Both the position numbers and the translations under genes were made by a program. The notes beneath the pieces were generated by a model. The model was not told where the DNA came from and made no database searches. It saw only the letters and a list, made by a program, of their open reading frames with translations. Shown here one piece after another: positions 1-64,000 of a stretch of 64,000 nt of DNA. The stretch spans positions 1 to 64,000 of the forward strand of contig NZ_JACHHX010000006.1 in the NCBI RefSeq assembly GCF_014202935.1, in the 5' to 3' direction. The stretch comes from Rehaibacterium terrae (GTDB lineage Bacteria; Pseudomonadota; Gammaproteobacteria; Xanthomonadales; Xanthomonadaceae). Within the stretch, counting starts at the first letter, position 1, and the number at the start of each line of letters is the position of its first letter.

Positions 1-178
1 TCGCGGCTGCGCCTTCGCTGCGCTCGGTCCGGTTCTTGTCCATCGGCTCGCAGGTTCGCTCCACGCTTCCTCCCCACGGTCGGTCGCCCTTCCGCAGTTG
101 CGCTTCGCTTCGCTCGCTGTGGCCAGCTCGCGGGAGGACTTGCACCTCCAAGAGTGCGCCCGTGCCGGGCGCACCGAA
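1..178. other. Non-coding stretch downstream of pnp
   Basis: No open reading frame with a recognisable product is visible. The sequence is rich in short CTTCGCT/GCTCG-like repeats, and it contains one perfect hairpin with 9-bp arms at 154-162 and 166-174 around a TGC loop, just before the pnp terminator. It looks like degenerate intergenic repeat sequence. The left window edge cuts it, so an element or gene end further left cannot be excluded. Confidence 0.4.
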
Positions 179-209
179 GAAAAAGGCGGGCCGAAGCCCG
201 CCTTTTTCG
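179..209 (-). terminator. Intrinsic terminator of pnp (bidirectional)
   Basis: GGCGGGC (185-191), loop CGAA, GCCCGCC (196-202), flanked by A-tract 180-184 and T-tract 203-207. Read on the minus strand it follows the pnp stop by about 25 bases and ends in T5, so it can end the metY-pnp operon. The plus-strand T5 lets it work the other way too. Confidence 0.9.
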
Positions 210-231
210 TGTACCGCGGAAGCCGCGATGC

Positions 232-2334
232 TTACGCGTCGGCGCCTTCCTCGTTCACGGCCTTCATCGACAGGCGGATGCGGCCCTGCTTGTCGACTTC
301 CAGCACCTTGACCTTGACGATGTCACCTTCCTTGAGCTTGTCGGACACCTTCTCGACGCGCTCGTTGGAGATCTGCGACACGTGCACCAGGCCGTCCTTG
401 CCCGGCAGGATGGTCACGAAGGCGCCGAAGTCCATCAGCTTGGCCACCTTGCCTTCGTAGATCCGGCCCGGCTCGACGTCCGAGGTGATCTGCTCGATGC
501 GCGACTTGGCGGCCTCGGCGGCGGCGCGGTTGACCGAGGCGATGACGATGGTGCCGTCGTCCTGGATGTCGATCTGGGTGCCGGTCTCCTTGGTGATCGC
601 CTGGATGGTCGAGCCGCCCTTGCCAATGACCTCGCGGATCTTGTCCGGGTGGATCTTCATGGTCAGCAGGCGCGGGGCGAACTCGGACAGCTCGGCGCGC
701 GGCGCGCTGATGGCCTTGGCCATCTCGCCGAGGATGTGCAGGCGACCGTCCTTGGCCTGGGCCAGGGCGATCTTCATGATCTCCTCGGTGATGCCGTCGA
801 TCTTGATGTCCATCTGCAGGGCGGTGACGCCCTCGGCGGTGCCGGCGACCTTGAAGTCCATGTCGCCCAGGTGGTCCTCGTCACCGAGGATGTCGCTGAG
901 CACGACGAAGCGGTCGGCTTCCTTGATCAGACCCATGGCGATGCCCGCCACCGGCGCCTTGATCGGCACGCCCGCATCCATCATCGCCAGCGAGGAGCCA
1001 CACACCGAGGCCATCGACGAGGAGCCGTTGGACTCGGTGATCTCGGACACGCAGCGGATGGTGTACGGGAACTGCTCCATGGTCGGCATGACGGCCTGCA
1101 CGCCGCGCTTGGCGAGACGCCCGTGGCCGATCTCGCGGCGCTTCGGGCCCATCATGCGGCCGGCCTCGCCGACCGAGTACGGCGGGAAGTTGTAGTGGAA
1201 CAGGAAGTGTTCCTTCGATTCACCCTCGATCGCGTCGATGATCTGGCCGTCGCGCGCGGTACCGAGCGTCAGGGTGACCAGCGCCTGGGTCTCGCCACGG
1301 GTGAACAGCGCCGAGCCGTGGACACGCGGCAGTATGCCGGTGCGCACGGTGATCGGACGGATCGTGGTCAGGTCGCGGCCGTCGATGCGGACCTTGGTGT
1401 CGAGCACCGCGGAGCGCATGGTCTGGTACTCGAGCTCACCGAACTCCTTGCTCATCTCGCCGGCCGACCAGCCGTTCTCCTCGGCCTGCGCCTTGAGCGA
1501 CTCGATGACCTCCTTCTTCAGCGCCGAGATGGCGTCGCGGCGCTGCAGCTTGTCGCGGATCTGGAAGGCTTCGGACAGACGGTTGCCGACGGCGGCGCGG
1601 AGCGCGGCGATCATGGCTTCGTTCTTGGCCGGCGGCTGCCAGTCCCAGTGCTTGACGCCGACTTCGGCGGCGAACTCGTTGATGGCCTGGATGACGGCCT
1701 GCATCTGCCGGTGACCGAACATCACCGCGCCGAGCATCACGTCTTCGGACAGCTCCTTGGCCTCGGACTCGACCATCAGCACGGCATTCGCGGTGCCGGC
1801 GACGACCAGGTCGAGCTGCGAGCCCTGCAGTTCGGTGGTGGTCGGATTGAGCAGGTACTGGCCGTTGGCGTAGCCGACGCGGGCAGCACCGATCGGCCCC
1901 TTGAACGGCACGCCGGACAGCGCCAGGGCGGCCGAGGCGCCGATCATCGCCGGGATGTCGCCGCTGACCTCGGGGTTCATCGAGAGCACGGTGGCGATGA
2001 CCTGCACCTCATGGCGGAACTCTTCCGGGAACAGCGGGCGGATCGGACGGTCGATCAGGCGCGAGACCAGCGTCTCGCGCTCGGTCGGGCGGCCCTCGCG
2101 CTTGAAGAAGCCGCCGGGGATGCGGCCGCCGGCGTAGAACTTCTCCTGGTAGTCGACCGTGAGGGGGAAGAAGTCCATGCCCTCACGGACGGTCCTGTTG
2201 CCCACCGCGGTCACCAGCACCACGGTATCGGCCATCTTGACGATGACCGCACCACTGGCCTGGCGGGCGATCTCGCCCGTCTCCAGCGTGACCTGGTGGT
2301 TCCCGTACTGGAAGGTCTTGGTTACTTTCGCCAC
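232..2334 (-). CDS. pnp: Polyribonucleotide nucleotidyltransferase (PNPase)
   Basis: PNPase degrades RNA 3'-to-5' by phosphorolysis, alone or in the degradosome. The 700-residue protein has the usual layout: two RNase PH-like domains joined by a helical linker, with the second core carrying the [11 protein letters not shown] acidic active-site segment, then a KH domain ([13 protein letters not shown]) and a C-terminal S1 domain ([20 protein letters not shown]). The length fits the family. Start is GTG, preceded by AAGGA on the minus strand about 8 bases away; an out-of-frame ATG lies between them. It is the last gene of the rpsO-pnp end of the operon. Two hairpins lie in its leader, as expected for a gene that in E. 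coli is autoregulated through RNase III cleavage of its leader; that regulation here is inferred. Confidence 0.98.
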
Positions 2335-2389
2335 GTTTTCATTCCTTCAGTCTGATGAGGCGGGGACGGCACCCTTGCCGGCCCCCGCC

Positions 2390-2413
2390 GGACCGCGGCC
2401 CAAACCGCGGTCC
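2390..2413 (-). promoter_or_regulatory. Second leader hairpin of pnp
   Basis: Inverted repeat GGACCGCGG (2390-2398) and CCGCGGTCC (2405-2413) with a 6-base loop. It sits between the rpsO terminator and the pnp start. Together with that terminator it gives the pnp leader two consecutive stems, a plausible RNase III/PNPase autoregulation target by analogy with E. coli. The structure is seen; the role is inferred. Confidence 0.5.
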
Positions 2414-2445
2414 AAAAAAAACCGCGGCGCATTTCTGCGCCGCGG
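2414..2445 (-). terminator. Intrinsic terminator after rpsO
   Basis: CCGCGGCGCA (2422-2431), loop TTTC, TGCGCCGCGG (2436-2445). On the minus strand it is followed by eight T residues (plus-strand A-tract 2414-2421). It lies 11 bases past the rpsO stop, so part of the transcription into pnp must read through it or start in this gap. Confidence 0.92.
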
Positions 2446-2456
2446 GGAGATGCGGA

Positions 2457-2717
<261 letters not shown>

Positions 2718-2816
2718 GTTTACCTCGTTGGATGCGCGACCTGCAGGAACGCCGCTACGCGGCGACGCACCGCCTGGCCCGCCGTTGATGGAAAAAATCG
2801 CTGGGTTAGCCGTGAA

Positions 2817-2846
2817 ATTGTAGCCCGGACAGGGTTTTGCGAACAA
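2817..2846 (-). promoter_or_regulatory. Putative sigma-70 promoter for rpsO
   Basis: Minus-strand TTGTTC (2841-2846), an 18-base spacer and TACAAT (2817-2822), about 100 bases upstream of the rpsO start. It lies between the hairpin element at 2852-3011 and rpsO. This gives rpsO-pnp a transcription start independent of the upstream operon, as in E. coli. Confidence 0.55.
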
Positions 2847-2851
2847 GGGCG

Positions 2852-3011
2852 CTAGCAGGCTGTTGGAAAACAGCCTGCCAGGCGAGCCAGGGATGGCTCG
2901 CAACGCAGATCGATCACTGCAAGTGGTTGATCTGTCGGGAGCGAGTCCGGACATGTGCCGGACTCGCGACTTGAAAAACGCACAGGACGTGCGTTTTCAA
3001 CAGGCTGCTAG
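2852..3011. repeat. MITE-like element of five hairpins with terminal inverted repeats, overlapping the truB stop
   Basis: The ends are near-perfect inverted repeats of about 20 bases: CTAGCAGGCTGTTGGAAAAC at the left and, read inward from the right, CTAGCAGCCTGTTGAAAAC. Between them are five consecutive stems: 2857-2864/2869-2876, 2882-2889/2894-2901, 2907-2917/2922-2932 (imperfect), 2941-2950/2958-2967 and 2975-2983/2989-2997. No coding capacity and no clear target duplication are seen. The right-hand CTAG supplies the TAG stop codon of truB. Mobility is inferred from the structure. Confidence 0.8.
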
Positions 3012-3949
3012 TCCGCCACGCCCGGCTTGGCGGCTTCGGCCGCCCAGCGGAACAGCCGCTGCGGGCGCAGGCAGCCGTCCAGGCCGATCTCGCCCAAGCC
3101 CAGCACACGGCCCGCCCGGCCGAACACGGCGACCGGGCCCGGCGTGGCGCCCTCGGCCAACCGCAGGGTCTGCCCCTGTCCCAGCCGACGCGCCTGTTCA
3201 GGTTCCAGATCGATCCGCCGCCAATCACCCAGCCCGGCTTCGACCGGCAACAGCAGCGCCTCCCGCCCGGCCTCGTCCAGTGCTTCCAGCCTGTCCAGCG
3301 TGGTCATGGCAGGTTGCCGGAACGGATCGACCCAGAGCCGGCGCAACTCGAGGATATGGGCGCCGCAGCCCAAGGCCTCGCCCAGGTCGCGCACCAGGCT
3401 GCGGATGTAAGTACCCGGGCCGCACTCCACCTCCAACCGCAACCGGTCACCGTCGCGACCGAGCAGTTCCAGGCGGAAGACCTCGACCTCGCGCTCGCCG
3501 ACCGTCACCTGCTCGCCGCGGCGGGCCTTGGCGTACAGCGGCTCGCCGCCCTGCTTGAGCGCCGAATAGACCGGCGGACGCTGGCGGATGCGGCCGCGCA
3601 GCCGTGTCAGTGCGTGCTCGATCGCGGCATCGTCGAACGCCGGTACCGGCCGCTCGCGCAGCACCTGGCCCTCGGCATCCTCGGTGTCGGTGGTGACACC
3701 CAGCCTGGCCACCGCCAGGTAGGCCTTGCGCGAGCCCAGCAGATGGCCGGCCAGCTTGGTGGCCTCGCCAAAACAGATCGGCAACAGGCCGGTGGCGAGC
3801 GGATCCAGGCTGCCGGTATGGCCGGCCTTGGCCGCACGCAGCAGGTGGCGCGCGCGCTGCAATGCCTGGTTCGAGCTGATGCCACGCGGCTTGTCGAGCA
3901 GCAGGATGCCGTCGAGGTCGCGGAAAACGGTGCGCTGGCGGTGGGTCAT
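3008..3949 (-). CDS. truB: tRNA pseudouridine(55) synthase
   Basis: Converts U55 to pseudouridine in the T-loop of tRNAs. The 313-residue protein has the motif [12 protein letters not shown] with the catalytic Asp near residue 49, an N-terminal [12 protein letters not shown] and a C-terminal PUA-like portion. The ATG at 3949 (MTHRQRTVF) is chosen because the longer reading frame upstream is only the REPIN at 3983-4046. No good Shine-Dalgarno is visible. The stop codon TAG lies inside the terminal CTAG of the hairpin element 2852-3011, so the last codons may have been altered by that insertion. It lies between rbfA and rpsO as in the E. coli operon. Confidence 0.95.
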
Positions 3950-3982
3950 TCGCAGGAGCGGATCGTGACTTCGGTCGATGCA

Positions 3983-4046
3983 TGGGAGCGGCCATGACCG
4001 CGACCGGAGTGCCATGCCGGGCTCATCGCGGCCATGCCCGCTCCCA
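3983..4046. repeat. REPIN (paired REP palindromes) between rbfA and truB
   Basis: Inverted arms of 21 bases at 3983-4003 and 4026-4046, matching at all but two positions. Each carries the GGGAGCGGSCATGNCCGC pattern typical of REP sequences in Pseudomonas and Xanthomonadales. It sits in the only sizeable gap between rbfA and truB. No transposase (RAYT) is present in the window. Confidence 0.8.
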
Positions 4047-4076
4047 CGCAACCCGTCCTGCGCTCACGCGACGGGA

Positions 4077-4427
4077 TCAGCCGCGGTCGAGGTCGCGCAG
4101 CAGATTGTCGATGCGCTCGCCGCGATCGACCGAATCGTCGTAGTGGAAGTGCAGCTCCGGAATGCTGCGCATGTGCAGCATACGGCCCAGACGGAAGCGG
4201 AATTCGCGTGCCAATTCCCGCAGCGCGGCCACGGCCTCGGCCGACTTCTCCGGCTGCAGCGCGGTGACGAACACCTTGGCGTGCGCCAGATCGCGGGTGA
4301 CCTCGACGTCGGACACGCTCACCGACGGCAGCCCGTGCTCGCGCACGGCCTCGTGCACGAGCTGGCCCAGCTCGCGGCGGAGCTGGGCCGATACCCGGTC
4401 GGTCCGATGGAAGGTCTTCCGGCTCAA
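4077..4427 (-). CDS. rbfA: 30S ribosome-binding factor A
   Basis: Late 30S maturation factor that binds near the 5' end of 16S rRNA and helps cold adaptation. The 116-residue protein begins (M)SRKTFHRTDRVSAQLRRELG and carries the KH-like alpha/beta fold, with SVSVSDVEVTRDLAHAKVFV and a C-terminal IPELHFHYDDSVDRGERID typical of RbfA. The start codon is TTG at 4427; no in-frame ATG lies between it and the infB stop 18 bases upstream, and a GGGA lies about 10 bases ahead. The tight spacing suggests coupling with infB, and the TTG start may lower its output. Confidence 0.96.
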   Translation of the reverse strand: MSRKTFHRTDRVSAQLRRELGQLVHEAVREHGLPSVSVSDVEVTRDLAHAKVFVTALQPEKSAEAVAALRELAREFRFRLGRMLHMRSIPELHFHYDDSVDRGERIDNLLRDLDRG

Positions 4428-4445
4428 TGCATCAGTCCCGTGCGA

Positions 4446-7019
4446 TCACAGCGTGCGCTGGACTTCGATGCGCTCGTAGCACTCGATGTGGTCGCCGACC
4501 TTGACGTCGTTGTACTGCTTGACGCCAATGCCGCACTCGGTGCCCATGCGCACTTCGTCGACGTTGTCCTTGAAGCGACGCAGCGACTCCAGCTCGCCCT
4601 GGAAGATGACGGTGTTGTCGCGCAGCACGCGGATCGGCTTGTTCCGCTTGACCACGCCCTCGATCACCATGCAGCCGGCGACCGCGCCGAACTTGGAACT
4701 GCGGAACACCTCGCGGACCTCGGCGATACCGATGATCTCCTCGCGCACCTCCACGCCGAGCAGGCCGGAAGCCACCTGCTTCACCTGGTCGATCACGTCG
4801 TAGATGATCGAGAAGTAGCGCAGGTCCAGGCCGTTGGCCTCGATGACCCTGCGCGCCGAGGCGTCGGCGCGGACGTTGAAGCCGATCACCACCGCCTTCG
4901 ATGCCGCCGCCAGGGTGGCATCGGACTCGGTGATGCCGCCCACGCCGGCCACGATCACGTTGATCCGGATCAGCTCGTTGGACAGGTTGGTCAACGCGTC
5001 GCGCAAGGCCTCGACCGAACCCTGCACGTCGGCCTTGACGACCAGGTTGAGGACCTGCTGCTCCCCGCCCTGGCCCATCTGTGCCATGATGTCCTCCATC
5101 CGGCTGCCGGCCTTGGCGACCAGGCGCGTTTCGCGGCGCTTGGCCTCGCGCTGCTGGGCCACGTCCTTGGCCAGGCGCTCGTCCTCGACCACGACGAAGT
5201 CGTCGCCGGCTTCGGGCACGCCGGACAGGCCCAGCACCACCACCGGGATCGACGGCCCGGCCTCGCTGACTTGCCGGCCGGTCTCGTCGAACAGCGCGCG
5301 GACGCGGCCGTACTGCACGCCGCAGACCAGGAAGTCGCCCTTCTTGAGCGTGCCGGACTGCACCAGCACCGTGGCGACCGGACCGCGGCCCTTGTCGAGC
5401 GAGGACTCGACCACCACGCCGGTGGCGCGACCGTCGCGCACGGCCTTCAGTTCCATGACCTCGGCCTGGACCGAGATCGCGTCGAGCAGGGCGTCGATGC
5501 CCATGCCGGTCTTCGCCGACACCGGCACGAACTGGGTGTCACCGCCCCATTCCTCGGGGATGACATCGTGGTTGGCGAGCCCCTGCTTGACGTTGTCCGG
5601 GTTGGCGTCGGACTTGTCCATCTTGTTGATGGCGACGATCAGCGGCACGCCGGCGGCCTTGGCATGCTGGATCGCTTCGACCGTCTGCGGCATCACGCCG
5701 TCGTCGGCGGCGACCACCAGCACGACGATGTCGGTGAGCTTGGCACCGCGCGCGCGCATCGCGGTGAACGCGGCATGGCCCGGCGTGTCGAGGAAGCTGA
5801 TGACACCCTTGGGCGTCTGGACGTGGTAGGCGCCGATGTGCTGGGTGATGCCGCCCGCCTCACCCGAGGCGACCTTGGTGCGGCGGATGTAGTCCAGCAG
5901 CGAGGTCTTGCCGTGGTCGACATGACCCATGATGGTGACCACCGGCGGCCGCGGTTCGGGCGTGCCCTGCGCGGCCTCGGCATGCGCCTGCAGCGCCAGC
6001 TCGGCGTCGTCCTCATGGGCGCGCACGGCCTTGTGGCCGAGTTCCTCGACCACCAGCACGGCGGTGTCATGGTCGATGGTCTGGTTGATGGTGGCCATCA
6101 CGCCCATCTTGAACAGCGCCTTGACCACTTCGCTGCCCTTGAGGGCGAGCTTCTGGGCGAGGTCGGCAACGACGATGGTGTCGCCGATGGCGACCTCGCG
6201 CGACACCGGCGCGGTGGGACGCGAGAAACCGTGCTGACCGGAGGCCTGACGGCCGTGCTCCGGTCCACGCGCCTTGCCGCCCTTCTTGCGGCTGGCGCCG
6301 CGGCGGGCACGCTCGGAGTCGGACAGGTGCAGCTGCCCGCCGGTATAACGGCCGCGCCCCTCGTCCTCCTCGCCGCCTTCGCGGTGGCCGTGGCCGCGGG
6401 CGGCCTTGTGGCGGTGCGCCTTGTCGTCGCGCGCGGGCAACGGCGCGGCCGTGCGCGGCGGCGCGGCCGGCGTCCGCGCCGGCGCTGGGGCCTCGATGGC
6501 GGGCTCGTCGGTGCGACGCGCTTCGGCGGCCTCACGCGCCAGGCGCTCGGCCTCCTCGGCCTCGCGGCGGCGGGCCTCCTCCTCGGCGCGCTTGCGCTCG
6601 GCCTCCAGCCGCGCGGCCTCCTCGGCCTCCTGCTGGCGGCGCGATTCCTCGAGCTTGCGCAACGCTTCCTCGCGCTCGGCGTCGACCGGCGAAGCCTCCT
6701 CGACCACGCTGCGCTTGACGTAGGTGCGCTTCTGGCGAACCTCGACGGCCACCGTGGTCTTGCTCTTGCCGGCCGCGACGGTCAGCTCCTGCACCTTGCG
6801 GCGCTTGAGCGTGATCTGCCTCGGCGCGGCCTCCTCGGCGGCCGTTTCGGACTTGCCGTGGGTGCGCCGCAGGAAGCCGAGAAGCTTCATCTTCTCGGTC
6901 GGGGTCACCAACTGGTCCGGCCCGCTGAAGCTCATGCCGGCCTCGGCAAGCTGCTCAAGGAGCTTCTCGACCGGGGTGCCGACCAGCTTGGCGAGCGTAC
7001 GTACGGTGACTTCGGACAT
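4446..7019 (-). CDS. infB: Translation initiation factor IF-2
   Basis: GTPase that delivers initiator tRNA to the 30S subunit and promotes 50S joining. The 857-residue protein has an N-terminal IF2 domain ([20 protein letters not shown]), a long charged Glu/Arg/Ala-rich linker (about residues 90-270), then the G domain with [14 protein letters not shown] and NKMD motifs, and C-terminal beta-barrel and tRNA-binding domains. Length is close to E. coli IF2-1 (890). The start at 7019 is preferred over a longer frame because an AGGAAG Shine-Dalgarno precedes it and it matches the family N-terminus. Internal starts giving shorter isoforms are possible but not proven. Confidence 0.98.
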
Positions 7020-7129
7020 GTGACTTCCTGTTCCTGGGCGTCTGGGCGCCCGCTGGGGCGCCCGGTTCAAGCAAGCGTGCTCGACTCAAGCGAGCGATTG
7101 TACAGCCTGGCCGGCCATGCCGGCGCGGC

Positions 7130-8617
7130 TCATTCGAACCAGTGCTGGCGCGCGGCCATGATCAGGGCCGCGGCGCGCTCCTCGTCCATGCCTTCGATGT
7201 CGAGGATCTCGTCCACCGCCAGGTCGGCGAGGTCGTCACGGGTGACGATCCCGCGCGCGGCCAGGGCGTAGGCGGTCGCCTCGTCCATGCCGTCCAGCGC
7301 GAGCAGATCGGGGTCGGGCTTGTGCTCCTCCAGCTCCTCCTCGGCCGCCAGCGCCTCGGTCAGCAACGCGTCGCGGGCACGGGCGCGCAACTCTTCGACG
7401 ATATCCTCGTCGAAGCCCTCCACCGCCAGCAGCTCGCCGACCGGCACGTAGGCGATCTCCTCGACGGTGCTGAAGCCCTCGGACACCAGGATGCCGGCGA
7501 TTTCCTCGTCCACTTCCAGCTTGTCCATGAACAACTGGCGGGCGGCGGCCTGCTCGGCCTCCGTCTTGGCGGTGACCTGGTCCTGGGTCATCACGTTGAG
7601 CTGCCAGCCGGTCAGCCGGCTGGCCAGGCGCACGTTCTGGCCGCCCTTGCCGATCGCCTGGGCGAGCTTGTCCTCGGCCACGGCGATGTCCATGGAGTGC
7701 TTCTCCTCGTCGACGATGATCGACTGGACCTCCGCGGGCGCCATCGCGTTGATCACGAACTGGGCCGGATTCTCGCTCCACTGGATGATGTCGATGCGCT
7801 CGCCGTTGAGCTCGTTCGACACCGCCTGCACGCGCGAGCCGCGCATGCCGATGCAGGCACCGATCGGATCGGTACGGTTGTCGTGGGCGATCACCGCGAT
7901 CTTGGCGCGGTCGCCGGGGTCGCGGGCGGCGGCCTTGATCTCGACCAACCCCTGGCCGACCTCGGGCACCTCGAGCTTGAACAGTTCGATCATGAATTCC
8001 GGCGCGGCGCGCGAGATGAACAGCTGCGGGCCGCGGGTCTCGGCGCGCACGTCGTACAGGTAGCCGCGCACGCGGTCGCCCGGGCGCAGCACGTCGCGCG
8101 GAATCGCCTTGTCCTTGGGAATGAAGCCTTCGGCGTTGCCGCCCAGGTCGACGTAGACGTTGCCGCGCTCGACACGCTTGACGATGGCGGTGACCAGCTC
8201 GCCGACGCGGTTTTTCCATGCCTCGACGACCTGCGCACGCTCGGCCTCGCGAACCCGCTGCACGATTACCTGCTTGGCAGCCTGGGCAGCGATCCGGCCG
8301 AACTCCGGATTCTCGATCTTCTCCTCGATGAAGTCGCCGACCTGGACATCCGCCTTCTCCTCGATCGCGTCCATCAGACGGATCTGCCGGTCGGGAGACT
8401 CCATCACCACGTCATCGGGGACGACCTCCCAGCGGCGGAAGGTCTCGTAGCTGCCGTCCTTGGGGTTGATCGACACCCGGACCAAAACGTCCTGGTCGTG
8501 GTAGCGCTTCTTCGCCGCCGAGGCGAGCGCCGCCTCCATCGCCTCGAAGATGACCTCGCGCGGGACGCCCTTCTCGTTGGCGACCGCGTCCACCACCATC
8601 AACAGTTCCTTGCTCAT
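7130..8617 (-). CDS. nusA: Transcription termination/antitermination factor NusA
   Basis: Binds RNA polymerase and nascent RNA to control pausing, termination and antitermination. The 495-residue protein, the same length as E. coli NusA, begins [20 protein letters not shown]. It has the N-terminal RNAP-binding domain, an S1 domain (residues about 135-200), two KH domains, and two C-terminal helix-hairpin acidic repeats ending in [14 protein letters not shown]. The ATG at 8617 has GGAG upstream, whereas the longer frame overlaps rimP out of frame. It sits between rimP and infB. Confidence 0.98.
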
Positions 8618-8645
8618 GGCATAGCTCCAAATGCGGTCGGACCGC

Positions 8646-9191
8646 TCAAGATTTCCTGGAAGACTTTCCGGCGCGCCGCGCACGACCGGCGCCTGGCGCC
8701 GGCTCGGGCCTGGCCGGCGCCAGACCGAGCGCGACCAGGTCCGGCACCAGCCGGGCCTTGTCGATATTGCCGTGCGGCAGCGCGAATTCCTGCTCGTCGG
8801 CGACCAGCACGATGGTGTCGCCATCCACGCGGGCGATGATGCCCTGCAGGCGGCGGCGCCCGTCGATGGGCAGACGCAGCGACACTTTGGCCCGCTCTCC
8901 GGCGAAACGGGCGAACTGTGCCGGGGTGAACAGCGGCCGGTCGATGCCGGGCGAGGACACTTCCAGCGTGTACTGACCGCTGATCGGATCGTGAACGTCG
9001 AGCACCGCCGACACCTCGCGACTGACCGATTCGCAGTCGTCCAGCGTCACGTGCCGCTCGGGCGCGTCGATATACAGACGCAGCAGCGAGCGGCCGCTCG
9101 ACGGCGCGAATTCCGCGCCCAGCAGCTCCAGCCCCAGCGAGGTCACGGTGGGGGCCAGCAGTTCGACGATTTCGGTCGCCTTGTCGCTCAC
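8646..9191 (-). CDS. rimP: Ribosome maturation factor RimP
   Basis: Assists 30S assembly before S12 and S19 join. The 181-residue protein has the N-terminal alpha/beta domain (VEFASSG-like [28 protein letters not shown]) and the C-terminal SH3-like domain. It is about 30 residues longer than E. coli RimP because of a Pro/Arg/Lys-rich tail ([20 protein letters not shown]) likely to contact RNA. The start is GTG at 9191 with AGGA about 9 bases upstream. It is the first protein gene after metY and the tandem terminators, so its expression probably depends on read-through from the metY promoter. Confidence 0.95.
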
Positions 9192-9236
9192 GTCGGCTGT
9201 TCCTGTGCAATCGAGCGGGATGATTCCGCCAACAAA

Positions 9237-9257
9237 AAAGGGCCCGCAAGGCCCTTT
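9237..9257 (-). terminator. Terminator between metY and rimP (distal)
   Basis: AAAGGGCC (9237-9244), loop CGCAA, GGCCCTTT (9250-9257). On the minus strand it is followed by a T-rich stretch (TTTTTTGTT across stem base and flank). It is the second of two hairpins between the initiator tRNA and rimP, and with the first likely attenuates transcription into the operon. Confidence 0.8.
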
Positions 9258-9320
9258 CCGGTACGTCCTGGTTCCGGGGTGCCGCGCCCGGCCGGGCGAT
9301 CACGGCACCAAGCCCCGGTA

Positions 9321-9350
9321 AGCAAAAGAGCCTCGCGAGGAGGCTCTTTC
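9321..9350 (-). terminator. Terminator directly after initiator tRNA (proximal)
   Basis: AAAGAGCCT (9325-9333), 7-base loop, AGGCTCTTT (9341-9349), ending in TTTT on the minus strand. It starts about 13 bases past the tRNA CCA end. It fits 3' processing and partial termination of the metY transcript. Confidence 0.85.
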
Positions 9351-9362
9351 GTTACCAGAAAC

Positions 9363-9439
9363 TGGTAGCGGGGGCAGGATTTGAACCTGCGACCTTCGGG
9401 TTATGAGCCCGACGAGCTGCCAGACTGCTCCACCCCGCA
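9363..9439 (-). tRNA. metY: Initiator tRNA-fMet (anticodon CAT)
   Basis: 77-nucleotide tRNA on the minus strand with encoded CCA (9363-9365) and anticodon CAT (9403-9405). Initiator hallmarks are visible: three consecutive G-C pairs closing the anticodon stem (TCGGG/CCCGA) and an unpaired first acceptor position. Here positions 1 and 72 are both U rather than the usual C and A. The T-arm reads GCAGGTTCAAATCCTGC. It is placed ahead of rimP exactly as metY is in E. coli. Confidence 0.97.
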
Positions 9440-9451
9440 GCAGAGACCGCA

Positions 9452-9480
9452 ATTATAGGAACGCACCGCGTGGTTGGCAA
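9452..9480 (-). promoter_or_regulatory. Strong sigma-70 promoter of metY and the rimP-pnp operon
   Basis: Minus-strand TTGCCA (9475-9480), a 17-base spacer and a perfect TATAAT (9452-9457). This places transcription start a few bases before the tRNA 5' end at 9439. It is the best promoter match in the window and lies in the 66-base gap after nuoN, separating the nuo and metY operons. Confidence 0.88.
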
Positions 9481-9505
9481 GCCTCTGGCCCCGGGGACGG
9501 CACGA

Positions 9506-10957
9506 TCAGATTCCGAAGGCCCGCTGGCACCAGACCATGACCGGGCTCCAGGCCAAGCCCAGGCCAAGCAGCAGCAGCGCATTGACCGACAGCAGCCAGC
9601 GCAGGTGCGGATCGGCCGCCGGCGCGGGGCCGGTCTCACCCTCGGGCTCGTCGAAGTACATCGCCTTGATCACGCGCAGGTAGTAGAACGCGCCGATAAC
9701 GGCGAACACCACACCGACGATGGCCAGCCAGATCATCCCGGCCTCGACCGCGGCGCGCAGCACCGCCAGCTTGGCCCAGAAGCCCAGGAAAGGCGGCACG
9801 CCGGCCAGCGAGGCCATGATGCACAGCACCAGCAGCGCGTGCCACGGATTGCGCGCGTTCAAGCCGCGGAAATCGGCGATGTTCTCGGCTTCGAAGCCCT
9901 TGCGCGAGAGCAGGATGATCGAGGCGAAGGCGGCGGCCGACATCAACGCATAGCTGATCGCGTAGAACATCGCCGCGGCGTAGCCCTGGGCGTCGGCCGC
10001 GGCCAGGCCCAGGAACAGGAAGCCGACGTGCGAGATCGTCGAATAGGCCAGCATGCGCTTGAGGTTGGTCTGCATCAGCGCGATCAGGTTGCCGGTGGCC
10101 AACGACAGCACCGCCAGCCAGGCGACCATGATCTGCCACTGTTCGCCCAGCGGACCGGCGGCGCCCTCCAGCAGCCGGTACGCCATGCCGAAGGCCGCCA
10201 GCTTGGGCGCCGAGCCGATGAACAGGGTGACCGGGGTCGGCGCGCCCTGATAGACATCCGGCAGCCACATGTGGAACGGGGCGGCGCCGAACTTGAAGGC
10301 GATGCCGGCCAGCACGAACACCACACCGAACATCAGCAGGGTCTTGTCGCCGTCGGCGGCGGCCGCGCTGTAGATGGCACCGAGGTCGAGCGAGCCGCCG
10401 GAGGCGCCGTAGATCATCGACATGCCGTACAGCAGCATGCCCGAGGCCAGCGCGCCGAGGACGAAGTACTTCATCGCCGCCTCGGACGCCAGGCGGTTGT
10501 CGCGGTCCATCGCCACCAGCGCGTAAGAGCTCAGCGCCAGCAACTCCAGGCCGAGGTAGACGGTGATCAGGTTGCCGGCCGAGACCAGGATCATCATGCC
10601 GAGCACCGCGAACAGCGTCAGCACGTAGAACTCGCCCTTGAACAGGCCGCGATCGACCAGCCACGGCTTGGCGTAGACGAAAGCGGCACCGGTGACCACG
10701 TAGATCACCAGCTTGAGCACGTCGCTGGCGGTGTCGCGGATGAACATGCCGCCGAAGGCGGTCGCGTCGGGCAGCGCGCCGGCACCCCCCTGGCGGAAGG
10801 TCAGGATGCCGGTGGCGATCAGGGTGAAGATGGCCAGGAAATGCACCAGGCCGCGGCGCTGGTCGCTGAGGAACAGGTCGAGCAACAGGATGGCGCAGGT
10901 CGCACCGAGCAGGAGCAGCTCGGGCGCAAGCAGCAGGAAGTCGGCGGAAGTCACCAT
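9506..10957 (-). CDS. nuoN: NADH-quinone oxidoreductase subunit N
   Basis: Antiporter-like proton-pumping subunit of the complex I membrane arm. The 483-residue protein (MVTSADFLLLAPELLLLG) is almost entirely hydrophobic, about 14 helices, with the conserved SYALVAMDRDNRLASEAAMKY loop, FKFGAAPFHMWLPDVYQGAP and AYSTISHVGFL segments that carry the channel lysine and histidine residues. The ATG at 10957 gives the family N-terminus; it follows the nuoM stop by 13 bases. It is the last nuo gene, and no clear terminator follows before the metY promoter. Confidence 0.97.
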   Translation of the reverse strand: MVTSADFLLLAPELLLLGATCAILLLDLFLSDQRRGLVHFLAIFTLIATGILTFRQGGAGALPDATAFGGMFIRDTASDVLKLVIYVVTGAAFVYAKPWLVDRGLFKGEFYVLTLFAVLGMMILVSAGNLITVYLGLELLALSSYALVAMDRDNRLASEAAMKYFVLGALASGMLLYGMSMIYGASGGSLDLGAIYSAAAADGDKTLLMFGVVFVLAGIAFKFGAAPFHMWLPDVYQGAPTPVTLFIGSAPKLAAFGMAYRLLEGAAGPLGEQWQIMVAWLAVLSLATGNLIALMQTNLKRMLAYSTISHVGFLFLGLAAADAQGYAAAMFYAISYALMSAAAFASIILLSRKGFEAENIADFRGLNARNPWHALLVLCIMASLAGVPPFLGFWAKLAVLRAAVEAGMIWLAIVGVVFAVIGAFYYLRVIKAMYFDEPEGETGPAPAADPHLRWLLSVNALLLLGLGLAWSPVMVWCQRAFGI

Positions 10958-10970
10958 GGGGTCGTGGTCC

Positions 10971-12482
10971 TTACAGCTTGCTGACGGCGAGCAGACGCAC
11001 CAGCTCGACGATCGAGGCATCCATCAGGTCGGTCAGCGGCTTGGGCCACAGGCCGATCGCCAGCACACCGATGGCGAACACGACCAGTACCAGCGCCTCG
11101 CGTCCGTTGATGTCCTGCAGCTCGGCGACGTGCTGGTTGGCCACTTCGCCGAAGATCACCCGCTTGACCAGCCACAGTGTGTAGGCCGCGCCGAGGATCA
11201 GGGTGAAGGCCGCGGCGAAGGCCAGCCACGGGCTTTGCTGGAAGGCCGCCAGGATGACCATGAACTCGCCGACGAAGCCGGAGGTGCCGGGCAGGCCGGA
11301 GTTGGCCATCGCGAACAGCACGAAGAGCGTCGCGAACCACGGCATCGTGTTCACCACGCCGCCGTAGTCGCGGATCTGACGGCTGTGCACGCGGTCGTAG
11401 AGCACGCCCACGCAGGAGAACAGCGCACCCGAGATGAAGCCGTGCGAGATCATCTGCACCATCGCGCCCTGCAGGCCGAGCTGTGCCGCCGTCTGGTTGC
11501 CGTGCTCGCGCACCAGCGCGAAGGCGATGAAGGTGCCGAGGGTGACGAAACCCATGTGCGAGATCGACGAGTAGGCGATCAGCTTCTTCATGTCCTGCTG
11601 CGCGAGCGCGACCAGACCGATGTAGATCACCGCGATCAACGACAGCGCGATCACCAGCCAGGCCCACTCATGTCCCGCATCCGGCGTGATCGGCAGCGAG
11701 AAGCGCAGGAAGCCATAGCCGCCGATCTTGAGCATGATCGCGGCCAGGATCACCGAGCCGCCGGTCGGCGCCTCGACGTGCGCGTCGGGCAGCCAGGTGT
11801 GCACCGGGAACATCGGCACCTTGACCGCGAACGCCACCAGGAAGGCGAAGAACAGCCACATCTGCTCGGTGGCGCTGAGCGGCAGCGCGTACAGGTCGGC
11901 GAGCTGGAAGCTGCCGCCCTTCAGGTACAGGTACACCAGGCCGACCAGCATGAACACCGAGCCGAGGAAGGTGTACAGGAAGAACTTGATCGAGGCGTAC
12001 ACGCGCCTGGGGCCGCCCCAGACACCGATGATGATGAACATCGGAATCAGCATGCCCTCGAAGAACACGTAGAACAGGATGGCGTCCATGGCGCAGAACA
12101 CGCCCACCATCAGGCCTTCGAGGATGAGGAACGCGGCGTAGTACTGGCTGACGCGCTGCTCGACCGAGCCCCAGGCGCCGATCAGCACCAGCACCGAGGT
12201 CAGCGTGGTCAGGATGATCAGCGCCACCGAAATGCCGTCGGCGCCGAGCGCGTACCAGATGTCGTAGCTCGGCACCCACTCGCGCCGCTCGACGAACTGC
12301 ATGACCGCGCCGGTCGGGTCGTAGCCGGTGTACAGCGGCAGGCTCAGGGCGAAGGTGACGATCGCGACGACGAGCGCGAACCAGCGCGCCTGTGCCGGAC
12401 GTGCGTTGCCGAACGCCAGGGTCGCGAAGCCGCCGAGGATCGGCAGCCAGATCAGCAGACTGAGCAGGGGCCAGGAGGACAT
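10971..12482 (-). CDS. nuoM: NADH-quinone oxidoreductase subunit M
   Basis: Second antiporter-like proton-pumping subunit of complex I. The 503-residue protein has about 14 transmembrane helices, a conserved glutamate in FYVFFEGMLIPMF, the KVPMFPVHTWLPDAHVEAPT segment with channel Lys and His, and KKLIAYSSISHMGF. Length matches the family. The ATG at 12482 is preceded by AGGAAG. It is separated from nuoL by 25 bases and from nuoN by 13, consistent with one transcript. Confidence 0.98.
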   Translation of the reverse strand: MSSWPLLSLLIWLPILGGFATLAFGNARPAQARWFALVVAIVTFALSLPLYTGYDPTGAVMQFVERREWVPSYDIWYALGADGISVALIILTTLTSVLVLIGAWGSVEQRVSQYYAAFLILEGLMVGVFCAMDAILFYVFFEGMLIPMFIIIGVWGGPRRVYASIKFFLYTFLGSVFMLVGLVYLYLKGGSFQLADLYALPLSATEQMWLFFAFLVAFAVKVPMFPVHTWLPDAHVEAPTGGSVILAAIMLKIGGYGFLRFSLPITPDAGHEWAWLVIALSLIAVIYIGLVALAQQDMKKLIAYSSISHMGFVTLGTFIAFALVREHGNQTAAQLGLQGAMVQMISHGFISGALFSCVGVLYDRVHSRQIRDYGGVVNTMPWFATLFVLFAMANSGLPGTSGFVGEFMVILAAFQQSPWLAFAAAFTLILGAAYTLWLVKRVIFGEVANQHVAELQDINGREALVLVVFAIGVLAIGLWPKPLTDLMDASIVELVRLLAVSKL

Positions 12483-12507
12483 CTGCGGCGCTTCCTTGTC
12501 TTTCTTG

Positions 12508-14565
12508 TCAGCTCAGCGCGCGGATCAGCACGGCCAGCATCACGATGAGGCCGAGGATCATGGCGAAAGCGTAGTGGTAGAGATAACCCGACTGGACACG
12601 GCGCACCACCGCGGCCACCCGGTCGACCAATGCGGCCGAACCGTTGACGATGGCGCCGTCGATCAGGCCGGTGTCGCCGGCCTTGTACGACACCTCGCCC
12701 AACTTGACGCCGCCCTTGGCGAAACCGTCGATCCAGAGCCTGTCGAAGCCGTACTTGTTCTCCAGCACCCGGTACGGCAGCGCGAACATTTGCTTCAGCC
12801 GGTCGGCCAGCGACGGGTTGAACAGATAAATGTACGTGGCTGCGGCGAAACCGGCGAAAGCCAGCCAGAACGCGGGCGAGGCCCAGAAATGCAGGCCGAA
12901 GGCCAGCGCGCCGTGGAACAGCTCGCGACCCACCACCGCCAGGGTGTCGTTGGCCTCGCGGACGAAGATCGCACCCTCGAAGAAATCCGAGAACAGCATC
13001 GGCCCGACGGTGAAGAAGCCGATCAGGATCGACGGGATCGCCAGCAGCACCAGCGGCAGGGTCACCACCCAGGGCGATTCGTGCGGCGTGTGGGCGTGAT
13101 GATGGTCCTCATGCGCGTGCGCCAGCGCCTGCTCGTGCTCGGTGCTGTCGGCCTCGGGCGCCACGTAGTCTTGGCCGACCCGGTCGTGGAAGCGCTCCTT
13201 GCCGTGGAAAGTCAGGTACAGCAGGCGGAAGCTGTAGAAGCTGGTGACGAACACCCCCAGCAGCACCGCCCAGTAGGCATAGGCCTGCACCCAGCCGCCC
13301 CGCCCCATCGCCACCTTCACGGCCTCGATGATCGAGTCCTTCGAGTAGTAGCCGGAGAAGAACGGGAAGCCGACCAACGCCAGCGTGCCGATCAGGCAGG
13401 TGGCGTAGGTGACCGGCATGTACTTGCGCAGGCCACCCATGCGGCGCATGTCCTGCTCGTGATGCATGCCGATGATGACACTGCCCGCGGCCAGGAACAG
13501 CAGTGCCTTGAAGAAGGCATGGGTCATCAGGTGGTACACGGCGCCGGCGTAGGCCGACACGCCCAGCGCCACGGTCATGTAGCCCAGCTGCGACAGGGTC
13601 GAATAGGCCACCACCCGCTTGATGTCGTTCTGCACGATACCGATCAGGCCGGTGAAGAAGGCCGTGGTGGCGCCGATGAACAGCACGAAGGCCAGCGCGG
13701 TGTCGCTCAGCTCGAACAGCGGCGACATGCGGGCGACCATGAAGATGCCGGCGGTTACCATGGTGGCGGCGTGGATCAGCGCCGAGATCGGGGTCGGGCC
13801 TTCCATCGAGTCCGGCAGCCACACGTGCAGCGGCACCTGCGCCGACTTGCCCATGGCGCCGATGAAAAGACAGATGCAGATGAAGGTCGGCACCGACCAG
13901 TCGCGGCCGATCAGCTCGACCATCGTCAGGTGCTCGATCTCGGTCGCCCGAGCGAACACGGTGGCGTAGTCGAGCGTGCCGAACCAGTACAGGATGCCGG
14001 CAATGCCGAGCAGGAAGCCGAAATCACCGACACGGTTGACCAGGAAGGCCTTGAGGTTGGCGAAGATCGCCGTCGGCCGCTTGTACCAGAAGCCGATCAG
14101 CAGGTACGAAACCAGGCCCACCGCCTCCCAGCCGAAGAACAGCTGGAGGAAGTTGTTGCTCATGACCAGCATGAGCATCGAGAAGGTGAACAGCGAGATG
14201 TAGCTGAAGAAGCGCTGGTAGCCGGGATCCTCGTGCATGTAGCCGATGGTGTAGATGTGCACCAGCAGCGACACGAAGGTGACCACCACCATCATCATCG
14301 CGGTCAGACGGTCGACCATGAAGCCGACATGCGCGGAATAGCTGCCGATCTCGAACCAGGTGTAGATGTTCTCGTTGAATGGCGCGGCGCCGGCGAATGC
14401 AAGCTGGTAGAACACCTGTACCGACAGCGCGCAGCTGACCGCAACGCCGAGGATGGTGACCCAGTGGGCGCCGGCGCGGCCGATCTGCCGGCCGAACAGG
14501 CCTGCGACGATGGCGCCGAAAAGCGGCGCCAGCGCGATGACGAGCAGGGTGTTTTGGCTCAGCAC
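12508..14565 (-). CDS. nuoL: NADH-quinone oxidoreductase subunit L
   Basis: Largest and most distal proton-pumping subunit of complex I. The 685-residue protein has the antiporter-like core (SYLLIGFWYKRPTAIFANLK, GKSAQVPLHVWLPDSMEGPTP, KRVVAYSTLSQLGYM) plus the C-terminal extension that forms the lateral helix along the membrane arm. A His/Glu-rich loop (HEQALAHAHEDHHHAHTPHE) lies near residue 480. The start is GTG at 14565 with GAAGGGG upstream, just past the nuoK stop. Length is slightly above E. coli NuoL (613), mostly from the loop and C-terminus. Confidence 0.97.
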   Translation of the reverse strand: MLSQNTLLVIALAPLFGAIVAGLFGRQIGRAGAHWVTILGVAVSCALSVQVFYQLAFAGAAPFNENIYTWFEIGSYSAHVGFMVDRLTAMMMVVVTFVSLLVHIYTIGYMHEDPGYQRFFSYISLFTFSMLMLVMSNNFLQLFFGWEAVGLVSYLLIGFWYKRPTAIFANLKAFLVNRVGDFGFLLGIAGILYWFGTLDYATVFARATEIEHLTMVELIGRDWSVPTFICICLFIGAMGKSAQVPLHVWLPDSMEGPTPISALIHAATMVTAGIFMVARMSPLFELSDTALAFVLFIGATTAFFTGLIGIVQNDIKRVVAYSTLSQLGYMTVALGVSAYAGAVYHLMTHAFFKALLFLAAGSVIIGMHHEQDMRRMGGLRKYMPVTYATCLIGTLALVGFPFFSGYYSKDSIIEAVKVAMGRGGWVQAYAYWAVLLGVFVTSFYSFRLLYLTFHGKERFHDRVGQDYVAPEADSTEHEQALAHAHEDHHHAHTPHESPWVVTLPLVLLAIPSILIGFFTVGPMLFSDFFEGAIFVREANDTLAVVGRELFHGALAFGLHFWASPAFWLAFAGFAAATYIYLFNPSLADRLKQMFALPYRVLENKYGFDRLWIDGFAKGGVKLGEVSYKAGDTGLIDGAIVNGSAALVDRVAAVVRRVQSGYLYHYAFAMILGLIVMLAVLIRALS

Positions 14566-14569
14566 CGGT

Positions 14570-14875
14570 TTACCCCTTCATCGATTCGATTTCGGCGACG
14601 TTGATCGTGCGCCGGTTGCGGAACAGCACCACCAGGATCGCCAGGCCGATCGCCGACTCGGCCGCGGCCACGGTGAGGATGAAGAACACGAAGACCTGGC
14701 CGTCGACGTCGCCCAGGAAGCGGGAGAAGCCGATGAAGTTGATGTTGACGGCGAGCAGCATCAGCTCGATCGCCATCAGCAGCACGATCAGGTTCTTGCG
14801 GTTGACGAAGATGCCGGCGACGGCGACGCAGAACAGCACCGCGCCCAGCGCGAGGTAGTGGCCCAGGCTGATCAC
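14570..14875 (-). CDS. nuoK: NADH-quinone oxidoreductase subunit K
   Basis: Small three-helix subunit of the complex I membrane arm with two conserved glutamates in the proton path. The 101-residue protein contains [20 protein letters not shown] and [19 protein letters not shown], matching the family exactly in length. It starts at GTG 14875, overlapping the nuoJ stop in a GTGA, so translation is probably coupled. Confidence 0.97.
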
Positions 14876-15489
14876 GGGGTGTCCTCCTGCTTGCGCTCGG
14901 CGGCCATCTTCACAAGCCGCACGCGGTCCTCACGACGCACCATCACCTGCCGTGCCGGGTTCTGGTGCTTGGTACCCTTGCGACGACGCAGCGTGAGCAT
15001 GATGGCGGCGATGATCGCCACGGTCAGGATCACGGCGGCCAGTTCGAATGGCAGGATGTAGTCGGTGAACAGCGCCTTGCCCAACCATTCGGTATTGCTC
15101 ATGCCGGCGGCCAGTGCCGGATCCGGCGAAGTGATCTTCTGGCCGAAGCGCTGTACGCCGATCAGCGCGATCATCTCGACCGCCATGATCACCGCCACCA
15201 GCGCGGCCACCGGCAGGTAGCGGGCGAAGCCTTCGCGCATCGGTGTGGTGTTGATGTCGAGCATCATCACCACGAACAGGAACAGCACCATGACGGCGCC
15301 CACATAGACCAGCACCAGCGCGATGGCGAGGAACTCGGCCTCGGCCAACAGCCAGATGCAGGCGGTGGAGAAGAAGGTCAGCACCAGGCAGAGCACGGCG
15401 TAGACCGGGTTCTTGACGGTGATCACCGCCAGCGCGGACAGCACGGTGACGGCAGCGAAACCGTAAAAGGCGATCAGGGAGAAATCCAT
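14872..15489 (-). CDS. nuoJ: NADH-quinone oxidoreductase subunit J
   Basis: Membrane-arm subunit with five predicted helices. The 205-residue protein starts [19 protein letters not shown] and has the conserved [19 protein letters not shown] helix containing the pi-bulge region. The C-terminus ([20 protein letters not shown]) is basic and cytosolic, slightly longer than E. coli NuoJ (184). The ATG at 15489 has GGAG a few bases upstream. The stop overlaps the nuoK start. Confidence 0.97.
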
Positions 15490-15504
15490 CGTGTTCTCCG
15501 GTCC

Positions 15505-15993
15505 TCAGCGGTAGGCCGCGTCGAGCGCCCTGCGCTCGGCGATCTCGGCCTCGAAGCGGTCGCCGATGGCCAGCAATTGCGGCTTGGTGACGATGTTCTC
15601 GCCGCGCTTCTCGAAGTGGTACTCGTAGATGTGCGTCTCGACGATCGAATCGACCGGACAGCTCTCCTCGCAGAAGCCGCAGAAGATGCACTTGAACAGG
15701 TCGATGTCGTAGCGCGTGGTACGGCGGGTGCCGTCCTCGCGCGGCGCCGAGTCGATGGTGATGGCCAGCGCCGGGCATACGGCCTCGCACAGCTTGCAGG
15801 CGATGCAGCGCTCCTCGCCGTTCGGGTAGCGGCGCAGCGCGTGCAGGCCACGGAAACGCGGCGACTGCGGGAACTTCTCGAACGGGTAATGCAAGGTGTA
15901 CTTCGGCTTGAAGAAGTACTTCAGGGTGAGCCACAGCCCCTGGAGCAGCTCCAGCAGCAGCAGGCTCTTGAGGTAGTTGATGACGCGCTTCAT
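15505..15993 (-). CDS. nuoI: NADH-quinone oxidoreductase subunit I (ferredoxin-like)
   Basis: Peripheral-arm subunit carrying two [4Fe-4S] clusters (N6a and N6b) between NuoG and NuoB. The 162-residue protein has two classic cluster motifs: [12 protein letters not shown] and [12 protein letters not shown]. An N-terminal amphipathic stretch precedes them. The ATG at 15993 has GAGGT upstream. It lies 10 bases past the nuoH stop and 15 bases before nuoJ. Confidence 0.98.
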
Positions 15994-16003
15994 TCGTTCG
16001 ACC

Positions 16004-17077
16004 TCACTGGCCCGCGACGAACCAGCCCGCGTGCGCAGCCCAGGCGGCGACGAGGATCCAGACGATGGTGATGGGGATGAAGACCTTCCAGCCCAGGCGC
16101 ATGATCTGGTCGTAGCGGTAGCGCGGGAAGGTGGCGCGGAACCACAGGAAGCAGAAGGCGAAGAAACCGGCCTTCAGGAACAGCCACAGGATGCTCGGCT
16201 GACCGAGGAAGGAATCCGTCCAGCCCTGGAACGGGCTCAGCCAGCCGCCCAGGAACAGCAGGGCCGCCAGGAAGCTGATCAGGATCATGTTGGCGTATTC
16301 GGCCAGGAAGAAGATCGCGAAGGCCGAACCGGAATACTCGACGTGGAAGCCGGCGACGATCTCCGACTCACCCTCGGCGACGTCGAAGGGTGCGCGGTTG
16401 GTCTCGGCCACGCCGGAGATGAAATAGATGACGAACAACGGCAGCAGCGGCAGCCAGAACCAGTCGAACAGCCCGGCCCCGCCCTTCTGCGCGTTGACGA
16501 TCTCGCTGATGTTGAGCGTGCCGGCGGCGACCAGCACGCCGACCAGGGCGAAGCCCATGGCGATCTCGTAGCTGACCACCTGCGCGGCCGAACGCATGGC
16601 GCCGAGCAGCGCGTACTTGGAGTTGGACGCCCAGCCACCGAGGATGACGCCGTAGACGCCCATCGAGGTCATCGCCAGCAGGAACAGCAGGCCGGCATTG
16701 ATGTCGGCCAGCACCAGCCCGTCCTCGAACGGCACCACCGCCCAGGCTGCGAGCGCCGGGGCCAGCGCCAGCACCGGCGCCAACCGGTACAGGAAGCCGT
16801 GCGCGTTGGTCGGAACGATCAGCTCCTTGAACAGCATCTTGAACACGTCGGCGAACGGCTGGATGAGGCCGATCCTCAGGCCGAACAGGTTGATGCCGCC
16901 GACGTAGGCCGGGCCGTGACGCACGTGCATCCAGCCGATCACCTTGCGCTCGGCCAGGGTGTAGAAGGCAACGGCAACGATGATCGGGACACTGATGAGC
17001 AGGATCTTCAGCAGCGTCCAGACCAGCAAGCCGAAGGTGCCGAAGGCGAGGAAGAACTCGCGGACGATCTCGATCAC
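16004..17077 (-). CDS. nuoH: NADH-quinone oxidoreductase subunit H
   Basis: Membrane subunit at the hinge with the peripheral arm; helps form the quinone-binding chamber. The 357-residue protein has eight or nine helices, the conserved [19 protein letters not shown] loop after the first helix, and the acidic [20 protein letters not shown] loop that contacts quinone. The start is GTG at 17077, placed three bases after the nuoG stop codon. Length is close to other NuoH proteins (about 325-360). Confidence 0.98.
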
Positions 17078-17079
17078 GC

Positions 17080-19341
17080 TCAGGCCCTCGTCACGGAAAG
17101 CACGCCGTGCGGCGCGATCGGCGCCGTGGCGTCGTAGCAGGATTCGATCCAGGCCGCGCCCTTGGCGACGGCGGCATCAACGGCCACCGGCAGCGCCGCG
17201 GTGCCGCGACCGTCGTCGACCTTGGCGATGGCGCCGGTGGACAGGCCGCGCGAAAGCGCATCCTCGGGGTGCAGCACCACGCGCGCGCCCTTCGTGAGCG
17301 GATGCGCGTTGAGCGCGGTGGCACGGCGCAGCACGGCGTCGGTCCGGTAGATCGGACGGGTGGCGATGCGCTCGAGTCCCTCGCCGGGGGCATGGACGAC
17401 CGCCAGCCCCTGGCCGCAGGCGGCCGGCGTGGCCGTGAGCCGGTCGCGCAAGGCATCCAGCTCGACGAAGTCGAAGCCCGCCAGGCCAAGCGATTCGCCC
17501 AGCGCACGCAGCACCTTCCAGCCCGGGCGCGCCTCGCCCGGCAGCTTGCCGCCGGCGCGGGTGGACTGGTCGATGCCATCGACGTTGGTGAGGGTCGCCT
17601 CGATCTCGGGCGTCAGGCCGATCGGCAGGATCACCTCGGCCACGTCGCGCATGAAGGCCGGAGCGTAGGCGCTGAAGGCAACGACCCGGGCGCCGGCCAG
17701 CGCCTTGGCCGCCAGCGCGCCGTCGGCGAAGTCGTGCGGCGGCTCGGCGCCGTAGAGCAGGTAGGCTTGGCGCGGCTGCGCCAGCATGGCCTGGGCGTCG
17801 AGCCTGCCAGGCAGCACGCCATGGCGGGTCAGCCCCAGCGCATTGGCACCAAGCGGGATGCGGTTGATGCGGGCACCGGTTGCCTCTGCCAGCCGGCGTG
17901 CGGCGTCACGCAGGTGGCTGGCCTGCGGGTGCGTCTCGGCGATCTCGCCAAGCACGATGAGCGCCGAGGAGGCGTTCTTCAGCGCATCGAGGATCGCGCG
18001 GGCGTCATCGCCCTGCCCCTCGGCCACGGCCTTGAGCGCAGCCGGCAGCTGCGACGGCGCGACGACCCGCTTGCCGGCCAGTGCGAAGGTGAACTCGAAA
18101 TCGACCGGATTGATGGCGTAGACCTTGGCCCCACGCTTGGCGGCCTTGTGCAGGCGCTGGTGCAGCAACGGCATTTCGTGGCGGAGGTTGCTGCCGACCA
18201 GCAGTACCGCCGTGGCCTGTTCGACCTCGGCCACCGGCAACCCGAACGGTTCGGCCACCGGCGCATCGGCAAAGTCGGTGAAATTCAGGCGGTGGTCGAG
18301 GTTGGGGCAACCCAGGCCATCGGCGATCGCCTTCAACAGCGCCCCCTCCTCGTTGGAGGTCGCCGGATGCACCAGCACGCCCAGGTCGTCGCCGCCTTGC
18401 GCCTTGAGCGCAGCGGCGGCGGCGGCCAGGGCCTCGTCCCAGCCCACCTCGCGCCACTGCCCGTCGACCTTGAGCTGCGGACGGGTCACGCGATCCTCGG
18501 CATACAGGCCCTGGTGCGAGTAACGGTCACGGTCGGACAGCCAGCACTCGTTGACCGCCTCGTTGTTGCGCGGCACCACGCGCAGGACCTCGCCGCGGCG
18601 CACATGCAGGAACAGGTTCGAACCGAGCGCGTCGTGGTAGCCCAGCGATTCGCGCGCCATCAGCTCCCACGGCCGGGCGCGGAAGCGGAACACCTTGTTG
18701 GTCAGTGCGCCGACCGGGCACACGTCGATGACGTTGCCCGACAGCTCGCTCTCCAGCGGCTTGCCGTCGTAGGTGCCGATCTCCAGCCGCTCGCCGCGCT
18801 GCATGCCGCCCAGTTCGTAGGTGCCGGCGATCTCGGCAGTGAAGCGGACACAGCGGGTGCAATGGATGCAGCGGGTCATCTCGGTGGCGACCAGCGGCCC
18901 CAGATCCTCGTCGGCCACCACGCGCTTGCGCTCGGAAAAGCGCGACACCGAGCGGCCATAGCCCAGGCTCAGGTCCTGCAACTCGCACTCGCCGCCCTGA
19001 TCGCAGATCGGGCAGTCGAGCGGATGGTTGATCAGCAGGAACTCCATCACGTTGCGCTGGGCGTCCAGCGCACGCTTGGACTGGGTGTAGACCCTCATGC
19101 CTTCCATCACCGGCGTGGCACAGGCCGGTGCCGGCTTGGGCATCTTCTCGACGTCGACCAGGCACATGCGGCAGTTGGCCGCGATCGGCAGCTTCTCGTG
19201 GTAACAGAAGCGCGGAATCGGAATGCCGGCCTTGTCGGCGGCCTGGATGATCATCGAGCCCCTGGGCGCCTGCAGGGCGACGCCGTCGACTTCGATGTTG
19301 ACCAGGTCGGGGGCCTGATTGTTTGTCGGTGCGGCGCTCAT
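17080..19341 (-). CDS. nuoG: NADH-quinone oxidoreductase subunit G
   Basis: Iron-sulfur subunit of the peripheral arm. The 753-residue protein starts [20 protein letters not shown]. It has an N-terminal [2Fe-2S] ferredoxin domain (Cys at about 46, 57, 60 and 74), then [18 protein letters not shown] and [11 protein letters not shown] for [4Fe-4S] clusters, and a molybdopterin oxidoreductase-like C-terminal domain that has lost the cofactor role in this family. The longer frame upstream of 19341 is rejected because it lies in the inverted-repeat element between nuoF and nuoG. That 121-base gap is exceptional in an otherwise tightly packed operon. Confidence 0.96.
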
Positions 19342-19462
19342 GCGGTCGCCTCTTCCGGAAATGGGGAACGGGAAGCGGAAAATGGGAAAAGAATTCCGGG
19401 CTGGCGCAGCTTCCGCCGCCCCCGATTTCCGGTTCCCGATTTCCGGCTTCCGAAAACGAAAC
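19342..19462. repeat. Intergenic inverted repeat of the GGGAATCG-type family (nuoF/nuoG)
   Basis: A purine-rich left arm (19354-19388, GGAAATGGGGAACGGGAAGC) faces a pyrimidine-rich right arm (19421-19452, CCCGATTTCCGGTTCCCGAT), so the transcript can fold back imperfectly. Similar facing arms occur at 26581-26740, 37308-37394 and 46322-46388. It is the only sizeable spacer in the nuo operon. Confidence 0.65.
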
Positions 19463-20800
<1,338 letters not shown>

Positions 20801-20806
20801 CTCGAA

Positions 20807-21334
20807 TCACTCCAGCCCGTCGAGAATCTCGTCCACCTTCGCAGGGGTGAGCTTCTCGTGGTAATGCCCGTTGACGACCATCATCGGCGCGCCGCAGCAG
20901 GCGGCCAGGCACTCTTCCTCGACCTTGAGGTAGATGCGGCCATCCGGCGTACTCTCGCCGTGCCTGATGCCGAGCTTGCTCTCGCAGTGGCGCACGATGT
21001 CCTCGGCGCCGTTGAGCCAACAGCTGATGTTGGTGCAGATGGCGACGTTGTTGCGGCCGACCGGCCGGGTTTCGAACATCGAGTAGAAGGTGGCGACTTC
21101 GTAGGCCCACACCGGCGGGATGCCAAGATACTTGGCGACCGCCGCGATCAGCTCGTCACTGAGCCAGCCGCCATTCTGCTCCTGCGCCGCCATCAGGCCC
21201 TGGATCACCGCCGAGCGCTTGCGGTCGGGCGGGAACTTCGCCACCCAGTGGTCGATGTGCTGGCGGGTCCTGTCGCTCAGTGCGACCAGTGGGTCCACAT
21301 GCCGGCAGGCCTCGAAATTACCGGTGGCCTTCAT
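20807..21334 (-). CDS. nuoE: NADH-quinone oxidoreductase subunit E
   Basis: Thioredoxin-fold subunit with the N1a [2Fe-2S] cluster next to NuoF. The 175-residue protein has cluster ligands in [14 protein letters not shown] and [11 protein letters not shown], with a helical N-terminal part ([19 protein letters not shown]) typical of the family. A much longer frame runs upstream, but the ATG at 21334 overlaps the nuoD stop in an ATGA and gives the standard length. Confidence 0.97.
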
Positions 21335-22587
21335 CGGTCGATCTCTCCGAAAACGATGTCGTAGGTGCCGATCATGGCGACCACGTCGGGCAGCATGTGA
21401 CCCTTCACGATGGCATCCATCGACGACAGATGGGCGAAGCCCGGCGCGCGCAGCTTCAGGCGGAACGGCTTGTTGGCGCCGTCGGAGACGATGTAGGCGC
21501 CGAACTCGCCCTTGGGCGCCTCGACGGCGGCGTAGGCCTCGCCTTCCGGCACGCAATAGCCCTCGCTGAACAGCTTGAAGTGGTGGATGAGGGCTTCCAT
21601 GTCGTCCTTCATCTCCTCGCGGGAGGGCGGCGCGACCTTGAAGTTCTTCACCATCACCGGACCGGGATTGGCGCGCAGCCAGGCCACGCACTGCTTGATG
21701 ATGCGGGCCGACTGGCGCATCTCCTCGACACGTACCAGATAGCGGTCGTAGCAGTCGCCCTGCACGCCCACCGGGATGTCGAAGTCGACTTCGGCGTACT
21801 TGGCGTAGGGCTGCTTCTTGCGCAGGTCCCAGGCAATGCCCGAGCCACGCAGCATCGGGCCGGTCATGCCCCAGGCCAGCGCCATCTCCGGCGGCACCAC
21901 GCCGATGCCGACGGTGCGCTGCTTCCAGATGCGGTTGTCGGTCAGCAGGGTCTCGTACTCGTCGATCTTGCCGAAGAAGTCGTCGCAGAAGGCGTCGAGG
22001 AAGTCGAGCAGCGTGCCTTCGCGCCACTCGTTGCTGCGCTTGAGGTCCTTGCCCTTGCGCCAGGGCGACTCCTTGTACTGCGGCATCCGGTCCGGCAGGT
22101 CACGATAGACGCCGCCCGGGCGGTAGTAGGTCGCGTGCATGCGCGCACCCGACACCGCCTCGTAGACGTCCATCAGCTCCTCGCGCTCGCGGAAGGCGTA
22201 CAGGAACAGCGCCATCGCGCCCAGGTCCAGGCCGTTGGAGCCGATCCACATCAGGTGGTTGAGGATGCGCGTGACCTCGTCCATGCAGGTCCGGATCCAC
22301 TGCGCGCGCTCGGGCGGCTCGATGCCCAGCAGCTTCTCGATGGCGCGCACGTAGGCGTGCTCGTTGCACATCATCGAGACGTAGTCGAGACGGTCCATGT
22401 AGCCGATCGACTGGTTGAACGGCTTGGACTCGGCCAGCTTCTCGGTGGCGCGGTGCAGCAGGCCGATGTGCGGGTCGGCGCGGCGCACGGTCTCGCCGTC
22501 CATCTCCAGCACCAGTCGCAGCACGCCGTGCGCGGCCGGGTGCTGGGGACCGAAATTCATCGTGTAGCTGCGGATTTCCTCTGTCAT
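21331..22587 (-). CDS. nuoD: NADH-quinone oxidoreductase subunit D (49 kDa)
   Basis: Hydrogenase-like subunit forming the quinone site with NuoB. The 418-residue protein begins [21 protein letters not shown], has [12 protein letters not shown] and [18 protein letters not shown], and ends with [17 protein letters not shown], all canonical. NuoC and NuoD are separate here, unlike the fused E. coli NuoCD. The ATG at 22587 has GAGGGG upstream; the end overlaps nuoE by 4 bases. Confidence 0.98.
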
Positions 22588-22597
22588 GCCGGGCCCC

Positions 22598-23320
22598 TCA
22601 CTGCTTTTCCGGCTGCCGCTCGGCCCGGGCCTGCTGCAGACGCGAATCGTGACGGATCACGCGCGGCACCAACACGCGCGGCTCGATGGAGACCGGCTCG
22701 TACACGACCCGCTTCCTGTCGGCGTCGTAGCGGACCTCGACGTTGCCGATCAGCGGGAAGTCCTTGCGGAACGGATGACCGACGAAACCGTAGTCGGTCA
22801 GGATGCGACGCAGGTCGGGATGTCCTTCGAAGACGATGCCGAACAGGTCGAATGCCTCGCGCTCGAACCAGTTCACGCCCGGCCAGACATCGACCAGCGA
22901 GGGCACCACCGGCAGCGACTCGTCGGCGGCGAAGCAGCGGACCCGCAGGCGACGGTTGTGGTGGATCGAGAGCAGATGGACGACGACGGCGAAGCGCTTG
23001 TCGGGCCCCTTGCCGCGCGGGCGCTCGGCCCAGGTGAAGCGGCCCATCGCCTGGCCCTCGACGCCGCGACTGAAGCCCTCGGAGGACACGTCGGTGGTGT
23101 CCCATTCGGCCTGGCCGTAGCCGAGGTAGTCGACGCCGCACAGGTCGGTCAGCTGCTCGAAGCGCAGTTCGGGCTCGTCGCGCAACGCGCGACACACTTC
23201 GAGCCAGTGGTCGGGGGCGACCTCGATGGTGGTTTCGCCATGCGCCTGCGCGATCGACAGCAGCTTGCCGTCGAAGCGTGCGCGCAGGCGCTCGATGAAG
23301 GGGGTTGCTTGCTCGGCCAT
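22598..23320 (-). CDS. nuoC: NADH-quinone oxidoreductase subunit C (30 kDa)
   Basis: Peripheral-arm subunit that packs against NuoD. The 240-residue protein has the signature region [26 protein letters not shown] and [19 protein letters not shown]. The C-terminus is charged. It starts with ATG at 23320, 42 bases after the nuoB stop, and ends 10 bases before nuoD. Confidence 0.97.
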
Positions 23321-23362
23321 GGGCTTGGCGGGCAGTCCTGGATGTGTCGTGGGCGGCCGCGC

Positions 23363-23905
23363 TCAACGCGCGATCGTGTTGGTGCGGCGGATCTTCTTCT
23401 GCAACTGCAGGATGCCGTAGACCAGCGCCTCGGCGGTCGGCGGACAGCCTGGCACGTAGACATCCACGGGCACGATGCGGTCGCAGCCGCGCACCACGGC
23501 GTAGGAATAGTGGTAATAGCCGCCGCCGTTGGCGCAACTGCCCATCGAGATGACCCACTTCGGGTCGGGCATCTGGTCGTAGACCTTGCGCAGCGCCGGG
23601 GCCATCTTGTTGACCAGCGTGCCGGCCACGATCATCACGTCGGACTGGCGCGGCGACGGGCGGAAGATGACCCCGTAGCGGTCGAGATCCAGGCGCGAGG
23701 CGCCGGCGTGCATCATCTCGACGGCGCAACAGGCCAGACCGAAGGTCATCGGCCACATCGAGCCGGTGCGGGCCCAGTTGACCAGGGCATCGACACTGGT
23801 GGTGACGAAGCCGCGCTCCAGCAGCGGGTTGTCGCCCTCGGGACGCAGGATGTCGTCGACCCGGCCGATCGGCTCGGGGTTATGGAAGAACTCTTTCACT
23901 CCCAT
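23363..23905 (-). CDS. nuoB: NADH-quinone oxidoreductase subunit B
   Basis: Carries the terminal [4Fe-4S] cluster N2 that reduces quinone. The 180-residue protein ([20 protein letters not shown]) has cluster ligands in [21 protein letters not shown] and [11 protein letters not shown]. The ATG at 23905 lies inside the end of nuoA, giving a 10-base overlap, so translation is coupled. A longer frame upstream only repeats nuoA sequence out of frame. Confidence 0.98.
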
Positions 23906-24252
23906 TCCAGCGCGCCCTTCTTCCACTCGTACACGAAGCCGATCACGAGGATGCCGAGGAACACGGCCATGGAAACGATCGCGGTCATGCCGATGTCGCG
24001 GAACACCACCGCCCACGGGAACAGGAACGCGATCTCGAGATCGAAGATGATGAACAGGATGGCGACGAGGTAGTAGCGCACGTCGAACTGCATGCGCGCG
24101 TCCTCGAAGGCCTCGAATCCGCACTCGTAGGGGGAGAGCTTCTCGCTCTCCGGGCGCTGCGGGCCGAGCAGCCAGCCCAGCACCAGCAGGGCCACACCGA
24201 TGACGGTGGAAACGAACAGGAAGAGCAGGATCGGCAGGTATTCGCCCAGCAC
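23896..24252 (-). CDS. nuoA: NADH-quinone oxidoreductase subunit A
   Basis: Three-helix membrane subunit near the quinone chamber. The protein has the signature [27 protein letters not shown], followed by [18 protein letters not shown]-type helix sequence. The GTG at 24252 ([11 protein letters not shown], 118 residues) is chosen because GAGG lies about 6 bases upstream and related NuoA proteins start at M-L-x-EYLP. An ATG 7 codons further upstream would give 125 residues. It is the first nuo gene, about 77 bases after tRNA-Leu. Confidence 0.95.
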
Positions 24253-24288
24253 GTGCGCCTCACATCGCGCCACAGGGGCGCATGCGTC

Positions 24289-24313
24289 GCGCCGCCCGTG
24301 CGGCGGGCGGCGC
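24289..24313 (-). terminator. GC-rich hairpin between tRNA-Leu and nuoA
   Basis: Perfect 10-bp stem GCGCCGCCCG (24289-24298) and CGGGCGGCGC (24304-24313) with a 5-base loop. It has no T-tract on the minus strand, so it may be a weak terminator, a processing signal or a stabilising leader structure for the nuo mRNA. Confidence 0.4.
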
Positions 24314-24328
24314 GCCGTCAGTTCAATC

Positions 24329-24413
24329 TGGTGCCCAAGGGGGGACTCGAACCCCCACGACTTGCGTCGCTACCACCTCAAGGTAGTGCGTCTACCAATT
24401 CCGCCACCTGGGC
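24329..24413 (-). tRNA. tRNA-Leu (anticodon GAG)
   Basis: 85-nucleotide class II tRNA on the minus strand with encoded CCA. Acceptor stem GCCCAGG pairs with CTTGGGC. The anticodon stem-loop CTACCTTGAGGTGGTAG has anticodon GAG (plus-strand CTC at 24377-24379), and a long variable arm precedes the T-arm GGGGGTTCGAGTCCCCC. It lies between secG and nuoA and may be processed from their shared transcript. Confidence 0.97.
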
Positions 24414-24471
24414 AGGTGTCGTTCCGGTTGCGCGAACCGCGCCGCGGAACCTTGCAAATTGTATCAGCCGA

Positions 24472-24879
24472 TCAGTCCTGCGTGTCGTCCTGCGTGTCGT
24501 CTTCTGACGGCTCTTCTTCCACAGGCGCGGCCGGAACCTCCGCCTGCGCCGGCCCGACTGCCGGCGCGGCCGGCACCTCGGCCGGGGTGGCGGCCGCCGG
24601 CACGCGCCCCATCACACCCAGATCCTCGGCCGCCGGCCCACGCACCGAGCGCGTCGCGTACATGGCCATAGCGAGGCTCAGCGCGAAGAACACGATCGCG
24701 AGCCACTTGGTGGCCTTCGAGAGGAAGTTGGAGGCGCCGCGCGCACCGAACACGGTGGCCGAGGCGCCGGCACCGAAGCCGGAGCCCGCGGCCGCACCGG
24801 CGCCGCGCTGCATCAGGATCAGCGCGACCATCGCCACGGCGACGATCAAGTACAGGATGGTGGCCAGCTGGATGAACAT
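24472..24879 (-). CDS. secG: Preprotein translocase subunit SecG
   Basis: Accessory subunit of the SecYEG channel. The 135-residue protein has two transmembrane helices (about 5-23 and 60-78) separated by the conserved MQRGAGAAAGSGFGAGASATVFG loop. The C-terminal third is a low-complexity Ala/Pro/Glu tail ending in the repeat DDTQDDTQD, which makes it longer than E. coli SecG (110). It lies between tpiA and tRNA-Leu, the common tpiA-secG-tRNA-Leu-nuo order of gammaproteobacteria. Confidence 0.96.
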   Translation of the reverse strand: MFIQLATILYLIVAVAMVALILMQRGAGAAAGSGFGAGASATVFGARGASNFLSKATKWLAIVFFALSLAMAMYATRSVRGPAAEDLGVMGRVPAAATPAEVPAAPAVGPAQAEVPAAPVEEEPSEDDTQDDTQD

Positions 24880-24890
24880 GTCGTATCGGC

Positions 24891-25646
24891 TCAGGCCGGC
24901 GCCGCGGCCGCGGCGATGGCCAGGAAATCGTTCGCAACGAGGGAGGCTCCCCCGACCAGGCCGCCATCGACGTCCGGCTGGGCGAACAGCTCGGCGGCGT
25001 TGGCGGGCTTGACGCTCCCCCCGTACAGGATGGGCAGCGAGCCGGCAATGTTAGCATCCCTCGCCGCGACTTCGCCACGGATGAAGGCATGCACGTCCTG
25101 CGCCTGCTGCGGGGACGCGGTCCTGCCGGTGCCGATCGCCCACACCGGCTCGTAGGCCACCACGGCGTCGGCGAGGACCCCGGCGCCGCCGAGTTCGAAC
25201 AGCGGCTCGAACTGCCCGCGGATGATCCGCTCGGTCTCCCCTGCCTCGCGCTGCGCCAGGGTCTCGCCGACGCAGAGCACCGGGATCAGGCCGGCCCGCT
25301 TGGCGGCGATGAACTTCTCGGCCACCCGGCGACTGCTCTCGGCATGATACTGGCGACGCTCGGAGTGGCCCACCAGCACGTAACGGCAGCCGATGTCGGC
25401 CAGCATCCGTGCCGACACCTCGCCGGTGTAGGCCCCCTGCTCGTTGACGTCCACGTCCTGGGCCCCGAACGCCAGCCCACGCCCGCCGTAGGCGGCGATC
25501 AGCTCGGCCAGATAGGGCAGCGGCGGGCAGACCACCAGCTCGACGCCGGCCGGCCGCGGCCCGGCCACCACCGCATCGAGCAATTCGCGGGCGAAGGCAC
25601 GGTCACCGTGCAGTTTCCAGTTGCCGGCCACGATGCGTGCACGCAT
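24891..25646 (-). CDS. tpiA: Triosephosphate isomerase
   Basis: Interconverts dihydroxyacetone phosphate and glyceraldehyde 3-phosphate in glycolysis. The 251-residue protein has the TIM catalytic residues: Lys in AGNWKLHG, His in LVGHSERR, and Glu in VAYEPVWAIGTG, plus the phosphate-binding ILYGGSVKPAN. The ATG at 25646 is preceded by AAGGAG. It starts the tpiA-secG-tRNA-nuo run and is divergent from the dehydrogenase at 25776; the 129-base gap should hold both promoters, though I see no strong consensus. Confidence 0.98.
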   Translation of the reverse strand: MRARIVAGNWKLHGDRAFARELLDAVVAGPRPAGVELVVCPPLPYLAELIAAYGGRGLAFGAQDVDVNEQGAYTGEVSARMLADIGCRYVLVGHSERRQYHAESSRRVAEKFIAAKRAGLIPVLCVGETLAQREAGETERIIRGQFEPLFELGGAGVLADAVVAYEPVWAIGTGRTASPQQAQDVHAFIRGEVAARDANIAGSLPILYGGSVKPANAAELFAQPDVDGGLVGGASLVANDFLAIAAAAAPA

Positions 25647-25775
25647 GGGGGACTCCTTCCTGAAAGCGCGGAAGGATAGCCGGCCGTCTCCGGCCAGCCA
25701 AGGCGAGGCGCATGACTTGCGTCAAGCGGGACGCTCCGTGAGGCTGTCGCGACCCGATCGCGACGAGATTCCCGC

Positions 25776-26579
25776 ATGACCACGACCCCGCCCGGCCACA
25801 CCCTGATCACCGGCGCCTCCAGCGGCATCGGCGCCGCCCTGGCCCGCGAATACGCGCGCCGCGGCCGGCCGCTGGTACTGACCGCGCGCCGCGTCGACCG
25901 GCTGCAGGCGCTGGCCGACGAGTTGTCCGCGCAGGTGCCGGTCGAAATCATCGCGGCCGACCTGGCCGACCCCGCCACGCCCTCGGCGCTGTTTGCGGAA
26001 GCGCAGCGACGGGGACTGTTCGTCGCCACGCTGGTCAACAATGCCGGCTATGGCGTGCCCGGCCGCTACCTCTCGGCCGACTGGGACACCCATGCGCGCT
26101 TCCTGCAGGTGATGCTCACCGCCGTCGCCGAGCTGACCCACCGCTTCCTGCCGTCGATGGAGGCCGCCGGCCATGGCCGCATCCTCAACGTCGCCTCGAT
26201 GGCGGGCCTGGTGCCGGCCTCCGCCGGCCACACACTGTACGGCGCGAGCAAGGCCTGGATGATCAAGTTCAGCGAGGCCCTGGCGCAGGAAAGCCGGCCG
26301 CGCGGCGTACACGTCACCGCGCTGTGCCCGGGCTTCACCCTGACCGAATTCCATGACGTCACCGGCACCCGCGACCGCGTCTCGCGGATGTCGCCGGGCA
26401 TGTGGCTGGACGCGGCCCAGGTGGCCCGCGCCGGCGTGGATGCGGTCGAGGCCGGACGGGTGCTGTGCGTGCCGGGCTGGCGCTACAAGCTGATCCGGCA
26501 GATGGCCAAGCTGTTGCCCGACGCACTGATGCACCGGATCGTGGCGGCGCGGGCGAAGGATTTTCGGGACGCAGAATGA
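25776..26579 (+). CDS. Short-chain dehydrogenase/reductase
   Basis: NAD(P)-dependent oxidoreductase of unknown substrate. The 267-residue protein has the classical SDR features: nucleotide-binding TGASSGIG (12-19), NNAG (88-91), and the catalytic triad Ser141 (NVAS), Tyr155 and Lys159 (YGASK). The C-terminal part (VCVPGWRYKLIRQMAKLLP) resembles the DltE/YqjQ-like subgroup, with a hydrophobic basic helix that could touch membrane. It is a single-gene unit, divergent from tpiA and convergent with the oxygenase. Only the family can be assigned. Confidence 0.9.
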   Translation: MTTTPPGHTLITGASSGIGAALAREYARRGRPLVLTARRVDRLQALADELSAQVPVEIIAADLADPATPSALFAEAQRRGLFVATLVNNAGYGVPGRYLSADWDTHARFLQVMLTAVAELTHRFLPSMEAAGHGRILNVASMAGLVPASAGHTLYGASKAWMIKFSEALAQESRPRGVHVTALCPGFTLTEFHDVTGTRDRVSRMSPGMWLDAAQVARAGVDAVEAGRVLCVPGWRYKLIRQMAKLLPDALMHRIVAARAKDFRDAE

Positions 26580-26580
26580 G

Positions 26581-26740
26581 GGCCGGGGCTCGGGGCCGGG
26601 GCCGGGGAATCGCATCAAGACATCGCCACCCCGGCACAAGCCGGGATGACGGCTGCTGCGAGTGCGACGGCTCGCGCGTCCCTCCCGCGCCCGCTCCAGG
26701 CAATTCCCGGGCCTCCGGCCCCGTGCCCCGGGTCCCCGCT
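26581..26740. repeat. Intergenic GGGGAATCG-type inverted repeat with inner hairpin
   Basis: A G-rich left arm (26581-26612, repeated GGGGCC ending GGGGAATCG) faces a C-rich right arm (26702-26740, AATTCCCGGGCC and further CCCCG runs). Inside is a hairpin CCCGGC (26630-26635), ACAA, GCCGGG (26640-26645) that could end the dehydrogenase transcript. It belongs with the similar elements at nuoF/nuoG, aroC/asd and pabB/fabF. Confidence 0.55.
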
Positions 26741-26741
26741 C

Positions 26742-27680
26742 TTACTTGAGCCTGATCTCGCGCAGCCGCTCTTCTAGGTAGTCGTGCGAGGTGATCGGCG
26801 TCGGGTAGCGGTCCGGATTGTCGGCCGAGACGCACTGCGGCAGCGTCCGGATCAGGAAGTCCGGGTTCGGGTGCAGGAAGAACGGCGTGGAGTAGCGCGG
26901 CTGGCGCGCCTTCTCGCCGGGCGGGTTGACCACCCGGTGGGTGGTCGACGGATACACGTGGTTGGTCAGACGCTGCAGCATGTCGCCGATGTTGACCACG
27001 ATGGTGTCGGCATCGGCAGTGAAGGGGATCCACTCGCCCTTGCGCGAGAGCACTTCCAGCCCCTCGGCGCTGGCGCCGACCAGCAGTGTGATGAAGTTGA
27101 TGTCCTCGTGCGCGCCAGCGCGGACGTTGGGAATGTCGGGCGTGGTGATCGGCGGGTAGTGGATCGGACGCAGGATCGAGTTGCCGAATTGGGTCTTGTC
27201 GGCGAAAAAATCCTCCGGCAGGCCGATGTGCAGGGCCAGTGCGGCGAGCACGCGCGAGCCGAGCGCATCCAGCGCCTCGTACAGCGCGTAGCCGTATTCG
27301 CGGAAACCAGGCACTTCCTCGGGCCACAGATTGGGCGGCATCACCGACGCATACTTCGAATCGCGCGGGATCTCCCGGCCGATGTGCCAGAACTCCTTGA
27401 GGTCGGGGTACTGCGAGTCCTTGGCTGTCTCCACGCCGAAGGGCGTATAGCCGCGCGCGCCGCCGCTGCCCGGCAGGTGGTACTTCATCTTGGTCTCGGT
27501 CGGCAGCGCGAAGAAACGCCGAAAGGCGTCGTAGGCATCGTCGATCAGGGTCTGCGGGATGCCGTGGCCGCGGATGCCGCAGAAGCCCCATTCGCGGTAG
27601 GCGGCGCCCAGCTCGGCGACGAAGGCCTGACGGTCACTGTCGAAACGGCGGATGTCGAGTGTCGGGATGGTCGTGTTCAC
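26742..27680 (-). CDS. 2-oxoglutarate/Fe(II)-dependent oxygenase (isopenicillin N synthase-like)
   Basis: Non-heme iron oxygenase of unknown substrate. The 312-residue protein has an N-terminal DIOX_N-type part (TIPTLDIRRF, EWGFCGIRGHGIP) and a 2OG-Fe(II) core with the HxD motif in AHEDINFITLL, the distal His in STTHRVVNP and the co-substrate Arg in RYSTPFFLHP. The chosen start is GTG at 27680, which gives the usual VNTTIPTLD beginning. An ATG at 27758 overlapping the glmM stop would add 26 residues but reads through the hairpin at 27699-27718. It lies downstream of glmM; a link to cell-wall sugar metabolism is not shown. Confidence 0.88.
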   Translation of the reverse strand: MNTTIPTLDIRRFDSDRQAFVAELGAAYREWGFCGIRGHGIPQTLIDDAYDAFRRFFALPTETKMKYHLPGSGGARGYTPFGVETAKDSQYPDLKEFWHIGREIPRDSKYASVMPPNLWPEEVPGFREYGYALYEALDALGSRVLAALALHIGLPEDFFADKTQFGNSILRPIHYPPITTPDIPNVRAGAHEDINFITLLVGASAEGLEVLSRKGEWIPFTADADTIVVNIGDMLQRLTNHVYPSTTHRVVNPPGEKARQPRYSTPFFLHPNPDFLIRTLPQCVSADNPDRYPTPITSHDYLEERLREIRLK

Positions 27681-27698
27681 GGGCTGTCTTCTGTCGGA

Positions 27699-27718
27699 GC
27701 CGCCGGAAATCCGGCGGC
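27699..27718 (-). terminator. Hairpin after glmM
   Basis: Perfect 9-bp stem GCCGCCGGA (27699-27707) and TCCGGCGGC (27710-27718) with a 2-base plus-strand loop. It has no T-tract. It lies between the glmM stop and the preferred GTG start of the oxygenase, so it may be a weak terminator or mRNA stabiliser. Confidence 0.4.
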
Positions 27719-27757
27719 AAGTCTGGTTCTGGAAAGGGGATTTTGGCTCGATCGCCA

Positions 27758-29101
27758 TCAGGCCGCTGCCGCCACGGCCTTCGCCAGCCGCTGCAGGGTC
27801 TCTTCCAGCAGGGCCTCGTCGGCGGCCTCGACGGTGACCCGCACCACCGGCTCGGTGCCGGAAGGCCGCAGCACCACCCGGCCCTGCCCGGCCAGCCGGT
27901 CGCGGGCATGGGAGAGCTCGGCCTGCACGACGGCCGAATCGACCGGCCGGGTGCCCGGCACCACGCGCACATTGACCGTCTTCTGCGGCACCTTGCGCAG
28001 GTCCTGCAAGGCATCGCGAAGGCGCAGGCCACGGCGGCGCAAGACTTCCAGCACCTGCAGCGCGCTGACGATCCCGTCACCGGTGCTGGCGCGATCCAGG
28101 CACAGCAGGTGGCCGGAGGTCTCGCCGCCGAGCACGCCGTCATGGGCCAGAAGCTGCTGGTGCACGTAGCGGTCGCCGACCTTGGCGCGGACCAGGCCGA
28201 TGCCGGCGGCGGTCAAGGCCTGCTCCAGGCCGAAGTTGGTCATCAGCGTCCCCACCACCGGGCCGCGCAGGCGTCCACTGGCCTGCCAGTCCATGGCCAG
28301 TACGTAGAGCAGGTCGTCGCCATCCACCGGCGAGCCGAGATGATCGACCATCTGCACGCGGTCGCCGTCGCCGTCGAAGGCGATGCCCAGTTCGGCGCCG
28401 CTGTCGAGCACATGCCGCGACAGCGCCTGGATGTGGGTGGAGCCGACGTCACGGTTGATGTTGAGCCCGTCGGGCGCGGCACCGATGGCGCTCACCTCCG
28501 CGCCGAGCTCGGCGAACAGCCGGGGCGCGATACCGTAGGTGGCGCCGTGCGCGCAGTCCAGCGCCAGTTTCAGGCCGCGCAGATGGAACTCCTCGGGCAC
28601 GGTCGACTTGCAGAACTCCGCGTAGCGTGCGGCGGCATCGGGCACGCGCAGCGCCTTGCCCAGCGCCTCGGAGGCGACCGTGGCGAACGGCGCATCGAGC
28701 GCGGCCTCGATCGCCGCCTCGGTCGCATCGTCGAGCTTCTCGCCGTGGGCGGAGAAGAACTTGATGCCGTTGTCGTGATGCGGATTGTGCGAGGCGCTGA
28801 TGACGATGCCGGCATCGGCCCGCAGCGAACGCGTGAGATAGGCCACGGCCGGGGTCGGCATCGGCCCGAGCAGCCTGACGTTGGCGCCGGCCGCGACCAG
28901 CCCGGCCTCCAGCGCTGACTCGAACATGTAGCCGGAAATGCGGGTGTCCTTGCCGATCACCACCACCGGCTGGTCGCGACCGGCGGCGGCCAGCACGCGA
29001 CCGAGCGCGTTGCCCAGCCGCAGCACGAAGTCGGCCGAGATCGGGCCCTCGCCGACCCGGCCACGGATGCCGTCGGTGCCGAAATACTTGCGCTCGCGCA
29101 T
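27758..29101 (-). CDS. glmM: Phosphoglucosamine mutase
   Basis: Converts glucosamine 6-phosphate to glucosamine 1-phosphate for UDP-GlcNAc and cell-wall synthesis. The 447-residue protein has the phosphoserine active-site loop [20 protein letters not shown] (Ser104), the Mg-binding AFDGDGDR and the C-terminal phosphate-binding [11 protein letters not shown]. Length matches GlmM (about 445) and the N-terminal [12 protein letters not shown] is diagnostic. The ATG is at 29101. It follows accD by about 28 bases, probably in the same transcript. Confidence 0.98.
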
Positions 29102-29129
29102 GGAATCGTCTCGTCCCTGCTGTCGCGGA

Positions 29130-30005
29130 TCAGGCCGCAGAAGCGGCCGGCGCCGGCCGGCGGGTGAGGATGGCCAGCAGCGCGGCCAGCTTGTCGCGCA
29201 TCTCGCGGCGATCGACGATCAGGTCGATGGCACCGTGCTCCAGCAGGAACTCCGAGCGCTGGAACCCCTCCGGCAGCGTCTCGCGCACGGTCTGCTGGAT
29301 CACCCGCGGGCCGGCGAAGCCGATCAGCGCCTGCGGCTCGCCGACATTGATGTCGCCAAGCATGCCCAGGCTGGCGGACACGCCGCCGGTGGTCGGATGG
29401 GTCAGCACCGAGATGAACGGCAGGCCGGCGGCGCGCATGCGCCCGAGCGCCGCGGCGGTCTTGGCCATCTGCATCAGCGAGAACAGGCTCTCCTGCATGC
29501 GCGCGCCGCCGGTCGCCGAGAAGCACACCAGCGGACAGCGCAGCGCCAGCGCGCGCTCGGCGGCACGGGCGAACTTTTCGCCCACCACCGACCCCATCGA
29601 GCCGCCCATGTACTTGAACTCGAAGGCCGCCGCGACCACCGGCATGCCCTTCAGACGCCCCTCCATCGAGATCAGCGCGTCCTTCTCGCCGGTCTGCTTC
29701 TGCGCGGCCTTGATGCGGTCGGGGTACTTCTTGGTGTCGCGGAACTTCAGCGGGTCGGTCGGCGCCAGGTCGGCGTCGAGTTCGGTCGCGCTGCCCTCGT
29801 CGAGGAAGGCGGCCAGCCGCGCACGCGCGCCGATGTAATGGTGGTGGCCGCACTTGGGGCAGACCTCCAGGTTGCGCTCCAGCTCCGGCCGGTAGAGCAC
29901 GGCCGAACACTTCTCGCATTTCTCCCACAGCCCTTCCGGAACCCCTCGCTTGTTACCGGTCTGGGTGCGGATGCGCGACGGCATGAGTTTCTGCAGCCAG
30001 CTCAC
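29130..30005 (-). CDS. accD: Acetyl-CoA carboxylase carboxyltransferase subunit beta
   Basis: Transfers carboxyl from biotin to acetyl-CoA, giving malonyl-CoA for fatty acids. The 291-residue protein has the N-terminal zinc ribbon ([23 protein letters not shown]) and the crotonase-like core with [22 protein letters not shown] and [12 protein letters not shown]. The start is GTG at 30005 ([13 protein letters not shown]) with CGAGG upstream; the longer frame upstream overlaps trpA on the same strand out of frame and is rejected. It sits between trpA and glmM. Confidence 0.96.
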
Positions 30006-30100
30006 GATGCGGCCTCGTTCAAGAGCTCGAATGTCATGGCGATGTCCTCGATCCGGGCGCCGGCGCCGGAGGGCGCGGCACGACCGGCCAAACCGGCAGT

Positions 30101-30919
30101 TTACGTCAGCCGGCCGGCGGCGACATCGTCGAGCGCGGCCCGCAGGGGGGCGAGGAAGTCGCGCGCCCGCGCCGGCGCCTGCGCCGGATCGCCCGCAGCC
30201 AGCCGCTCGACCAGTGCGCTGCCGACCACCACGCCGTCGGCGCATGGCGCCAGCGCGGCGGCGGTGGTGGCGTCCTTGACGCCGAAGCCGACCACTACCG
30301 GCACGGCGGCTTGCGCACGCAGTGCGGCCACCCGACCGGCCACCGCGCCGGTGTCGATCCGGTCGGCGCCGGTCACGCCGGCGAAGCTGACGTAGTAGAG
30401 ATACCCCTGCGCCTCGCGCGCCATCCTCGCCAGCCGCTCCGGCGAGGTGGTCGGCGACGCCAGCGCGATCAGCGCCAGGCCGTGCCGGTTGAAGGCAGCG
30501 CGGGTGTCTCCGGCTTCCTCGGGCGGCAGGTCGACCAGCAGCACACCATCCACACCGGCCGCCGCGGCTTCGCGGGCGAAGCGCCCGGCGCCGCGCATTT
30601 CGACCGGGTTGAGGTAGCCCATCAACACCACCGGGGTATCGGCATCGGTGTCGCGGAAGGCGCGCACGCAACCGAGTACGTAGTCGGTACCGGCCCGGCG
30701 CGCCAGCGCACGCTCGGAACTGCGCTGGATGACCGGCCCGTCGGCCATCGGATCGGAGAACGGCATGCCCAACTCGATCACATCGGCCCCGGCCGCGACC
30801 AGCGCGTGCATCACCGGCACGGTCGCCTCCAGCGACGGATCGCCGGCGGTGATGAACGGAATCAGCGCCTTGCGGCGATGGGCGGCGAGTTGCGCGAAAC
30901 GGGATTCGATGCGGGTCAT
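30101..30919 (-). CDS. trpA: Tryptophan synthase alpha chain
   Basis: Cleaves indole-3-glycerol phosphate to indole, which is channelled to TrpB. The 272-residue TIM barrel has the catalytic Glu in [12 protein letters not shown] and Asp in [11 protein letters not shown], plus VTGAD and GFGVKD phosphate-binding segments. The ATG at 30919 (MTRIESRF) is preceded by AGGA; a GTG four codons earlier is less likely. It is separated from trpB by the long palindrome at 30926-31065, which is unusual because trpBA are normally adjacent or overlapping. Confidence 0.97.
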
Positions 30920-30925
30920 TTTTCC

Positions 30926-31065
30926 TGCCACGGATCTACACGGATGAACACGGATGAGTACGCAGTTGGATCATGCATCCAGGATTGCGCCATGTCGGGC
31001 CGGTCGGTACGTCCATGCATTCATCCTTCGGCTCTATCCGTGTTCATCCGCGTCGATCCGTGGCA
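30926..31065. repeat. 140-bp palindromic element between trpB and trpA
   Basis: Two 30-base inverted arms at 30926-30955 and 31036-31065, matching at 28 of 30 positions. They contain tandem CACGGAT/ATCCGTG units (CACGGATCTACACGGATGAA in the left arm). About 80 bases separate the arms. There is no coding capacity. This CACGGAT...ATCCGTG palindrome resembles a dispersed intergenic repeat I associate with proteobacterial genomes; its family name is not asserted. It splits trpB from trpA. Confidence 0.8.
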
Positions 31066-31070
31066 AGAAC

Positions 31071-32268
<1,198 letters not shown>

Positions 32269-32294
<26 letters not shown>

Positions 32295-32904
32295 GCCTGA
32301 CCTCTTCCACGAAACGTCGCATCTTCTCGCCGTCCTTGACACCCGGCGCGCTCTCGATCCCGCTCGACACGTCCACGCCCCACGGCCGTGCGACGCGGAT
32401 CGCCCGGCCGACGTTGCCGGCGTCCAGTCCGCCGGCCAGCAGCCAGGGCCGGGCGAGTTCGCCGGGAATCCGGGACCAGTCGAAACTGCGGCCGCCGCCG
32501 CCGGGCTGGCCGGCGGCGTGGCCATCCAGAACCAGACCTGCGGCGGAAGGGTAACGTGCGGCGAGACCGCGCGCATCCACTTCGCCGGCCATCGGCACGA
32601 CCTTGAAGAACGGCAAGCCCCAGCGGCGGCACTCGACCTCGTGCTCGTCACCGTGGAACTGCAGCACCTGCGGCTTGAGCGTGCGCACGACGCGCTCGAT
32701 CTCGGCCGGCGGATTGTCCATGAACAGCGCGACCACGCTGACGAACGGCGACACCGCCACGCGCAGGGCCATGGCCTGCTCCAGGGTCAGGCGGCGCGGG
32801 CTGGCCTCGGCGAAGACCAGGCCGACCGCATCCACGCCCAGCTCGCAGGCCAGCCGGACATCGCCGGGCCGGGTCAGGCCGCAGAATTTGATCCGGGTAC
32901 GCAT
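32269..32904 (-). CDS. trpF: Phosphoribosylanthranilate isomerase
   Basis: Amadori rearrangement step of tryptophan biosynthesis. The 211-residue TIM barrel has the catalytic Cys in [10 protein letters not shown] and Asp in [10 protein letters not shown], and the phosphate-binding [10 protein letters not shown] and VDVSSGIES segments. The ATG is at 32904. It follows truA by 73 bases and overlaps trpB, so truA-trpF-trpB-(element)-trpA-accD forms one block. Confidence 0.97.
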
Positions 32905-32977
32905 GTTCGTTCCACTCCGATCCGCCCATCTTACGCCCCTGCCGTGCGCGGCCCGTGACGACCGCCAGGCTGGGCGC

Positions 32978-33745
32978 TCAGAGGCAGACCTCCTCCGGCA
33001 GCCCCCACTGACGCGGATAGCGCGGCCCGAGAAAGGTCAGACCGGAGGCCGGCGCGGTCGGCCCGGCGACGATGCGGTCGCGGCCGGCCAGCAGCTCGGC
33101 GATCCACGATTCAGGCCGCTCGCCACGACCGACCGGGATCAGGCTGCCGACGATGTTGCGCACCATGTGGTGCAGGAAGGCGTTGGCCTGCACCTCGATG
33201 ACCACCTCGTCGCCCGCGCGGGCAACCGTGATCTCATGCAGGTCCCGGCGCGCGTGCCTGGCCTGGCAGTGCACGGTGCGGAAGGCGCTGAAGTCGTGCT
33301 CGCCGACCAGCACCTGGGCGGCGCGGTGCATGGCCACGTGATCGAGCGGCAGCCGCTCCCAGGCGACGAACTGCCGCTGCAGGGCCGCCCGTACCGGGCG
33401 ATTGAGGATGCGGTAACGGTAACGGCGCGCCCGGGCGGAGTAGCGCGCATGGAATTCGTCCGGCACTTCCCGCGCCCACAGCACCACGATCGAGTGCGGC
33501 AGGCGCGTGGTGATGCCCAGCACCCAGCCGCGCGGATCGCGCCGGACCGGCGCGTCGAAATGCACGACCTGGCAGCGCGCGTGCACGCCGGCGTCGGTAC
33601 GACCCGAGCAGACCACCTCGACTGGCGCGTCGGCAACGAAGGACACGGCGTCTTCCACGGCCGCCTGCAGCGAGGCGCCGTGCGAGAGCCGCTGCCATCC
33701 CTGGAAGCCGGTGCCGTCGTATTCGATTCCCAATGCGATGCGCAT
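32978..33745 (-). CDS. truA: tRNA pseudouridine(38-40) synthase
   Basis: Modifies U38-U40 in the tRNA anticodon arm. The 255-residue protein begins [19 protein letters not shown] and has the catalytic Asp51 in [11 protein letters not shown], plus [19 protein letters not shown]. Length matches the family. The ATG is at 33745. It follows fimV by about 83 bases, with a terminator-like hairpin between them. Confidence 0.97.
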
Positions 33746-33770
33746 GGCGCTGTCGGTCTCTCCGGAAACC

Positions 33771-33798
33771 GGAAGGGCCGGGTCGCCCCGGCCCTTCC
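33771..33798 (-). terminator. Hairpin between fimV and truA
   Basis: Perfect 12-bp stem GGAAGGGCCGGG (33771-33782) and CCCGGCCCTTCC (33787-33798) with loop TCGC, 30 bases past the fimV stop. It lacks a clear T-tract, so termination may be partial. Confidence 0.6.
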
Positions 33799-33828
33799 GC
33801 TGTGTCGCCGGCTGCCGGCCCGCGGCCG

Positions 33829-36165
33829 TCAGCCGATCTCGTCCAGCAAGCGGCGGGCCTCCTGCTGCTGCCTCTCGTTGCCCTCGAAGGCGACCTCCTC
33901 CAGCATGCCGCGCGCGCCTTCGACATCGCCGATGTCGAGGTAGGCGCGGGCCAGTTCCAGCTTGGTGGCGACGGCGTCCTCGATGCCCTCGCCTTCGTCG
34001 CCGGTCTCGCCGCCGGTCTCGCCGCTGAAGTCGGCGGCAGCGGTCGCCGGCTCCGCTCCGTCCACGACCGACTCAGCCGGCTCCGGCTCCGCTGCGTCGC
34101 TCCGGGCCGCCGCGACTTCCTCGAACGCGGCCCTCCACGGATCTTCCGCCGCGTCCTCGGCAGGCCCGCTCCCGGACCCTTCGGCGAGGAGGTCGCCGGT
34201 CGCCTCGTCGCGCTCGATGAAGTCGTCGGAATCGGCCGGCGATCCGGCGAAGTCACCCTCCTCGGCGAACAGCGGACTGTCGGGCGACAGCGCCCGCCCC
34301 ATCCGCCTGACCTCGTCCCAGCGCGGATCGTCCGGGTCGTCGAGCCGGACGCGCATCGCCGCCGCAGCCGCCTCGAAAGCCTCCGCGTCGCCGCGCGCAT
34401 GGTGCTCGCGCAGCAGGGCGAGATGGGCGTCGATGTCGCCGGCATCGGACTCGACCGCCGACTCCAACGCGGCCAGTCCCGCGTCCTGGCGCTCCGCCTG
34501 CCCATCGTCGGCGTCGAAGGCTTCCGTCTCCGCCAGTTCCTCGACCTCGACCCTTGGCGTCGTCGCCCGTGGCGCGGCCGCGCCGGCCGTCAGCGCGCCG
34601 ACATCGATGTGCCGCCGCGGCGGCGCCTCGGCGGGCTGCCGGCGGCGACCGAACAGCCAAGCCAGCAGGCCGACCGCGAGCAGCGCCATGCCGCCCAGCC
34701 CCCACGGCCGCTGGTACCACGGCGTGGTCGGGCCCGGCGCGGGCGCGGGCGGCGTCATGTCCGGCGTCGATGCCGGCGGCGCCGGCTCGCCAGCGGCGGC
34801 CACCGCCTCGGCGCTCTCCGGCCCGGTTTCTCCGCCCGCCGCATCGGCCACCGCCTCGCTGGCCGCCTCGACGGCCGGCGCGTCGGCCGCGGCGGGCTGG
34901 TGCTCGCGCCCCTCCAGCTCGGCCAGACGCCGCTGCAGGGCGGCCAGCTCGCTGTCCTTGAGCGACAGCAGGCGCTGCTGGTCGCGACTCATCCGCTCCA
35001 GGTCGTCGAGGCGCGCCTTCAGCTCGGCCACCTCGGCGCTGCGCGCGGCCAGCTCCTCGCGGGCCTGGCCCAGCTCGGCGCGCAGGGCGGTGCCTTCGCC
35101 GTCGGCGCTGGCGCCGGACTGCGCGCCGCGCGCCGGCGCATCACCGACCGGGGGCACGATCTCCAGCCGGGCGTCGGCCGGCGCGCGTGCCGGCCGGCGC
35201 GGCGCCGCGGCGGCGGCCACGCTCTCCGCCGGTTGCGGCAGGGCACGCCGGCCCTGCTGCCAGGCTTCGTTCTGCTCGCGCACCAGCAGCGCCGCCTCGG
35301 CGGCACTGAGCGTCTGCACTTCGCCCGCGCCGGGAATGCGCAGGATCGCGCCACGCTTGAGACGGTTGATGTTGCCGTCGATGAAGGCGTCCGGATTGGC
35401 GCGCAGCATCGCCAGCATCATCTGGTTGACCGACGTGCCAGCCGGGCGGTGCGCCTCGGCGATCGCCCACAAGGTCTGGCCGGCGGCCACCGGGCCGATG
35501 CTGTCCGGCGCGGCGGCCGGAGCAGGTGCCGGGGCGGGAGGCACCGAAGGCGCAGGCGTGGACGGCGGCGACGGCGGCCGTGACTCGGCGACCGGCGCCG
35601 GGGCTACCGGAGCTGCGGCCGGCGCCGGCGGCGACGGCTCGGCGGCGGGCTCCCGCACAGCCGGCGCGGGGGCCGGGGCCGGCAATGGAGCCGCGCCGGC
35701 GGCAGGCGGGGCCGGTGACGGCGCCACCGTCGCCGGCGTCACCACCTTCGGCACGGCCGGGGCCAGGTAGGGCGGGTCGAGCAGGACGGTGAACTCGCGC
35801 ACCAGACGGCCACGCCCCCAGTCCACCTCCAGCAGGAAAGTGACGAAGGGGTCGCTGACCTTGTTGCGGGTGGTCACCCGGATGACCCGTTCGCCGCGGG
35901 CATTGGTACCCACGGCGAACTCCAGGTTCGCGGCCAGTGCGGCCGGCCGCTCCAGACCGACGCGGGCGAACGCGTCGGGCGGCGCCAGGCGCACCAGCAG
36001 GTTGTCGGCCTCGCCCGGCACCGTCTGGATGATCGGGATCTCGGCCTGCAGCGGCTGGTTGAGGTGGGACTTGACCTCGATCTGTCCCAGACCGAGCGCG
36101 TGGGAATGCGAAGCGCCCAGCGCCAAGGCCAGGGCGAGCGGCAGTCGCAGATGCTTGGTTCTCAC
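33829..36165 (-). CDS. fimV: FimV-family pilus assembly/polarity protein
   Basis: Peptidoglycan-binding inner-membrane hub for type IV pilus assembly and polar signalling. The 778-residue protein has a signal peptide (1-23, [13 protein letters not shown]), a conserved FimV N-terminal domain (24-135), a Pro/Ala-rich linker (145-220), a LysM motif (about 222-282), a coiled coil (358-422), one transmembrane helix (about 489-506) and an acidic cytoplasmic part ending in a TPR-like FimV C-terminal domain (about 715-778). The start is GTG with GGGGGAG upstream. Its length is near the short end for FimV. No other pilus genes except pilZ are in the window. Confidence 0.93.
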
Positions 36166-36245
36166 GTGGCTACTCCCCCGAAATCGGCATTGCGACGGCC
36201 ATTGCCTGTCGCGGACGGCCGTGAATCGTCCACGGGACTATAGGC

Positions 36246-37265
36246 TCAGGCGGCATCCCGGGCCAAGAGCTCGGCCAGCTGCACGGCGTTGAGTGCGGCG
36301 CCCTTGCGGATGTTGTCCGCCACGATCCACAGGTTCAGGCCGTGCGGATGCGAGAGATCTTCGCGGATGCGGCCGACGTAGACCGCATCGGTCCCGGCGG
36401 CATGGGTCACCGGGGTCGGATAACCGCCGGCCGTGCGCTCGTCCACCACCTCCACGCCCGGCGCCCGCTCGAGCAGCGCGCGCGCCTCGGCGGCGGTGAT
36501 CTTGTCGCGGGTCTCGATGTGCACGGCCTCCGAGTGCCCGTAGAACACCGGCACCCGCACCGCGGTCGGGTTCACCTGGATGCTGTCGTCGCCGAGGATC
36601 TTGCGGGTTTCCCAGACCATCTTCATTTCTTCCTTGGTGAAGCCGTTGTCCATGAACTCGTCGATGTGCGGGATCAGGTTGAAGGCGATCTGCACCGGGA
36701 AACGGTCCGGCCGGTGCTGCTGGAAGTTCAGCATCGCCGCGGTCTGGCGACCGAGCTCCTCCAGCGCCGAGCGGCCGGCGCCGGACACCGACTGGTAGGT
36801 GGCGACGTTGATGCGGACGATGCCCGCCTGGCGATGGATGGGCGCCAACGCGACGAGCATCTGCATGGTCGAGCAGTTGGGGTTGGCGACGATGCCGCGC
36901 GGGCGGTCTCGCATCGCTTCGGGATTGACCTCGGCCACCACCAGCGGCACGTCGTCGTCATAGCGGAAGGCCGAGGAGTTGTCGATCACCACCGCGCCGG
37001 CGGCGGCGAACTTCGGCGCATAGGCCTTCGACACCGCGCCACCGGCCGAGAACAGCGCAATGTCGATGCCGGCCGGGTCGAAGGTGGCCAGATCCTGCAC
37101 GGTGAGTTTCTTCGCACCGAACGTCACCTGCTCGCCGGCCGAGCGTTCGCTGGCCAGCACGGCCAGATGGCCGACCGGGAATTTCCGCTCGGCCAGGATG
37201 CTCAGCATGGTTTCGCCGACGGCACCGGTGGCGCCGACCACTGCGACATTGAATGTCTTGCTCAT
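36246..37265 (-). CDS. asd: Aspartate-semialdehyde dehydrogenase
   Basis: NADPH-dependent step giving aspartate semialdehyde for lysine, threonine, methionine and diaminopimelate. The 339-residue protein has the NADP-binding VAVVGATGAVGETML, the catalytic Cys131 in VANPNCSTMQM, and the HSEAVHIET and RIREDLSHPHGLNLW segments. The ATG at 37265 gives the family start (MSKTFNVAVVGATG); the 66-residue upstream extension is in the intergenic repeat and is rejected. No Shine-Dalgarno is evident. It is asd rather than the paralogous usg. Confidence 0.95.
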   Translation of the reverse strand: MSKTFNVAVVGATGAVGETMLSILAERKFPVGHLAVLASERSAGEQVTFGAKKLTVQDLATFDPAGIDIALFSAGGAVSKAYAPKFAAAGAVVIDNSSAFRYDDDVPLVVAEVNPEAMRDRPRGIVANPNCSTMQMLVALAPIHRQAGIVRINVATYQSVSGAGRSALEELGRQTAAMLNFQQHRPDRFPVQIAFNLIPHIDEFMDNGFTKEEMKMVWETRKILGDDSIQVNPTAVRVPVFYGHSEAVHIETRDKITAAEARALLERAPGVEVVDERTAGGYPTPVTHAAGTDAVYVGRIREDLSHPHGLNLWIVADNIRKGAALNAVQLAELLARDAA

Positions 37266-37307
37266 TGGAGGTTCACGCGTCGGGGGAAGATGGGTTCCGG
37301 CCGGCAG

Positions 37308-37394
37308 GAACGGAAGTCGGGAACCGGGAATCGGTCGCGCGGTCCGGCCGCACTCGATCGAAGAGCGGAGCGTCGCCCCGATTTCCGAGTTCCG
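37308..37394. repeat. Intergenic GGGAATCGG-type inverted repeat (aroC/asd)
   Basis: Left arm GGGAACCGGGAATCGG (37319-37334, starting from 37308 with GAACGGAAGTC) faces right arm CCCCGATTTCCGAGTTCCG (37376-37394), about 40 bases apart. It occupies the 151-base gap between aroC and asd. It belongs with the elements at 19342-19462, 26581-26740 and 46322-46388. Confidence 0.6.
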
Positions 37395-37416
37395 CATCCG
37401 CGAAACACAGACAGAG

Positions 37417-38520
37417 TCATTCTGCCGGATACGGCGGAATCCGCGGCACGACCTCGCCCACATCCCCGCACTGCGCGCGGTGGCGCAGCGCCTGATCCAT
37501 CAGCACCAGCGCCACCATCGCCTCGGCGATGGGCGTGGCGCGGATGCCGACACAGGGGTCGTGGCGGCCGGTGGTGACCACTTCCACCGCATGGCCGTGA
37601 ACGTCCACGCCGCGCCCGGGCAGGCGCAGGCTGGAGGTCGGCTTGAACGCGATCGAGGCGACGATGGCCTGGCCGGTGGAAATGCCGCCGAGGATGCCGC
37701 CGGCGTGATTGCTCAGGAAGCCTGCCGGCGTCATCTCGTCGCGGTGCTCGCTGCCCCGCTGGGTCACCGAGGCGAAGCCGGCCCCGATCTCCACGCCCTT
37801 GACGGCATTGATCGACATCAGCGCGGCGGCAAGCTCGGCGTCGAGCTTGCCGTACACCGGCTCGCCCCAGCCCGGCGGCACGCCCTCGGCCACCACCGTC
37901 ACGCGCGCGCCGACCGAGTCGCCGGACTTGCGCAGCGCATCCATGCAGGCCTCCAGCGCCGGCACCTGTGCGGCATGCGGCCAGAAGAACGGATTGGTCT
38001 CGACCGCATCCCAGTCGAAACCGTCCGGTACCAGGTCACCGAGCTGGGCGAGGTGACCGCGGACACGCACGCCGTACCTTTCCGCCAGCCATTTCTTCGC
38101 GACCACCCCGGCCGCCACCCGCATGGTCGTCTCACGCGCCGAGCTGCGCCCACCCCCGCGCGGGTCGCGGATACCGTATTTCTGCCAGTAGGTGTAGTCG
38201 GCATGACCGGGGCGGAACCGGTCGGCGATGCGGTCGTAGTCCTTGCTGCGCGCATCGGTGTTGCGGACCAGCAGGGCGATCGGCGTGCCGGTGGTACGGC
38301 CCTGGTACACACCGCTGAGGATCTCGACCTCGTCGGCCTCGCGCCGCTGCGAGGTGTGGCGCGAGCGGCCGCTGGCGCGGCGGTCGAGGTCGCGACGGAA
38401 ATCCTCGGCCGCGAGCGCCAGTCCCGGCGGGCAGCCGTCGATCACGCAGCCGATCGCCGGCCCGTGGCTCTCGCCGAAGGTGGTGACGCGCAGCAGACGG
38501 CCGAAGCTGTTGTCGCTCAT
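37417..38520 (-). CDS. aroC: Chorismate synthase
   Basis: Last step of the shikimate pathway, FMN-dependent conversion of EPSP to chorismate. The 367-residue protein has the three signatures: [38 protein letters not shown]-type [10 protein letters not shown], and the C-terminal [16 protein letters not shown]. Length matches. The start overlaps the prmB stop in an ATGA, so the two are translationally coupled; they often pair in gammaproteobacteria. Confidence 0.98.
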
Positions 38521-39446
38521 CGGGCGTCCGCGAGCGCCTTGATGCGCGCATGGTGGGCGAGCAGGTCCTCGCGCTCGATCACGAACACGCCCATCGGACC
38601 GACCTTGAACTCGACCCAGGCGAACGGCACCTCCGGCAACAGCCCGACCAGGGCGCGTTCGCTCTCGCCGACCTCGCAGATCAGCAGGCCGTGCTCGCTC
38701 AGGTGCGCCGGGGCATCGCGCAGGATCTTCAGCGCCAGGTCCAGACCGTCGTCGCCGGCGCGCAGGCCGAGTTCGGGCTCGTGCGCGTACTCCGGCGGCA
38801 GCGCGTCGGTTTCGGCGTGGGTGACATAGGGCGGATTGCTGACGATCAGGTCGTAGACCTCGCCGGCCAGCGCCGACAGCAGGTCGGACTTGAGCAAGCG
38901 CACGTTGTCCGCGTGCAGCCGCGCCCTGTTCTCCGCGGCCAGGGCCAGCGCCTCGTCGCTGATGTCGACGCCGTCGACCTGCCAGTCCGGGTTGTAGTGC
39001 GCCATGGCGATGGCGATGCAGCCCGAGCCGGTGCAGATGTCCAGCGCGCGCCGCACCTGGCGCCCGCCCAGCCAGGGCTCGAAGCCGGCCTCGATCAGCT
39101 CGGCGATCGGCGAGCGCGGCACCAGTGCACGCGGATCGGACTTGAAGCTCAGGCCGGCGAACCAGGCCTCGCCGGTCAGGTAGCAGGCCGGGATGCGTTC
39201 GTCGATGCGACGAGCGAACAGACCGAGCACCCGGGCCTTCTCCTCGGCCGTCAGCCGCGCCTGGCCGTAGACCGGACTGAGGTCGTGCGGCAGGTGCAGG
39301 GCGTGCAGCACCAGCTGGGTGGCCTCGTCCAGCGCATTGTCGTAGCCGTGGCCGAAGGTCAGCCCGGCAGCATTGAAGCGGCTGGCGCCGTAGCGGATGA
39401 AGTCGACGATGGTGTGCAGCTCGGTGGCGGCCGATTCGGCGGTCAT
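38517..39446 (-). CDS. prmB: Ribosomal protein L3 (uL3) glutamine methyltransferase
   Basis: Methylates Gln150 of ribosomal protein L3. The 309-residue protein has the SAM-binding [18 protein letters not shown] and the NPPY motif ([16 protein letters not shown]) for amide methylation, with an N-terminal domain ([19 protein letters not shown]) of the PrmB type. Length distinguishes it from PrmC (about 280). It is divergent from the Sco1-like gene at 39522; the 75-base gap has back-to-back TATACT-like boxes. Confidence 0.95.
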
Positions 39447-39474
39447 GCGGGTGGTAACCTGCTGAAGGAACGCG

Positions 39475-39499
39475 AGTATAGCGGTCGCGCAGCTATACT
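39475..39499. promoter_or_regulatory. Possible divergent -10 boxes between prmB and sco
   Basis: AGTATA at 39475-39480 (minus-strand TATACT) and TATACT at 39494-39499 on the plus strand point in opposite directions around GCGGTCGCGC. No good -35 matches are seen at the right spacing, so this is tentative. It is the only AT-richer part of the gap. Confidence 0.35.
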
Positions 39500-39521
39500 T
39501 GCGGCTCCCTCGCTACGAAAA

Positions 39522-40181
39522 ATGGCCGAACGCGGCATGTTCAACCGCACCACTGTTCTCGTCCTCGTCGCCGCACTGGCGGCCGGCCTCGGCCTCTGGG
39601 CCGCACAGACCTTCACCGGGCCGCGCGCGGATGCCGGCCCGACGCTGGAAACCGTCCGCCTGTTGCCGCAGGCACGCGACATCCCGCCGTTCTCGCTGAC
39701 CGCCGCCGACGGCAACCCGCTGACCCTCGAACAGCTGCGCGGCCGCTGGACCCTGGTGTTCATCGGCTTCACCCACTGCCCGGACGTCTGCCCCACCACC
39801 CTGGCCGAGCTCGGCCAGGCCGAAAAGCGCTGGAGCGCGGCGCTGCCGGAGGACGCGCGCCCGCGCATCCTGTTCGTCTCGGTCGACCCCGAGCGCGACA
39901 GTCCCGAGCGCGCCGGCGAGTACGCCCGCTATTTCAGCGCGAACGCACTGGCGGCGACCGCCGACATCCCGACGCTCGAGCACTTCGCCAAGTCGCTGGG
40001 CATGGTGTTCATGAAGACGCCACTGCCCGGCGGCAGCGACCCCGAAGCCTATACCGTCGACCACAGCACCCAGGTCGCCCTGCTCGATCCGCAGGGCCGC
40101 TTCGCCGGCCTGGCCCGGCCGCCGCTGTCGCCGGCCAAGCTGGGCGACGACATGGCCACGCTGGCCGGGGCCGCCCGATGA
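39522..40181 (+). CDS. SCO1/SenC-family copper chaperone
   Basis: Thiol-disulfide, copper-binding protein that helps metallate the CuA site of cytochrome oxidase. The 219-residue protein has an N-terminal signal anchor (about 9-30), the thioredoxin-like fold, the copper ligands Cys86 and Cys90 in HCPDVCPTT and His181 in VDHSTQV. The ATG at 39522 is used, though the Met at residue 6 is also possible. A far longer frame upstream is only the antisense of prmB. It overlaps psd by 4 bases (ATGA). No oxidase genes are near. Confidence 0.93.
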
Positions 40182-41020
40182 GCCCGAAGGTCGCGCTGCA
40201 ATACCTGCTGCCGCACCGCCTCCTCTCCCGCCTCGCCTACGCCGCCGCACGCTGGCGCTGGCGGCCGTGGAAGCACTGGCTGATCGGCCTGGTCGTGCGC
40301 AAGTTCGACGTGAACCTGGCCGAGGCGGCCAATCCCGACCCGGCGAGCTACCCGCACTTCAATGCCTTCTTCACCCGTGAACTCAAGCCGGGCGCACGCA
40401 CTCCCGACGCCGACCCGCGCGCGCTGCTGATGCCGGCCGACGGCAGGATCAGCCAAGCCGGCCGCATCGAGGCCGGGCGGATCTTCCAGGCCAAGGGTCA
40501 CCATTACACCGCCGCCGAACTGCTCGGCAGCGAGGCCGCCGCCGCACCGTATGCCGAGGGCAGCTTCGCCACCATCTACCTGTCGCCGCGCGACTACCAC
40601 CGCGTGCACATGCCTTGGGACGGGCGGCTGGTCGAGACCCTGCACGTGCCCGGCCGGCTGTTCACCGTCGCCCCCTGGGGCGTGCGCGCCATCCCGCGCC
40701 TGTTCGCCCGCAACGAGCGGCTGGTATGCCATTTCGACACCGGCTTCGGCCCGATGTGCCTGGTGATGGTGGGCGCGATGCTGGTGTCCGGTGTGGAGAC
40801 GGTCTGGAGCGGCGAGGAGATCCCACCCTATGCCAGCCGCCCCGTCCGCAAGGACTGGCGCGACCGCGGCATCACGCTGGCCCGTTTCGCCGAGATGGCG
40901 CGCTTCAACTACGGCTCGACGGTGATCGTGCTGCTGCCGCCCGGCGTGGCGGAGCTCGACGCCGGCCTGCGGCCGGAGCAGCCGGTGCGGTTGGGCGAGC
41001 GGCTCGGGCGTGTGACCTGA
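40178..41020 (+). CDS. psd: Phosphatidylserine decarboxylase proenzyme
   Basis: Makes phosphatidylethanolamine at the inner membrane. The 280-residue proenzyme has PADGRIS, the catalytic His in [14 protein letters not shown], and the self-cleavage motif GST near the C-terminus; cleavage before Ser247 would give a beta chain of 246 residues and a 34-residue pyruvoyl alpha chain. Length fits the short bacterial PSD-B type. It starts by overlapping the Sco1-like gene, so both are on one transcript. It is convergent with pilZ. Confidence 0.97.
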
Positions 41021-41034
41021 GCCCTTGCAGGCGA

Positions 41035-41391
41035 TCACATGGTGTGGGTGGGCTTGTCGGCGTTCAGCGTACCGGCCAGCAGGGTCTCGATCTTGTTGCG
41101 CACCGCCTCACCCTCGGCGGTATCGGCGAACTGCACGCCGATGCCGGCGGTGCGGTTGCCCTGGGCGCCCGGGGGAGTGATCCAGACCACCTTGCCGGCC
41201 ACCGGCAGGCGATCCTTCTCTTCCATCAGGGTGAGCAGGATGAACACCTCGTCGCCAAGCGCGTAGCGCCTGGTGGTCGGCACGAAGATGCCGCCGCCCT
41301 TCACGAACGGCATGTAGGCGTTGTACAGCGCGCTCTTGTCCTTGATGGCCAGGGACAGGATGCCCTGTCGTGCGCCCGCTCCCGCGATCAT
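41035..41391 (-). CDS. pilZ: PilZ-domain type IV pilus protein
   Basis: Type IV pilus biogenesis protein; the PilZ class named here usually lacks c-di-GMP binding. The 118-residue protein has a PilZ beta-barrel (about 10-105: LSLAIKDKSALYNAYMPFV, GGGIFVPTTRRYALGDEVFI, VVWITPPGAQGNRTAGIGVQF). The usual RxxxR c-di-GMP motif at the N-terminus is not seen, and NRTAGIGVQF replaces the D/NxSxxG motif, consistent with the non-binding PilZ type. It is downstream of holB by 27 bases, the usual tmk-holB-pilZ order. Confidence 0.95.
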   Translation of the reverse strand: MIAGAGARQGILSLAIKDKSALYNAYMPFVKGGGIFVPTTRRYALGDEVFILLTLMEEKDRLPVAGKVVWITPPGAQGNRTAGIGVQFADTAEGEAVRNKIETLLAGTLNADKPTHTM

Positions 41392-41418
41392 GGTCTCACT
41401 CCTGCGCCGCGACGGCGC

Positions 41419-42402
41419 TCAGGTTCCGGCAAAGGCCAGCCGCCAGTCGCGCAGCAACCCGGCCAGGGTCAGGTCGGCGCGTACCGTGGTCCGCAGCAGA
41501 TCGCGGGTGCGGTTGGCGGCATCGAACCACGCGCTGAGCTTGGTGAAATCGGCGCGGGCGGTCAAGGCGGCAGCCTCGCCCATCGGCACGGCGCCGGCCA
41601 GGCGGCCGCACAGATCGCGGGCGGTGTCGGCAGCGAAGCTCAGCCGCAGCTCGACGCGCTCGTCGGCCAGCCAGCGCGCAGCCACGTCGAGCGCGCCGGC
41701 CTTGCCGGCAGCCAGAGCAGCCAGGTCGGCACGCACGCTGCGGCGCAGCTCCAGCGAACCGTCGGCCAGCCAGTCGGCAGCCAGACCGGGATGGCCGTGC
41801 GCGGCCTCCAGTGCGGCATCGACCTGCGTCGCCGCATGACCGGCGGCCAGCAGCCACTGGCGCGCTTCGTCGCGGCCCGGGATACGGAACTCCAGTCGCT
41901 GGCAGCGGCTGCGGATCGTGGCGGGCAGTCGCGCCGGATGGGCACTGACCATCAGCAGGTAGCGGCCCGGCATGGGCTCTTCCAGGGTCTTGAGCAGCGC
42001 GTTGCAGGCGCTGGTGTTGAGCGCGTCGGCCGGGTCCAGCACGGCGACCTGGGCGCCGCCGAGCTGGGGCGTCAGCGCGAACTGCCGGCCGAGCCGGCGC
42101 ACCTGGTCGATGGTGACCTCGCTGCGCAGCTTGTCGGTCTTCTCGTTGACCTCCAGGCCGATGCCGAGGAAATCCGGATGCGTCCCGGCCGCAAGCAACC
42201 GACAGCCACGGCAGTGTCCGCAGGCCAGACCGTCGGCGCCGGGTGTGGAGCAGAGCAGGCGCGCGGCCAGCGCATCGGCAACGGCGCGCTTGCCCAGTCG
42301 CGCCGCTCCGCCCAGCAGCAGGGCATGGCCGAGCCGGCCAGCCATGAGCGCGGCCAGTGCGGTCTGCAGCGGTCGCTGCTGCCAGGGCGCCAGCACACTC
42401 AC
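41419..42402 (-). CDS. holB: DNA polymerase III subunit delta'
   Basis: Clamp-loader stator subunit. The 327-residue protein has an AAA+-like fold without an intact Walker A (LLGGAARLGKRAVADALA), a zinc-binding CGHCRGC cluster, and SRC motif in TIRSRCQRLEF. LNTSACNALLKTLEEP is shared with DnaX. The start is GTG at 42402, where GTGA overlaps the tmk stop; a second GTG two codons later is possible. A longer frame upstream runs through tmk out of frame. DnaX, its partner, is encoded at 61760-63481. Confidence 0.95.
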   Translation of the reverse strand: MSVLAPWQQRPLQTALAALMAGRLGHALLLGGAARLGKRAVADALAARLLCSTPGADGLACGHCRGCRLLAAGTHPDFLGIGLEVNEKTDKLRSEVTIDQVRRLGRQFALTPQLGGAQVAVLDPADALNTSACNALLKTLEEPMPGRYLLMVSAHPARLPATIRSRCQRLEFRIPGRDEARQWLLAAGHAATQVDAALEAAHGHPGLAADWLADGSLELRRSVRADLAALAAGKAGALDVAARWLADERVELRLSFAADTARDLCGRLAGAVPMGEAAALTARADFTKLSAWFDAANRTRDLLRTTVRADLTLAGLLRDWRLAFAGT

Positions 42403-43025
42403 GCCAGCGTCTCCATCCAATCCTCCAGCGCGGCGCGGACCGCCGCGACGACGGCCTCCGCCGGCTGGCCGGCATCGATCACGCGGAAGCGCTGCGGCTC
42501 GGCGGCGGCACGGGCCCGGTAGGCGGCGCGCACGCGCTCGAAGAAACCATTGTGCTCGCGCTCGATGCGGTCGGGCTCGCCGCCGCGGCTGCGTGCGCGC
42601 GCCAGCCCCTGCTCGACGCCGAGGTCGAGCAGGAAGGTCAGGTCGGGTTTGATGCCCGCCGCCCAACGCTCCAGCTCGGCGATGCGGCCCATGTCGATGC
42701 CGCGGCCGCCGCCCTGGTAGGCGAAGCTGGCGTCGGTGAAACGGTCGCTGACGACGAAGGCGCCGCGCGCCAGCGCCGGCCGGATCAGCTCGCGCACCAG
42801 TTGCGCGCGGGCGGCGAACATCAGCAGCAGCTCGGTCTCGGCGGCGAGCGCGTGTGCGGGGTCGAGCAGCAGCGCGCGGATCGCCTCGCCGACCGGCGTG
42901 CCACCGGGCTCGCGGGTCAGCACCACCTCGTGTCCGCGCGCCTCGATCGCGGCGCGCAGACCGGCGATGACGGTGGATTTGCCGGCGCCCTCGCCGCCTT
43001 CGATGGTGATGAGCTTTCCGGTCAT
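42399..43025 (-). CDS. tmk: Thymidylate kinase
   Basis: Phosphorylates dTMP to dTDP. The 208-residue protein has the P-loop IEGGEGAGKST, the DR motif in VVSDRFTDASFAYQGGGRG, and LTREPGGTPVGEAIR. Length matches. It overlaps mltG (ATGA) upstream and holB (GTGA) downstream, so pabC-mltG-tmk-holB are a chain of overlapping genes. Confidence 0.98.
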   Translation of the reverse strand: MTGKLITIEGGEGAGKSTVIAGLRAAIEARGHEVVLTREPGGTPVGEAIRALLLDPAHALAAETELLLMFAARAQLVRELIRPALARGAFVVSDRFTDASFAYQGGGRGIDMGRIAELERWAAGIKPDLTFLLDLGVEQGLARARSRGGEPDRIEREHNGFFERVRAAYRARAAAEPQRFRVIDAGQPAEAVVAAVRAALEDWMETLA

Positions 43026-44116
43026 TGCCTTCCGTTGCCGTCGTTGCCGTCGTTGCCGTTGTTGCTGCCGTTGTCAGTGTTGCCGCGACCGAGGATGTAG
43101 CGGGCCACGGCGTGGTTGTGTTCGGCCAGCGTACGCGAGAAGTGGTGGGTGCCGTCGCCCCGGCTGACGAAATACAGCGTGTCGCCCGGCTTGGGGTTCA
43201 CCGCCGCCTCCAGCGCGGCGCGGCCGGGCATGGCGATCGGCGTCGGCGGCAGGCCGTCGCGGGTGTAGGTGTTGTAGGGCGTGTCGGTATCCAGCCCGCG
43301 CCGGCCGATCCGCCCCTGGTAGCTGTCGCCCATGCCGTAGATCACGCTGGGATCGGTCTGCAGCCGCATGCCGATCCGCAACCGCCGCACGAACACGCCG
43401 GCGATCTCCGGCCGCTCGTGGGCGGCGCCGGTTTCCTTCTCGATCAACGAGGCCAGGATCAGGGCCTGCTCGGGTGTCTCGATCGGCAGTCCCTCCTGCC
43501 GCCCCGCCCAGACCTCGGCCAGGGTGCGCTCCATCGCCTGCCGCGCACGCCGCAACAGATCCACGTCGCGCGTGCCGCGGGTGTAATGGTAGGTCTCGGG
43601 CAGGAAGCGCCCCTCCGGGTGGGTGTCGGGTTCGCCGAGCGCGGCCATCACCTCGGCGTCGGACAGTCCATCCAGCGTGTGCGTCAACGCCGTCGCGGCC
43701 GCCAATGCCGCCCGCAGTTCGCGGAAATTCCAGCCCTCCACGATCGTGAAGCGGTACTGGATCACCCGCCCCTGTTCGAGCTTGCGCAGCAGACCGCGCG
43801 GGGTGATGCCGGGATCGATCGCGTATTCGCCGACCTTGAGCCTGCGCGCGACATCCATCTGCCAGGCCAGCGCCTGCCACTGCCAGTCGCGGCCGTCGGC
43901 GACGCCGGCCTCGCGCAACCGCCGCAGCACGTCGCGGAACGAGTCGCCGCGCTCGATGTCGAGCACGCGCGGCGTGTCGGCCGCCGCCAGCGGCCGGTCG
44001 GCGAAGGCGGTGTAGCCGCTCCACAGCCGCCAGCCGGCGAAAGCCGCGGTCAGCAGCAGCACGAGGACGACGATGCCGACGAAGCGGAACAAGGCGGAAA
44101 GCTTGGAATCGTTCAC
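43022..44116 (-). CDS. mltG: Endolytic murein transglycosylase MltG
   Basis: Inner-membrane lytic transglycosylase thought to release growing glycan strands. The 364-residue protein has an N-terminal transmembrane helix (about 9-29), a LysM-like YceG region, and the catalytic Glu in LILASLIEKETG, followed by RLRIGMRLQTDPSVIYG and TPYNTYTRDGLPPTPIAMPG. The C-terminus is an Asn/Gly/Asp tail (GSNNGNDGNDGNG) encoded by 9-base repeats at 43034-43060. The start is GTG at 44116, overlapping the pabC stop. Confidence 0.95.
   Translation of the reverse strand: MNDSKLSALFRFVGIVVLVLLLTAAFAGWRLWSGYTAFADRPLAAADTPRVLDIERGDSFRDVLRRLREAGVADGRDWQWQALAWQMDVARRLKVGEYAIDPGITPRGLLRKLEQGRVIQYRFTIVEGWNFRELRAALAAATALTHTLDGLSDAEVMAALGEPDTHPEGRFLPETYHYTRGTRDVDLLRRARQAMERTLAEVWAGRQEGLPIETPEQALILASLIEKETGAAHERPEIAGVFVRRLRIGMRLQTDPSVIYGMGDSYQGRIGRRGLDTDTPYNTYTRDGLPPTPIAMPGRAALEAAVNPKPGDTLYFVSRGDGTHHFSRTLAEHNHAVARYILGRGNTDNGSNNGNDGNDGNGRQ
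43034..43060 (+). repeat. 9-bp tandem repeat in the mltG 3' end
   Basis: Three consecutive copies of a GTTGCCGTY unit (43034-43042, 43043-43051, 43052-43060), with degenerate continuation to about 43075. On the minus strand it encodes Asp-Gly-Asn repeats at the tail of MltG. Copy number could vary without frameshift. Confidence 0.85.
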
Positions 44117-44940
44117 ACGGTCTCCGGGCCGGCGGTCGCGAAGGCGGGCTCCGCGGCGGCCAGCCGCTCGATCAGGGCGGATGTGGCGGCATCGGGCGGC
44201 CACCGCCGCGCACCCAGCCGCGCCACCGGGAGGATACCGCGCACGCTGTTGCAGAGAAAAACCGCCTCGGCGCGCTCGACCTCGTCCGGCGACAGTTCGC
44301 GCTCACCGGCATCGGCATGCGCCATCAGCCAGCTCCGGCAGACGCCGGCGATGCCGCAGCGGTCCACCGGCGGCGTCCACCACTGGCCGTCGAGACGCAC
44401 GAACAGATTGGCGGCGGTGGCGCAGACCGCCCATCCTTGCGTGTCGCACATCAAACCTTCGTGGATGTCCGGATCGCGCCACTCGCCACGCGCCAGCACC
44501 TGTTCGAGACGATTCAGATGCTTGATGCCGGCCAGACGCGGCTGGACCGCCAGTGGCGTGTCGCACCAGCGCAGCGCGAGTCCGCCGGCCGGTACGGCGG
44601 GCGGCGCGTCATGCAGCGACAGCAGCATCGTCGGCACCGGCTCGACCGGCGGCGAATAACCGCGACCACCGCTGCCACGGGTCAGGATCAGCTTGAGCAC
44701 GCCACGCGCGATGCCGGCGACGCACGCATCGGCTTCGGCGCGCAGCAGCGCCGCATCCGGCAGCGGGATGCCGAGCCGCACGGCACCGGCCGCCAGCCGC
44801 GCGGCATGCGCCTCCCACCAGACCGGTCGGCCACGATGGACGAGGATCGTCTCGAACACGCCATCGCCGTAGGCCAGCCCGCGATCGCCGGGATCGACCG
44901 CATCGACGGCACGGCCGCCACGGAGGATGCGCACCGTCAC
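44113..44940 (-). CDS. pabC: Aminodeoxychorismate lyase
   Basis: PLP fold-type IV lyase that forms p-aminobenzoate for folate. The 275-residue protein has DRGLAYGDGVFETI, the PLP Lys in AGIKHLNRLEQVLAR, and CNSVRGILPV. The chosen start is GTG at 44940 because GAGG lies just upstream and it follows the pabB stop by 7 bases; an ATG at 44970 inside pabB would add 10 residues. A branched-chain or D-amino acid aminotransferase is less likely given pabB next door. Confidence 0.95.
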   Translation of the reverse strand: MTVRILRGGRAVDAVDPGDRGLAYGDGVFETILVHRGRPVWWEAHAARLAAGAVRLGIPLPDAALLRAEADACVAGIARGVLKLILTRGSGGRGYSPPVEPVPTMLLSLHDAPPAVPAGGLALRWCDTPLAVQPRLAGIKHLNRLEQVLARGEWRDPDIHEGLMCDTQGWAVCATAANLFVRLDGQWWTPPVDRCGIAGVCRSWLMAHADAGERELSPDEVERAEAVFLCNSVRGILPVARLGARRWPPDAATSALIERLAAAEPAFATAGPETV

Positions 44941-44947
44941 CGTGGCC

Positions 44948-46300
44948 TCATTCCGCGATGCCCAGCGCACGCAGCAGGCCGCGCGCCTTGGCCCGCGTCT
45001 CGTCCAGCTCGTGCACGGGATCGGAGTCGATGACGATGCCGGCGCCGGTGCGGAACTGCAGCGCGTCGCCGGCCAGCCAGGCGCTGCGGATCAGGATGTT
45101 CAGGTCCATGTCGCCGTCGCGGTTGAGGTAGCCGAGGGCGCCGGTGTACGGACCGCGCCCCTCGCCTTCCAGCTCGGCGATGATCTGCATGCAACGCACC
45201 TTCGGACAGCCGGTGATGGTGCCGCCCGGGAACACCGCGCGGATCGCCTGCCCCGGCGTCACGCCGGGCCGCAGGCGGCCACGCACGTTGGAGACGATGT
45301 GGTGCACGTGGGCGTAGCTCTCCACCGTCATCAGCTCGTCGACCTCGACGCTGCCCGCCGTGCAGACGCGGCCGAGGTCGTTGCGTTCCAGGTCGATGAG
45401 CATGACATGTTCGGCACGCTCCTTGGGGTGGCCGACCAGTTCGCGGATGCGCGCCGCGTCGTCGTCGCCGGGAAACCGCGGCCGGGTGCCGGCGATCGGC
45501 CGCGTCTGGATACGCCCGCCGTTCACCGACACCAGCCGCTCGGGTGAAGAGCTGGCCAGCGCCCAACCGTCCCAGGCCAGCAGGCCGGCGAACGGCGCCG
45601 GGTTGGCGCGGCGCAGGCGATCGTAGAGCGCCGCCGGGTCGGGAGCCGTGTCGAAGCGGGCGCGCCAGGCACGCGAGAGGTTGGCCTGGAAGATATCGCC
45701 GGCGGCGAGATAATCGAGGACGCGGCGCACGCCGTCGATGAAGCGCGCCGGCGGATCCTCTGACAAGATCGCACCAGGCAAGGCCGGGACCGGCGCAAGC
45801 GCCGCGCTCGCCGTGGCATCGGCGGAGAACGCATCCAGCCAGCCGTCATGGCCCGCCTCGGCGACAGCGATGACCTCGCCGTGCGCACGATCGCGCAGCA
45901 CGGCCGCCGGGCAGCGCAAGGCCAGCGCGACCGGCAACGGCCCCGGCGCGGCCGGCAGGCGCAGCACCGGCTCGACCTGCGCGGCCAGTTCATAGGCAAG
46001 GAACAGCGCCCAGCCGCCGCGAAACGGCAACGTCGTCTGGCCCCCCGTCGCGCGCTCGCGGGTGAAGTCGGCATCGAGCGCGGCGAGGAAGTCGTCCGTC
46101 ACCGCCTCGCCATCGAGCCGGCGCGTCACGCCGTCGGCATCGAGCCGAAGCCCCCTGCCTTCGGTGGCAAGCAGCACATCCCAGCGCGCCCGTGGCGTAC
46201 CGGTCGCCGCGCTCTCCAGCAGCAGCGGGTAGCGCGCCGGCGCGAGCCGGTGCAGGGCCAGCAGGTCGGTGTCGGGAGCGAGTCGCCGGATCGACAGCAT
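44948..46300 (-). CDS. pabB: Aminodeoxychorismate synthase component I
   Basis: Converts chorismate and ammonia to aminodeoxychorismate for folate. The 450-residue protein has the chorismate-binding core: DIFQANLSRAW, QTRPIAGTRPR, ERAEHVMLIDLERNDLGRV, AVFPGGTITGCPKVRCMQII, and GIVIDSDPVHELDET. PIAGT (with no Lys in place) rather than a TrpE PLAGT environment, and the pabC neighbour, favour PabB over anthranilate synthase. An LLLESA segment near residue 27 resembles the TrpE/PabB tryptophan-pocket motif. The ATG is at 46300. Confidence 0.93.
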   Translation of the reverse strand: MLSIRRLAPDTDLLALHRLAPARYPLLLESAATGTPRARWDVLLATEGRGLRLDADGVTRRLDGEAVTDDFLAALDADFTRERATGGQTTLPFRGGWALFLAYELAAQVEPVLRLPAAPGPLPVALALRCPAAVLRDRAHGEVIAVAEAGHDGWLDAFSADATASAALAPVPALPGAILSEDPPARFIDGVRRVLDYLAAGDIFQANLSRAWRARFDTAPDPAALYDRLRRANPAPFAGLLAWDGWALASSSPERLVSVNGGRIQTRPIAGTRPRFPGDDDAARIRELVGHPKERAEHVMLIDLERNDLGRVCTAGSVEVDELMTVESYAHVHHIVSNVRGRLRPGVTPGQAIRAVFPGGTITGCPKVRCMQIIAELEGEGRGPYTGALGYLNRDGDMDLNILIRSAWLAGDALQFRTGAGIVIDSDPVHELDETRAKARGLLRALGIAE

Positions 46301-46321
46301 GGAAGCGACGGCCTGGCGCCG

Positions 46322-46388
46322 AGAACAGGGAATCGAGGAATGCCGCCTGCGGCTCCTACGATTCGCGATTCCCCGCCCCCGGTTCCCG
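46322..46388. repeat. Intergenic GGGAATCG-type inverted repeat (fabF/pabB)
   Basis: Left arm GAACAGGGAATCGAGGAA (46323-46340) faces right arm CGATTCGCGATTCCCC followed by GGTTCCCG (46359-46388). It fills most of the 96-base gap between fabF and pabB, where adjacent junctions downstream overlap. It belongs with the elements at 19342-19462, 26581-26740 and 37308-37394. Confidence 0.65.
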
Positions 46389-46396
46389 TGACCGCA

Positions 46397-47635
<1,239 letters not shown>

Positions 47636-47711
47636 CCGGTAATCCTCGCTTTGCTGCGCGCGGGCTCGCCGCGCTGGCGGTTCGGGCGCTCGACGCGCCC
47701 CACAAACGCAT

Positions 47712-47733
47712 GGGGCCGCTCGTCGGCGGCCCC
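47712..47733 (-). terminator. Hairpin between acpP and fabF
   Basis: 8-bp stem GGGGCCGC (47712-47719) and GCGGCCCC (47726-47733) with a 6-base loop, 23 bases past the acpP stop. It has no T-tract, so it is likelier an mRNA-stabilising or partial termination structure that lets acpP exceed fabF in expression. Confidence 0.5.
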
Positions 47734-47756
47734 CTGCGTGGATCGCTCGCCGGCGA

Positions 47757-47996
47757 TCAGCTCTTGACGTGCGCCTTGATGTAGTCGATCGCCTGCTGGA
47801 CGCTGGTGATCTTCTCGGCTTCCTCGTCGGGAATCTCGCACTCGAACTCTTCCTCCAGCGCCATCACCAGCTCGACGGTGTCCAGCGAGTCGGCGCCGAG
47901 GTCGTCCACGAAGGACGCGTTGTTGGTGACTTCTTCTTCTTTGACGCCAAGCTGCTCGACGACGATCTTCTTGACGCGCTCTTCGATGGTGCTCAT
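47757..47996 (-). CDS. acpP: Acyl carrier protein
   Basis: Carries growing acyl chains on a phosphopantetheine arm. The 79-residue acidic protein has the attachment Ser37 in [19 protein letters not shown]. Length and sequence are canonical. The ATG at 47996 is preceded by GGGAGGT, the strongest Shine-Dalgarno of the cluster. A longer frame upstream is rejected. It lies between fabG and fabF. Confidence 0.99.
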
Positions 47997-48159
47997 GGGT
48001 TTTTCGACCTCCCGAGGGGGATAAACGGGCGCATTGTAGTGGATTGCCGCGCGCCAAGACAGCTTCGCGACGGGCCCCGGCGCGCGCCGATTGTGCCGGT
48101 GGCCGTATCTGGTCGAGGGGTGAGTTTCCTCCGCTCGCGCGCCGGGCGCAAACGCCGGA

Positions 48160-48909
48160 TCAGGGCATGTACATTCCGCCGTTGACGTGCAGGGTTTCGC
48201 CGGTGATGTAGGCTCCACCCGGGCCGACGAGGAAGGCCACGGCGCGGGCGATGTCGGCCGCCTCGCCGAGCCGGCCCAGCGCGATCTGGGCGGTCAGCGC
48301 CTCGCGCGCGGACTCCGGCAGCGCGCGGGTCATGTCGGTGTCGATGAAGCCGGGTGCGACGACATTGACCGTGATGCCGCGGCTGCCCACCTCGCGCGCC
48401 AGCGACTTCGAGAAGCCGATGATGCCGGCCTTGGCCGCGGCATAGTTCGACTGTCCGGGATTGCCGGTCAGGCCGACCACCGAGGCGATGCTGACGATGC
48501 GGCCGCGGCGCGCCTTCATCATGCCGCGCAGCACGGCCTTGGAGGTGCGGTAGACCGAGCTGAGGTTGGTGTCGATGATCGCCGCCCAGTCCTCGTCCTT
48601 CATCCGCATCAGCAATTGGTCGCGGGTGATGCCGGCATTGTTGACCAGGATGCTGACCGCGCCGAACTCGGACGCGATCGCGTCGACCAGCGCCTCGACG
48701 GCCGCACCGTCGGTCACGTCGAGCCTGCGGCCGACGCCGCCATGGGCGGCGAGACGCTCGCCGATCGCCTGCGCGCCGGCATCGCTGGTGGCGGTGCCGA
48801 TCACCCTGGCGCCGAGCGCGGCCAGTTCGTCGGCGATGGCCGCGCCGATGCCGCGGCTGGCACCGGTGACCAGGGCGATCTCGCCTGTGAGGGGAAGCTG
48901 CTGGGTCAT
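48160..48909 (-). CDS. fabG: 3-oxoacyl-ACP reductase
   Basis: NADPH-dependent reduction of 3-oxoacyl-ACP. The 249-residue SDR has TGASRGIG (15-22), NNAG (90-93), and the catalytic Ser143, Tyr156, Lys160 (QSNYAAAK). [16 protein letters not shown] and [18 protein letters not shown] are characteristic of FabG. The ATG at 48909 overlaps the fabD stop (ATGA). A long frame upstream through fabD is out of frame and rejected. Confidence 0.98.
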
Positions 48910-49853
48910 GCCTTGCTCCATTCGTTGAGGGCCGCGTCGAAGTCGGCGGGCAGGCCGAGCGCGCGGGCGTCGAGCGACTTGTCGATGCGCTTGGCCAGAC
49001 CGGTCAGGACCTTGCCGGGACCGCATTCGGCCATGCGCGTGGCGCCGCCCGCGACCAGCGCCTGCACGCACTCGGTCCAGCGCACCGGCAGGTAGAGCTG
49101 GCGCTGCAGCGCGTCGCGGATCGCGACGACCGAATCGCGCGTTTCGGCGTCGACGTTCTGCACCACCGGCAGTGCCGGCGCGCTCCAGCGCAGCCCGGCC
49201 ATGACCTCGCCGAGGCGGTTGGCCGCCTCGCGCATCAGCGGCGTGTGCGAGGGCACGCTCACCGCCAGCCTGACCGCCTTGCGCACGCCGCGTTCGGCCA
49301 ACGCCGCGATCGCACGGTCGACGGCGCCGGCATGGCCGCCGATCACGATCTGGCCGGGCGAGTTGTAGTTGGCCGGGACGACCACCTCCTCGCCCGATAC
49401 CTGCGTGCAGACCTCGGCGACGACCTCGTCCTCGGCGCCGAGCACCGCGGCCATCGCGCCGACGCCGGCCGGCACCGCGGCCTGCATCAGCCGGCCGCGC
49501 TCGCGCACCAGTCTGGCACCGTCGGCCAGCGACAGGCTGCCGGCGGCGACCAGCGCGGTGTACTCGCCCAGGCTGTGGCCGGCCAGGCGCGACGGCATCG
49601 GGCCGCCGTGCGCCTGCCACAGGCGCCAGACGGCGATGCCTGCAGCCAGCAGCGCCGGCTGGGTGAATTCGGTCTGATTGAGGCGGTCCTCGTGGCCTGG
49701 CTGCGACAACTCCCACAGGTCCACGCCGGCGCCCTCGGAGGCTTCGGCGAAGGTGTCGCGGACCTGCGGATGGAGCGCGGCCAGTTCGGCCAGCATGCCG
49801 GGCGACTGCGAGCCCTGGCCGGGGAACACGAAGGCGAGATTCGGTTGCGTCAC
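48906..49853 (-). CDS. fabD: Malonyl-CoA:ACP transacylase
   Basis: Loads malonyl groups onto ACP. The 315-residue protein has the oxyanion segment FPGQGSQSPGM, the nucleophile Ser94 in AGHSLGEYTALV and the catalytic His in VSVPSHTPLM. The start is GTG at 49853 (VTQPNLAFVFPGQG); the 41-residue upstream extension lacks family similarity. It is separated from the kinase-like gene by 168 bases, so it may have its own promoter. Confidence 0.97.
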   Translation of the reverse strand: MTQPNLAFVFPGQGSQSPGMLAELAALHPQVRDTFAEASEGAGVDLWELSQPGHEDRLNQTEFTQPALLAAGIAVWRLWQAHGGPMPSRLAGHSLGEYTALVAAGSLSLADGARLVRERGRLMQAAVPAGVGAMAAVLGAEDEVVAEVCTQVSGEEVVVPANYNSPGQIVIGGHAGAVDRAIAALAERGVRKAVRLAVSVPSHTPLMREAANRLGEVMAGLRWSAPALPVVQNVDAETRDSVVAIRDALQRQLYLPVRWTECVQALVAGGATRMAECGPGKVLTGLAKRIDKSLDARALGLPADFDAALNEWSKA

Positions 49854-50021
49854 GCGCGGGTCTCGTCGGGAAAGCGGGGAATGATACGGGCGGGCGGCGC
49901 CCATCGTCTGTACCGGGGCGTAGGGTACGGCAAACGGGACAGTGGATCCGGGATTCGCGAGGAGCCGCCTGCCCACCCTCCATGTCGCCGGCGGTCGGCG
50001 CTCGGCGGATTCCGTGTCAGA

Positions 50022-50813
50022 TCAGAACATCAGATCGATCAGGGCCACACCGACGTCATCGGCCTGCTCGCCCAGCAACAGCAGCCACAGGACGACCGCC
50101 CCCACGCTGGCCAGGGCGCGCAGCGCCTGTGCCAGCGCCCGGCCGCGTTCACCGCCGAGCGCAGCCAGCGGGGCGAGCCAGCGCAGGCGCCGGGCAACGC
50201 GGGAAATTTCCTCGCGCACCCCGGGCGACTCCGTCGCGACCTGGGTCTGCAGCAGCTCGGCGTAGCGCTCGGGCCGATCGGCCAGGAAGCGCGCGGTCGA
50301 TTGCACGTAGAGCAGGACATCGCGCGCCTGCGCCGCCGGCAGCGACATCGTCGTGCGCGGATCCTCCTCCAGGTCGATGAAGCCGACGCCTTCGGGCGTG
50401 ATCACCATGTTGCGGGCGAAGGCCTGGCTGAGATAGCCGCCGCGGGCATGCAGTTCGCGCAGCGCGGCGAAGCCGCTGCGGATCAGCGATGCGCGGCGCT
50501 CCGGGTCGGGTTCGTTCTTGCAGCGGATCGCCAGCGTGGGGCCGAGATCGGAGAGCACCAATTCGGTCGGCTCGGCGGCCAGCACCTCGGGCACGCGCAC
50601 GCCGAGCCCGTCGAGGCGCGCGATCATCTCGCGCTCGGTGCGACAGGCCTGCTCGGGATCCTGTGGCGGCGGCGCGATCAGCGCGCTGGCGCCCAGCCGG
50701 CGCGCCAGCCAGCGCAGGGCCGCCAGCCGCACCCGCCGCTCCGGCGCGCCGTAGCGTTTGCGCCAGGCGACGCGGCCGTTGAAGCGGATCCGCTCGACGC
50801 GTGGCTCACTCAT
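50022..50813 (-). CDS. Kinase-like (BUD32/RIO/Kdo-kinase fold) membrane-tailed protein
   Basis: Function not known. The 263-residue protein resembles small bacterial protein/lipid-sugar kinases: a Lys-bearing strand (VAWRKRYG, about 16-22), an acidic helix (CRTEREMIARL, 57-67), a hinge-like LVLSDLGPTL (86-94), a catalytic-loop-like GGYLSQAFARNMVI (125-138) and a metal-binding-like FIDLEEDP (145-152). The usual HGD of the catalytic loop is absent (YLSQ instead), although the following Asn is kept. A C-terminal hydrophobic helix (about 231-248) suggests membrane anchoring. It sits between fabH and fabD on the same strand; whether it is active is unknown. Confidence 0.7.
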   Translation of the reverse strand: MSEPRVERIRFNGRVAWRKRYGAPERRVRLAALRWLARRLGASALIAPPPQDPEQACRTEREMIARLDGLGVRVPEVLAAEPTELVLSDLGPTLAIRCKNEPDPERRASLIRSGFAALRELHARGGYLSQAFARNMVITPEGVGFIDLEEDPRTTMSLPAAQARDVLLYVQSTARFLADRPERYAELLQTQVATESPGVREEISRVARRLRWLAPLAALGGERGRALAQALRALASVGAVVLWLLLLGEQADDVGVALIDLMF

Positions 50814-50844
50814 GACAGCTGCTGGGTGTGTGGCGACCGCGGGA

Positions 50845-51825
50845 TCAGTAACGGATCAGGGCCGAACCCCAGGTGAATCCGCCGCCGAAGGCCTCCAGCA
50901 GCAGCAACTGGCCGCGCTGCACGCGGCCCGAGCGCACCGCCTCGTCCAGCGCCAGCGGCACCGAGCCGGCCGAGGTGTTGCCGTGACGGTCCACGGTGAC
51001 CACCACCCGGTCCATCGGCATGTCCAGCCGCTTGGCGGTGGCCTGGATGATGCGCAGGTTGGCCTGGTGGGGGATCAGCCAGTCGATGGCGTGCTTGTCG
51101 AGATCGTTGGCGGCGAGGGTTTCCTCGACCACCGCATCGAGCGTCTTGACCGCGACCTTGAACACCTCGTTGCCGGTCATCAGCACGCGCACGCCGACGT
51201 TCTTCTCCTCCGGCTTGAAGCCGGCGGAGACGCCGACCGGGTTGTACAGCAGATGCTTGTAGCCGCCATCGGCATGCAGGTGCGTGGACAGCACGCCGGT
51301 CTCGCTGTCGGCCTTCAGCACGACCGCACCGGCACCGTCACCGAACAGCACACAGGTGCCGCGGTCGGACCAGTCGAGCATGCGTGAGAGCGTCTCGGCG
51401 CCGACCACCAGGGCGGTCTTCGCGGCGCCGCTGCGGATGAACTTCTCGGCCACCCCGAGCGCGTAGATGAAGCCCGAACAGGCGGCATTGACGTCGAAGG
51501 CGGCGCAGCCGTTGGCACCCAGCCGGTGCTGCAGCAGGCAGGCGGTGGAGGGGAAGACAATGTCGGGCGTGGTCGTGCCGAGCACGATCAGGTCGAGCTC
51601 GGAGGCCTGCACGCCGGCCGCCTCCAAGGCGCGCACGGCCGCTTCGTAGGCGAGATCGCCGGTGGTCTGCCCCTCGGCCGCGATGTGGCGCTGGCGGATG
51701 CCGGTGCGCTCGCGGATCCACTCGTCGCTGGTCTCGACGAACTGCGCGAGGTCGTCGTTGGTCAGCACCTTCTCCGGCAGGTAGCTGCCGGTACCCGCGA
51801 TGCGGGCGTAGATCTGTCCCGTCAT
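50845..51825 (-). CDS. fabH: 3-oxoacyl-ACP synthase III
   Basis: Starts fatty-acid synthesis by condensing an acyl-CoA with malonyl-ACP. The 326-residue protein has the catalytic triad: Cys116 in [13 protein letters not shown], His in [11 protein letters not shown] and Asn in [14 protein letters not shown]. Length matches. The ATG is at 51825. In many gammaproteobacteria plsX lies between rpmF and fabH, but here only 102 bases separate them. Confidence 0.97.
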
Positions 51826-51867
51826 GCCGTCTCCTGGGATGCCGGCCCCGCCGGGCCGAAAACGGAC

Positions 51868-51889
51868 GCGGCGGGACCGGGCCCGCCGC
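51868..51889 (-). terminator. Hairpin between rpmF and fabH
   Basis: 8-bp stem GCGGCGGG (51868-51875) and CCCGCCGC (51882-51889), loop ACCGGG, followed on the minus strand by GTCCGTTTTCGG, a short T-tract. It could end part of the yceD-rpmF transcripts before fabH. Confidence 0.5.
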
Positions 51890-51927
51890 GCAGCACGGCC
51901 CGAGGCCGTGACCGGACTGTAGCGCGA

Positions 51928-52122
51928 TTACTCTTCGTCGACGACCGGCGCGGCCGTCTCGATCACCTTGCGGCCGCGATAGTAGCCGTCCTTGGTGACG
52001 TGGTGACGCAGATGGGTCTCGCCCGTGGTCGGGTCGGTGGCCAGCTGCTTGGCGGTGAGGGCGTCGTGCGAACGGCGCATGCCGCGACGGGACGGGGTCT
52101 TGCGGCTCTTCTGGACTGCCAT
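51928..52122 (-). CDS. rpmF: 50S ribosomal protein L32
   Basis: Small 50S subunit protein. The 64-residue basic protein begins [22 protein letters not shown], the family signature, and ends with [20 protein letters not shown]. The cysteines of the zinc-binding L32 form are absent, as in many gammaproteobacteria. It lies 15 bases after yceD, the standard yceD-rpmF pair. Confidence 0.98.
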
Positions 52123-52137
52123 GGCGTATCTCCGGAA

Positions 52138-52653
52138 CTAACTCTGGTGTTTTTTCAGCGCGACCAGCGCGGCGAACGGGTTGGGGGCGGGCTCGTCCTC
52201 GGCCTGCCCGGCGGGAAAGACCCGCTCGACCGCCTCGGTGCCCGGCTTCACCGGCACCACCGGAACCGCGAGGATCAGCTCATCCTCGATCAGCTCGGCA
52301 GGCCGGAGCGTGCCTTCGGCGTCCAGCAGCACGGGTTCGTAGCCCGGCGGCAGGCCCGCCTCCTGCGATTCGTCGGTGATCAGGCCCAGCCGCTGCGTCA
52401 CCCGCACCGGAAGCCGGAAAGGCTCCAGCGTGCGCTGGCACTGGAGGGGAAGCTCGGCTTCGATCTGCAGCTCCAGGAAGCGCACGCCCAGGGCGTCGCG
52501 TCCGAACTCCAGCGCGAACCGGCAGTCGCCCTCGACGACTTCCAGGCTGCCGCACAGCCGCGCGAACGCCGACAGCGGCAGACGGCCTTCGAAACACCGC
52601 CGCGCCGCGACCATGCGCCAAGCATCCAGCACTTCGGGCAGGGTCGCGGACAT
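52138..52653 (-). CDS. yceD: YceD/DUF177 family protein
   Basis: Conserved partner of rpmF, linked in other bacteria to 23S rRNA maturation; exact role here inferred. The 171-residue protein has the typical pattern ELQIEAELPLQCQRTLEPF, with the conserved single Cys, and LIEDELILAVPVVPVKPGTE, ending NPFAALVALKKHQS. The ATG at 52653 is about 10 bases past a promoter -10 candidate's 3' flank. It is divergent from the coiled-coil protein at 52770. Confidence 0.93.
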   Translation of the reverse strand: MSATLPEVLDAWRMVAARRCFEGRLPLSAFARLCGSLEVVEGDCRFALEFGRDALGVRFLELQIEAELPLQCQRTLEPFRLPVRVTQRLGLITDESQEAGLPPGYEPVLLDAEGTLRPAELIEDELILAVPVVPVKPGTEAVERVFPAGQAEDEPAPNPFAALVALKKHQS

Positions 52654-52662
52654 AAGAGCGAA

Positions 52663-52692
52663 ATGGTAAAGCCGTCACCGACCCGCTGTCAA
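52663..52692 (-). promoter_or_regulatory. Sigma-70 promoter of yceD-rpmF-fab
   Basis: Minus-strand TTGACA (52687-52692, perfect -35), an 18-base spacer and TACCAT (52663-52668). The predicted start would fall within about 10 bases of the yceD ATG, giving a very short leader. It should drive yceD, rpmF and probably the fab genes. Confidence 0.7.
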
Positions 52693-52769
52693 TCAAAAAA
52701 GGCCTTTCGCCACGCGGGTTTGCGGCCCCCGGCCGGCTCGGGCAGACTGCGGACATCCCGTCGCGGCCG

Positions 52770-53258
52770 ATGGAAAACCGCGTGAGCTACATCTCCCAAG
52801 CCCTGGTCCTGCTGGCGCTGGCGGCTGCCGCGGCGTTGTGGCTGCACCGGCGTGCGCAGCGCCGGCAGAATGCGCTCGGCCGGCTGCTGGACGGCGCCGA
52901 CGCGATGGAGCGCCTGCTGCACCGCACCCGCGAACGCATGAACGCGATGCGCGGCGTGGTCGACCGCGTGCCCGACGATGTCGGCGCGGTGGCGCGCGCC
53001 TCGCTCGACAGCGACCAGGTCATCCAGGATGCCCTGCGCGACGTGCTCCAGCACCGGCTGTGGATCCAGCGCCACGGCGGGCACGCCAGCCAGCGCGAAC
53101 TCGACGAGGCCTGCGCCGCCATGGACCGCGCCCGCGAACGCATCACCGCCGAGCTCGACCGTCTGGAACGCGCCGGCGCCGAGCTGACCGAAGCCACCGA
53201 CGCGGCCCTCGAGGCCGCACGTCGCGAGCCGCCCGAGCTGCGCCGCCAGAGCGGCTGA
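52770..53258 (+). CDS. Small membrane-anchored coiled-coil protein, unknown function
   Basis: Not recognised as a named family. The 162-residue protein has one N-terminal transmembrane helix (about 8-25, ALVLLALAAAAALWL) followed by a basic stretch and a long charged helical region (about 30-155) rich in Arg, Ala, Glu and Asp that should form a coiled coil (EACAAMDRARERITAELDRLERAGAELTEATDAALEAAR). The ATG at 52770 is used; a GTG at 52782 is possible. It lies 7 bases before maf, so the two are probably co-transcribed. Confidence 0.75.
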   Translation: MENRVSYISQALVLLALAAAAALWLHRRAQRRQNALGRLLDGADAMERLLHRTRERMNAMRGVVDRVPDDVGAVARASLDSDQVIQDALRDVLQHRLWIQRHGGHASQRELDEACAAMDRARERITAELDRLERAGAELTEATDAALEAARREPPELRRQSG

Positions 53259-53265
53259 GGCCCCG

Positions 53266-53844
53266 ATGCCGAAATTGATCCTCGCCTCGACCTCGCCCTA
53301 CCGGCGCGAGCTGCTGGGCCGCCTGGGACTGCCGTTCGAGACGGCGCGCCCCGAGGTCGACGAAGCCCCGCAGCCCGGCGAGCCGCCCGCCGCCCTCGCC
53401 CGCCGCCTGGCCGCGGCCAAGGCCCGTGCGGTCGCCGCACGCCACCCCGAGGACTGGGTGATCGGCTCCGACCAGGTCGCCGATCTCGATGGACGACCGC
53501 TCGGGAAACCCGGCGACCATGCCCGCGCGGTCGCGCAGCTGCGCGCAACCGCAGGCCGCGAAGTCCGCTTCCACACCGGCCTGTGCCTGCTGCGTGGGAC
53601 CGATGACGAGGTCCAGCACCACCTCGACCTGACAGTGGTGCGCTTCCGCCCGCTCGACGTGGACGAGATCGAGCGCTACCTGCGCACCGAGCGACCCTAC
53701 GACTGCGCCGGCAGCTTCAAATGCGAGGGATTGGGCATCACCCTGTTCGAGGCGATCGAATCGCGCGACCCCACGGCGCTGATCGGCCTGCCGCTGATCG
53801 CGCTGGCGGGAATGCTGCGACGGGCGGGGTTCGCAGTGCCCTGA
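53266..53844 (+). CDS. Maf-family nucleotide pyrophosphatase (YceF-type)
   Basis: House-cleaning enzyme that hydrolyses modified nucleoside triphosphates. The 192-residue protein has the Maf signature LILASTSPYRRELLGRLGLPF, the metal-binding Asp in VIGSDQVADLDG and KPGDHARAVAQL, and the YceF-type C-terminus with CAGSFKCEGLGITLFE. Absence of the SYRxE...YAGGYGIQ pattern of YhdE separates it from dTTPase Maf; YceF prefers m7GTP. Its yceD-rpmF neighbourhood matches E. coli yceF. Confidence 0.93.
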   Translation: MPKLILASTSPYRRELLGRLGLPFETARPEVDEAPQPGEPPAALARRLAAAKARAVAARHPEDWVIGSDQVADLDGRPLGKPGDHARAVAQLRATAGREVRFHTGLCLLRGTDDEVQHHLDLTVVRFRPLDVDEIERYLRTERPYDCAGSFKCEGLGITLFEAIESRDPTALIGLPLIALAGMLRRAGFAVP

Positions 53845-53862
53845 GTCCCTGCGCGGCGCGCC

Positions 53863-55725
53863 CTAGTCCACCCGCAGCCAGCGCGCTCCAACGACCTCGA
53901 CGCTGCCGTCGCCGCCATGCACGCGCAGCGCCAGACGGTACCGGCCAGGCGCAAGCGAGCCGGCCGGGAGTTCGGCACGGAAGCCGAGATCGGGCTGCGC
54001 CGGGTCGGTCGAGCCGCGCCAGAAGTCCACCACGTCCGGGCGCGGCAGCCCGAGCATGGCCTCGGCCACCGGCTCGCCGCCCAGCAGCACCTCGACCCGG
54101 CGCACGCCGGCGCCGTCCTTCATCGTCCAGCCCTCGAACACCAGCGCGTCGCCACGCGGGACACGCTGCCCGGGGCGGTCGATGGCCCCCAGCGCCGGCG
54201 TGACGCAGGGCGCATCCGCCGGCACCGCACCGGCGGGCAGGCGGAACAGCAGGAAGCGCTTGCGGCCGTCATCCACCGCCACGGTCACGGGCGGCGGCAG
54301 CGGACCGGCCAGCACGCAGACCTGCCGGTACCAGTCGACCAGTTCACGCGGCCGCACCGCGCCGTCCTCCAGCACTAGCAGGACCGGTGCCGGGCGCTTG
54401 CGCAGACTGTCGCGTACATACCCCCAAAGCGCCAGCTGGGCGGCACGGCCGTGCTTGTGGTTCTTCGGGTGGTCGAGCACCCCGATGTCGCGCCGCCGCA
54501 GGTGGAAGGCGAGCGCCGCCGCCGGCATGAAGTTGTCCGCCACCACCTGCGTCGAGGGCGACAGCCGGTCCAGCTCGTGCGCCACCGCCACGGCCAGCTC
54601 ACGCCAACCGCTGAAGTTGTCCGGGTACAGCGGCCGGTCGGCCAGCGGCGACCGCCAGGTCGGCATGGCCGCGGCGGCGAGCCAGACGAACGTGGCCAGC
54701 AGCCCTGCGGCCGCCAGGCCGTGCGCCGCCCGCCACGACCACGACCACGACCACGACCTCGCCCCGTCGCCCAGCGCCGGCAGCACCGCCATCAGCGCCA
54801 GCCAGGCCGGCAGCGGCCAGTGGAAGCTGACGCGCTCGGCATCGGCGAAGAAGCCGAGCACGAACAACCCGAGCAGCGGCACGCCTGCCGCACCCAGCAC
54901 CAGGCCCCATGGCCCGGCCTCGCCGCGGCGCCAACGCCGCCACACCTGCACCAGCGCCCACAGCAGCAGCACGAACAGCAGCGGCGTCACCACCACCGCC
55001 TGCACCAGCGGAAACCACGCGCCGTCCCAGTGGAAGGCCCAAGGATGACGGTCGACCAGCTGGAAACCCACGCCGGCCCCGCGATGGGCGAGATTCCATG
55101 CACCCAGCGGCAACCAGGCCGCCGCACCCAGCGCCAGCACGCCCCACAGCGCCGGGCGCCGCAGCAGTGCACGTCCCTCGGCGACGAGGAGCAGGCCGAC
55201 CAGCCCGGCGGCGAGCACCACCACGAAGCGGTAGTGACTGAGCGCACCGAGTACCAGCCCGGCCGCCAGCAATGCATAGGCGCCACGCTCGCGGCCACGC
55301 AGCAGCGCGGCGATGGCGTCCAGACACAGCAACGTGGCGAAGGTCAGCGGCACGTCCGGCAACGCGAGCACGCCGAGCGTGCCGGTCAGCGGCATCAGCA
55401 GGCACAGGATGCCGGCGCGCCAGCCGGCCTCGGCGCCGAACCAGCGTGCCGCGATGCGCGCCAGCAGCCACGGTATCGCCGCGCCCATCAGCAGGAAGGG
55501 CCAACGCAGGCCCAACGGCGTCGGGCCGCCGAGCTCCATGCCCAGCCAGGCCAGCCAGGCCGTGCCGGCCGGCAGGTCGGAATACGCCCAGGCCGGATGC
55601 CGTGCCTCCCAGGCGTAGAAGGCCTCGTCGCCGAACAGGTCCAGGGAGGCGGCCAGCCACAGCTTGACCGCGCCCAGCAGTGCCCAGAGGGTGACAAACT
55701 TCACGTAGGCTGAAGGCCGCGCCAT
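53863..55725 (-). CDS. Glycosyltransferase family 39-type membrane protein
   Basis: Likely transfers a sugar from a polyprenyl-phosphate donor at the membrane; acceptor unknown. The 620-residue protein has a DUF/ArnT-like N-terminus with the acidic loop motif in SLDLFGDEAFYAWEARHPAWAYSDLPAG (the conserved Asp-Glu near residues 33-34), about ten transmembrane helices to residue 400, then a periplasmic domain. The (CCACGA) repeat at 54733-54756 encodes an SWSWSWSW insertion in a loop. The ATG is at 55725. It is divergent from moxR with a 48-base gap. Confidence 0.85.
   Translation of the reverse strand: MARPSAYVKFVTLWALLGAVKLWLAASLDLFGDEAFYAWEARHPAWAYSDLPAGTAWLAWLGMELGGPTPLGLRWPFLLMGAAIPWLLARIAARWFGAEAGWRAGILCLLMPLTGTLGVLALPDVPLTFATLLCLDAIAALLRGRERGAYALLAAGLVLGALSHYRFVVVLAAGLVGLLLVAEGRALLRRPALWGVLALGAAAWLPLGAWNLAHRGAGVGFQLVDRHPWAFHWDGAWFPLVQAVVVTPLLFVLLLWALVQVWRRWRRGEAGPWGLVLGAAGVPLLGLFVLGFFADAERVSFHWPLPAWLALMAVLPALGDGARSWSWSWSWRAAHGLAAAGLLATFVWLAAAAMPTWRSPLADRPLYPDNFSGWRELAVAVAHELDRLSPSTQVVADNFMPAAALAFHLRRRDIGVLDHPKNHKHGRAAQLALWGYVRDSLRKRPAPVLLVLEDGAVRPRELVDWYRQVCVLAGPLPPPVTVAVDDGRKRFLLFRLPAGAVPADAPCVTPALGAIDRPGQRVPRGDALVFEGWTMKDGAGVRRVEVLLGGEPVAEAMLGLPRPDVVDFWRGSTDPAQPDLGFRAELPAGSLAPGRYRLALRVHGGDGSVEVVGARWLRVD
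54733..54756 (+). repeat. Hexanucleotide repeat (CCACGA)4
   Basis: Four perfect copies of CCACGA in frame in the glycosyltransferase gene; on the minus strand they encode alternating Ser-Trp residues near residue 325. As a 6-base unit, gain or loss of copies changes the loop by two residues without a frameshift. Confidence 0.9.
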
Positions 55726-55773
55726 GCCAGCATCCTGCTCGCGTCGACAAGAAAAGGACGGTCCAAGAACGAC

Positions 55774-56727
55774 ATGCATGCCCAGACCCACACCCCACCC
55801 ATCGTAGCCGACGCCGCGCGCACGGCGCTGACCGGGGCGATCGCGCAGGTCAACCGGCTGGTGCTGGGCAAACGGCGCGAGGTGGCCCTCGCCTTCACCT
55901 GCCTGCTGGCCGGCGGCCATCTGCTGATCGAGGACTTGCCCGGGCTGGGCAAGACCACGCTGGCACGCGCCCTGGCGGCAACCCTGGGCCTGGATTTCCA
56001 GCGCATGCAGTTCACCTCCGACCTGCTGCCATCCGACATCCTCGGCGTCAGCGTGTACGACCAGAGCGCGCGCGAGTTCCGCTTCCATCCGGGGCCGGTG
56101 TTCACCCAATTGCTGCTCGCCGACGAGATCAACCGCGCGCCGCCGCGCACCCAGAGCGCGCTGCTGGAGGCGATGGCCGAGCACCAGGTCAGCATCGACG
56201 GCATCACCCACCTGCTGCCGCAACCGTTCTTCGTCATCGCCACGCAGAACCCGGTCGACCTGGCCGGCACCTTCCCGCTGCCCGACTCGCAGCTCGACCG
56301 CTTCCTGCTGCGCCTGCGGCTGGGCTACCCCGACGCCGAGGCCGAGCGCGAGATGCTGGCCGGCGAGGATCGCCGCGAGCTGATCGCCCACACCCTGCCG
56401 ATGCTCACCGCCGAGGACGTGCTGGCCCTGCGCGCCGCCGTCGAGAACATTCACGCCAGCGAAGCATTGATCGCCTACGTGCAGGCCCTGATGGCGGAGA
56501 GCCGCCGCCATCCCGGCGTGCGCGTCGGACTGTCGCCGCGCGCCGGCCTGGCGCTGCTGCGCGCCGCGCGCGCACACGCGCTGCTGGCCGGGCGCGAGCA
56601 TGTGCTGCCGGAGGACGTGCAGGCGCTGTTCGTCGAGGTCGCCGCGCACCGGCTGGTGCCGGAGGCCGACGCCAGCGACCGGCTGGCACTGGCCGACGCC
56701 ATCCTGCGGGCGGTCAGGCTGCCCTGA
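55774..56727 (+). CDS. MoxR-family AAA+ ATPase
   Basis: Chaperone-like ATPase that, with the DUF58 and transglutaminase partners, forms a common operon; its client is unknown. The 317-residue protein has Walker A (DLPGLGKTTLARALA), Walker B (LLLADEINRAPP), sensor-1-like IATQNP and arginine finger region LPDSQLDRFLLRL. The C-terminal lid matches the family. The ATG at 55774 overlaps nothing upstream; it starts the moxR-DUF58-tgpA-slp unit. Confidence 0.95.
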   Translation: MHAQTHTPPIVADAARTALTGAIAQVNRLVLGKRREVALAFTCLLAGGHLLIEDLPGLGKTTLARALAATLGLDFQRMQFTSDLLPSDILGVSVYDQSAREFRFHPGPVFTQLLLADEINRAPPRTQSALLEAMAEHQVSIDGITHLLPQPFFVIATQNPVDLAGTFPLPDSQLDRFLLRLRLGYPDAEAEREMLAGEDRRELIAHTLPMLTAEDVLALRAAVENIHASEALIAYVQALMAESRRHPGVRVGLSPRAGLALLRAARAHALLAGREHVLPEDVQALFVEVAAHRLVPEADASDRLALADAILRAVRLP

Positions 56728-56733
56728 GCGCCC

Positions 56734-57699
56734 GTGCTGGCCGCACTGCGCAGCCGTCGTGACGCGCTCGCCGACCGGCTCGGCCGATGGGCGCGACCGC
56801 GCGCGCCGGAACCGTTGCCGATCCACATCGACCGCCGCCGCATCTATGTGCTGCCGACCGGCTTCGGCCTGTTCGTCGCCGGTTTGCTGGCGACCATGCT
56901 GCTGGGCGCACTCAACTACAACAACAATCCGGCCCTGCTGCTGGGCTTCCTGCTCGCCGCCGCGGCGCACAACAGCCTGGTGCGCGCGCACCTGCACCTG
57001 AGCGGCATCCGCCTCACCGCCCTCGGCGCCGAACCGGTGCATGCCGGCGAGGTGCTGCATCTGCGCCTGCGCTTCGAGGCGGCACCGCGGCGGCGCCGGC
57101 ACGGCCTGGCCCTGCGGCTGGGCACCGCCGAGGCCTGGCTCGACCTGTCGGGCGACGATGCCGCCGAAGCCTGCCTGGCACTGCCCGCGCCGCGCCGCGG
57201 CTGGCAGCGGCTGGACCGCCTCCGTCTGTCCACCCGCCAGCCGCACGGCTTCGCCGTGGCCTGGTGCTGGCTCTGGCCGGACACCCGGCTGCTGGTGTAT
57301 CCCGCCCTGGAATCACGGGCGCCACCGCTGCCGGTCGACGGCGGCGAGGGCACGCTGGCGCACCGCCGCGACCTCGGCGAGCAGCTGCACCACCTGCGCG
57401 ACTACCGCAGCGGCGACCCGCTGCGGCAGGTGGCCTGGAAGGCCTCGGCCCGGGCCGACCGCCTGCTGGTGCGCGAGTACGAAGGCCGCGCCGGCCGCGA
57501 GGTGCACCTGGACTGGAACACGCTGACCGGACTCGGCCACGAGGAGCGCATCCGCCGGCTCGCGCGCTGGGTGGTCGAGGCCGAGCGTCACGGCCTGCGC
57601 TACCGCCTGAGCCTGCCCGGCCAATCCCTCGGCCCGGCCCTCGGACCGGCCCATCGCCACGCCTGCCTGCGCGCGCTCGCGCTGCTGCCCGATGGCTGA
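56734..57699 (+). CDS. DUF58 family protein
   Basis: Conserved partner of MoxR. The 321-residue protein has two N-terminal transmembrane helices (about 40-60 and 66-82) and the DUF58 signature near RRDLGEQLHHLRDYRSGDPLRQVAWKASARADRLLVREYEG. The start is GTG at 56734, 6 bases after moxR. The end overlaps tgpA by 8 bases. Function is inferred from the neighbourhood only. Confidence 0.93.
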   Translation: MLAALRSRRDALADRLGRWARPRAPEPLPIHIDRRRIYVLPTGFGLFVAGLLATMLLGALNYNNNPALLLGFLLAAAAHNSLVRAHLHLSGIRLTALGAEPVHAGEVLHLRLRFEAAPRRRRHGLALRLGTAEAWLDLSGDDAAEACLALPAPRRGWQRLDRLRLSTRQPHGFAVAWCWLWPDTRLLVYPALESRAPPLPVDGGEGTLAHRRDLGEQLHHLRDYRSGDPLRQVAWKASARADRLLVREYEGRAGREVHLDWNTLTGLGHEERIRRLARWVVEAERHGLRYRLSLPGQSLGPALGPAHRHACLRALALLPDG

Positions 57700-59671
57700 G
57701 TCCGCACGCCCGCCGTTGCATCCGGATGCCCGCCGCTGGTGTGTCGCGGCCGCTGCGGTCGCCGCCCTGCCGCTGCTGCTGCTGATGCCCGGCTGGCTGG
57801 CCGGCACGCTGGCGACGGTCGGCCTGGTCTCCGCCTGGAGCGGCGCGCGCCGTCCCTGGCCGGACTGGCTGCGGCTGCTGCTGACCCTGAGCCTGACCGG
57901 GCTGGTGCTGGCGGCGTTCGGCTTCCGCTTCGGCCGCGACACCGGTTGCGCGCTGCTGCTGGCGATGCTGGCGCTCAAGCTGGGCGAGACGCGCTGGCTG
58001 CGCGACGGGCGCAGCCTGGTCGGTTTTGCGCTGTTCGCCACCTTCGCCGCCTTCCTGCAGGATCAGGGGCCCCTGACGCTGGCGCTGGCGGTCCCGGCGG
58101 TGACGATGGCGCTGGCCGCCAGCAGCCGCATGGCCGAGCACGAGGTGCCGGGCGGTGTGACGGTCCCGGTTGCGCACCGCCTGGCCGGTGCCGTCGCGTG
58201 GGTTGCACTGGCGATCCCGCTGGCGGTGGCGACGTTCTGGCTGTTCCCGCGCCTTCCGGCCCCGCTCTGGGGCGTACCCGAGAATGCGCTGGCACGCACC
58301 GGCATCAGCGACCGGATGGAGCCCGGACAATGGCTGGACCTGATGAACGACGACGCACCGGCCTTCCGTGCGCGTTTCTTCGGTCCGCCGCCGCCGGTCG
58401 AGCAGATGTACTGGCGCGGGCCGGTACTGTGGGATTTCGACGGCCGTGCCTGGACCCGCGCCCCCTGGGCCGCCTCGCTGCCACCGGCGCCGGTCGAGGC
58501 GGCCGGCCCCGGGCTGGCCTACGAGATCACCCTGGAACCGACCGACAAGCGCTTTCTGTTCGCCCTGGACCTGCCCACCTCGGCACCGCCCGATGCCGTG
58601 ATGGGCCTGGACCTGGCGCCTTATGCCCGCCGCGCGGTGTCCAGCCTGCGCCGTTACCGGCTCGAATCCGTGTCGCCGGCGCGCTTCGAGCCGCAACTCC
58701 GGCACCAGCTGTGGCAGGCGGCGACGCGGCTGCCGGAGGGCTACAACCCGCGCACGCTGGCACTGGCGCAGCGCTGGCGCAGCGAGGGCGCCGACGATGC
58801 CGAGGTCATCCGCCGCGCGCTGGCCTGGTTCCGCGCCGAGTTCAGCTACTCGCTGGATGCGCCGCCGCTCGGCCGCCACAGCGTCGACGAGTTCCTGTTC
58901 GTCACCCGGCAGGGTTTCTGCGAGCACTTCAGCTCCTCCTTCGCCGTGCTGATGCGCGCCGCCGGCATCCCGGCCCGCGTGGTGACCGGCTACGCCGGCG
59001 GCTTCCGCAACCCGATCGGCGACTACTGGCTGATCCGTCAGTCCGACGCCCATGCCTGGACCGAAGTCTGGCTGGAGGGACGCGGCTGGACGCGCATCGA
59101 TCCGACCGCGGCGGTCGACCCCGAGCGCGTCTTCCTGCGCAGCGGCTTCATCGGCGGCGGGCTGGCCGGACTGGGCGAGGGCCTGGTCCCGATCGCCACC
59201 TTCGCCGACTGGCTGCGGCGCGGCTGGAATGAGTTCGTGCTCGGCTTCGACGCCAACCGTCAGCGTCTCCTGCTGCGCCCGTTCGGCATCGAGGAAGCCA
59301 GCGCCGGCCAGCTCGCCCTGGCCTTCGCGACGGGTGTCGGGCTGTCGCTGGCGCTCACCCTGTGGCTGTTGCTGCGGCAATCCTCGCCGCGAACCGATCC
59401 ACTGCTGGCTGCCTATGCCCGCTTCCTCGCGCGCCTGGCCCGTGCCGGCGTGGCCAAGGCCCCACACGAGCCACCACTGACCTTCGCCGAACGCGCCGCC
59501 GCCCGCCTGCCGGCGGACGCCGGCGAGATCCTCGCGCTCAGCTGGCGTTTCGCGGCTTGGCGCTATGCTGGTGCGGTGTTGGACAACGAGGCACGCGCAC
59601 AGCTGGCGCGTGCCTTGCGCAACTTCCGGCCGCGCGTGCGTGCGCGGCCCCTGCCTGGAGCCGATCCATGA
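57692..59671 (+). CDS. TgpA-type transmembrane transglutaminase
   Basis: Membrane protein with a periplasmic transglutaminase-like domain; TgpA is essential for viability in Pseudomonas aeruginosa. The 659-residue protein has about six N-terminal helices (to roughly 190), a DUF3488 part, and the Cys-His-Asp triad at Cys410 (RQGFCEHFSSSFA), His454 (SDAHAWTEVWLEG) and Asp470 (RIDPTA). A further transmembrane helix lies near residue 550, followed by a DUF4129-like cytosolic tail. The start overlaps the DUF58 stop and the end overlaps slp. Confidence 0.95.
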   Translation: MAESARPPLHPDARRWCVAAAAVAALPLLLLMPGWLAGTLATVGLVSAWSGARRPWPDWLRLLLTLSLTGLVLAAFGFRFGRDTGCALLLAMLALKLGETRWLRDGRSLVGFALFATFAAFLQDQGPLTLALAVPAVTMALAASSRMAEHEVPGGVTVPVAHRLAGAVAWVALAIPLAVATFWLFPRLPAPLWGVPENALARTGISDRMEPGQWLDLMNDDAPAFRARFFGPPPPVEQMYWRGPVLWDFDGRAWTRAPWAASLPPAPVEAAGPGLAYEITLEPTDKRFLFALDLPTSAPPDAVMGLDLAPYARRAVSSLRRYRLESVSPARFEPQLRHQLWQAATRLPEGYNPRTLALAQRWRSEGADDAEVIRRALAWFRAEFSYSLDAPPLGRHSVDEFLFVTRQGFCEHFSSSFAVLMRAAGIPARVVTGYAGGFRNPIGDYWLIRQSDAHAWTEVWLEGRGWTRIDPTAAVDPERVFLRSGFIGGGLAGLGEGLVPIATFADWLRRGWNEFVLGFDANRQRLLLRPFGIEEASAGQLALAFATGVGLSLALTLWLLLRQSSPRTDPLLAAYARFLARLARAGVAKAPHEPPLTFAERAAARLPADAGEILALSWRFAAWRYAGAVLDNEARAQLARALRNFRPRVRARPLPGADP

Positions 59672-60189
59672 GTCGTCCCGGTCTTTCTCCTGCCTGCGTC
59701 ACGCTGCTGGTTGCCAGCCTCGCACTGGCGGGCTGCGCCACCGCACCGACCCCACTGCGCGGCGACTACGCGCCGCTCACCCCGGCCGACGCGGCCAGCA
59801 CGGCCGCCATCGGCGCCAGTGTGCGCTGGGGCGGCACGATCGCCGCAGTCGAGCCGCGCCGCGACAGCACCTGCCTGCAGATCGTCGGCCGCGACCTGGG
59901 CAGCCTGGCGCGCCCCCGCAGCGACGACAGCACCACCGGCCGCTTCCTGGCCTGTCGCGCCGGCTTCTACGATCCGGAAGTGTTCGCCGCCGGCCGCGAA
60001 GTCACCGTCGTCGGTCGCATCGACGGCATGGAAACGCGCCTGATCGGCGAATACGAGTATCGCCATCCGCGCGTGGCCGCCGATGTCATCTATCTGTGGC
60101 CGCCACGACAGGAGGTCGACCCGCGCTGGCGCGACCCGTGGTATCACCCCTACCCGTACTGGTACGGTCCGCGCCGCTGGTGGTGGTGA
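59668..60189 (+). CDS. Slp-family outer-membrane lipoprotein
   Basis: The 173-residue protein has a lipoprotein signal peptide with lipobox LALAGC (Cys23), a Slp-type beta-domain (VRWGGTIAAVEPRRDSTCLQIVGRDL, AGREVTVVGRIDGMETRLIGEYEYRHPRV) and a Trp/Tyr/Pro-rich C-terminus (WYHPYPYWYGPRRWWW). The ATG overlaps the tgpA stop (ATGA). It is the last gene of the moxR unit, convergent with the HIT gene. The substrate or partner is unknown. Confidence 0.92.
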   Translation: MSRPGLSPACVTLLVASLALAGCATAPTPLRGDYAPLTPADAASTAAIGASVRWGGTIAAVEPRRDSTCLQIVGRDLGSLARPRSDDSTTGRFLACRAGFYDPEVFAAGREVTVVGRIDGMETRLIGEYEYRHPRVAADVIYLWPPRQEVDPRWRDPWYHPYPYWYGPRRWWW

Positions 60190-60246
60190 GACCCGGCCCC
60201 TTCCACGGGCCATGCGCGCGTCTGAGCGACTGACTCCCTCGGCCGC

Positions 60247-60591
60247 TCAGCCGGGCGGCCAGGCCATCTGCCGCCCGGCCAGCAGGTGCAGGTGGATGTG
60301 GTAGACCGACTGCCCACCGTCGCGATTGCAGTTGAGAACGGTGCGGTAACCGTTTTCCGAAAAGCCCTCCCGCTTCGCGTAGTCCACGGCAGCCAGCACC
60401 AGCCGGCCGACCAGCGCCGCGTGTTCCGGCGTCAGGTCGTTGAGCGTGGCGATCGGCTGCTTCGGCACGAACAGCACGTGCACCGGCGCCTGCGGGTTGA
60501 TGTCGCGGAAACCCAGCACGTGCTCGTCCTCGTAGACGATGTCGGCCGGGATCTCGCGGCGGATGATCTTGCCGAAAATGGTGTCGGACAT
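60247..60591 (-). CDS. HIT-family nucleotide hydrolase (HinT-like)
   Basis: Histidine-triad purine nucleoside phosphoramidase. The 114-residue protein begins MSDTIFGKIIRREIPADIVYEDE and ends with the triad motif QSVYHIHLHLLAGRQM (HxHxHxx), plus the nucleotide-binding ALNDINPQAP-like FRDINPQAPVHVLFVPK. Length matches HinT. The ATG is at 60591; an upstream extension crosses the GGGAATC repeat and is rejected. Confidence 0.95.
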   Translation of the reverse strand: MSDTIFGKIIRREIPADIVYEDEHVLGFRDINPQAPVHVLFVPKQPIATLNDLTPEHAALVGRLVLAAVDYAKREGFSENGYRTVLNCNRDGGQSVYHIHLHLLAGRQMAWPPG

Positions 60592-60597
60592 AAGAAC

Positions 60598-60618
60598 GGG
60601 AATCGGGAATCGGGAATC
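60598..60618. repeat. GGGAATC triplicate between recR and HIT gene
   Basis: Three direct copies of GGGAATC (60598-60604, 60605-60611, 60612-60618) in the 85-base gap. It resembles one arm of the inverted elements at 46322-46388 and 37308-37394, but no facing CGATTCCC arm is seen here. Confidence 0.75.
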
Positions 60619-60676
60619 GGGTGAGAGCATCGAGGCTCGGCGTCCGGGATGCAAGCCGGCGCCCGCCGTGCGCCAC

Positions 60677-61285
60677 TCAGGACGGAATTTCGCTGCGCGA
60701 ACCGAAGGCGTGGGCCAAGGTGCCGCGGTCGATGTATTCCAGCTCGCCGCCCAGCGGCAAGCCGTGCGCCAGCCGGCTCGGACGCACGCCGTGCTGGCGC
60801 GCGAGCTGGGCCAGGTAATGCGCGGTGGCCTCACCCTCGACGGTCGGGTTGGTGGCGATGATCAGCTCGCCCACATCGCCGGCGGCGAGCCGCGCCGCGA
60901 GCAGGTCCAGGCCGAGCTCGCGCGGGCCGATGCCGTCCAGTGGCGACAGCCGCCCCTGCAACACGAAGTACAGCCCACGGTAGCCGGTGGCAAGTTCGAT
61001 GGCGAGACGGTCGGCGGGCGTCTCCACCACGCACAGCAGCTGCGTCTCGCGCGCGGGGCTGGCGCACAGCGGGCACACCGGCACCTCGCTGAAGTCGCGG
61101 CAACGCTCGCAGTGGCCGATCTTCTCCATCGCCTCGGCCAGGCGTGCCGCCAGCCGCACCCCGCCCTCGCGATCGCGTTCGAGCAGGTGATAGGCCATGC
61201 GCTGCGCCGACTTCTGCCCGACACCGGGCAGGCAGCGCAGGGCTTCGATGAGCTGGTCGAGGAGGGGGGAGGCGCTCACGGGCAT
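60677..61285 (-). CDS. recR: Recombination protein RecR
   Basis: Works with RecF and RecO to load RecA on gaps. The 202-residue protein has the helix-hairpin-helix [20 protein letters not shown], a four-Cys zinc finger ([16 protein letters not shown]) and a Toprim domain ([34 protein letters not shown]). Length matches. The ATG is at 61285; a GTG two codons later is possible. It follows ybaB by 150 bases of unassigned sequence, in the conserved dnaX-ybaB-recR order. Confidence 0.97.
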
Positions 61286-61435
61286 CGAGGATAGGGAGCT
61301 GAAAACTGGGCGGTGAGCGGTACAACCTGCGCTCGCGCTTGAAGTGCGTCGACACTCATGCGCTCAGCGTTCGCGGAGACGCTCGGCCACCGCTGCCACG
61401 CCCATGGAGACGATCGCTCATCCCCCAGCCCTGCT

Positions 61436-61756
61436 TCAAAACGGCAGCTTCATGCCCGGCGGCAATGGCATGCCGGCGGTCACCTTGGCCATGTACTGCT
61501 GGCTGAGCTCGTTGGCCTTGTTGACCGCATCGTTGAAGGCGGCGGCGACCAGATCCTCCAGCATCTCGGCATCGCCGAGCGCCTGCGGATCGATACGCAC
61601 CCGGCGGGTTTCCATGCGGCCGGTCAGGGTCACCTGCACCATGCCGCCACCGGCCTGGCCGGTGACTTCGAGCCTGGCGAGTTCTTCCTGCGCACGCTGC
61701 ATGTTTTCCTGCATGCGCTGCGCCTGCTGCATGAGTTGGGCGATGTTGCCTCGCAT
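61436..61756 (-). CDS. ybaB: YbaB/EbfC nucleoid-associated protein
   Basis: Dimeric DNA-binding protein. The 106-residue protein starts [20 protein letters not shown] and has the helical tweezer with [21 protein letters not shown] and [32 protein letters not shown], a typical YbaB end. It lies 3 bases after the dnaX stop and is co-transcribed with it. Confidence 0.97.
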
Positions 61757-61759
61757 GGT

Positions 61760-63481
61760 TCAGTTTCCTTCGGCGTGGTTTTCGGAAAGCGGCCGGATCG
61801 AGCCGGGCACGAGCTGCGCGCCGTACTCGTCGATCAGCCGCCGGACGGTCGGATCCTCGAGGAATGCCGCTTCGGCCTGCCCCTGGCGCTCGCTGCGCTC
61901 ACGCGCGGCGCGGGCGTGCAGGGTTTCGGCGCTGGCGGGGACGGATTTTTCGAAGCGGATTTCCGGCATGCACCCGAGCACCGGCTCCAGTGCCTGCGCC
62001 AGCGAACGGGCCAGCGACTCGGTGCGCAGCGCCTCCATGTGCTCGGGCAACGCGAGCCGCAGCACGCCATCGGCGTAACCGCAAAAGGCGGCATGCGATG
62101 CAAGCTGCTTGGCCGGTGGACGCACATCGGCGCGGGCGACCAGATCGAACCAGTCCTGGGCCTTGGCCAGGGTGACGGCGGCGGGCTTGGCCGGAGCCGG
62201 AGTCGGCGCTGGCGCTGGAGGCGACTCGGGCGGCCTGGACGCCGTTGTCGCAATCGGTGCGCCTGGTCCGCCTGTCGCCGGCCGGGCCCCGTCGGACGCG
62301 GCATGCGGCGTGGCGCCCGTGGCGCTGGCCGCCGCGGGCGATGGCGTGCGGCGATGCGGCATGCCGCTCCCCGATGCCGGGGCGGCTGCACCGTCGGCCG
62401 AGCCGGCCGGGCGGAATGCCAGCATCCGCAGCAGTGCCATCTCGAAGCCGGCGCGCGCGCTGGGCGCATACGGCAGGTCGCGGCGGCCGGTGATCGCCAT
62501 CTGGTACCACAGCTGCACCAGTTCGGGCCTGAGCTTCGCCGCCAGCGCCGCGGTGTCGAGCCGCGCCTCCTCGCCGGCCATGCCGGGGACGAGCTGGCAC
62601 AACTGGATGCGGTGCAGTGCCGCGGCCAGCTCATCCAGCACGCTGCCGAAGTCGGGTGAGAAGCCAGCCAGTGTCTCGATGCGCGCCATCAGTGCGACGC
62701 CGTCGCCATCGGCCAGCGCCTCCAGCAGCGCGCCGACCTGGCCGCGGTCGACGGTGCCGAGCATCGCCCGCACCGCATCCTCGCCGAGCTGACCGCCCGT
62801 GTAGGCGATGGCCTGGTCGAGCAGGGACAGGCCATCGCGCAGGCTGCCGTCGGCGGCGCGTGCCAACACCTCGATTGCACCCGGCTCGTAGGCGATGCCT
62901 TCGGCGGCGAGGATCTTCTCCATCTGGCCGCGGATCTGCGCCTCGTCCAGCCGCTTGAGGTTGAACTGCAGGCAGCGCGAGAGCACCGTCACCGGGAGCT
63001 TCTCCGGATCGGTGGTGGCGAGCAGGAACTTCACGTGCCCCGGCGGCTCCTCCAGCGTCTTGAGCAGCGCATTGAAGGCCGGCTTGGACAGCATGTGCAC
63101 CTCGTCGATGAGGTACACCTTGGTGCGCCCGCGCGAGGGCATGTACTGGGCGTTGTCGATCAGTTCGCGGACGTTGTCCACGCCGGTGTGGCTGGCCGCG
63201 TCGATCTCCAGCAGGTCGACGAAGCGGCCGGCATCGATGTCGGTGCAGGCGCCGCACTCGCCGCACGGCTCGGCCGAGGTGCCGCGCTCGCAGTTCAGGC
63301 TCTTGGCGAAGATGCGCGCGATGGTGGTCTTGCCGACGCCACGGGTGCCGGTGAACAGGAAGGCATGGTGGACGCGGCCGCTGTCGAGCGCATTGCCGAG
63401 CGCGCGCACCACGTGCTCCTGCCCGACCAGTTCGGCGAAACGCTTCGGGCGCCATTTGCGGGCGAGGACGAGGTAGGACAT
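61760..63481 (-). CDS. dnaX: DNA polymerase III subunits gamma/tau
   Basis: Clamp-loader ATPase that links the two polymerases. The 573-residue protein has Walker A (FTGTRGVGKTTIARIFAKSL), a four-Cys zinc module (CERGTSAEPCGECGAC), Walker B (YLIDEVHMLS), SRC (VTVLSRCLQFNL), then a Pro/Ala-rich linker (about 365-430) and a tau C-terminal region. No A-AAA-AAG slippery run is evident where E. coli makes gamma, so gamma production by frameshift is not supported. The ATG is at 63481. Confidence 0.97.
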   Translation of the reverse strand: MSYLVLARKWRPKRFAELVGQEHVVRALGNALDSGRVHHAFLFTGTRGVGKTTIARIFAKSLNCERGTSAEPCGECGACTDIDAGRFVDLLEIDAASHTGVDNVRELIDNAQYMPSRGRTKVYLIDEVHMLSKPAFNALLKTLEEPPGHVKFLLATTDPEKLPVTVLSRCLQFNLKRLDEAQIRGQMEKILAAEGIAYEPGAIEVLARAADGSLRDGLSLLDQAIAYTGGQLGEDAVRAMLGTVDRGQVGALLEALADGDGVALMARIETLAGFSPDFGSVLDELAAALHRIQLCQLVPGMAGEEARLDTAALAAKLRPELVQLWYQMAITGRRDLPYAPSARAGFEMALLRMLAFRPAGSADGAAAPASGSGMPHRRTPSPAAASATGATPHAASDGARPATGGPGAPIATTASRPPESPPAPAPTPAPAKPAAVTLAKAQDWFDLVARADVRPPAKQLASHAAFCGYADGVLRLALPEHMEALRTESLARSLAQALEPVLGCMPEIRFEKSVPASAETLHARAARERSERQGQAEAAFLEDPTVRRLIDEYGAQLVPGSIRPLSENHAEGN

Positions 63482-63555
63482 CGGCGGGCCGTCGCGGAGG
63501 ATCGGCCCATTGTGCCAAGCCCCCCGACCCCGGCCAAGCGCGAAACGGCGTTTAC

Positions 63556-63584
63556 TTGTCGCCCGGGAGGGTGGCCGGTATCAT
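63556..63584 (+). promoter_or_regulatory. Sigma-70 promoter of tRNA-Ser
   Basis: TTGTCG (63556-63561), a 17-base spacer and TATCAT (63579-63584), about 45 bases upstream of the tRNA 5' end. It is also placed to transcribe towards the SRP RNA. Confidence 0.65.
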
Positions 63585-63629
63585 TTCGCCTCTTGTTTCA
63601 GGCGAGGCGCAGGATGCGCCGTCCTCTGC

Positions 63630-63722
63630 GGAGAGGTGTCCGAGTGGTTGAAGGAGCACGCCTGGAAAGTGTGTATACGGCTAAACCCCGTATCGCGGGT
63701 TCGAATCCCGCCCTCTCCGCCA
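63630..63722 (+). tRNA. tRNA-Ser (anticodon GGA)
   Basis: 93-nucleotide class II tRNA with encoded CCA. Acceptor stem GGAGAGG pairs with CCTCTCC, the anticodon loop has GGA (63664-63666), there is a long variable arm (TATACGGCTAAACCCCGTAT) and the T-arm is CGGGTTCGAATCCCG. It follows dnaX divergently, a common arrangement in gammaproteobacteria. Confidence 0.97.
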
Positions 63723-63820
63723 CTCACATGCGGGCCCCTTGGCAACGGCCGCGCGCATTCATGCGCGGACTTTCCAGAAGGCTCCCAGGCCGGTGCGATG
63801 CCGGCTTTCACGTCTATGGC

Positions 63821-63924
63821 GGCCCCCGTCGGCCCCTCGCGACGATAGGTCGAAAACCCCGCCAGGTCCGGAAGGAAGCAACGGTATCGGCTGATTCGGG
63901 CGCCGAGGCCAGCCGGCGGGGGTT
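63821..63924 (+). ncRNA. ffs: Signal recognition particle RNA (4.5S, small bacterial type)
   Basis: The conserved apical loop AGGTCCGGAAGGAAGCA (63871-63887) bound by Ffh is present. The 5' CCCCCGTCGG and 3' CCGGCGGGGG pair to close a single long hairpin. Ends are approximate (within a few bases). It lies about 100 bases downstream of tRNA-Ser. It works with Ffh and FtsY to target membrane proteins. Confidence 0.9.
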
Positions 63925-64000
63925 CGCCACCCGTCGTCAAGTTTCCGGACCTGGGCCACGGCCAGGTTCGGCTTCCTGCCTCACCAGGCCGCCCGCCTTC

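Follow-up and report, generated by a model that had tools for sequence, protein, structure and literature searches.

A mobile element between truB and rpsO of Rehaibacterium terrae, probably moved by IS5-family transposases and carrying candidate CsrA/RsmA-type hairpins

The 160-bp element lying between truB and rpsO in Rehaibacterium terrae, at positions 2852-3011 of the window (the whole 64,000-nucleotide stretch of DNA analysed), is probably best explained as a MITE moved by IS5-family transposases and carrying hairpins of the CsrA/RsmA type as its cargo. The two parts of this explanation differ in strength: mobilisation by an IS5-family transposase appears almost certain from the comparison of copies and insertion sequences, and the chances that the core acts as RNA through CsrA/RsmA look evenly balanced. 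MITEs are usually viewed as passive insertion-sequence leftovers; if the hairpins do bind CsrA, transposition would rewire or buffer a global post-transcriptional regulator, and each sense insertion behind a gene would supply its mRNA with a regulator-binding 3' region. In the literature searched for a link between MITEs and CsrA none was found; most subscription papers and ISfinder lay outside this search, and absence from print is not claimed. Just two papers contain both 'CsrA' and 'miniature inverted', PMC4383904 and PMC3446304; in the available part of the former they are unrelated topics.

The limits of the element are exact, CTAG tetramers at 2852-2855 and 3008-3011 flanking it, and most of the anatomy proposed in the initial annotation is borne out: the matched ends (CAGGCTGTTGGAAA and CAGCCTGTTGAAAA) agree at 12 of 14 positions; the five consecutive stems are found in the RNA fold of the + strand, at -91.3 kcal/mol (z -9.65, none of 200 shuffles being equally stable), and the reverse strand folds too (-81.3 kcal/mol, z -9.31); coding capacity is indeed lacking, with no transposase gene and with crossing open reading frames that come only from mechanical listing. 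The features of the element and of its surroundings are the following.

2852..2855, no strand: left copy of the target duplication, CTAG (YTAR type, 4 bp), the same type as in autonomous insertion sequences
2856..2871, + strand: left terminal inverted repeat CAGGCTGTTGGAAAAC, A-type, resembling the ends of the IS5-family element at L285:850-2145
2855..2878, + strand: hairpin 1, the terminal repeat folded onto its own complement (from the RNA fold)
2882..2901, + strand: hairpin 2, hexaloop A-G-G-G-A-T with a C-G closing pair, CANGGANG motif at 2888-2895 (from the fold, the alignment and the loop count)
2905..2935, + strand: hairpin 3; in other copies a GNRA-type loop (GCAA) is the commonest
2942..2966, + strand: hairpin 4, stem GTCCGGAC...GCCGGAC, with quite different stem letters in many distant members
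2971..3000, + strand: hairpin 5, loop CAGGACG (2983-2989), equal to a CsrB-type repeat, with A-tract and T-tract arms
2993..3007, - strand: right terminal inverted repeat; hairpin 5 overlaps it with its 3' arm
3008..3011, no strand: right copy of the target duplication, containing the truB stop TAG (3010-3008, minus strand)
3008..4051, - strand: truB, tRNA pseudouridine synthase, the gene that transcription passes ahead of the element (Pfam TruB_N)
2457..2720, - strand: rpsO, ribosomal protein S15, the gene that transcription reaches past the element (Pfam Ribosomal_S15)

An Rfam scan over the window element gave no family at threshold. Identity with a REP element was considered and rejected on account of the 160-bp length, the inverted ends and the YTAR duplication, REP elements being described, in the part of the source available, as palindromes of 20-40 bp (PMC3733652).

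The initial annotation had also taken the element for an insertion with terminal inverted repeats, a reading confirmed by dispersed copies, target duplications and insertion sequences sharing its ends; it is the comparison of these sequences that lays out the anatomy of mobility. Recurrence was checked by blastn both in the source genome (24 matches in 2.89 Mb, window copy included) and in relatives (matches in 9 of 40 genomes, source genome counted). With R1, a covariance model made from hairpins 2-5 of 27 copies, the source genome gives 41 matches at E 0.001. Of these, 26 exceed 40 bits, and several low-scoring matches are echoes, on the opposite strand, of copies already counted. The subfamilies follow a common plan with differing termini: A, to which the window copy belongs, is characterised by CAGGCTGTTGRAAAAC and B by GGAACCTCTGAACAAG, and further terminus types among the copies include GGCAACGCTGATCAAG and GAGAGGTTGTGA. 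In the relative G033, where alignment with the window copy defined the ends, the flanking tetramers are identical at 12 of 20 copies (TTAG 5, CTAG 4, and one each of CTAA, ATAG and CTGG). At 140 of 149 sites the terminal repeats match in at least 9 of 14 positions, the ends being the best-scoring choice; the flanking tetramers are identical at 51 of these 140 sites (shuffled mean 15.6, maximum 26), as located by an end-finder that rewarded matching tetramers.

Insertion sequences with related ends are found in several genomes. The multi-copy ones of G205, G341 and G025 have B-like ends and a YTAR-type duplication. In G033 the insertion sequence at L285:850-2145 is flanked left and right by CTAG, and its ends, CACGCTGTTGAGAAAG and CAGGTTGTTGAGAAGA, are A-type. 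Four intact transposases score over the NCBIfam NF033581 (IS5 family) cut-off, namely those of L285 (A-type) and of L281, L283 and L288 (B-like); an insertion sequence of G022 is assigned as B-like solely on the basis of its DNA ends and of Pfam PF01609. An intact A-type insertion sequence was looked for in the source genome and none was found; a relic is present there (L291), in which an A-type end is followed by a 119-aa IS5 fragment under the NF033581 cut-off. In the mechanism proposed, IS5-family DDE transposases would act in trans on the terminal inverted repeats, duplicating a YTAR target in the process; in the window this target would have been the CTAG containing the truB stop codon.

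Derivation of the core from a parent insertion sequence was considered and rejected, because the insertion sequences sharing the ends lack the core: in 30 transposase loci, R1 matches the core only beside IS copies. Such copies lie against or near element cores at L287:2476-2615, L297:812-911 and L285:719-851; in L287 and L285 the two meet at a YTAR site. The insertion sequence of L285 adjoins the core at the position expected of hairpin 1. Contact of the kind seen in L285 is a possible route by which the termini change.

The consequences of the insertion for truB are less drastic than was initially thought. The truB TAG does fall inside the right-hand CTAG of the element, as annotated, and on this ground the terminal CTAG had been read as the element's own contribution, making a new stop and resetting the end of the gene; this reading is highly improbable, because the CTAG is the duplicated target, the tail of TruB looks ordinary and the relative G012 holds an unoccupied YTAR stop at this site. 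Since a duplicated target is host sequence, the in-frame TAG already terminated truB there. The gene was detected in 30 of 30 genomes, and 22 of the 30 loci were examined, the 20 readable ones being those of the source genome and of 19 relatives, next to which the TruB C-terminus of the source looks ordinary; the truB-rpsO gap is 290 nt in the source, 90-292 nt in 17 relatives and over 900 nt in two. In G012 (L319) truB ends with the stop CTAA, after which comes CGCCTTGTCCGC...TACAAT with no insert, and the corresponding stretch of the source genome reads CTAG and then CGCCCTTGTTCGC...TACAAT. As this empty site matches the source flanks, the insertion preserved both the end of truB and the stretch before rpsO; the TTGTTC...TACAAT stretch upstream of rpsO is intact beside the element, and a promoter scan with the sigma-70 consensus over 2700-3100 gave no site before rpsO. 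The stop of a called flanking gene lies inside the tetramer at 30 of the 140 good-ended sites, and 49 of the 665 YTAR tetramers in those loci are such stops, the element sites included. Elsewhere in the source genome (L291:535-1821, G000:C11) a gene with a PF04452 RNA methyltransferase domain, read as rsmE, ends in the CTAG that opens the IS5 relic, the same stop-codon placement as at truB.

This closeness to stop codons is also a ground for seeing in the element a mobile terminator or mRNA 3'-end stabiliser, a role that the initial annotation had raised for the window copy and in which hairpin 5 would end transcripts both ways and the other hairpins would block nucleases. Hairpin 5 has the form A-tract/hairpin/T-tract, the T run lying inside its stem, and the elements lie a median of 14 nt past the upstream gene on the same strand (n=109), beside the 30 stops within tetramers just given. 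We consider this explanation somewhat unlikely: a scan of 2700-3100 gave no intrinsic terminator (a GC stem and then a T run), the position behind stops may stem from YTAR targeting alone, and the kept GGA loops are left unexplained.

It is the conservation of these loops, and of the stems that carry them, which suggests the preferred reading, that of a MITE with CsrA/RsmA-type hairpin cargo. The cargo would be the four-hairpin core (hairpins 2-5), which appears to be conserved as a folded single strand equal to the window + strand. Comparison of copies reveals covariation in the stems: in a MAFFT alignment of 27 copies, 91.7% of 1102 cells are paired in hairpins 2-5 and two-sided changes occur in 31 of 42 pairs; none of 500 shuffles is as high, and slid controls reach at most 42.3%. 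The loops were counted in 251 distinct copies, these being the rows above 40 bits of five model-made alignments once 15 duplicates, 3 cut rows and one opposite-strand echo (43.3 bits, in L168) had been dropped. The hairpin 2 loop holds GGA in 228 copies and the hairpin 5 loop in 231, against 3 copies each for the loops of hairpins 3 and 4 (in the 89 rows from distant genomes 80, 81, 3 and 3 for hairpins 2, 5, 3 and 4, respectively), the R1 training copies having borne GGA, so that the model favours copies with GGA; copies lacking it were found nevertheless. In the rows of a pattern scan, whose pattern fixed hairpins 2 and 4 and left hairpin 5 outside, hairpin 5 has GGA in 64 of 72. The usual loop of hairpin 2 is CANGGANG; that of hairpin 5 is mostly CAGGANG, with CANGGANG in several members outside the class. 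A GGA as such is not restricted to these two hairpins, since it is common at the margin of hairpin 4 as well, where its GG belongs to the stem (181 of 251 copies, 26 of 89 distant ones).

The letters of hairpin 4 are wholly different in many distant members, and its GGACATGYGCC loop region is replaced in many of them by AACCACGTT or AATCGCATT types (L264, L266, L407); these replacement loops without GGA are possibly a further conserved feature. Most of the distant members that were folded retain the five hairpins despite mostly different stem letters. The comparison further places the hairpin 2-5 core behind several kinds of terminal repeat, in many families and also outside the class; termini that vary between subfamilies while the inner hairpins persist point to a function in the cargo.

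The loop types of hairpins 2 and 5 match published CsrA/RsmA motifs, which include, in the accessible portion of the source, the CsrA SELEX consensus RUACARGGAUGU, the RsmE loop ANGGAN and the CsrB repeat CAGGA(U/A/C)G (PMC7652899). The element is therefore proposed, as a reading of its sequence, to be a mobile RNA module that would bind CsrA where it is transcribed: in transcribed copies hairpin 2 (ANGGAN loop) and hairpin 5 (AGGAN loop, closed by C-G) would most likely be the paired CsrA/RsmA-binding hairpins, and these putative sites would either titrate the protein or serve as its tether at the 3' region of whichever transcript bears the element. Transcription, binding of CsrA and an effect of this binding are what we infer. 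A CsrA was found in every one of the carrier genomes tested (23 of 23), a result that, being limited to carriers, is consistent with the proposal and discriminates little. Counting against it are the spacing of the two GGA loops (about 95 nt) and the stems of hairpin 2, which are long and often GC-rich, whereas most SELEX hairpins have no more than 4 contiguous pairs; the stems of the element are stable, and very stable stems are possibly disadvantageous for CsrA, according to the part of the source at hand (PMC7652899).

The strand on which the core is kept bears on whether it matters as RNA or as DNA. On the + strand G.U exceeds A.C by 46 to 23 in the MAFFT alignment (p 0.008, with cells that are not independent) and by 315 to 124 in the model-fitted alignments, where the excess is favoured by the model; the changes within three subfamilies go in the same direction and are smaller (36 to 22). 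Between tandem gene pairs, as defined by a home-made gene caller and after omission of weak matches, cut copies and copies noticed as listed twice, the element is sense in 42 and antisense in 23 cases among 149 listed sites, and sense in 21 and antisense in 10 among 71 distant sites (p 0.07); combined, the counts are 63 and 33 (p 0.003), for sites unscreened for orthologous insertions. The bias owes much to a single genus (G341 with G230), at 9 to 0, the other distant-site groups giving 12 to 10. The antisense tandem copies are the window copy and 32 others; since the window core is antisense to truB-rpsO, the window copy would be active only with transcription of the + strand. The wobble asymmetry and the 63 to 33 sense bias give the idea of CsrA binding modest support.

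The same data can be read at the level of DNA, the element being a MITE of the ordinary kind, mobilised by IS5, with core hairpins that are of importance solely as DNA (for example in transposition, via binding of a host factor or transposase or via hairpin extrusion) and with GGA loops that arise as a by-product of this need. No other part of the whole is as well supported as mobility, inverted repeats can covary via DNA repair without selection on RNA, and fresh G.U and A.C changes within the subfamilies differ only modestly; yet insertion sequences with the same ends do without the core, the constraint sits in the loops, and the + strand shows the G.U excess already described, all of which makes a purely DNA-level role, in our judgement, unlikely.

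As for known systems, the element resembles the Rfam sRNA family TD-2 (RF03162), a name that presumably refers to Treponema denticola: the TD-2 consensus has an AuGGAu hairpin loop, and in its last hairpin the arms are A/T-rich and the loop is GGAU; the correspondence of these loops with those of the element is our own reading. The TD-2 consensus differs from the element in having just three hairpins, the first of which falls, in the cmscan alignment, on hairpin 3 of the element and not on hairpin 2. In 61 genomes of the order, 8 of 8 TD-2 matches are copies of the element family, all below threshold; membership was rejected, the score being 25.6 bits on the window element and 43.1 on the best copy, versus a gathering score of 48.7. 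This sub-threshold likeness hints that the module may extend beyond the phylum; an Rfam scan of 15 distant loci gave no match to TD-2 or another family up to E 0.5, and on the element copies scanned no Rfam family reached threshold.

The QMITE1 and QMITE2 elements of Coxiella burnetii, as described in the part of the source available, are likewise short and non-coding, with inverted ends, direct repeats and many copies, and some QMITEs give rise to sRNAs (PMC5896051); CsrA was sought in the main text of that paper and is not mentioned there. Differently from QMITEs, the element has an IS5-type YTAR duplication, one core behind several termini and a phylum-wide spread. With the sRNAs CsrB, RsmY and RsmZ it shares GGA-loop hairpins, CAGGA(U/A/C)G and ANGGAN, as given in the accessible parts of two sources (PMC7652899, PMC4383904); unlike them it is dispersed and mobile, with two GGA loops. 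The TwoAYGGAY and Bacillaceae-1 RNAs, predicted to bind CsrA via two hairpins, are similar in this respect, but the portion of the source available does not describe them as mobile (PMC4333381); neither is among the Rfam scan matches on the element and its copies.

The distribution of the family is wide. The pattern scan of named genomes gave at least 114 stretches; 53 among the 80 matches listed bear Lysobacterales names (placement judged from names), the carriers including Thermomonas haemolytica, Arenimonas fontis, Rhodanobacter, Dyella and Lysobacter, and the remaining listed matches are MAGs labelled just Proteobacteria, Pseudomonadota or Gammaproteobacteria. Plasmid and phage records searched by blastn gave no match to the element. 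With R1, carriers are at least 28 of 274 genomes drawn across the class at E 0.001, at least 19 of which reach 1e-10, in 16 families, and at least 40 of 398 genomes drawn across the phylum at 1e-7; of these 40, 35 lie outside the class, among them 29 in a single family. These counts are lower bounds because few candidates were scored per genome. It is a tentative proposal, falling a little short of even chances, that transposable elements across the phylum carry as cargo a conserved two-site CsrA/RsmA module with changing IS5-type termini, and so would repeatedly seed genomes with sponges or tethers for a global regulator.

In G025 an array at L032:1361-2013 (G025:C1, near 3397634-3398278) consists of five units in tandem, which measure about 130 bp and all contain hairpins 2-5, and more runs of element units occur elsewhere in that genome; if the proposal is true, the tandem arrays would amount to transposon-derived sponges of the CsrB kind. 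At L016:758-1176 a B-type copy has a cspA thermoregulator (Rfam RF01766, 82.6 bits) close by.
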